NCBI GenBank assembly: GCA_024276795.1
Contig: JAJRWK010000005.1
Location: 1 to 35,579 of the forward strand
Source: an archaeon
GTDB taxonomy: Archaea; Asgardarchaeota; Heimdallarchaeia; Heimdallarchaeales; JAJRWK01
Length of the DNA: 35,579 nt
Direction: 5' to 3'
The position numbers and the translations under genes are program-made. Below the pieces are notes generated by a model. It was not told where the DNA came from. It worked only from the letters and a program-made list of their open reading frames with translations, and ran no database searches. Shown one piece after another: positions 1 to 35,579 of this stretch. The number at the start of each line of letters is the position of its first letter. The first letter of the stretch is position 1.

Positions 1-2
1 AT

Positions 3-314
3 GAGCTTGACAGCGTTGGGTTATTCAGAGAAGCCGTGAATCTTTCTGAACAAGGCCATGACAATGCAGATGTGGCTCTATGGGTGCATCGTTCGTTAGC
101 TATTTCGATGGGAGAAATTGCACGCCTTTTATGAGAGGAAATGGGAATTAAAAGGGTTGGATTCTCGGGAGGAGTTGGATACAACAAGATTATTACAGAA
201 TACTTGCAACAATTCACGAAGAGGATAGGGCTCGAATTTCTAATGCATGAAAGAATTGCTCCGGGGGATGCGGGGATTAGTGCAGGACAACTTTTCTATG
301 CAGGAGGCCGATAA
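3..314 (+). pseudogene. hypF: HypF carbamoyltransferase C-terminal part (5' truncated by window), interrupted by in-frame TGA at 132-134
   Basis: Frame 3 translation ELDSVGLFREAVNLSEQGHDNADVALWVHRSLAISMGEIARLL*EEMGIKRVGFSGGVGYNKIITEYLQQFTKRIGLEFLMHERIAPGDAGISAGQLFYAGGR*; GI.KV.FSGGV..N and PGDAGIS.GQ are HypF Kae1-like C-terminal motifs; directly precedes hypE. Confidence 0.75.
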
Positions 315-318
315 GAAG

Positions 319-1356
319 ATGGTAACAATTGGAAAAACCGTCGAATTGAGCCACGGTGGTGGTGGAAAGCGGATGGATCAACTGATTAGATTCATTGCTG
401 ATAACATTGGTTTAGAAGACCATTCAGAGGATATCGTTGGCCCCAGCAGAACAGACGACAGCGCAGTCATCGCGTGGAAGCCAGAGGATACTTCATTAGT
501 ATTCACAACTGATTCTCACACTATTGATCCCTTGTTTTTTAGAGGGGGCAATATTGGGGACTTAGCAATTGCGGGAACAGTGAATGACCTTGCAGTGATG
601 GGTGCTAAACCGTTGTACCTAACACTAGGAATGATTATTGAGGAGGGATTCGCTTTCGACGACCTTGCAATCATTTCTGAGACGATTGGGAAGAGATGTC
701 GAGAAACTGGAGTGAGAATAGTGGCTGGGGACACAAAGGTCATGCCTAACGGTATGCTTTCCGGGTTGGTATTAAATACCGCTGGAGTTGGCGCGCTCAT
801 CAGAGAACAACCGGTTCACGACGGAAATGCAAGGCCGGGAGACATCATCATTGTTACGGGGTCGATTGGCGATCATGGTACGAGCCTAATGTCGCTTAGG
901 GAGGGCTTGGAATTTGACACGGATTTGGCCTCAGACGTTGCTCCTCTTTGGCCGGCGCTAGAAAGAATAGTCGCAGATCCGAGGGTCCATGCAATGAAAG
1001 ACATGACTCGCGGAGGGTTTGCAAGTGCAGTCAACGAAATAGCCACAAAATCAAGTGTAGCACTAGTTGTAGAAGAAGAGCTGGTACCAGTCAAGCCAGC
1101 GGCACAAGCAATTGCAGACATTCTTGGGCTTGAGATCATGGAGATTTCTTGTGAAGGGAGAGCGTTAATTGTTGCCGAGAAAGGCGCAGAGGATGACCTC
1201 CTTAAAGAACTGAGAAGACACGAGGTCTCAAAGGACGCAGAAGTGATTGGTCATGTGGAAAAGGATCCTCGCGGAAAAGTGTTGATCCGCACAGATATTG
1301 GAGGGACTAGAATTCTTGACAAACCCTATGGAGAACCAATCCCGCGTGTTTGCTAA
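319..1356 (+). CDS. hypE: Hydrogenase expression/formation protein HypE
   Basis: ELSHGGGGKRMDQLI, TDSHTIDPLFF.GGNIGDLAIAGTVNDLAVMGAKP, C-terminal PRVC with the terminal Cys typical of HypE. Start set at ATG 319, 4 nt after the hypF stop; the 247 start overlaps hypF. Confidence 0.95.
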   Translation: MVTIGKTVELSHGGGGKRMDQLIRFIADNIGLEDHSEDIVGPSRTDDSAVIAWKPEDTSLVFTTDSHTIDPLFFRGGNIGDLAIAGTVNDLAVMGAKPLYLTLGMIIEEGFAFDDLAIISETIGKRCRETGVRIVAGDTKVMPNGMLSGLVLNTAGVGALIREQPVHDGNARPGDIIIVTGSIGDHGTSLMSLREGLEFDTDLASDVAPLWPALERIVADPRVHAMKDMTRGGFASAVNEIATKSSVALVVEEELVPVKPAAQAIADILGLEIMEISCEGRALIVAEKGAEDDLLKELRRHEVSKDAEVIGHVEKDPRGKVLIRTDIGGTRILDKPYGEPIPRVC

Positions 1357-1374
1357 GTATGAGGAGGGTCAGTT

Positions 1375-1710
1375 GTGCACGAAATGACGAGGGTTGAAGA
1401 GCTAGTTCGGGTGCTTAAGAAAAAGGGTGTTAGGGGTAAGGTTCGAATTACGATTGGGCACCTTGAAGCGACGCAAATCATGTTGGAGGAGGTAAAAGAG
1501 TGCTTTGAAATTGCAACAAAAAACACTGATCTAGAAGGGTCGGAAATTGTTTTCGTTCCACAGCCAATCAGGATGAAGTGTAACGATTGTGAGGCGGTTT
1601 TTGATGTGTCATTCGATGATTTGCCCCTCAGATGCCCTATTTGTCGAAAAGACGATTGCCAGCTTTTAGAAGATGATGAACTATCCATAATAGCAGTAGA
1701 TACACCCTGA
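1375..1710 (+). CDS. hypA: Hydrogenase nickel incorporation protein HypA
   Basis: GTG start giving N-terminal MHE Ni-binding motif; zinc site MKCNDC...LRCPIC; follows hypE. Confidence 0.9.
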   Translation: MHEMTRVEELVRVLKKKGVRGKVRITIGHLEATQIMLEEVKECFEIATKNTDLEGSEIVFVPQPIRMKCNDCEAVFDVSFDDLPLRCPICRKDDCQLLEDDELSIIAVDTP

Positions 1711-1837
1711 AGAAGTCAGACAACACTGTATGCGTCTCTTAATTTTTAGTTTATGACCCTTCTTGGTAGAGATTTGGTTCTTCACTAAACCTTTTCAACA
1801 CATTTTAATCTAGCTAACTTGGAGAGGTGTAATCTTC

Positions 1838-2491
1838 ATGTCAGTAGAAATCGACGAAGAAACGAAACAGCAAGTTAGACAAATATTAACCAATATTCAG
1901 AATCCAGTTACTTTGCGCGTCTTCCTTGATCAGGAAAATTGCGTGTATTGTAATGAGACAAAGAGCCTTGTAGAGCAACTCGCAGAAATGGCTCCCGAAG
2001 GAAAACTAATATTGGATATTCATGATTGTACAGAGGATAAATCCTCGATGGAAAAATTCGGGATCGACAGAATACCGGCAATTATTGTCGACAATGGTGA
2101 GACAACAAATATCCGCTATTACGGAATTCCGGCAGGCTATGAGTTCAGTGCTTTGCTAGAAGATATCTTGGACATTAGCCGCGGTGAGACCGAATTCCTT
2201 TCTCCAAGTGCTCAAGAATATATCAAATCAATTGATAAACCTGTGCACATCATGGTATTTGTTACGCCTACATGCCCGTACTGTCCCCGAGCGGTTAGAC
2301 AAGCACATGCAGCGGCATTGCTAAACAAAAACATTAAAGCAGAAATGATTGAATCCATGGAATTCCAGGAACTGGCTCAGAAATACAGTGTTTATGGGGT
2401 CCCCAAGATTGTGATTAATGATAAAGTAGAAATTGAAGGGGCACCTCCAGAGCCCATGTTCATCCAGAAGCTCAAAGAGGCTTTAGCATAG
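1838..2491 (+). CDS. Protein disulfide oxidoreductase (PDO-type, two tandem thioredoxin folds)
   Basis: 217 aa with two CxxC sites (CVYC, CPYC) and GVPKIVIND cis-Pro region, the PDO/glutaredoxin-like architecture of archaea. Confidence 0.88.
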   Translation: MSVEIDEETKQQVRQILTNIQNPVTLRVFLDQENCVYCNETKSLVEQLAEMAPEGKLILDIHDCTEDKSSMEKFGIDRIPAIIVDNGETTNIRYYGIPAGYEFSALLEDILDISRGETEFLSPSAQEYIKSIDKPVHIMVFVTPTCPYCPRAVRQAHAAALLNKNIKAEMIESMEFQELAQKYSVYGVPKIVINDKVEIEGAPPEPMFIQKLKEALA

Positions 2492-2533
2492 CCGCTCTTT
2501 TGTGGCCCAGAAAGCCCCCGATTCTCCTCCTTT

Positions 2534-3229
2534 TCATTGCCAGATTCTTTTTAGCAACCTAGCTTTTCCAGAATTTTCGTCATACGAGAACAGGCCAGCG
2601 TTTCGAAGTTCAAATAATGCTCTCCTTACGGCCAGAGGCTCGATTCCAGTAGCTCTTGCAAGTTCCTTTATTGTCCATTCTTGTTTTTCCCCATGAGCAA
2701 CAACAAGAATACGTGTGTGAGGATTCGCACTATACACCTTTTCGAGGAGAACTAGGTAAATATCCAGCATCTTGAGCGCGTCAATTTGTTTTCCTCGTTC
2801 CATCGTTAGGTCTTCGTATTGTTTCGAAATATGCTCGAGTTGTGAGGTTATATGATTCATCTGACTCTTGACTTGAGCTAGATTTGTTTGCAAATCTTCG
2901 TTTTCAGATTTTAGCGAGTCAATCTCGTTGTCTTTTTGAAGCAAAAGGTCTGCTACGTGATCTAGTTCTAATCGTAGTGCCTCTGCTTGCCTTAGGCTCT
3001 TGTCGTAGCTTTCCTTCAATTGCTCGTGCTTCTTCAACTGTGTTTTTAGTTTCTCGAGTTGAGCATTTACATCGGTGATTTGGCTTTTGAATCGAGCGTT
3101 TTCTCCCTCATAGTGTGCTACAAGCTTTTCGAATATTTCCCCAACATCTGCTTTCAGAGACGCGAAAGTTGAATCTAGGGTTTTGGCAAGTTCTTCGTTG
3201 TATTTGTCTGGCTTCATTTTGGTTCTCAA
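2534..3229 (-). CDS. Coiled-coil protein with C-terminal winged-helix domain
   Basis: Long heptad-like E/K/L/Q region followed by EWTIKELARATGIEPLAVRRALFELRNAGLFSYDENSGKARLLKR (wHTH pattern). Confidence 0.65.
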   Translation of the reverse strand: MRTKMKPDKYNEELAKTLDSTFASLKADVGEIFEKLVAHYEGENARFKSQITDVNAQLEKLKTQLKKHEQLKESYDKSLRQAEALRLELDHVADLLLQKDNEIDSLKSENEDLQTNLAQVKSQMNHITSQLEHISKQYEDLTMERGKQIDALKMLDIYLVLLEKVYSANPHTRILVVAHGEKQEWTIKELARATGIEPLAVRRALFELRNAGLFSYDENSGKARLLKRIWQ

Positions 3230-3311
3230 AAAATTACTTCATCACGGATTTTTAATGTTAGCGGGGATGCCGAAAAGTAATCTGCTTGAGCCTGTTCTTG
3301 AATGAGAAGAA

Positions 3312-4151
3312 TTAGGAATCGATTCTTTTGGTAATTGGCTCCAGTGATTCTTGAAACAAAGATTGGTGAGAGAAAATCATGGCAATGAGGACAAGAAAAT
3401 ACATGGAGTCAATAACAATTATTCGCCCCACATCTCCAACTACAGTACGTAGACTCCAGCCAACTACTTGTGGGATGAAAAGATATGCAACATGCCAGTT
3501 AATGGCTTGCAATAAGGGTTTTAGATTTCCTTGGGTTACAGAACTCCAGACCAAGATTGAGAGGAGTACCGTGAGGAAAGCGTATAGAGATCTTTCCAGA
3601 GCGCCAGAAAGTAGTGAAGGGTCAAGGGTGAGAGACTGCCCAGGGTCTAGAAGTGCTATCGTTAATTGGGGAGTATAGAGGAAAGCAGTTTCTGTGAACC
3701 CCCAACCCAGACCAAAAGCAATGATTGGAGGTGTTTTGCTTAGTGATGAGAATTTCATAATCTCGTAAAAGCGGATGAATTGAGCTGTAATCCCAAAAAG
3801 CAAGGCTAGCATGAGAATATAGCCCATGTGGTTCGCCAAATACTCAGATGCTTGAGCGGCTTTTTCAGAATTCGAACTCAATTCGGCAGTGTCAAATCCA
3901 GCCTGTCTCAAAACCAGCTCTCCAACTAATAATCTTGGAATAAACAATAGGACTTGGGCAATGATCCAGCCAAAAGTTCCGAGGAGAGTCGCTTGTAACA
4001 AGCTTGGTGCTTCTGTTTTTGAGACGAAGTAGAAGGCAATCAAGACTGGGCCGGCCGCGAGGAGCAAAACCAAGAGATAAACAATGAATTCCAACATAAT
4101 ATCTAGTTGCAGATTGTTTTGTGTTTCCAAAAGATTTTTGCTTTCTTCCAC
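3312..4151 (-). CDS. Polytopic membrane protein, possibly distant YhfC/PrsW-like
   Basis: About 7-8 hydrophobic segments; IIAFGLGWGFTETAFLY resembles the GLGHGxxE segment of YhfC-type proteins but without the His. Start could be internal Met at about 4097. Confidence 0.5.
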   Translation of the reverse strand: MEESKNLLETQNNLQLDIMLEFIVYLLVLLLAAGPVLIAFYFVSKTEAPSLLQATLLGTFGWIIAQVLLFIPRLLVGELVLRQAGFDTAELSSNSEKAAQASEYLANHMGYILMLALLFGITAQFIRFYEIMKFSSLSKTPPIIAFGLGWGFTETAFLYTPQLTIALLDPGQSLTLDPSLLSGALERSLYAFLTVLLSILVWSSVTQGNLKPLLQAINWHVAYLFIPQVVGWSLRTVVGDVGRIIVIDSMYFLVLIAMIFSHQSLFQESLEPITKRIDS

Positions 4152-4155
4152 ACAA

Positions 4156-5592
4156 CTATTCTATGCTTAGACTATCTGAAACAGTGATGGAAATTGGTTC
4201 TTGATTGGAAACACCTACCGATACGGGAGGAGCTTCAATGACCGAGAGAAGTTCAGCTTCTGCTCTTCTCCGACCTTGTTCTCGATAGTATACATAGGTT
4301 AGGCTGGCGAGCGAGATCACGGATAGTCCAATTGTCATTGCATAGAGCGTGAAAATCCCGAGAATTGTAATTCCCCCGACAGTCCAAGTTAGATTGATGA
4401 CTTTGTCATATACAATTCCGCCAAAAATTGGGCCTATAATCGCCCCAATGTTAAAAAACATTTGAACGGTACCGAATTCTTCTCCTCTTTTGTTTGCTGG
4501 TACAACTTCTGATTGAAGAGCTCGAAAGACAGGCATTCTAATTGCCATTGACATTTGGCGGAGGATGAACACAGCGATGAGCCATGCAATGGCCATTTTT
4601 ATGCCCAGCAATAGAATGAAGAACCCCCCCGTAAGTGTTGAAAACCACAAGATAGGAATTCGACCCTTTCTATCGGAAAGCCAGCCACCAAGGGGGTTCA
4701 TAAACATCCCTACGACAGACCCTAGACCAATAACAACACCAATTACTTCTGTGGACATGTGATAATAGTCTAGGAGAAAGATTGTCATAAGAGGAAAGAT
4801 GCTACTGAAGGCAAATCCATTGAGCACTGCATATCCATACATAGCTATCAGAATGGGTGGCTTCTTGAAAAGAGGAGTTCGCGCTGTCTTTGCGAGCGAT
4901 TTAGTGCTTCGAGTGGGAGCAATAATCATGATGCCGATAGTTTTTCCGATTTCACCAATGGTCATTGGTTTTTCTTCCTTAGGATCATGAATCAAGAGGT
5001 GTGCGAGTATTGCAGAGAGGAATGAGAGCAAAGCAGTTGAAAGAAACAATGCGCGATAAGAAGCAAGGTCTCCTAAGCCAAAATACTGATTGATAAGATA
5101 GTAGCCCGCAGAACCCATAAATGGTCCGACTGCCCACCCAATTTGCATGGAAAACATGAAGAGGCCGAGGTTTCGTCCCAGCTTTTCTTCGGATGACGTG
5201 TCAGCGACTAGTGCTTCTGCGACTGGCCAGACCGCGGCACTCGCTACGCCTTGGAAAAAACGAGCGATAAACAGTAGCCAGAAGCTAGAAGCAAATCCAT
5301 ACATGGCGCTTATGAAACCATAAAAGATAAGACCTACAAGGATGACGGGCTTTCTTCCTGAAGAATCACTTAATGCCCCATACTTTGGCGCTAAGAATGC
5401 CCTCGAAATCATGAACCCGGCGGCAAGAAAGCCAATTTGAGTAGCAATTCCGATTGATCCGATAATGGGGATGTCGACGGTTTCTCCAATGGCGGCTAGG
5501 TAAAGTGGGATAAATGGCATGATAAGGCCGTAACTCAAGTTGATTACGAAAGAGGATAGACTGAGGGCAAAGAGAGTGCGCGTGCGATCCAT
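4156..5592 (-). CDS. MFS transporter
   Basis: About 12 TM; GGWLSDRKGRIPIL loop motif and GALSDSSGRKPVI in the N-half. Start at ATG 5590-5592 (MDRTRTLFALSLSSFVINLSYGLIMPFIPLYL) preferred over 5724. Confidence 0.9.
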   Translation of the reverse strand: MDRTRTLFALSLSSFVINLSYGLIMPFIPLYLAAIGETVDIPIIGSIGIATQIGFLAAGFMISRAFLAPKYGALSDSSGRKPVILVGLIFYGFISAMYGFASSFWLLFIARFFQGVASAAVWPVAEALVADTSSEEKLGRNLGLFMFSMQIGWAVGPFMGSAGYYLINQYFGLGDLASYRALFLSTALLSFLSAILAHLLIHDPKEEKPMTIGEIGKTIGIMIIAPTRSTKSLAKTARTPLFKKPPILIAMYGYAVLNGFAFSSIFPLMTIFLLDYYHMSTEVIGVVIGLGSVVGMFMNPLGGWLSDRKGRIPILWFSTLTGGFFILLLGIKMAIAWLIAVFILRQMSMAIRMPVFRALQSEVVPANKRGEEFGTVQMFFNIGAIIGPIFGGIVYDKVINLTWTVGGITILGIFTLYAMTIGLSVISLASLTYVYYREQGRRRAEAELLSVIEAPPVSVGVSNQEPISITVSDSLSIE

Positions 5593-5733
5593 TCTAATTT
5601 TTTTTACTGGTAAAGAACATTTAACTGTTCCCCTTCTTTCTAATACAAATGTACTTTTGAAAACAGTGAGAAATGAAGCGCACAAAGAATGGACTTTTCT
5701 ACGCGATGTGTCAGACACTAGCATAGAAGGGCA

Positions 5734-6276
5734 ATGAATTCGAATTCAGAGAATGATGATAACAGAAAAGACATGCCCGAAGAAGTCACTTCTTGGGAGG
5801 AACTATTTGGTAGTCTACAAGAAGATATATTGCGCGAATTTGGAGGACAAAGCATCCATGGATTTATTCCTCGAAAGATCGAGATTGAGCAAATACCAGG
5901 TGAACAAGCATTGTGGACCAAAATAACAGATCCTTCGGGTCATGTGTTTGAAAACAAGCTCTCTCCAATCACTGCATTGTTATTGGCTTTCGCGCATTTA
6001 TCGACAATGGTTCACGGGTCAATCGAGCAGAAGCCAACAATTTCTGCTGAAGAGTTTTTGAAATATTCCCAGGAATCCTTGTTATTATTGATTATTCAAT
6101 ATTTCCAAGGAAGAGAAGAATTGAGCGATTTCTTACAGGATGAAAAGAGAATTGAAAAACTCGAGGGTGCAGTGAACATGGCAGCTTGGGAACTCGCTGA
6201 GATCCTTCAAAAGGCATTTTTCAGAGCGGGAAGGAGAGATGATGAAACTGAGGACGAGAATGATAAAGTTGTTTAA
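5734..6276 (+). CDS. Hypothetical acidic protein, 180 aa
   Basis: Long ORF in a same-strand cluster; no recognised motif. Confidence 0.6.
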   Translation: MNSNSENDDNRKDMPEEVTSWEELFGSLQEDILREFGGQSIHGFIPRKIEIEQIPGEQALWTKITDPSGHVFENKLSPITALLLAFAHLSTMVHGSIEQKPTISAEEFLKYSQESLLLLIIQYFQGREELSDFLQDEKRIEKLEGAVNMAAWELAEILQKAFFRAGRRDDETEDENDKVV

Positions 6277-6299
6277 GGCAAGCCGAGAAGTGAGCCTAT

Positions 6300-6566
6300 A
6301 TGAGTGCGTTACAAGATGAAACTGGAGAAATAATTGTTTGTGCTATCTGCTCTAAAGAGATTAGCATTGAGAACTACATTTCCTTGTCTCTTATACGTCA
6401 AAGTATCAATGTGGAAAAGAGAGAAGCGGAAATCCATGAGTGGGAAGATTTACTATATTTCTGTGGTGAGTGCAAAGGCATGGAAGAGTTACCTGACATT
6501 TTGCTTTCGATTCTGGCGAGTGATGTTGATTCTAAAGAAGAAGCTTCTAAGGAAGACAAGAGTTGA
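6300..6566 (+). CDS. Small protein with two CxxC pairs (putative zinc-binding), 88 aa
   Basis: CAIC...FCGEC spacing suggests a Zn knuckle/ribbon; collinear with neighbours. Confidence 0.6.
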   Translation: MSALQDETGEIIVCAICSKEISIENYISLSLIRQSINVEKREAEIHEWEDLLYFCGECKGMEELPDILLSILASDVDSKEEASKEDKS

Positions 6567-6610
6567 ATGGGGGCTTAGATTTTTAGAGAAGAGATTCAAA
6601 TGTGGGAGCA

Positions 6611-7171
6611 ATGCTAGAAGTTGAGGTTAAGGTTCGTATTCTTCAAGCGGATCGTATCCCTGAATTAATTGCGAAGATCATAGAAAGGGGATATGAAGAC
6701 TTAGGTATGGTTATTGACGAGGATTTGTACTTCAATCATCCTTGTAGAGATTTTGCAAATACCGATGAAGCTCTTCGCATTCGGGGAGGGGAAAGACCCA
6801 CCCTTACGTACAAAGGACCAAAATTATCCGCAAAATCCAAAACAAGAGAAGAGATTGTCGTGGAAATCAATGATTCGAATAACATGGAGAAGCTCTTGGT
6901 AAGTCTTGGGTTTCGAATCGTTGGACGGGTTTACAAAGAGCGTAGAAAGTTTTCAAAAGGAAATGCTCTGCTCACCATTGATCATGTCCCCAAGCTGGGG
7001 TGGTTCGCTGAGCTAGAAACATTGGTGGAAAGTGAGGAGGACTTTTCACAGTTGGAACGAAAAGCCATTGATGACTTAAAGCGAATATTTTCTGAAGTTG
7101 TATATATTCGAGAATCTTACCTTGAAATGTTGCTTGAAAACGGGATTACCGATAATTCTCCCAGAGCGTAG
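6611..7171 (+). CDS. CYTH domain protein (class IV adenylate cyclase / triphosphatase family)
   Basis: MLEVEVKVRI (ExExK motif), DLYFNHPCRDFANTDEALRIR, TYKGP, KTREEI, RRKFSKGNALLTIDHVPKLGWFAELE. Confidence 0.9.
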   Translation: MLEVEVKVRILQADRIPELIAKIIERGYEDLGMVIDEDLYFNHPCRDFANTDEALRIRGGERPTLTYKGPKLSAKSKTREEIVVEINDSNNMEKLLVSLGFRIVGRVYKERRKFSKGNALLTIDHVPKLGWFAELETLVESEEDFSQLERKAIDDLKRIFSEVVYIRESYLEMLLENGITDNSPRA

Positions 7172-7218
7172 TTTAGCAATAAACAAATAGACCCTATGCA
7201 TAGAGTTGCTAGAGCGAA

Positions 7219-7977
7219 ATGTCAGGACTTGCAAAGGGCAGAGGGTTCATTGTAGCGGGAAAATCATTGAACCACGGGACGATTACAGCAGAATTGAAAG
7301 AATTAACGTCAAGATCGGGATTTGAGTTGTTCAAGCCCTTCCGTATGAAGTCTCAGCAACTCGGGGGGGTTTTTGGGTTTCAATATGGTGTTGATTCTCA
7401 AAACGAGTTTTGGAGAGTAGCTGGAGAAATTAGTGAGCATTTTAAGGATGAAGATGTGGTTCTTCAGTTCCTCGAACAGCCGGATTTCCTATCTTCAAAT
7501 TGGAACCCAGCGGGTTATCTAATTAGGCGTGGTTTTTCTCCGAGATGGCCTCGCGACTTTGAAGTGTCATTCTTGTTTTTACAAATTGCTTTTTTGACCA
7601 AACCATGGCAGAAGATTATCAGTGAGGAACTGGCCAGTTTCAGTGAAAAATGGGATGAAGCATTCTATTTGGAGAATTGGAGGCATTACTTGATCTATTT
7701 GTTTATTGTCTTACCGGGACACAAAGACCTGAATTACGCGAACATGCTATTGACAGATCTGGTTCAAGGATTTCTGAAAAAAGGAGAGAATACAGAGCCA
7801 TTGACTGAAAGGCCAGAGAAACTAGACTTTCTCTACCATGATTATGAGGAAACAATTTTTTCGGGAATATTAGCAAGTACGACTCAGGGCGTCTGGATTA
7901 CAAGTAAAAATGTCGTACAACTTTCTCTTCATTTAGAAGACGAGAACGCATTTTTCATAATTGAACCGAAGTCATAG
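7219..7977 (+). CDS. Hypothetical protein, 252 aa
   Basis: Complete ORF downstream of the CYTH gene; no recognised family. Confidence 0.6.
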   Translation: MSGLAKGRGFIVAGKSLNHGTITAELKELTSRSGFELFKPFRMKSQQLGGVFGFQYGVDSQNEFWRVAGEISEHFKDEDVVLQFLEQPDFLSSNWNPAGYLIRRGFSPRWPRDFEVSFLFLQIAFLTKPWQKIISEELASFSEKWDEAFYLENWRHYLIYLFIVLPGHKDLNYANMLLTDLVQGFLKKGENTEPLTERPEKLDFLYHDYEETIFSGILASTTQGVWITSKNVVQLSLHLEDENAFFIIEPKS

Positions 7978-7978
7978 T

Positions 7979-9337
7979 TTAGATTCGCTCAAACAAAGAA
8001 GTGCTTGTTCTTTTGAACGAGTCGAGGATTTCGTCAATTGCTACTTTAGTAGGTAATGTGTTTTCAATTACGAGGCTTCCATTCACGATCACGTTTTTGA
8101 CATGGCTACGCTCTCCGATGTAGACCAAATGGCTAAGAGCACTTTTTTCATGGTAGATTGGTTGCATCTCGATTGTCTTGAGCGAGAGAGAGACAATGTC
8201 TGCTTTGAAGCCTTCCTTGAGTTGCCCAACGTTATTCATGTGTAGTACGTTTGCTCCACCAGCTGTGGCCAAGTACATCGCTTCGCTGATCGGCAACAAA
8301 GTTGGGGAATAATGTAGTCCTTTGTAGAGCAGAGCAATGAGCCGTGTTGTTTCGAATAGATCTAATCGGTTATTGCTACTAGCACCATCCGTTCCGAGGC
8401 TAGTTTTCACATTATTGGAAACATATTCAACCAAGGGTGGTATTCCTGAAGCGAGCTTTAGATTGCTGACAAGGTTGATGGACACTCCTACTTTTCGGGA
8501 TCTCAGAGTTTCGACGTCTTTCTTAGATGTGTGCACACAATGGGCAGCAACAGTGTATTGATCCAAAACACCTAGTGAGTCAAGATATTGGGTGGGAGTA
8601 GTGATTTCTTCTGATATTTGGAAGTCCATCTCTTGTGCAAAGTTTCTGATTGCTTCCATTTCGTGCTTGGTTTCAGCAAGGTGTGTGTGGAAGAGTACTG
8701 GTACTTCAAATTTTTCATTGTATTCTAGAAGAAGCTCGTGCATTACTTGGTAGGTCTCATTTGTTACGGTATAAGGAGCGTGAGGTTGCAGTGCGACTCG
8801 GATGAGATCGTTGTGTGACTGGTGCCATTTAACTACGAACATGTCGTCTCTTTTGTATTCGGCGATAGGGTGCAGAATTGGGTATCCAACAATCGCTCGC
8901 ATCCCCAGCTCAACAAATGCCTGTGCTTCTTTTTCCGGATGCCAATACATGCTGTTAGCGGTAGTGGTTCCTGAGCGAAGCATTTCTAGGACGGCGAGAC
9001 GAGCTCCGTGGAAAATATCGTCAGGAGTAAGGTGAGATTCCATGGGCCAGATATATTTTTCCAGCCATTCCATGAGAGGAAGATCGTCAGCAATTCCTCG
9101 AAATAGAGTCATCGCGGCGTGGGTATGGGTATTGATTAATCCGGGAATAAGGACATCAGCATCCTTATCGCCTACAATATCGTGTCCAGCTAGCGAGGAC
9201 TTTGTCTGATCATAAGGGCCGATCGAAACGATCTTGTCATTTTCAACTATAATTAGGGGATCTTTGATTATTTCAACGCTTCCCAGCTCAGGGAAAGAAT
9301 ATGCGTATTTTCCACGAACACCAATCTCATTTTCCAT
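7979..9337 (-). CDS. Amidohydrolase, MTA/SAH/5'-deoxyadenosine deaminase-like
   Basis: LIPGLINTHTHAAMTLFRGIADDLPLMEWLEKYIWPMES, HTHLAET, AHCVHTSKKD, GTDGASSNNRLDL: characteristic metal and active-site motifs. Confidence 0.9.
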   Translation of the reverse strand: MENEIGVRGKYAYSFPELGSVEIIKDPLIIVENDKIVSIGPYDQTKSSLAGHDIVGDKDADVLIPGLINTHTHAAMTLFRGIADDLPLMEWLEKYIWPMESHLTPDDIFHGARLAVLEMLRSGTTTANSMYWHPEKEAQAFVELGMRAIVGYPILHPIAEYKRDDMFVVKWHQSHNDLIRVALQPHAPYTVTNETYQVMHELLLEYNEKFEVPVLFHTHLAETKHEMEAIRNFAQEMDFQISEEITTPTQYLDSLGVLDQYTVAAHCVHTSKKDVETLRSRKVGVSINLVSNLKLASGIPPLVEYVSNNVKTSLGTDGASSNNRLDLFETTRLIALLYKGLHYSPTLLPISEAMYLATAGGANVLHMNNVGQLKEGFKADIVSLSLKTIEMQPIYHEKSALSHLVYIGERSHVKNVIVNGSLVIENTLPTKVAIDEILDSFKRTSTSLFERI

Positions 9338-9407
9338 ACGAATTCATGCGTGAGAGGAGAAATAAAGGCTTTTGTGGATTTCCGAGAATTTTCCAAAGCA
9401 TATAGAT

Positions 9408-10205
9408 TTAGGAAATTTCAAAATTCTTTGAGAGAATGTCTTGAGTCATTTGTATTAACTTGGGGTTGCTGTGAAATGATACCGGTGTTACTGCAATGCT
9501 TCGGTTTCGAAGTACTTGAAAGGAATCGGTATTGGGCTCTAGATCTTTTCTGAGTTCACCCCAAAGCCAATAATATTTTTCACCTCGCGGATCTTCTCTT
9601 TCTATGAGGTAGTTAACGTACTTGTATTTTGCTGGAGGAACGATCTTGATCGGGGTGTCCTGAGTGGTCTGTCGGGGAAAGTTTAGGTTTATGAAGAGAA
9701 CTTGATCCCAATATGAAGTGGGGAGTTTGAGCAAGGCTTGAACCAGTTTAACGCCAATTCTTGCTACTGCATCGTATTTCGTTTCTTGTCCGGGCTTAAA
9801 GAACATGTTTTCAGGAACATCGATAGATAAAGCAAAACTGGGAACATTTCTTAAACCTGCTTCCAGAGATACCGCACATGTTCCAGAAGTGAGGATACTG
9901 TGCAGAGAAGAGTTTTCTCCAGAGTTTATCCCGCTAAGTACGAGATCGGGGTCTTTTTGATACACGTGATTGTAGAGAAGAATGCTATCTGCCGGGTTTC
10001 CGTTCATGCTGTATGCATGAAGCCCACTCAACGTTTGAGCCTTGCTCATTCTTAGGGGCTTGTGAAAAGTGAGACTCTTTCCTCCAGCAGATCGTTGAGA
10101 TCCTGGTGCGATAATTATTGGATTTCCTAAAGATTTTGCATGCCGGGCAAGAGCATCAATGCCGGGTGAACCGACGCCGTCATCGTTGGAAACGAGGATG
10201 TCCAT
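9408..10205 (-). CDS. surE: 5'/3'-nucleotidase SurE
   Basis: MDILVSNDDGVGSPGIDALA, APGSQRSAGGKSLTFHKPLR, GNPADS, LVLSGINSGEN...TSGTCAVSLEA. Start at ATG 10203-10205. Confidence 0.93.
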   Translation of the reverse strand: MDILVSNDDGVGSPGIDALARHAKSLGNPIIIAPGSQRSAGGKSLTFHKPLRMSKAQTLSGLHAYSMNGNPADSILLYNHVYQKDPDLVLSGINSGENSSLHSILTSGTCAVSLEAGLRNVPSFALSIDVPENMFFKPGQETKYDAVARIGVKLVQALLKLPTSYWDQVLFINLNFPRQTTQDTPIKIVPPAKYKYVNYLIEREDPRGEKYYWLWGELRKDLEPNTDSFQVLRNRSIAVTPVSFHSNPKLIQMTQDILSKNFEIS

Positions 10206-10329
10206 ACAAACCGTTTTTCTTATCGAAAGTGTGCTTTTGTTTATTGCTATGCGTAACATGAACAATGAGGAACAGAAATGGCACTAGTTAGAAAACATAG
10301 ATAATACTTAATCACCATATGACAACAGA

Positions 10330-11472
10330 ATGGCGACAAACGGACAATCCATGAAGGGACAGAATGGGAGAATATTAGAAACAATTGAATCACTCCCAGA
10401 AAAACTGAGGCTATTTATCACTGGCAACGTTGAAATATGGTCTTTGGGCATCGCATTGGCATTCTATTTCTCTGCAGTTCGGGTATTTATCACTCAAGTG
10501 ACTGGAAAATTAACGGACTATTTCCCAACTCCAATCCTTGGATTAATTGGCTCTCTTCTTTTCGTGGCTCCATTATTAGGTTTCGTCTTGAAAAAGTATC
10601 GTAAGATAAGATTGTTGGCTCCGGCTATTATAAGCGTTGCAAAACTAGGGCAAGCTTTACCTTTTTTTGCCCCACGCATGGCTTTCAACACAGTTCTATT
10701 AATCTTAGTCAGTGGATGGGTTGCGTATTACGTATATTATATGCTTCGAACCGTGGAAAAAAGCTCAGTCTTGCTCGCATTAGGCTCAGGTGCGATTATT
10801 GACCTTTCATTGCGTGCGCCTATTTTGGGAGTGGATTCAGGGCTGACCACGAATCTTTTCGTAATCGCCATGGTGGCAGTTCTTGCGGGATTATTTATTG
10901 TAGGATCCCACATTCTCACACTCACTGAAAAGCCACCAGAAGAGCAAGAAGCAAAGAAAACAGGCACATTACAGGGGATCATGTTTGCAATGCTTATTGC
11001 CATTTATCTTTTTGAGGTTGGAAATGCTGGAGAAATAACCTTGATGTTTTCAGTCAGCTCTTTCGTAGTCCATTCAGCGCTTCTGTTCTCACATGTTTTG
11101 ATAATCGCTGTAGCCATGTACGTCTTAGAGATATTTACCGAGAAAAAATGGCGATTATTTGTCTTAGTATTATTGTTTTTCAGCGGAATTGTGTTATTGG
11201 AAAGTATAATCCTTAGACCATGGACGCTGTGGATTACGTATCCGTCTCCGTTCCTAGCGATACTAGCCTTTTGGCTTTTTTATTCTCGGGGGTTTCTTTC
11301 CCAGCAAAACATAGATTTCGTAAGATTCATGTTGGGATTGACATTAGGGCTCTTTTTCGTGTTAATCTATACAATGGCATTTCTGCTCTTAGATAGTTTG
11401 CTAGTAGAAACATTGCCCGTAATGATTCTTCTTGGAACCTCAATTTGGGCAGTGATAGGAGGTGAAGAATAA
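10330..11472 (+). CDS. Polytopic membrane protein, 380 aa, paired with downstream EEP hydrolase
   Basis: About 10 hydrophobic segments; ends 1 nt before the preferred ATG of the EEP gene (TAAGATG). Confidence 0.75.
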   Translation: MATNGQSMKGQNGRILETIESLPEKLRLFITGNVEIWSLGIALAFYFSAVRVFITQVTGKLTDYFPTPILGLIGSLLFVAPLLGFVLKKYRKIRLLAPAIISVAKLGQALPFFAPRMAFNTVLLILVSGWVAYYVYYMLRTVEKSSVLLALGSGAIIDLSLRAPILGVDSGLTTNLFVIAMVAVLAGLFIVGSHILTLTEKPPEEQEAKKTGTLQGIMFAMLIAIYLFEVGNAGEITLMFSVSSFVVHSALLFSHVLIIAVAMYVLEIFTEKKWRLFVLVLLFFSGIVLLESIILRPWTLWITYPSPFLAILAFWLFYSRGFLSQQNIDFVRFMLGLTLGLFFVLIYTMAFLLLDSLLVETLPVMILLGTSIWAVIGGEE

Positions 11473-11473
11473 G

Positions 11474-12319
11474 ATGACAGAAGCAAAGGATAGGCCACGC
11501 TTTCAAATGAATGCTTTATTTATCTCGATTCTAATCCTCATAAGCCTTTCAGGGGGAATTGTTTTCGATTTTGGTTCGAGGTCTTCTATGCCACAAGATA
11601 ACACTCTCATCGTGATGACTTATAATACTCATTTTGGTATAGGGATAGATGGAAACTACGACCCAGAGAGAATCGCAAAGACCGTGGCTCAAGCAAGAGT
11701 TGACATCGTTGGTTTTCAAGAGATAACAAGAGCGACAGCACTAAATGGGTTCGCCGATTTTGCAAGTGACTTATCTCGAGAAATGAGAAAACAAGGATAC
11801 GAATATTCTTATGTTGGAGACGAAGGTAGGCAGTCTCTTCATAACGCAATCTTCTCACGATATCCCATAATTAAAGCAGAAACAATCCCCATTCAGCCCA
11901 GAGTCATCTATCAACGAACATTGATTATCGCAGTAATTGACGTTGAAGGAATTAATGTTACAGTAGCAGTCACGCATGTGACGCATGTGATTGAAGATCG
12001 CTCAAATCCGGACAGAGTAAACCAGATCAAACATATCCTAGCCTTGCTTGAGGGAATCACAAATCCCTTGATTCTCTTGGGTGATTTTAACTCAGAACCG
12101 AATTGGAAAGAAATTTTCACAATACAGCTTGCAGGATATTATGACGCTTTTGCAAAAGCAAATGGTGTCGGTGCAACTGGTTACACCTATTCGGCTGAAA
12201 AACCATTTCAACGAATTGACTATGTTTTCTTGAAGAATGGAGTGTCAGTTTTAGACTCTTTTGTCATCGATTCTAAAGCATCGGATCATTTTCCAGTGGT
12301 AGCAATTGTCGATGTCTGA
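11474..12319 (+). CDS. Endonuclease/exonuclease/phosphatase (EEP) family hydrolase, N-terminally membrane anchored
   Basis: N-terminal hydrophobic anchor; MTYNTHFGIGIDGNYDPERIAKTV, DIVGFQEI, LLGDFNSEP, RIDYVFL, SDHFPVVA motifs. Confidence 0.9.
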   Translation: MTEAKDRPRFQMNALFISILILISLSGGIVFDFGSRSSMPQDNTLIVMTYNTHFGIGIDGNYDPERIAKTVAQARVDIVGFQEITRATALNGFADFASDLSREMRKQGYEYSYVGDEGRQSLHNAIFSRYPIIKAETIPIQPRVIYQRTLIIAVIDVEGINVTVAVTHVTHVIEDRSNPDRVNQIKHILALLEGITNPLILLGDFNSEPNWKEIFTIQLAGYYDAFAKANGVGATGYTYSAEKPFQRIDYVFLKNGVSVLDSFVIDSKASDHFPVVAIVDV

Positions 12320-12329
12320 AAACAGAGGA

Positions 12330-13028
12330 TCATACCATGTCAACGACTTCTAGTGATTGAAATGATTCAATAATGCATTTTGCTCCTTTGTTTTTTAGAG
12401 CGTCTCCACCTGTCTTCCCAGTCAGTACTCCGATTACCTCTAATCCAGCAGCAACCGCTGAGGCCACATCATGGATACTATCACCAATGGCAATGGCTTC
12501 TTGTTGGCTTGTCCCTGCTTTTTCCAGTCCTTTTAAGAAGGGTTCGGGATACGGTTTTCCCCGACTCACATCATCCCCGCTAACCATGTCATCAAAGAAA
12601 GGAGTAAGCTCTGCTGCACTCAACAGGCGGTTTACTAAGGATCGATGGGTGCTACTAATCACGATTCGTTTAATTCCCCATCTTCGTAGGGATTTGAGAA
12701 AAGAGATCACTCCGGGATAAGATTTGATTTTTTCAGTGAGGTCAAAGAGATGTTCCTCTTTTTCAATGGCTAGGTCCCATTTTTCTTCGTCACTAAGATG
12801 AGGGAGAAATTTCCCAATAATGTCCTGGGGGGTCATTCCCAAAAGTGGTTCTATCTGTGTTCTGCTTGCTTTTCCACCGTTTTTCTCAATAATCCACTTA
12901 AATGCCTCAATATGTAGCTCGAGGGTATCGATAAGCGTGCCATCAAGATCAAAGAGCACTGCACGAACATTGGGGAAAAGAAACGACTGGCCATTAATTG
13001 TTTTGCATGCGACTGCCACAGATTTCAC
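12330..13028 (-). CDS. HAD-family phosphatase (phosphoglycolate phosphatase-like)
   Basis: VLFDLDGTLIDT, VISSTHRS, GKPYPEPFLKGLEKAG, AIGDSIHDVASAVAAGL. Confidence 0.92.
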   Translation of the reverse strand: MKSVAVACKTINGQSFLFPNVRAVLFDLDGTLIDTLELHIEAFKWIIEKNGGKASRTQIEPLLGMTPQDIIGKFLPHLSDEEKWDLAIEKEEHLFDLTEKIKSYPGVISFLKSLRRWGIKRIVISSTHRSLVNRLLSAAELTPFFDDMVSGDDVSRGKPYPEPFLKGLEKAGTSQQEAIAIGDSIHDVASAVAAGLEVIGVLTGKTGGDALKNKGAKCIIESFQSLEVVDMV

Positions 13029-13190
13029 AACATCTCTGCTCTAACAAGGGAAATAAATATGTCTTCTGGCAAAGAAAAGACCTACAGCGAAGATACTCTG
13101 GGCGGACAAGGGAAACGCAGTAATAACTCTTGGAACCTTTCAGCTAGTTAGCGTGAAATCAAATCGAGAAAAGACACCGTGTGTGGTAGC

Positions 13191-13200
13191 CCTTATAAAT
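13191..13200 (+). promoter_or_regulatory. Putative archaeal TATA-like element upstream of the longin/roadblock-like gene
   Basis: CCTTATAAAT about 70 nt upstream of the TTG start, in a 240 nt intergenic region. Confidence 0.35.
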
Positions 13201-13268
13201 TGCGAATCTAGTAGAATATCCTTGCAAAAAGGATTTAGGAAACATATGCTCAAGTGTCATGATGTGCT

Positions 13269-14036
13269 TTGATTCATAAGCTCGTTGTCATGGAAGAAAA
13301 ATCGGGGCTCGGCATAACGTTGTTTGATGATGGAACAATCCCCATGAATGATATTTTGCTCACCAGTTTTGTAAGGGCAATGATGAGTTTCACCAAAGAA
13401 TTTGGTGATCCAAAAGGGGCTTTGCGAGAGGCAGAAATCGGTCGCTACCAGCTCAGTATTCTAGAAAAAGATGATCTGATTTACGTTGCACTGCAAGACA
13501 CGTATGACAATGAGCCATTCACGCGTAAGATTTTGGATCGAGTAATAAGTAAGTATCACGAACTTTTCAGAAGATGGGATTTTTCGGAACCTCCTCGTCA
13601 CAATCCGGACGATATTGCAGAACTATTGCAGACAATGACTTTTCCAGAGGAAAAGATGTCGGAGATTGATGTGGTTGTTAACGAGTTCTTACACCGAACA
13701 AATGGCTTCGTAGATACTTTCTTCATGGCTGATTACGACGGAGGAATCATTAAAATCTGGAAGCAGGAAGCAGACGACAATATTGTTACAACTATGATGG
13801 AGTTGCTCAGCGAGATCCCATTCGAGAGATATTGGATTGGTGAAACAAAACTGAGGCGTTCTAAGGATAGGCCGTACTGGGAAGGCATATACGAAGGATG
13901 GTTAATCTGGAGAGTAGGGATTACTGATTTTTGCATTCTTATTCGGGCATTTTATTCCCAGAATGACAAGAAGAAACTGGTTGATGACTTAGAAGTTTTG
14001 GAAGACCAGTTGTCATCGATTCTGACCCAAGTATGA
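13269..14036 (+). CDS. Longin-like (N-term) plus roadblock/LC7-like (C-term) small-GTPase-regulator-type protein
   Basis: IHKLVVMEEKSGLGITLFDD...DILLTSFVRAMMSFTKEFG...YQLSILEKDDLIYVALQD...KILDRVISKYHELF matches the longin beta-beta-alpha pattern of Asgard proteins; C-terminal VDTFFMADYDGGIIKIWKQ...EGWLIWRVGITDFCILIRAF is roadblock-like. TTG start (alternative ATG 13290). Confidence 0.65.
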   Translation: MIHKLVVMEEKSGLGITLFDDGTIPMNDILLTSFVRAMMSFTKEFGDPKGALREAEIGRYQLSILEKDDLIYVALQDTYDNEPFTRKILDRVISKYHELFRRWDFSEPPRHNPDDIAELLQTMTFPEEKMSEIDVVVNEFLHRTNGFVDTFFMADYDGGIIKIWKQEADDNIVTTMMELLSEIPFERYWIGETKLRRSKDRPYWEGIYEGWLIWRVGITDFCILIRAFYSQNDKKKLVDDLEVLEDQLSSILTQV

Positions 14037-14049
14037 AAAGGCGAGGTCT

Positions 14050-14748
14050 TCATTTAGGGGGGTCTTTTAGGTCATGCATTATTAAAGATCGGATTCTCAA
14101 GAAGTTATATTTCGTAACAAGGAAGAGCATTCCAAGGGCGGCAGTATAGTGTGCGATATCAGCATTGTAGTCTGAGATCCCCTGAATTGGTTTCCTAAAC
14201 AGGCCAAAGAGGAAATTGATGAGGGTGAACCACAAAAAGGGCATTTCTCTTCGCTTCCAGCCGCGCAGAAAGTACGCTCCCCTGCAGCCCCAAGCTGCAC
14301 CCGAAGCACCCGTGTAATTATGTGTCCAGATGTTTTCCCACATCACGGTATTGATATTGGTTTTGAGAAGCAAATAGTCAATAGGGATTGCGAAGAAGAT
14401 AAACAAGGTTGACGAGAAATAGATGATCATCGTTTTCTGCCATCCAACTTCTCTTTCAAGGTTTGAAACAAACCCAAGGATCAACAAGGACGTGTAGAAA
14501 TGGTGGGTGGGGCCAAAATGCACAAAGGAAAACGTGACAAAACGGTATAGTTCCCCCCTAGCGATGCCATCAATATTTATGGACAAGAGCTCTTTCCAAT
14601 ATGGTTTTATCATAGTATACTTGATTGTCGTCCAGTCATAGAGGGGATAAGAAATGATACCATTGATGAGAATAATTGTAAAAGTGAAAGGGTGAGAAAT
14701 GATAAAGTCGTGTAAATATTTCGCTTTTTTCCTAAGCCAGCTTGTCAA
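14050..14748 (-). CDS. Rhomboid-family intramembrane serine protease
   Basis: FVHFGPTHHFYTSLLILGFVSNLEREVG (TM2 His/Asn), YTGASGAAWG (GxSG nucleophile), DIAHYTAALGM (catalytic His). Confidence 0.85.
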   Translation of the reverse strand: MTSWLRKKAKYLHDFIISHPFTFTIILINGIISYPLYDWTTIKYTMIKPYWKELLSINIDGIARGELYRFVTFSFVHFGPTHHFYTSLLILGFVSNLEREVGWQKTMIIYFSSTLFIFFAIPIDYLLLKTNINTVMWENIWTHNYTGASGAAWGCRGAYFLRGWKRREMPFLWFTLINFLFGLFRKPIQGISDYNADIAHYTAALGMLFLVTKYNFLRIRSLIMHDLKDPPK

Positions 14749-14915
14749 TTCAATCCCTCAATGTTTTTTCAAAAAACACGCTATTGTTTCTTGCTTTTTC
14801 TAATTCGATACAACGATTAAAAACCCAATGTTTCGTTTTATTTTCTTAATATGAATTTCACCCTAGGTCAAGCATAGTTTTCACACTCTGAAAGCAATTA
14901 CAAGATAGGAGAGTG

Positions 14916-15482
14916 TTAGGTTAGGAGAAGCTGAGCGAGAAATAGGAGAAGGGTGGTTCCAACCATGTCTCCGCCAGTAGTGTTGATAGGAGAAGTTACG
15001 GAATCTGCGTCAATTCCTTTGAGGTAGGACCATCTCACGATCAATGTGGCGATCATACTCATCAAAGTTGTTGCGACGAGGCCGGCGAGGAGAACTACAA
15101 AAACGAGTCTCCCCCAGGGACTTGGTTTGTGAAAGAGATAACCAGTGATAAGATTGCCAATCAGTGCTGCAAAAATAAAAGCAGAGAGTGATACTGCGAG
15201 TATTGAAAAGAGATCGGTCAAGTAGATTCTTAAAGGCCGAAAATTCTTGTCAAGACGTCCTCGATATAGTTCAGAAGTAAGACGAGAAGAAAAAACATCT
15301 GCTAGGTCTCCAGAGATGTTGATAAACGCGGGGAGTAAGACCAAGAGTACGGGGGCTTTTTTTGTAACTAAATCGGCAGATTCTTCAAGTCTGTTTCCTG
15401 TAATGATCGAAAAAACAAGAACCCCAACAATAACAGGGAGACTTTGAAGAATGATTTCCTTTGTTGTTTGCCGAACGCTCAT
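14916..15482 (-). CDS. MgtE/SLC41-like integral membrane half-transporter (second half)
   Basis: LPAFINISGDLADVFSSRLTSELYRG and GIDADSVTSPINTTGGDMVGTTLLL are MgtE-type motifs. Start MSVRQTT at 15482, preceded by GGAGG. Confidence 0.8.
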   Translation of the reverse strand: MSVRQTTKEIILQSLPVIVGVLVFSIITGNRLEESADLVTKKAPVLLVLLPAFINISGDLADVFSSRLTSELYRGRLDKNFRPLRIYLTDLFSILAVSLSAFIFAALIGNLITGYLFHKPSPWGRLVFVVLLAGLVATTLMSMIATLIVRWSYLKGIDADSVTSPINTTGGDMVGTTLLLFLAQLLLT

Positions 15483-15496
15483 CTCATTTACCTCCC

Positions 15497-16183
15497 TCAA
15501 ATTATGTTGAAGTAAAGGTCAAGGAACAAGGTCATACGAATTACGGCGAAGAGAAAACCAATTGTTAGAATGTCCCCAAGTGTTGCAATGATGGGGATTG
15601 TTACATTGTCGGGATCCAAACCATAGCGATGGGCCAGCAACACTACAAGCACGGTGAGGAAAGAAAGAAAAGTTCCAACGACCACCGCCATCATTAGCGC
15701 AATGAAGAGAAAACCCCATAAGGTCATGTGAACCATGCCCAAAAGAATTGCGCTAAAATATGCCATTAGTGCTAGAGCCAGTGAGAGGATCAGATTGAGA
15801 TAGATTGTAGCTAAGAAATTGACCTTTATTTCGTCGTTTATGCCAAGATCCCAATCGACCAGACCCAAGTGAACACTACTACCTAGTCTCTTTGCTAATT
15901 AAGTAACAATGTTTCCCCTTGCTTCCATTAATCCGGGAGTAATTAAGAGAAGCCCGGGAAGTAGCAGGTAATACTTACTAACACGAAGTAGTTCCAAGCC
16001 AGCAATTATTTCCACAATCACGGTGATAAGAACAATAGGCGTTGATTCTTTATAGATTCTTTTGAATCGGCTCCATTCCTCCGAGCGAAAAAAAGCGTGT
16101 AGCTTCCGAGAAGTGTTTTCGATCCAGCCAAGAAATTTGCTCGGAGTGTTCGTGGAAGCCGTTTTCATATGTTGTAAAACCAC
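15497..16183 (-). pseudogene. MgtE/SLC41-like integral membrane half-transporter (first half), one reading frame interrupted by TAA at 15899-15901
   Basis: ORFs 15899..16183 and 15497..15868 share one minus frame: LLPGLLLITPGLMEARGNIVT*LAKRLGSSVHLGLVDWDLG...GLDPDNVTIPIIATLGDILT; similarity to MgtE runs across the stop. Confidence 0.7.
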
Positions 16184-16254
16184 AACCGACTTCTAAAAAC
16201 ATTCCGTGGGAGGGAGACGAGAGTGCTCAAGCAAAGGCGAGGAGTCAAAGGATT

Positions 16255-16692
16255 CTAAGTGTTAGCGGCAAGCCAGTCAATAAAACTGGTTATGACAAGA
16301 ATTATGAGAAAAGCAAAAAAAGTCAACCAAATGCTATTTTCCCATTCTCGATGGGGCTCGTGACGCCCTTGCTTAACAGTGATTAGTTTTACCGAGTATA
16401 TTCCTATGACGAAAGCGACGTAGGGTGAAATACCAGAAGTGCTAATTGCCCCGTCAAAAAACGAGTCAATTTGAGCGAAAAGTGAGTCTGCAAGAGGCGG
16501 GAGAAAAATAAGAATGAGTGCAACTGCAAGTAGGCGTAGCCAGTAAGAAAGCGTTGTTTCTCCCCTTGCTATGAAATAGTCCACTATGAAGAATGCCACC
16601 ATAATCAGAACGATGTTCACGATGAGTGCTATAATGTCTCCAGTGTTCTGAGGAACCAAAGCCATAATACACATTTTTCCCACAAGCAACAA
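16255..16692 (-). CDS. Small membrane protein (about 4 TM), 145 aa
   Basis: Four hydrophobic segments; alternative start at about 16674. No family recognised. Confidence 0.6.
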   Translation of the reverse strand: MLLVGKMCIMALVPQNTGDIIALIVNIVLIMVAFFIVDYFIARGETTLSYWLRLLAVALILIFLPPLADSLFAQIDSFFDGAISTSGISPYVAFVIGIYSVKLITVKQGRHEPHREWENSIWLTFFAFLIILVITSFIDWLAANT

Positions 16693-16767
16693 AAACCTTG
16701 TGCCCTTCTATGGAATAAGTGAACGAGAAGGTTTTCGATATTTGTTTTCGTGGAATTGGTGAGCTCA

Positions 16768-17346
16768 ATGAATGGCAAGATTATAAGATTTATTACTAGC
16801 AACAAGCACAAGTTCGAGGAAGTAAAGAGCTTAGTGGAAGAGCGAAATTCAGACCTAGAGTTGTTATGGGTGAAGCTAAAATACCCCGAATTACAGGGAA
16901 ACTCCTTAGCAGAAATAGCGATCGGATCCTTGGGAACCGTGCTTAGCGCATTATCTACTGAAGAAAACGAATACTATTTCTTGGAAGATGCAGGACTATT
17001 CATCAAAGCACTGAACGGATTTCCTGGGCCTTACTCGTCTTATGTTTTTGAAACACTGGGGTGGGAGGGGATTCTGTCGCTCTTGTGGAATAAAGATGAT
17101 CGCGATGCGGAGTTCAGATCTGTGTGCGCTGTGTATTTTAACGGAGAGATCCGGACATTTACGGGGACGATTAAAGGACGTATTTCGTTTCAAGGAAAGG
17201 GAAACGAGGGATTTGGATTTGACCCAATTTTTGTGCCAGACGGTGCAGAAAAAACGTTTGCGGAGATGAACATTGAGGAGAAGAATAATTTTTCTCACCG
17301 AGTAAGATCTGTTTCCTTAATGATTGATTGGATTTTGAACACTTAG
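16768..17346 (+). CDS. HAM1/RdgB non-canonical purine NTP pyrophosphatase
   Basis: IIRFITSNKHKFEEVKSLV, FLEDAGLFIKALNGFPGPYSSYV, GNEGFGFDPIFVP, FAEMNIEEKNNFSHR. Confidence 0.93.
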   Translation: MNGKIIRFITSNKHKFEEVKSLVEERNSDLELLWVKLKYPELQGNSLAEIAIGSLGTVLSALSTEENEYYFLEDAGLFIKALNGFPGPYSSYVFETLGWEGILSLLWNKDDRDAEFRSVCAVYFNGEIRTFTGTIKGRISFQGKGNEGFGFDPIFVPDGAEKTFAEMNIEEKNNFSHRVRSVSLMIDWILNT

Positions 17347-17433
17347 AAAAGAGACTACGTACAACTGGTTTCAAAAAGTGTTGCATGCAATGGTTTTCCC
17401 AGAAGCTTGAAAAAACCAGTGTAGATTCCTAAT

Positions 17434-19503
17434 GTGATGGCAAAGAAAGTTGTCCCCGAAGACCGATTAGAAATTCGGTACACGCTGACTCCGAAACTAA
17501 CAAGCGATGCGTCTAGATTAGCGTATGTTGTACAGGAAATTGATGCAAAAGAAAACGGCTACAAATCATGGATCAATATTGTAGATGTGAGATCAGGATT
17601 TTCAACGAAGCGATTTACTCAAGGAAAGGAAGATTTTTCTCCGAAATGGTCGCCCACGGGCAGATTTCTTGGATTCTTGAGAAAGGTGGATTCAAAACCA
17701 CAGCTCCATGTTATGTTTGCAGATGGAGGGGAGGCAGCGCAAATAACTTCTCTCCCCAATGGTGTTGTTGATTTTGAGTGGTTACCCGATGAATCGGGTT
17801 TTGTTGTGAGCGCGATGATTTCTCCCGAGGAAAGAGAGACAATAGAGAACCCGGAGGAGCCTCCTAACCCGGTTCTTGAGCCCGTACGGTTTAAGGCTTG
17901 GGAAGCAGAAAAAGAAGCAACGAAACAGTTGAAGACTGATCCTCGATGGGTTACTAGAACAATGTATCGTTCTGGAACGTCTTTTTTAGATGACAAGCAG
18001 ATGCAACTCTTGCTTATAGAAGTCGATGTCGGAACTGTTTTGACAAGCCCTGTTGGTGAGATTCTACCAGAAGCTAGGATCATAACTTCACAAGAGCGGG
18101 ATTATCCGGTTTTTTCTCTTGGTCCGGATAAAGAATGGGTATACGTTATTAGGCGAAGTCGTGAAAAAGAATTGCACGATGATCCAGACCTTAGTGTTTT
18201 CATTGAAATCCTTAAGATTAACGTTAATACTCAAGAAGAAAAAATACTTACCAAGCTCGGGGGATGGCCAGGAAAGCCAGACATTTCAGCCGACGGAAAA
18301 TGGATCATTGTTGACGCACATCCCGTAGATAACCCAGTGTTAGGATCAAGTCATATCTGGAGGATTAGCACAGAAACAGGAGAAACAGAAAAAATCACTA
18401 AACAAGAGCGTTCTTACTACCAAGTTCGGTGGAATGAGGAGGGAACCGACATCTATGCTGTGAAACCATGGCATGGTAAGCATCATTTAGTAAGAATTGA
18501 TCCTCAATCAGGTGAGGAGAGTGTTTTATTGGATTTTGACAGAAGTGTTACAACGTTTGATGTGGCTAACGGCTTTATTGTTGTTGATACGAGTTCGTGG
18601 GATGAGGGCCCCGCAGATATATTCATTCGAACACCAAAGGGAGATGTTCAAAGAATATCGCAAGTCAACGATGAATTCATAAAGAAGATTGATGTTCCCC
18701 GATTACAAGAAATATGGGTCGAACGTGACGACAAGCGTGTCCAAGGCTGGGTTGCCTTGCCACCATTCAAGAGTGATAAGCCATTCCCTGTTTGTTTGGA
18801 AATGCATGGCGGGCCAGCAGTGATGTGGTCACCCCATGAAAGAACAATGTGGCATGAATTCATGACCTTGCTAAATGCAGTATATGCAGTTGTTTTTTGC
18901 AATCCACGGGGAAGTGAAGGCTATGGAACCGAGTTCAAGGCTGCGAACAAAATGGATTGGGGTCACGGGCCAGCAAGCGATGTCATAGCGATTCTCGAGA
19001 AAGCTTTGGAAGAGTTTTCTGGAAAACTAGACAAAGACCGAATAGCTGTGACAGGGGGAAGCTACGCGGGGTATTTGACAGCATGGCTTGTAACCCATGA
19101 TGAAAAAGGATATTTCAAGGTAGCAGTTGCGCAGAGGGGTGTTTACGACATTCCAACGTTTTATCTAACAACAGACATTCCCGTGTGGTTTGAGTACTAT
19201 AATGGAGGAACACTTTGGGAACAGTATGAGACTTATTTGAAGCAATCTCCATCGATGTATGCAAAAGATCTGTCTTGTCCATTGCTTATTCTTCATTCAG
19301 AGTTAGACTATCGGGTGCCAACCCCTACTGCTGAAGCTCTCTATTTTGCTGCTAAGCGCCATGGTAAAGAGGTTGCCATGCTTCGATACCCTCGTGAGGG
19401 TCATGAGTTATCGCGCAGTGGTGAACCCCGCCACATTATTGATCGACTTCGCCAAATTCTTAATTGGTTTGACAAGCATCTTGGGATCGAGCGTAGAGAG
19501 TAA
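17434..19503 (+). CDS. S9 family prolyl oligopeptidase / acylaminoacyl-peptidase
   Basis: WD40-like/beta-propeller N-half (FSPKWSPTGRFLGFLRK), catalytic GGSYAGYLTAW, HSELDYRVP, GHELSRSG. Confidence 0.93.
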   Translation: MMAKKVVPEDRLEIRYTLTPKLTSDASRLAYVVQEIDAKENGYKSWINIVDVRSGFSTKRFTQGKEDFSPKWSPTGRFLGFLRKVDSKPQLHVMFADGGEAAQITSLPNGVVDFEWLPDESGFVVSAMISPEERETIENPEEPPNPVLEPVRFKAWEAEKEATKQLKTDPRWVTRTMYRSGTSFLDDKQMQLLLIEVDVGTVLTSPVGEILPEARIITSQERDYPVFSLGPDKEWVYVIRRSREKELHDDPDLSVFIEILKINVNTQEEKILTKLGGWPGKPDISADGKWIIVDAHPVDNPVLGSSHIWRISTETGETEKITKQERSYYQVRWNEEGTDIYAVKPWHGKHHLVRIDPQSGEESVLLDFDRSVTTFDVANGFIVVDTSSWDEGPADIFIRTPKGDVQRISQVNDEFIKKIDVPRLQEIWVERDDKRVQGWVALPPFKSDKPFPVCLEMHGGPAVMWSPHERTMWHEFMTLLNAVYAVVFCNPRGSEGYGTEFKAANKMDWGHGPASDVIAILEKALEEFSGKLDKDRIAVTGGSYAGYLTAWLVTHDEKGYFKVAVAQRGVYDIPTFYLTTDIPVWFEYYNGGTLWEQYETYLKQSPSMYAKDLSCPLLILHSELDYRVPTPTAEALYFAAKRHGKEVAMLRYPREGHELSRSGEPRHIIDRLRQILNWFDKHLGIERRE

Positions 19504-19644
19504 GTCAGAAAAAGTTAATCTTGTTTTTTGAAGTAGAAGAAGGGCGTCCCTTCCGATTTTTCAACCTATATTAACTTTATGATTCATTTTGCGGTTAGAG
19601 ATAGAGATACATTGAAAAATGCCGGTTGAGAAAATTTAGTTGAA

Positions 19645-20127
19645 ATGTTCAATCGCTCTTTGTCAGCCACGGTCTGGGCAATAATTTTGGCGGCGTTTTC
19701 CACCACGTCGTTCGGGGGGCTAATCGTATCTGCATTTATGCTAGTTAAAGGTAGATTATCCCAGTGGGAAGGATTTGCGTTATTAGTAGCGCTCTTGTCA
19801 TCGGGTTACACATTGTTACTTCTTTCAATATGGGTGAGAAGCGGAGCCTATGGAATGAAAATACTGTATAACACACTCCGCTACGTTCAATCAACTTGTC
19901 CAACTTGTCACTATCCAGTTACTTACGGTGATGAGAATTGCGAAGTTTGTGGATCATACTTGCATTTCTGCGAAGTTTGCAAGGGAGTGCTTCGTTCTGA
20001 AGAAGAGATCGTAGTTGCCCCTTGTTGCGGCGCAGGTTTCCATCTAGATCACTTTGAACCTTGGGTTCGTCTCACTGGTCGATGCCCTGCTTGCGGATCA
20101 GAAGAAGTATTATACGCCCAGTTCTAG
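19645..20127 (+). CDS. Membrane-anchored zinc-ribbon / RING-like finger protein, 160 aa
   Basis: Two N-terminal TM segments, then CPTC..CEVC..CEVC...PCCGAGFHLDHFEPWVRLTGRCPACG, resembling a RING-H2 motif. Confidence 0.65.
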   Translation: MFNRSLSATVWAIILAAFSTTSFGGLIVSAFMLVKGRLSQWEGFALLVALLSSGYTLLLLSIWVRSGAYGMKILYNTLRYVQSTCPTCHYPVTYGDENCEVCGSYLHFCEVCKGVLRSEEEIVVAPCCGAGFHLDHFEPWVRLTGRCPACGSEEVLYAQF

Positions 20128-20209
20128 ATTTTCAAGGCTCGCCGGGGGAGCCGAAAACAACCTATTCTAATCGAAAAGCTATTGGATAGTTTAGTGTAGT
20201 TACTTTCTT

Positions 20210-22894
20210 GTGAAGAAAGGAGACTTGGTAGAATTTAAGCCCGGCACCTTCGGGATCGATCCCCCGAATAACCTGGGAATTGTTCTTGATAGATACTCTA
20301 AGAAAAAAACCGTTTTGATTCAGTTAATGACTGTGAAGGGGAAGCAGGAGGCAAAGGCCGACAAAATAACTAAGCGAAAATTCAATGTTAGGATCGACTT
20401 ATCTGACCCTCAGAAAGCAAAGCCGGAAGAACTCAAAGCGAGACTAGTCCATTGGATAAAGGAATTCAATATTTCTGATACGGGTAGAAAGAAGAGTTCT
20501 AAGAAACTTTCCGAGAGAGCGTTGTGGGAAAAAGTTAACGAGAGTGAAGAGCCATTAAGGACGAGAGAACTCGCCCGAGTTTGGTTTGAGGTTGATGATC
20601 CGTCTCCTCAGCAATTGGCAGAAATCGATGCTTGTCTTTCTGATAGCACTGCTCAAGGAGTGGGATTCTTCGAAAAGGCAGGAGTAAGTCCGGTTAGATG
20701 GCAACCTTTGGCAGTGGAGGATTACAAGAAAATAATGAGGCAGATCGAGCGTCTAAGTTTATTGCGGAAGAAAATGCTTACAACGTATCAAGAGGAGAAC
20801 GAAGAGGGGGAGTTAGAGACAAGAATCGTAGCGATTCCTCTTGAAGAAGCAGGGCTGAGTGATGATGACTGGGAACTTCTTCACCAGATTCAGCAATGGA
20901 TGGCTGAAAATGTGGAGAAGGATTCTTGGAGTGGCATTGGTTTGGCAGAGACAGCAGTACACACGTTAGAAGGTTTTTCCTTGCCAAGGTATCTGAAATG
21001 GCTTGCAGAAGATTGGACAGGATTGAAAGGAACAAGCTATGCTAATGCTTTCATCGAGTTTCTTTTGAGAACTGAGTTCTGGACCGCAGAAGATGCACTT
21101 AACGCTATTGCTAAGAGAAAAGTCAGACAATATCCAGATTTTAGCTGGGAGACTCCAGACTACATTGAGCGAATTGCTCAGAAATTTGAGGAACCTAATA
21201 ACCATCCTGAATTATGGAAAGATAGAGCCGATCTGAGGCACTTGGAAACGTACACGATTGATCCACCAACCGCCAAGGATTTTGATGATGCCATATCCTT
21301 TGAACAGCATCCAGATGGATCAGTTACGTTGTGGGTTCACATTGCGGATGTTTCGGAATATGTGGAGAAAGACTCATCATTAGACCTACATGCATACAAG
21401 AGAGCAACTAGCGTTTACTTACCTGTAAAGGTCTTGCCAATGCTACCATCGAGGTTGTCAGATGACTTGTGTTCATTGCGTGAACAGCTAGTGAGGCTAG
21501 CGATGACGATTAGGATTGACTACAATAGTAATGGGGACCGAGTCAACGCAGAGCCCATGGAATCTATTATTTTCGTGAAAAAGAACCTCTCGTATGATCA
21601 GGTAAATGATGCAATTGAGAAGGGAGAAGAGCCCTTTGCAAGTATGTCCGCTTTCGCAGACAAGATCTGGAGCAAGCGTTTAGGGTTAGACATCGAGACG
21701 GCGGAAGCAAGATTAGAATTTGGTTCCTCAACAGGAGCAATTGATTTGGCAATAAAACATGCGACTCCTTCGACACGGATGATCGAAGCGTTCATGGTTG
21801 CGGCAAATGAAGCGATATCCGAATATTTGGAGCAAATGGAGATCCCAACAATGTATCGATGTCATCCTTTGCCCGACAAGGAGAATGTTGAGAAGTTCAA
21901 TCACCAAGCTGTTGCTATCGGGTTAGACGCGGAGATATCTCTGCCAGACCCGCCAAAATTAGCAAAGGAGGATGGAGAGAAAGAAATAGAGGAAGAAAGC
22001 GTTATAGATCTCCTCAAAAAAGGAGGAAAAGTTGAATTCTTTGGCGGAGGGTTAGTCATAAAATCGAAAGACAAAGAGAAGAAACAAGAAAAACAAGAAG
22101 GAAAAATGGACGAAGAAAAGGAAAAGAAGCGTTTGGTCGGTCAGCCGATCACAGCGGGACTAGCACAAATGTCTCCTGAAGAAAGAGAACAGTGGTTAAA
22201 GCCATTCAATGAAGTAATCCATAAAATAAGAGAGAGAGAGGACGAACAATTACAGACTCTCGCCTTCCTCCTCCTACTAAGAGTGCTTGGTAGAGCAATT
22301 TACACAGCGGGAAATATTGGACATTTCGGGTTAGGTAGTGTCTCATACACTCACTTTACGAGTCCAATACGGCGTTATCCTGACCTCATCATCCATCGCT
22401 TGGTCAAGAGTTTGCTTCGGAAGGAAGCAAGCCCTGATGAACCATTGTATTCAGCAGAAGAAATTGAGGAAATGGCACAACACTGCACAGATCAATCGAT
22501 TAATGCTGAAACTCTTGAAAGAGAAGTTGTTGCAAGTGGGATCGTATTACTTGCGCGACAAGATCCCTCACTGAAACAAGCAGTAAATGCGTTAGTAACG
22601 GGTCTTACGAGTGGCGGAATTTTCATAATGCTACGCAAGAACATTGAAGGCAAGATACCCATGCATGCGTTTACCTCTGAAAAGACTTTCATTGACGAGT
22701 ACGAATCCATGCTCTTTGCAGGAATTAAGAACGCAGATCGTGCGATGCGTGAGATTAACCCCGCCAACTGGAAGGAAATGATCAACGAATACGGGGAAGC
22801 AGCGAGATTACTAATCAAGTTAGGGGACCGAATACGGGTACAGATGACAGGGTCAGAATACGTGGAAGGTAAGATCACAGCGATTCCAGTATGA
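20210..22894 (+). CDS. RNB-domain (RNase II/R, Dis3-like) exoribonuclease
   Basis: TIDPPTAKDFDDAISFEQHPDGSVTLWVHIADVSEYV, LPMLPSRLSDDLCSL, YTHFTSPIRRYPDLIIHRLV; GTG start. Confidence 0.93.
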   Translation: MKKGDLVEFKPGTFGIDPPNNLGIVLDRYSKKKTVLIQLMTVKGKQEAKADKITKRKFNVRIDLSDPQKAKPEELKARLVHWIKEFNISDTGRKKSSKKLSERALWEKVNESEEPLRTRELARVWFEVDDPSPQQLAEIDACLSDSTAQGVGFFEKAGVSPVRWQPLAVEDYKKIMRQIERLSLLRKKMLTTYQEENEEGELETRIVAIPLEEAGLSDDDWELLHQIQQWMAENVEKDSWSGIGLAETAVHTLEGFSLPRYLKWLAEDWTGLKGTSYANAFIEFLLRTEFWTAEDALNAIAKRKVRQYPDFSWETPDYIERIAQKFEEPNNHPELWKDRADLRHLETYTIDPPTAKDFDDAISFEQHPDGSVTLWVHIADVSEYVEKDSSLDLHAYKRATSVYLPVKVLPMLPSRLSDDLCSLREQLVRLAMTIRIDYNSNGDRVNAEPMESIIFVKKNLSYDQVNDAIEKGEEPFASMSAFADKIWSKRLGLDIETAEARLEFGSSTGAIDLAIKHATPSTRMIEAFMVAANEAISEYLEQMEIPTMYRCHPLPDKENVEKFNHQAVAIGLDAEISLPDPPKLAKEDGEKEIEEESVIDLLKKGGKVEFFGGGLVIKSKDKEKKQEKQEGKMDEEKEKKRLVGQPITAGLAQMSPEEREQWLKPFNEVIHKIREREDEQLQTLAFLLLLRVLGRAIYTAGNIGHFGLGSVSYTHFTSPIRRYPDLIIHRLVKSLLRKEASPDEPLYSAEEIEEMAQHCTDQSINAETLEREVVASGIVLLARQDPSLKQAVNALVTGLTSGGIFIMLRKNIEGKIPMHAFTSEKTFIDEYESMLFAGIKNADRAMREINPANWKEMINEYGEAARLLIKLGDRIRVQMTGSEYVEGKITAIPV

Positions 22895-23045
22895 TAAGGC
22901 AAACTCAAGACAATGAAAGGGATGGTCATCTTACGCCCAAGGATGCTTCGTCTGGGAGCGCGATGTATTTTACTTACAAAATTATTCATGTTTGTATGAG
23001 AATTTCCGAATGCTTATCAAATACCAAGTCCCGAATAAGCATGAT

Positions 23046-23666
23046 ATGTTCTGTCCTTTCTGCGGAAACAAAATTGACGATAAAGCGGCGTTTTGCCCGT
23101 ACTGCGGATCCAAAATAAGTTCGGTTCAACCCCTGGGTAAACAAGCAACACCCTCTCCTGATGCTAAGATATCCGAGGAACCGGTTGGATCAGTATCACT
23201 TGATCCCCCTGGAGGCGTCCCACAGCCAGTACAAAAATCCGTTCAGATTGAGAAGAAGACATGGGCGATTTATTATACATTCATCGTACTCTTGCTACTT
23301 GGTATGCTCTTATTCTTTTTGGGAGTATTGATTCTTAGTTCCATAAGCTCAATACTGAATGATCCCCAAGTCCAATCAACGTTTCAACAAGTTGGGAGAA
23401 CTACTGAAGAACTGGAACAACTGCTACGCATTATTTCTTATGCTTTCATTATTATCGGAACAATTTCCATAGGAGGAGTAGTGGGAACGTTCATGCTTAA
23501 GCCTTGGGGAAGAATTCTAGCTACGATTGCATTTGTTATCTTCGTGCTTTCTCGAAACCCAATGATTATTGTATTGGCAATAATTGGATTGTATGGGATT
23601 TGGTTCCACAAGGAGACAAAGGCATTATTCTCGGGGCAATCCAGTCCTCAATGGGAATTAAAGTAA
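23046..23666 (+). CDS. Zinc-ribbon membrane protein
   Basis: MFCPFCGNKIDDKAAFCPYCGSKI double zinc ribbon followed by three hydrophobic segments. Confidence 0.7.
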   Translation: MFCPFCGNKIDDKAAFCPYCGSKISSVQPLGKQATPSPDAKISEEPVGSVSLDPPGGVPQPVQKSVQIEKKTWAIYYTFIVLLLLGMLLFFLGVLILSSISSILNDPQVQSTFQQVGRTTEELEQLLRIISYAFIIIGTISIGGVVGTFMLKPWGRILATIAFVIFVLSRNPMIIVLAIIGLYGIWFHKETKALFSGQSSPQWELK

Positions 23667-23790
23667 ATTTTTCTTGGATAAGCATTCTTTACGCCCCATT
23701 TTTCTTTCTTTTTAAAATACCGAATTGTTAGGTTTATATTGTCTTTTTGAATGCTTTACTTGGTTGAGTAGTTACTTAGAGGTGATTTGA

Positions 23791-24777
23791 TTGTCTTCAG
23801 CAGAATCAAGAACAGATTCGTTGACTAGCAGTGATCTCTCAGACCATGCGGGATACAGCATTGTGGCCAACCATCTTACAAAGATTTATCAGGGAAATGT
23901 GATTGGACTCGCGGATTTGACGGTTTCTCTCCCATTTGGTTCAGTAGGATTACTGGGACCAAACGGTAGCGGAAAGAGTACATTCATTAAGCTTCTTCTT
24001 GGGCTAATAAAACCGACCGAGGGAGACGCGTGGGTCTTGGGAAAGAACATAAGAACGGATTCTATGGCAATACGGTATGATGTTGGTTATGTTCCCGAAA
24101 ATGATTCGTTGCAAGACAACTTAAATGCTGTCGAGGTATGCAAACTATTTGGAATCGCTTCAGGCCTTTCATCTAGCGATGCAATACAAAGAGCTCATGA
24201 AGTTTTAGACTATGTGGGATTAGATGAAGCAAGGTATCGTCTCGTAAAAACATATAGTACTGGAATGAAGCAGAGAGTTAAGCTAGCTCAAGCCCTTGTT
24301 CACGACCCACCACTACTATTGATTGATGAGCCTACAAACGGACTCGATCCAAAAGGCAGAGAAGACATGATTCGATTACTCATAGAGTTGAGAAACGCGG
24401 GAAAGACCCTAGTCGTTTCAAGCCATATTCTGCCAGATATTGAAGAGATTTGCGAGTACGTGATGATCTTGCACAATGGAAAGTTAGTAACAAGTGACTC
24501 TTTAACCCACATTTTGAATGAAACAAGTTCACGCTGGATAGTGAATTCAAGTGAGAACAAGCAATTTGTTAATATCTTGGAAGAAAATGAAATACCAGTT
24601 CTTCATTGGAGCTCAGAACAAATATTAGTTAACTTGGAACAGACAGACCCCCAGAGAATCATTGCTCTTGCCGCAAAGAATAATATCGGGTTACAACGAC
24701 TCGTAAGGCCCCGGAAAACACTGGAACAATTCTTCTTAGCTGCTCTGAATATTGAAATAGGTGAATCATATGAGTAG
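23791..24777 (+). CDS. ABC transporter ATP-binding protein (pair 1)
   Basis: Walker A GPNGSGKST, signature YSTGMKQRVKLAQ, Walker B LLLIDEPT, H-loop SSHIL. Confidence 0.95.
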   Translation: MSSAESRTDSLTSSDLSDHAGYSIVANHLTKIYQGNVIGLADLTVSLPFGSVGLLGPNGSGKSTFIKLLLGLIKPTEGDAWVLGKNIRTDSMAIRYDVGYVPENDSLQDNLNAVEVCKLFGIASGLSSSDAIQRAHEVLDYVGLDEARYRLVKTYSTGMKQRVKLAQALVHDPPLLLIDEPTNGLDPKGREDMIRLLIELRNAGKTLVVSSHILPDIEEICEYVMILHNGKLVTSDSLTHILNETSSRWIVNSSENKQFVNILEENEIPVLHWSSEQILVNLEQTDPQRIIALAAKNNIGLQRLVRPRKTLEQFFLAALNIEIGESYE

Positions 24778-25714
24778 AGATATTGTAGAACCAGAAGAAG
24801 CAAGGATTTATGGAATAGGATACAGATCGTGGAAGAGGAGTTTCCAACCGAATTCGAAACGATTTCTTTTCCTTACATGGGAAGAAATCAAATTAATTGC
24901 TAGACCACGATGGCCACTATACGTATTCATCAGTCTAAGACTCATTTTCTTCATTTTTGAAGTGCTAGGAATTTTAAACGCCCCACCGTCGGGTATTCCT
25001 TTCGAACAATATATTCCTTTCAAACAATTTTACTTCTCAAGACTGATTAATTCCGGCAGTCCTATGCTTGGGTTAACAGATGTTCTACTAGTGTTTTACG
25101 CAGGGTCTTCAGTACTTTCGAGAGACAGGCTTTCGGGGGCGTATTCTTTGTATTTTTCCAGACCCTTGACTCGGCTCGAATATCTTGCAGTCAAGTTTTC
25201 AGCGGTAGCGTTTTATGTGTTAAGCTTTACGTGGCTACCAGCAATCTATATCTATCTGGCATTAGGTTCGGCGTATGATTTCAAGCCAGTAGATTACCTT
25301 AAGTGGGAATACCTTCAATATTTGGTAGCGGTACTGGGTTATGGCTTACTCATTATATTGCTCCTAACATCATTCGTCTTGCTATTATCCTCGTATCTGA
25401 AGAAGGGGTGGTATGTTGGAGTGATCTTGGTTGCGCTACCAATCGTGAGTAGTATTGTGTACTCGATACTGGTTCCATTAGAAGTTCAGAATCCGAGCAT
25501 TTATGTAGGGCCATTCGCTTCATCGATTTATATTCTCGCATGGTTTCTGGATATCGACAAGACAGTACTGGTAGAGAATTTTGGTCTTTTTGATGCGACT
25601 CTAATAACCTCCGTTTCTTATGTCGGGTCAATGAGCGCATCCATAATACTGGCGTTAATAGCAGTATTCTTAGGGGTCTTGTTTGTGAGAATCCGTTCTT
25701 TGGAGGTGGTTTGA
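24770..25714 (+). CDS. ABC-2 type transporter permease (pair 1)
   Basis: Polytopic; SRDRLSGAYSLYFSRPLTRLEYLAVKF pattern of ABC-2 permeases; overlaps the ATPase gene. Confidence 0.85.
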   Translation: MSRDIVEPEEARIYGIGYRSWKRSFQPNSKRFLFLTWEEIKLIARPRWPLYVFISLRLIFFIFEVLGILNAPPSGIPFEQYIPFKQFYFSRLINSGSPMLGLTDVLLVFYAGSSVLSRDRLSGAYSLYFSRPLTRLEYLAVKFSAVAFYVLSFTWLPAIYIYLALGSAYDFKPVDYLKWEYLQYLVAVLGYGLLIILLLTSFVLLLSSYLKKGWYVGVILVALPIVSSIVYSILVPLEVQNPSIYVGPFASSIYILAWFLDIDKTVLVENFGLFDATLITSVSYVGSMSASIILALIAVFLGVLFVRIRSLEVV

Positions 25715-25715
25715 A

Positions 25716-26660
25716 TTGGCAAAATCTCCGCTTATTGTCTTTGAACATGTTACCAAATGGTATTCAGGAAACGTCATCGGGCTCAATCAATGTTCAGCAA
25801 CCATCGGAAAAGGGATAACGGGATTACTTGGTCCAAATGGTGCTGGAAAAAGTACATTCCTCAAGTTGGCAACAGGCCAGATTTATCCAAATATTGGTCA
25901 AGTTTCGATCTTTGGTGTAAATCCTTTTGCTAACACTGGGATCTTTACCAAGGTGGGATATTGTCCCGAACAAGACGCGTTTTGGTCTTGGATGACGGGC
26001 AAAGAGTTCTTAGTTAATTTATCACTTGTCCATGGATTTTCGAAGAAGGAGGCTAAAGATGAAGCGAAAAGAGTACTTGAAATCGTTGGACTTGACGATG
26101 CGCGTGCTGACCGCAGAATAGTTACGTATTCGAAGGGAATGAGGCAGAGGGTAAAAGTGGCACAAGCAATGATTGGAGATCCAGAGTTGCTTATTCTTGA
26201 TGAGCCCTTTGCTGGAGCGGATCCGATTACTCGAGCCTACCTAGGAAAAGTCTTTGAGAAACTGAAGAAAAAAGGGGTTTCTATCCTTATCTCCTCTCAT
26301 GTGTTGCATGAAGTAGAGGCATTTGCTTCTCAGATTAAGCTAATCTACCGTGGAAGACTACTTGCCGAGGGACCAGTAAAAAGAATTCGACAGCTAATCT
26401 ATGATCACCCTCACCGTATCTTCATCAAGACAAAGTCTCCAAGAAAACTCGCACAACATCTAATCATTGAGCCAAGTGTTAGCAGTGTTGAAATCAGCAA
26501 TGGAGGCAAGAATTCCTCTCTTTGGGTCTTGTCAAAAAACCCCTACGAGTTCTATAGGACCCTTCCCAAAATACTCATAGATACGGGGATTCCAGTGGAA
26601 GAGTTTCAATCAGTGGATGACAACTTGCAGGCCGTCTTTGATTATCTGATTTCTCGATAG
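25716..26660 (+). CDS. ABC transporter ATP-binding protein (pair 2)
   Basis: Walker A GPNGAGKST, signature YSKGMRQRVKVAQ, Walker B LLILDEPF, SSHVL. Confidence 0.95.
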   Translation: MAKSPLIVFEHVTKWYSGNVIGLNQCSATIGKGITGLLGPNGAGKSTFLKLATGQIYPNIGQVSIFGVNPFANTGIFTKVGYCPEQDAFWSWMTGKEFLVNLSLVHGFSKKEAKDEAKRVLEIVGLDDARADRRIVTYSKGMRQRVKVAQAMIGDPELLILDEPFAGADPITRAYLGKVFEKLKKKGVSILISSHVLHEVEAFASQIKLIYRGRLLAEGPVKRIRQLIYDHPHRIFIKTKSPRKLAQHLIIEPSVSSVEISNGGKNSSLWVLSKNPYEFYRTLPKILIDTGIPVEEFQSVDDNLQAVFDYLISR

Positions 26661-26666
26661 GAGGTA

Positions 26667-27503
26667 ATGAACATGGAAAAACAAATCACTTCAACAATGG
26701 AAACTCATTCGGATTTGCTCTCAAATCAAGTCATTCTTCGTGTAAGTATTCGTCGTTCGATTCTTTCAAGAAGGGGATTAGCCATTATTCTTGTTCAATT
26801 GCTCTTTGCTATTTATCCAATCATCGGAGTATACATGGCGCAGACAAAAGACAAGAATATTTATGCAAACGGGGCAATGGAAGCGTTTCATGGGTGGATC
26901 CGAGTGCTTTTTGAAATTATTATATTTCCCTTTTCTATTGCGATTGTGTCGTCACTCTTGATTTCAGATGAAATCGAGGATCGCACCATAACTTATTGGT
27001 TGATCAGACCGATTCCTCGATATGAGATCTTTGTATCAAAGCTACTTTCCCTATTTTTCGGCGTTGCACTAATGTCTATAATCGTTGTGCCTTTCAACTT
27101 CCTCATGTTTGCATGGGGCGCACAAATTTTGGGTGAACAGATTTATTGGGAACTTTTAGCCCATCACTTAGCAATCTCGATTGTTGCAAACCTCTTTTTT
27201 GCTTCAATAATGATGTTTTTCGCCACGCGATTCCCACACTCAATCCTTATCTCAATCATTTATCTCATATTGTGGGAATACTTGATCTATAGCATAATCA
27301 GCGAAAGTGCGGGAGGAGGCCTTCGATGGTTTTTTGCTCGTAACTATATCGAGCAGTATCAAGAGTTCATTGCAAATGAGTTTTTCCAACAAAGCTTTGT
27401 TCTTGATGTCTCGTCATATTCGAATCTTCTAATACTTGGAGGACTGACACTGTTATTCTCTTTCCTCGCGGTGAAAAGTGGAGCAAAAAGAGAGTACCCC
27501 TAG
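26667..27503 (+). CDS. ABC-2 type transporter permease (pair 2)
   Basis: Polytopic; LISDEIEDRTITYWLIRPIPRYEIFVSKLL pattern; immediately follows ATPase 2. Confidence 0.88.
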   Translation: MNMEKQITSTMETHSDLLSNQVILRVSIRRSILSRRGLAIILVQLLFAIYPIIGVYMAQTKDKNIYANGAMEAFHGWIRVLFEIIIFPFSIAIVSSLLISDEIEDRTITYWLIRPIPRYEIFVSKLLSLFFGVALMSIIVVPFNFLMFAWGAQILGEQIYWELLAHHLAISIVANLFFASIMMFFATRFPHSILISIIYLILWEYLIYSIISESAGGGLRWFFARNYIEQYQEFIANEFFQQSFVLDVSSYSNLLILGGLTLLFSFLAVKSGAKREYP

Positions 27504-27623
27504 AGATAACGCCTTGACTCCCCAAGTGGTTTTTTTCATTTTTCTTTAATCACGGGTTCTTTGATTAATATTCGCTTTTTCCAGAAAACTAGTTGCAAGC
27601 AAAACAAACATAGACAAGAAGAA

Positions 27624-30536
27624 ATGAGGGGGATATGGAGGACTCTGTGGATGATCGTTCCAAATCTTTTTCTTACAGTGACTTCACATGCCGGAATCTC
27701 AATAGCACAAATTGGTAGCTTGGCACTGGGTGTTAGCACAAATATTGAAGATCTACTTGGTAGCTCATTATCTGCATTAAAAGACATTATTGGAACCGAA
27801 GCATCACAGACAGAAGCCAGAGTCCTTGCTGGCACCACGGATCATAGTGCATTTGGAAATATCACCCTAAGAATTGATGCAGAGGCAAGCATTTCTGTAA
27901 CCTATGTTCTTACCGTCCCTCCTGGTGAAGAATTACCCTTAGATATGATTCCGTTTGTTGATGAATTTGCAAGGGCATTTGGGTATCAGTTGTTGCAAAT
28001 TAGTTTGCTCAAGAGATACGTAGAATCTGGGAAGCAACTTAGACATGACGCAATTGCATGGGCATTCATAAATGCCGCTCTTGTCGCCCATCTTAGCTCA
28101 AAGGAGCTCCCAACACTTGCCCAGGAATTAGAAATCAATCTTTCAAAGATTCTCCAAGAGATTCTCGACAAAAGCGAGAATCTTGCACCAATGACGGATC
28201 TGAAAGATCCACAATACCTACTAGCTCATGAGGAATATTGGGGAAACGAGTTCCTGACTCCTTCCTTCGTTTATTCTATTAGGCAACAATTGGTAGATGG
28301 AGCTTTGTGGAAAGCTGCTGATGAACATACTCTCCCGCTGTTATTGTATCGCAATCCCCGAGAGATTAAAGCTCATTTGGAAGCCGTGCTGAACAAGCTG
28401 TTAGAGAGACGATACAAGAATCCAGAGGATATCGTTATTGGTGAATTAAAAAACTTGATTGGAGAACTGGGGGCATCAGTGCTTCAGGATGTACCCCTTT
28501 CCTCAAGCCATAGCTACAAGAGTGTGATTCGTGAGCGAGCAATTAGGGCAGCAATTGCTCACGCAACAGCAAGATCACCACTACTAGTACTTCGCTACTT
28601 GAGGAGATCTAAGATTCTTCAAGCGTTTGACGAGCTTTATCGGGCGTACAAAATAGACGATATCTCGATTATTCTTAACCATGCGATTCAGAGCGAAGTT
28701 CCTGAGCGAGCACGGGTACCCATGCAGGCATTCATTTCCTCATTTGTTGAGGCGCTGGGAGAGCAACCTCTGTCAGAGGGGGGATGGATTGCTCTTCGCT
28801 CGTTTTTAACATCGTTGGGGGAAAGAATCGAAAATGTAATAGAAAACGCGTCCACTTATGCAAGCCAAATAGGAAGACCAGACTGGGCAAAAGAGATCCA
28901 GAGAAATTTGAGACAGAATCCCCAAGAAAAACTTCCTCTTGCGCAAGTAGAAGAAGCACAAGCGATTTGGAAGGCTATAGGAATTGCGAGTATGAATGCT
29001 CTTGCAACTCTGATAAGATCCGAATACTTGGGTAATCCGCCTACTGAACTTGGAAACGTTGTGAAGCAGATTATTCGAACATATCATGGTCATGCGCAAT
29101 ATATTCTTGCGACCTCGCTAGCATTGAAGATTATTCGTCCCCTAATCAAAATGGGAAACGACATAGATATGACGCTTCCTTCGGTTTCGACGCTTTTGCT
29201 ACTTGAAGCGCTGAAGAGCAATCAGCTCAGTTGGAAAACCACCAGAGTAAAGCAGAAGAGAAGATTTTTCTTTTTCAAGGACCCTTGGAAAGTCAAAATT
29301 GGAAAAGAGACAAAAGAGATATGGGAATTGCTTGACCAGGTAGATCAATTGTACCGGATCGAATCACAGGAAAAGATTACTCCAATAAAGGAACTTGAAC
29401 AAGATCCTTTGTCCCTCGTCAATGGTTTAGTAGATTTTGGTACATTGACTAAAGCGATTCAATTAACCTTCGTTTTTCATGTTAATCAGCAAATCATCGC
29501 TCCTTTGCTGAAAGTGATGAAGAAAAAGCAAACAAAAAGATCCCCAAAGGACGCCGCAACACTGCTTAGAATGGTATATTCGCCAAACAAGAATGGGAAA
29601 AATAATATTCTTACTCAATTTCTCAAGAAAGCTGAAAAAGCCGTCTCTCGATACATGGAGAAGTTAGAAGAAACGAGAAACAGAGGAGGGGACGAAAAGG
29701 TTGTTTTAGAAGAAGCAAGAATTGCCTTACTTGAAATTGCTCGGAAGAGCGCGTTCTCGCTAGGAAAGCAACTAAAATCTAATGCCAAACAGTTCGGGGG
29801 AATATTCGAAGTAAACCCCGAGGATTTTGTTCTGCGATTTCGTCGATCTACAAGTGGCATTCTGATGGATAAGAACGAACTCGCTAGGATCATTGCGGAG
29901 TTTGAAAAACGGAAAAACCCCACTCTTCTTTCAAATGACCTTCCGCATCTGTTACGGGCAACTTTTGCCAATGCACTATTAGAACCAGTTCCAGAGAGCA
30001 TAATTGCCGACGTTCTTCCAGTTCTTTCTAGACATGCAAGAACGGCGAATGGGAGAAAAGTGAGTAGATTATATGATCTGTTAGCAGAGATCAATCTTCG
30101 AATTAACGATTTGATTCTAGCAATTAGAGATTTGGTTAATGAGATTGAGAATCAACTGGTTGCGAACGATGCCCCAATTGCTGTTGAAAAATCTTCGGTG
30201 TTCGTTGAACTGTTCTCAGTAAAAACCAAAGATGTTCCAAACAGAAGCACTATTGAACGACTACTACCGTACGAAGAGATTGAGTTAGATAATTTCGCAG
30301 GAAAGTGGATCGGTCGCATCCGTCTTCTTAGACTTGAGCATTTCCGTTCAGAAGTCCCATTATTAGTAACTCTCTCCGATGTTGTTCGATATGATGTTTT
30401 GAGAGAAACCAGAGAACAAGTCAATATGGTTTATTCCGGCATCGGATTAGTTCTGAAATATTTAAGCAGAGAAGCCCCCAATGAGTTGAGCCAGATAAGG
30501 GAGAATCTTGAGAATGCCGTGTTCTTCCATGCATAA
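27624..30536 (+). CDS. Large helical protein of unknown function with possible N-terminal longin/roadblock-like domain (971 aa; 991 aa from TTG 27561)
   Basis: Single long ORF. N-terminal PNLFLTVTSHAGISIAQIG..IEDLLGSSLSALKDIIGTE..NITLRIDAEASISVTYVL..MIPFVDEFARAFG has longin-like alternation; the rest looks alpha-helical with no recognised family. Confidence 0.7.
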   Translation: MRGIWRTLWMIVPNLFLTVTSHAGISIAQIGSLALGVSTNIEDLLGSSLSALKDIIGTEASQTEARVLAGTTDHSAFGNITLRIDAEASISVTYVLTVPPGEELPLDMIPFVDEFARAFGYQLLQISLLKRYVESGKQLRHDAIAWAFINAALVAHLSSKELPTLAQELEINLSKILQEILDKSENLAPMTDLKDPQYLLAHEEYWGNEFLTPSFVYSIRQQLVDGALWKAADEHTLPLLLYRNPREIKAHLEAVLNKLLERRYKNPEDIVIGELKNLIGELGASVLQDVPLSSSHSYKSVIRERAIRAAIAHATARSPLLVLRYLRRSKILQAFDELYRAYKIDDISIILNHAIQSEVPERARVPMQAFISSFVEALGEQPLSEGGWIALRSFLTSLGERIENVIENASTYASQIGRPDWAKEIQRNLRQNPQEKLPLAQVEEAQAIWKAIGIASMNALATLIRSEYLGNPPTELGNVVKQIIRTYHGHAQYILATSLALKIIRPLIKMGNDIDMTLPSVSTLLLLEALKSNQLSWKTTRVKQKRRFFFFKDPWKVKIGKETKEIWELLDQVDQLYRIESQEKITPIKELEQDPLSLVNGLVDFGTLTKAIQLTFVFHVNQQIIAPLLKVMKKKQTKRSPKDAATLLRMVYSPNKNGKNNILTQFLKKAEKAVSRYMEKLEETRNRGGDEKVVLEEARIALLEIARKSAFSLGKQLKSNAKQFGGIFEVNPEDFVLRFRRSTSGILMDKNELARIIAEFEKRKNPTLLSNDLPHLLRATFANALLEPVPESIIADVLPVLSRHARTANGRKVSRLYDLLAEINLRINDLILAIRDLVNEIENQLVANDAPIAVEKSSVFVELFSVKTKDVPNRSTIERLLPYEEIELDNFAGKWIGRIRLLRLEHFRSEVPLLVTLSDVVRYDVLRETREQVNMVYSGIGLVLKYLSREAPNELSQIRENLENAVFFHA

Positions 30537-30551
30537 GACTATGCAGAACTG

Positions 30552-30570
30552 GGGTTTTCAAGAAGCCCCA
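30552..30570. terminator. Possible weak hairpin terminator between convergent genes
   Basis: GGGG-TTTTCAAGAAG-CCCC stem with TGGGG/CCCCA pairing in the 22 nt gap and 3' end of the kinase gene. Confidence 0.25.
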
Positions 30571-32936
30571 AGTGGTTTTCGAGGGAGGTTTATTGAAAAA
30601 ATCGCACCACCCTGTTTTGCGTTTCTCCAAGTAATTGTCCCTCCTAAGGACGAAATAACTCTTTTCGCCAAATATAGTCCGATTCCTGTTCCTTCTGTGG
30701 CGGGATCGAGTTTCTTAAATGGGTGAAACAACAGCTTTTCTGCACCAGGAGGCAGGCCCTTTCCGTTGTCTTGCACGGAAATGACAATCTTGGTTTTTAG
30801 CTTCCTAGCTTTGATTTTGATGGAAGGATTGTCTTGATTGGCGTATTTGATAGCGTTAGAAACGAGATTTTGTAGCCCTATTCGAAGTTTTACGGGGTCA
30901 GTATATAGCGCAATGGATGGAACCTCGATCTTGAACCAGCTCTCGGGCGCAGGAACTGAACGAAGAATCTGTTTTACGAGATCACGCAGATAGATTGTTT
31001 CGAAGGCTTGTTCGAAGTCCAGGGTGTTAGCAGTACGAGTCAGAATCTTGAAGAGGTTGCGAAGTTCTTGATAAGCGTCCTTTATTACAGCCAGATCCGC
31101 GATGGTTGCTTCATCATCTGCCATTTTAATTGCTTCATCGTAGAGAACTTGCAATAGTTGCTCCAGCTTGTCCATCGGGTCAGAAAACAGGATTTGAAGG
31201 TTTCTAGCTAAATTAGCTATGTGTTTTTCCGCATAGTATAACTGCCGGCTGTGAATTTGGAGAGCCTCGTTGACGGCTTGTAGTTCATTTTGAATGTTTA
31301 GTAATTGATTGACCATTGTTTCTCGAGGGGTTGGAGGGCGAATAAGAAGAAGGAAGTTCGTAGTTCTGTCTTCCGAGCCCCTTGCGATCCATGAAGAGGG
31401 CTGAGTCGTAGTGGGAGGATTTAAGCCGAGATGTTGTGCAAAGAGAATATAGGTTTGGCCCTCCTCATCGACTACTCTTGTTGATGAAATTCTTCCGGCA
31501 GCCAGAATTCTTGTGACGATATCAAGGGGTTCTTCAGAACCGCTTTCTTGGGGTTCTTCGATTGGTGTGAGAGAGAGTAAAAGATGGGTCAATGATGGAA
31601 TTCCATCGGTGTATTTTTGAAATAACTCTGCGGCTTTGTCATTGCTGTAAAGAGGTTGATCGATACCTATTGTTCCAATAATTATTGCTGTGTCGAGGAA
31701 ATCAATGGCTTTTTCAACGATGCTACGTTGTTTCTTGACAGCCAGATACTCCTGGTATGAGGAAGTAATGTCTCTAATTGAGAGAATTCCAGAAACAACC
31801 TCATTTTGCTTAATAATTGGCGTTCCAAGAATATGAACATAGCTACTAGTATCATCCTTATTGATGAGTTGATATGTTTCATTGACTGGTTCGCCGTTAA
31901 GAACCTTGGAGGTGGGGAGATTTTCAATTGGGATAGGTTCTCCTTGAGCAGAGAGTAAGAGTAAGGAGTAGAAGCGACCCAAGGGATTTCGAATGATTTT
32001 TGCGCGTTCCATGATTTTTTCTGCTCGGGGATTCAGAACGGGTTCTTTTCTTGGATCCTTTTCAATGATGATGATTCCATCGTCTAATTCTTGTAGAAGA
32101 GAATATAAAAGGCTTCTTTGATGAGTTGAGGAGAACCAGCTCGAAGCGCCTCTCGCAGAAATTCGGGGCTCGCCGGGTGATACTGTGATGATTGCGTTGC
32201 CAGTGTCTTTATCACGAAACAGAGTGATGGATAGAGACTTCCCCGTTCTCTTGAGACGCACGGGATATTCAGAAATCGAGTATTGTAGAGACGCTACTAG
32301 ATTTTGCAGACTGATAGGAGTTGAAGAAAACTCGGGTAGCAATACTTGTTCCAGAGGATTTCTGCCAAAAATTCTTACTGCAACAGAGTTTTGATAGGTT
32401 AGCTCTCCTTTATCGTTTACTAGAATAATGCCCATTGGGAGCAGATCGCATGCGAGGTATAGCCAATACTTGTTCTCTATGGGAGAGGGTAAGAACAGCT
32501 CTGAATCTTCTTTGAAGTAAAGCACATGAGAGAAAACGACTTCGAAAACTTCATGAATCTCACCACTGGGTAAATGTATGGGAAATCCGCTCAGATAGAT
32601 CTTAACGGGGCCACTGGATGACGAAATGATAACGGGGAAGTGCCGAAGTGAAACGTCCTCTTTCATAATTTTTGCATATAATGGTTGGTCTTGTGAGAGG
32701 AGGCCAAACCGAATTTCTGTCTTTCCATCGAAAGATTCCTTGACTATCGGGAGGTTAGAATAGATCACTCCTTGTTTTTCATTAATTCCAAAAAGCGCCA
32801 TGCGCTCGTGTTGAGTCATGAACGAGTTGAATAGCCCAGACAATGAAAGCGAGTCTTCATGAGCAGAGTATTCTAGCTCATCGGAGTGAAGGAATGCATT
32901 TACTTGTTTATTCGTGATTCTTGGTTCCATGGCCAA
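30558..32936 (-). CDS. Multi-PAS sensor histidine kinase with intact HATPase domain but no His at the H-box position (HK-B)
   Basis: N box LQNLVSNAIKYA, G1 DNGKGLPPG, F box LFHPFKK, G2 GTGIGLYLAK; DHp-like helix ANLARNLQILFSDPMDKLEQLLQVL; three PAS-like cores; no obvious TM. Confidence 0.85.
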   Translation of the reverse strand: MAMEPRITNKQVNAFLHSDELEYSAHEDSLSLSGLFNSFMTQHERMALFGINEKQGVIYSNLPIVKESFDGKTEIRFGLLSQDQPLYAKIMKEDVSLRHFPVIISSSSGPVKIYLSGFPIHLPSGEIHEVFEVVFSHVLYFKEDSELFLPSPIENKYWLYLACDLLPMGIILVNDKGELTYQNSVAVRIFGRNPLEQVLLPEFSSTPISLQNLVASLQYSISEYPVRLKRTGKSLSITLFRDKDTGNAIITVSPGEPRISARGASSWFSSTHQRSLLYSLLQELDDGIIIIEKDPRKEPVLNPRAEKIMERAKIIRNPLGRFYSLLLLSAQGEPIPIENLPTSKVLNGEPVNETYQLINKDDTSSYVHILGTPIIKQNEVVSGILSIRDITSSYQEYLAVKKQRSIVEKAIDFLDTAIIIGTIGIDQPLYSNDKAAELFQKYTDGIPSLTHLLLSLTPIEEPQESGSEEPLDIVTRILAAGRISSTRVVDEEGQTYILFAQHLGLNPPTTTQPSSWIARGSEDRTTNFLLLIRPPTPRETMVNQLLNIQNELQAVNEALQIHSRQLYYAEKHIANLARNLQILFSDPMDKLEQLLQVLYDEAIKMADDEATIADLAVIKDAYQELRNLFKILTRTANTLDFEQAFETIYLRDLVKQILRSVPAPESWFKIEVPSIALYTDPVKLRIGLQNLVSNAIKYANQDNPSIKIKARKLKTKIVISVQDNGKGLPPGAEKLLFHPFKKLDPATEGTGIGLYLAKRVISSLGGTITWRNAKQGGAIFSINLPRKPLGAS

Positions 32937-32950
32937 AACACCCCATCATT

Positions 32951-35224
32951 TTATTCTTTGCTAATCTGACGAATGTAGATTGTTATGGCATTTTCTTCTG
33001 ACAGCGAATGAACAACGTAGTTGGCTAGGAAGTAAATGGAAGGAGCTAGGGAAGTCATAGTTACTTGCTTCAAAGGAGAAATAACAGGTTGTTCGGGAGG
33101 GAGAGGTTTTGCTTTGTGGAGGAAAATGCGCAATATGTCATGGACACCGTGAATGTGAAGATCCCACTGTGAAGACGTATCATAAATGTTAGTCATCAAC
33201 ACCAATCGTAGGATTTCACGGACTCTTTCCGGATCATCCACCCATCTAGTTTTTCCATTGCTGTCAATATAGAGAAAAAGTGGTCTTAACTGAGGAGACT
33301 GAGCCACATCTTCCAAGATCTTGATAGCATCTATCTGCTCATTCGAAGAGGAGTGCAGGAATACGCGGCTTACGTATACAACTTCCTCTAGGGCTTCCAC
33401 GATTGCATGGGATAGTTCATTGATCTGGTTGGCGATGTCTTGAACAACGGGACTGATAGAGATGCTTTCTGCAATAAAGGTTGAAAACGTGGCCAGTGAT
33501 CGAAGAGGGGATTTTAGGTCATGACTGGCAGCCCGTAAGAACAATAGAGCGTCATTGTTGGTTTCCTCTAGTCGGCGAATTTGTTGCTCCAGTTCTTCGT
33601 TCTTGGCTTCAAGTATTCTAGAAGTCTGCATAAGGGTTTGCTGAAGGCTTTCTTCCCTTTCAAGATCTGTTAAAGAGAGAAGGAAAACATCATCGCCGAG
33701 GTTAGTCATCTGGGCAAAGTAAACGCTACTATTGAAAGAGACTTCTTTTTTTTGCATTCCTTGGACAGAGTTCAGAGTTTCGCGGATGAGTTCTTTAGCA
33801 ATTGAGGAGTTGGGAGGGAGGAGAAAGTCCTTGAGCATCTTGAACTTTTTGTTCCCCAATAATAGCGAACCATCTTGCCTGAGAAGACCAATAGCGTTGG
33901 GTAAGAGATTAAGAATGTGGCTCCAGAAATCAAGAACTTCTTGTTGTTGTTCGCTCAGACCGTTTTGAGAAGATTGAGATATGATCGCGTAGGCTCCTAT
34001 GGGGTTTCCTTTTTCGTCATTGATTATCTTAGGCGTGATTACAAATTCGTTTTCCCCATTGTTTTTCTCTTGAATTGGAACATGTTGGATGGAAGGATTG
34101 CGAATCTTATTTTGAACGATTTGGAGAATCATTTCCATTACGGGTTCTTCGTGTGTTTCGACAATTTCCAAGTTATGGGGATAGGCGAGAGAAAGTGAAT
34201 ATTCTGACTTGTTTAAACCGAAAAGGGATCGGAGGGGTCTGGAGGGATAGGCCTTTCCCCGCTCAAAATCAAGTAATAAGACACCGGTTTGAGTGTTATT
34301 AAGAACTTGGTAAAGAATAGAGTCAAAAATTGTCTCTGAAGACCGGGCAGAAGAACTATCTACTTCAAACAATAGGAGAATATATCCCAGAGGAAAGAGT
34401 TGCCTTGTCAAAATAGGAGCTACGTGCAACTCTAAGGCCCGGAAGGGATCTTCTCGAATTATTTTTTGAAAACGGACATTTATGGTTGGCATGTACGGCG
34501 ACATATAGCCGAATTCACTGAGAAATGCAGAAAGAGAATATCTCTCATTTATTCCAATGTAAATCAGTTGTTTCTTAGCAGCTTCATTGATGAATTCCAG
34601 ATTTCCGCTTGGATCAGCCCAAATTACTCCAATCTTGATTTGATCAAGTACATGAGACAAATCAGCCTCTTGTTTTGCACCAGTATAGCTTTCTTTTGAA
34701 AGATTTACTGCAAATATTAGTTCTGCCCATTGATGGAAATATGAAGGTTGGATCGATTCATAATGGATGAACAGAGTGTCATTATTGACATCAAGCTTCG
34801 TGGTTGGAATTATTGAAGATTCAGGGGTAGCATGTGGCAAGAATAAAATTGCTTCACTTTCATTGATGTTTCCGATGAAGAAGGAAGAAGCAAGGGCTTC
34901 ACTAGTTAGTTTACAAAATCGATCATTTAATGCAATAGGAACTAGTTTGCCCTCGATATTAATTGAGAAGCCCTGAACAAAATTGTCGAAGACAGATTCA
35001 AAGCGTTGAATGTTTAATATCGTTTCCGCATCAATCTGCTTACTAACATCAACAGGTTTGATTGCGACAAGAACTTCGTCCTCTTGGAGACCATTTTCCT
35101 TATAAATAGCGATTTTTGCAAGATGAGGGTGCGGTTTTGTAAGCAGAATTACTGAGAAGGACGGGTATGATTTCGAATACATGGCTTTGCAAGTGCAACA
35201 ATTGACTGAGGAGAACCGGTGCAA
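32951..35224 (-). CDS. Multi-PAS histidine kinase-like protein with intact H-box but degenerate ATPase domain (HK-A)
   Basis: H-box FLRAASHDLKSPLRSLATF (His codon 33521-33523); CA region lacks N, G1 and G2 motifs (HKAKPLPPE in place of DNGKGLPPx; SLAPSI in place of GTGIGL); three PAS-like cores. Confidence 0.85.
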   Translation of the reverse strand: MHRFSSVNCCTCKAMYSKSYPSFSVILLTKPHPHLAKIAIYKENGLQEDEVLVAIKPVDVSKQIDAETILNIQRFESVFDNFVQGFSINIEGKLVPIALNDRFCKLTSEALASSFFIGNINESEAILFLPHATPESSIIPTTKLDVNNDTLFIHYESIQPSYFHQWAELIFAVNLSKESYTGAKQEADLSHVLDQIKIGVIWADPSGNLEFINEAAKKQLIYIGINERYSLSAFLSEFGYMSPYMPTINVRFQKIIREDPFRALELHVAPILTRQLFPLGYILLLFEVDSSSARSSETIFDSILYQVLNNTQTGVLLLDFERGKAYPSRPLRSLFGLNKSEYSLSLAYPHNLEIVETHEEPVMEMILQIVQNKIRNPSIQHVPIQEKNNGENEFVITPKIINDEKGNPIGAYAIISQSSQNGLSEQQQEVLDFWSHILNLLPNAIGLLRQDGSLLLGNKKFKMLKDFLLPPNSSIAKELIRETLNSVQGMQKKEVSFNSSVYFAQMTNLGDDVFLLSLTDLEREESLQQTLMQTSRILEAKNEELEQQIRRLEETNNDALLFLRAASHDLKSPLRSLATFSTFIAESISISPVVQDIANQINELSHAIVEALEEVVYVSRVFLHSSSNEQIDAIKILEDVAQSPQLRPLFLYIDSNGKTRWVDDPERVREILRLVLMTNIYDTSSQWDLHIHGVHDILRIFLHKAKPLPPEQPVISPLKQVTMTSLAPSIYFLANYVVHSLSEENAITIYIRQISKE

Positions 35225-35324
35225 AGAGAGTATATGGAGTACATATGTGGATAGTAGTGATCCTTACTATGAGAGCGTAAGATGTTCCCATTTTTTTTCA
35301 CATGGTAAAGAGTAATGGGATATC

Positions 35325-35579
35325 TTGTCGTTTTTTGACTTTTCACTCAGTTACACCGCTAGAGTTATTCCCTCTAAGTTTGATATTGCCGTGATTATAC
35401 TAAATCATTTCTGGTTTTTTCTTAAGAGGAGTGCTATTTCACCGAATTATGCTGTGCAGATGTTTTTCTCTTTGTTTTATAACGAAACAGTCTTACCCCA
35501 ACTTTTATCCAGGTTTTCTGACGGAGTGGTCAATTGTTTGGGCAATGCCTATTGGAGATCAGAAGATAGACAAATGCTA
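35325..35579 (+). CDS. Possible partial ORF running off the window end
   Basis: After TAA 35313-35315 the frame is open to the end: (TTG) SFFDFSLSYTARVIPSKFDIAVIILNHFWFFLKRSAISPNYAVQMFFSLFYNETVLPQLLSRFSDGVVNCLGNAYWRSEDRQML. No family recognised. Confidence 0.3.
   Translation, partial: MSFFDFSLSYTARVIPSKFDIAVIILNHFWFFLKRSAISPNYAVQMFFSLFYNETVLPQLLSRFSDGVVNCLGNAYWRSEDRQML

Follow-up and report, generated by a model that had tools for sequence, protein, structure and literature searches.

Two adjacent genes with complementary kinase halves form a candidate split histidine kinase in a Heimdallarchaeia genome

Background

Histidine kinases are normally symmetric dimers of identical chains. A division of the kinase between two proteins has been described for CheA3 and CheA4 of Rhodobacter sphaeroides, neither of which autophosphorylates alone, while a mixture of the two phosphorylates CheA3 (PMC3591291); this source confirms the mechanism that the initial annotation of the present locus had cited as its precedent. 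EnvZ stays active with its HisKA and HATPase domains on separate chains, and HisKA-type split kinases have been predicted from domain counts, in which 1.7% of the HisKA proteins have no HATPase and carry the phosphatase motif (PMC3591291). In Synechocystis PCC 6803, Hik36 and Hik43 interact with one response regulator (PMC7656254). The characterised split kinases in the searched open-licence literature are CheA-type, from which the HisKA-type pair HK-A/HK-B described here differs, and no HisKA-type split kinase with complementary halves pinned down was found in that literature. The words "split" and "degenerate" are absent from a survey of Asgard kinases (PMC10343646), and the searched literature gave nothing useful on the Myxococcus Red kinases as a precedent.

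Results and discussion

The two genes and their limits

Of the archaeal groups, Asgard archaea are considered nearest to eukaryotes. The window, which is the whole stretch of 35,579 nucleotides that was analysed, is one contig (35.6 kb) from a draft genome of 2.7 Mb (G000, a Heimdallarchaeia MAG). HK-A and then HK-B are two minus-strand genes at its right end. Both open frames were recovered on that strand, HK-A at 32951-35224 (757 aa) and HK-B at 30558-32936 (792 aa). HK-A consists of a PAS-like sensor region, a HisKA-like helix hairpin with His568, and a C-terminus that lacks ATPase motifs. HK-B has a PAS-like sensor region, a His-less hairpin and an intact CA domain.

The start of HK-A had been placed at 35224, which is wrong. 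Positions 35155-35340 encode, in another frame, positions 3-63 of the protein from a sister species (51 bits), and the upstream coding part therefore points to a one-base frameshift in this MAG, with the true start about 41 residues further upstream, near 35346. The gene thus extends over 32951-35346 on the minus strand. The segment 35155-35346 (minus strand) makes up the N-terminal ~60 residues, in a frame differing from that of the remainder. Compared with the sister species one base is deleted, and this deletion, which only a single draft MAG shows, may be a real mutation or a sequencing error. HK-B probably starts at the ATG at 32930, which is conserved in the sister species, and the gap between the genes would then be about 20 nt, not the 14 nt first given.

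HK-A carries the phospho-acceptor half

HK-A has an H-box, ASHDLKSPLRSL, in which His568 is encoded by CAT at 33521-33523. The DHp/HisKA hairpin (residues 555-625; 33350-33562, minus strand) is recognised from a sub-threshold Pfam HisKA match (E 7e-4 to 0.011; 21.9 bits in the genome search), from its conservation, and from its score of 39.7 bits against a profile built on 10 H-box kinases of Asgard archaea, where the best of 1000 shuffles reached 11.0. The H-box had been read as intact, and the His indeed falls in the His column of a 24-row alignment, made independently of the earlier one, in which HK-A and HK-B are set against 20 Asgard kinases.

No HATPase family matches HK-A (Pfam, E<=10). 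Its C-terminus, residues 640-757 (32954-33307, minus strand), is a candidate degenerate, shortened CA domain. In the alignment Thr678 (33191-33193) occupies the column of the N-box Asn, HKAKPLPP stands at the G1 box (starting with His703, 33116-33118) where relatives read DNGxGIPP-like motifs, and SLAPS stands at the glycine-rich G2 loop (Ser725-Pro728, 33041-33052), so the degeneracies noted earlier at all three boxes are seen again. As read from the sequence, the ATP-binding motifs are certainly absent. To read this segment further as a CA domain that has decayed is plausible from where it lies and from the DPERVREIL of its N-box helix, and has weak statistical support: the similarity to the CA domain of HK-B or its ortholog is equalled by 6-48 of 5000 shuffles and by 3-17 of 518 unrelated segments (p about 0.001-0.01 from the shuffles), and against Asgard kinase profiles the segment scores no better than shuffles. 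AlphaFold2, given only two sequences, returned mean pLDDT values of 47.7 and 36.8 for the two C-terminal halves; since it failed even on the clear CA domain of HK-B, the low score of HK-A is uninformative.

HK-B carries the ATPase half

The CA domain of HK-B (30576-30929, minus strand) matches Pfam HATPase_c with E 2e-22 and, as first described, has all its motifs: N-box NLVSNAIKYA, G1 DNGKGLPP, F-box FHPFKKL and G2 GTGIGL. It is of the HisKA-associated type, with an F-box, and its closest solved structures are KdpD and HK853.

Upstream of it lies a DHp-like hairpin (residues 560-640; 31017-31259, minus strand) that is identified by alignment, by spacing and by full-length models. Ile582 (ATC, 31191-31193) occupies the His column and Pro587 is kept, which agrees with the original assignment of Ile in place of His. 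The distance from Pro587 to the N-box Asn is 107 residues, close to the 108-115 in the aligned kinases that have the Pro, which argues that the assignment of Ile582 is no accident of alignment. The proposed equal spacing to the Arg of the second helix also holds, at 52 steps in both proteins (568 to 620 in HK-A, 582 to 634 in HK-B), with HK-B offset by 3 at this Arg in the MAFFT alignment. HisKA-type models do not match HK-B (Pfam, E<=10), and full-length models of VanS and LvrA align across the hairpin (540-785 and 569-786).

HK-B could instead be a whole kinase, autophosphorylated at an atypical His (His572 or His562), with HK-A as an accessory. Both residues are conserved in the sister species, but they precede the H-box column by 10 and 20 residues and have no Pro at +5. 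HisKA-type models do not match HK-B, and its CA domain is of the type that goes with HisKA. On its sequence, HK-B is unlikely to be phosphorylated at a different His, for example His572, and this reading as a whole is very improbable.

Complementarity and the other kinases of the genome

The defects of the two proteins are reciprocal, as had been proposed from their motifs: in the domain profiles HisKA is found in HK-A only and HATPase_c in HK-B only. The two proteins also divide the PnpS model NF046044 (390 positions) between them, with model positions 46-257 matching HK-A 423-643 and 200-390 matching HK-B 605-785. Neither is a complete HisKA-type kinase with an acceptor His and HATPase_c on one chain, and the phospho-acceptor and the ATPase of a split kinase are present on two separate chains. 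No CheA-family domains (Hpt/P1, P2, H-kinase_dim, CheW-like) are found by Pfam in HK-A or HK-B, although the real CheA of this genome does carry them. The best reading, somewhat more likely than not, takes HK-A and HK-B as the two parts of a single split (bipartite) histidine kinase of the HisKA type, with His568 of HK-A phosphorylated by HK-B. Full-length HK-A and HK-B have no significant similarity to each other, and an origin by recent tandem duplication is therefore unsupported.

Exactly two proteins each of G000 and its sister genome G001 contain HisKA, namely HK-A and the intact HK-C, and kinase-type HATPase_c is seen only in HK-C, HK-B and CheA, in draft genomes that are 87-88% complete, so that further kinases could be missing from this census. 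Alternatively, HK-A may be an acceptor or phosphatase for another kinase, chiefly HK-C (or CheA), modulating the HK-C pathway, with HK-B as a separate ATP-binding regulator. All three genomes of the genus (G000, G001 and G002) have an intact HK-C, whose H-box (HDLRTPLRAI) is of the same type as that of HK-A, and HisKA-only proteins of archaea form a known class with a suggested phosphatase role (PMC5847659). This would leave unexplained the adjacent CA-only partner, the strict co-occurrence of the two genes and the same selection on both; the T/N of the phosphatase motif is missing in HK-A, and G002 has HK-C without HK-A. A role of HK-A under HK-C is considered unlikely.

Sensor regions

The initial annotation counted three PAS-like cores in each protein. 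In HK-B, Pfam finds one PAS domain above the cut-off (PAS_9, residues 286-391, 31764-32081, minus strand; 29.7 bits, cut-off 27, and 32.6 bits in the sister species) and a second PAS-like core just below it (PAS_8, residues 164-193, 32358-32447, minus strand; 20.3 bits, cut-off 21.8). In HK-A the matches are weak only, such as the PAS-like core at residues 189-217 (34574-34660, minus strand; PAS_8, 20.6 bits, below the cut-off of 21.8). The six PAS inputs that had been proposed are thus unsupported as counted by Pfam. The absence of a clear transmembrane segment was upheld, since the 19-residue maxima of 1.57 (HK-A) and 1.31 (HK-B) lie under the transmembrane level.

Conservation, selection and distribution

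G000 and its sister genome G001 (Candidatus Heimdallarchaeota archaeon isolate S139_metabat2_scaf2bin.022) are placed in one genus. G001 carries both genes, adjacent, in the same order and about 20 nt apart, with HK-A 84% and HK-B 83% identical, and every degenerate position of both proteins is identical there. Both anatomies are fixed in the two species. By the Nei-Gojobori method, dS between G000 and G001 (incalculable in some segments) is near or beyond saturation at 3.35 for HK-A and 1.81 for HK-B. The HK-A hairpin is 95.8% identical to that of the sister species (dN 0.025). The HK-A C-terminus (dN 0.049, 91% identical) is more conserved than the intact CA domain of HK-B (86%), and residues 575-592 of HK-B, in the His-less helix, have no amino-acid change (100% identical). 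Since these segments, the H-box helix among them, are nearly unchanged with dS near or beyond saturation, they are under purifying selection and not decay.

Ordinary decay of two paralogous kinases would account for the frameshift near the N-terminus of HK-A, which may itself be a sequencing error in this one draft MAG. Decay is contradicted by dN/dS far below 1 and by the same defects in two species at saturated dS; dN/dS rules out recent decay, and decay in general is barely credible. Another reading takes the pair as a regulatory complex of pseudokinases without mutual phosphotransfer, with the CA domain of HK-B as a sensor of ATP or of a partner and with docking at the HK-A hairpin. Parallels are the kinase repurposed for the control of cell fate in Caulobacter and the pseudokinase version of ChrS (PMC4211667 and PMC9491836), but in HK-B all ATP-binding motifs, and in HK-A the H-box, are intact and conserved, which a purely structural role would not call for. 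This reading is rather unlikely.

Both genes are present in 2 of 228 Asgard genomes and only one of them in 0 of 228; the 226 other genomes have no ortholog of HK-A or HK-B, and a scan of genome contigs found the pair in the sister species only. No homolog of either gene with both halves intact was found. Intact homologs and a lack of co-occurrence had been named beforehand as observations that would speak against a split kinase, and neither was seen; G001, the one further genome with either gene, conserves the pair and both degenerations. Since the sister species keeps the pair with both defects, HK-A and HK-B probably work only together. Tentatively, and with somewhat less assurance than the split itself, the pair may be a genus-restricted, obligately heterodimeric HisKA split kinase that arose from two full-length PAS kinases each losing the opposite half and that acts as a two-input device.

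The congener G002 lacks the pair, yet keeps the 991-aa neighbor of HK-B and the malic enzyme that neighbors HK-A in G001. The G002 copies of these flanking genes lie on different contigs and have different neighbors, so the absence of the pair is unlikely to be an assembly gap. The 991-aa protein (window 27561-30536, plus strand) has no Pfam match, is 87% conserved in G001 and 46% in G002, and has more distant homologs in all three genomes. Malic enzyme paralogs lie divergently beside both kinase loci, next to HK-A in G001 and, with one gene between, next to HK-C in G000 and G001 (loci L039:6736-8166, L102:2022-3431, L103:6390-7790 and L120:6607-7083). A further case is genome G024, with a PAS-like protein encoded after a malic enzyme. 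These neighborhoods, without counterpart in the other relatives checked, could reflect duplication of a block or tie the sensors to C4 metabolism. G002 also has bacterial-looking OmpR- and NtrC-type kinases and regulators (contigs C11, C112, C359, C56 and C110) that are absent from G000 and G001, possibly by contamination of the bin.

Response regulators

Of the window genes that were scanned with Pfam, none encodes a receiver. G000 as a whole has ten receiver matches, among them an Rcp-type single-domain receiver (G000:C13:41356-41757) that is present in both pair-bearing genomes and whose best solved match is RcpA. By its type it is a candidate partner, and it may belong to HK-C. It was rejected as specific to the pair, as a 69% identical copy occurs in G002, which lacks the pair, and comparison of the pair-bearing genomes with G002 yielded no response regulator dedicated to the pair. 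A protein of 456-459 aa (L069:1429-2805, L071:532-1899) has an N-terminal receiver and a long C-terminus without a significant Pfam match, which by eye resembles Asgard longin/roadblock proteins. A chemotaxis cluster (L101:1350-6094) encodes CheA, CheY and a CheB-like protein, together with genes that by eye are CheC- and CheD-like.

A possible mechanism

As a split kinase, the pair would work as follows. HK-B would bind ATP in its intact CA domain and, since Ile replaces His in its own hairpin, would transfer the gamma-phosphate to HK-A at His568. HK-A, which has no working ATPase, would be the phospho-acceptor and then the donor to a response regulator encoded elsewhere. Contact would most likely be made through the DHp-like hairpins, in a heterodimeric four-helix bundle, and such a heterodimer would work only if the hairpin geometry lets the CA domain of HK-B reach the His of HK-A (trans arrangement). 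With its own cytoplasmic PAS-type sensor region in each protein, the output would need both, so that the two inputs may act as an "AND gate".

The presence of the pair in two species only, the HDLKS in place of HE/DxxN/T and the failure to find a dedicated regulator are points against a split kinase. HK-A reads HDLKS, with Ser at +4, which departs from the phosphatase motif HE/DxxN/T, and without the T/N of this motif it falls outside the bifunctional type of split kinase, for which bistability was predicted (PMC3591291).

Comparison with known systems

The halves are adjacent, both defects are under selection, and only one other HisKA kinase is present in the genome. If the proposal is true, a homodimeric sensor has been turned into a two-input device, and this device would join the small number in Asgard archaea whose signalling function can be predicted.

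HK-A fits the archaeal class of "HisKA, no HATPase" proteins, with its HisKA and PAS matches sub-threshold. In the available part of PMC5847659 these proteins, from Archaeoglobi and Methanomicrobia, have PAS-type sensors and a HisKA-like domain with His; no complementary partner is described for them there, whereas that of HK-A is the adjacent gene. As in the pseudo-histidine kinases of Caulobacter and ChrS, an acceptor or catalytic function is lost and the fold probably kept, but those, as far as the accessible parts of the sources describe them, are single degenerate proteins acting on other pathways. Hik36 and Hik43 also have the HPt- and CA-bearing halves on separate proteins (PMC7656254); unlike HK-A/HK-B, they are a CheA homolog (PilL-N/PilL-C) in two genes at distant loci and are not of the HisKA type. 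In CheA3/CheA4, too, the phospho-accepting His is on one protein and the ATPase on the other (PMC3591291). That pair is CheA-type, with the His on a separate P1 domain, no P3 and P4 in CheA3, and a role in chemotaxis, whereas HK-A and HK-B are archaeal soluble proteins of the PAS-HisKA type whose domains are probably degenerate rather than missing.
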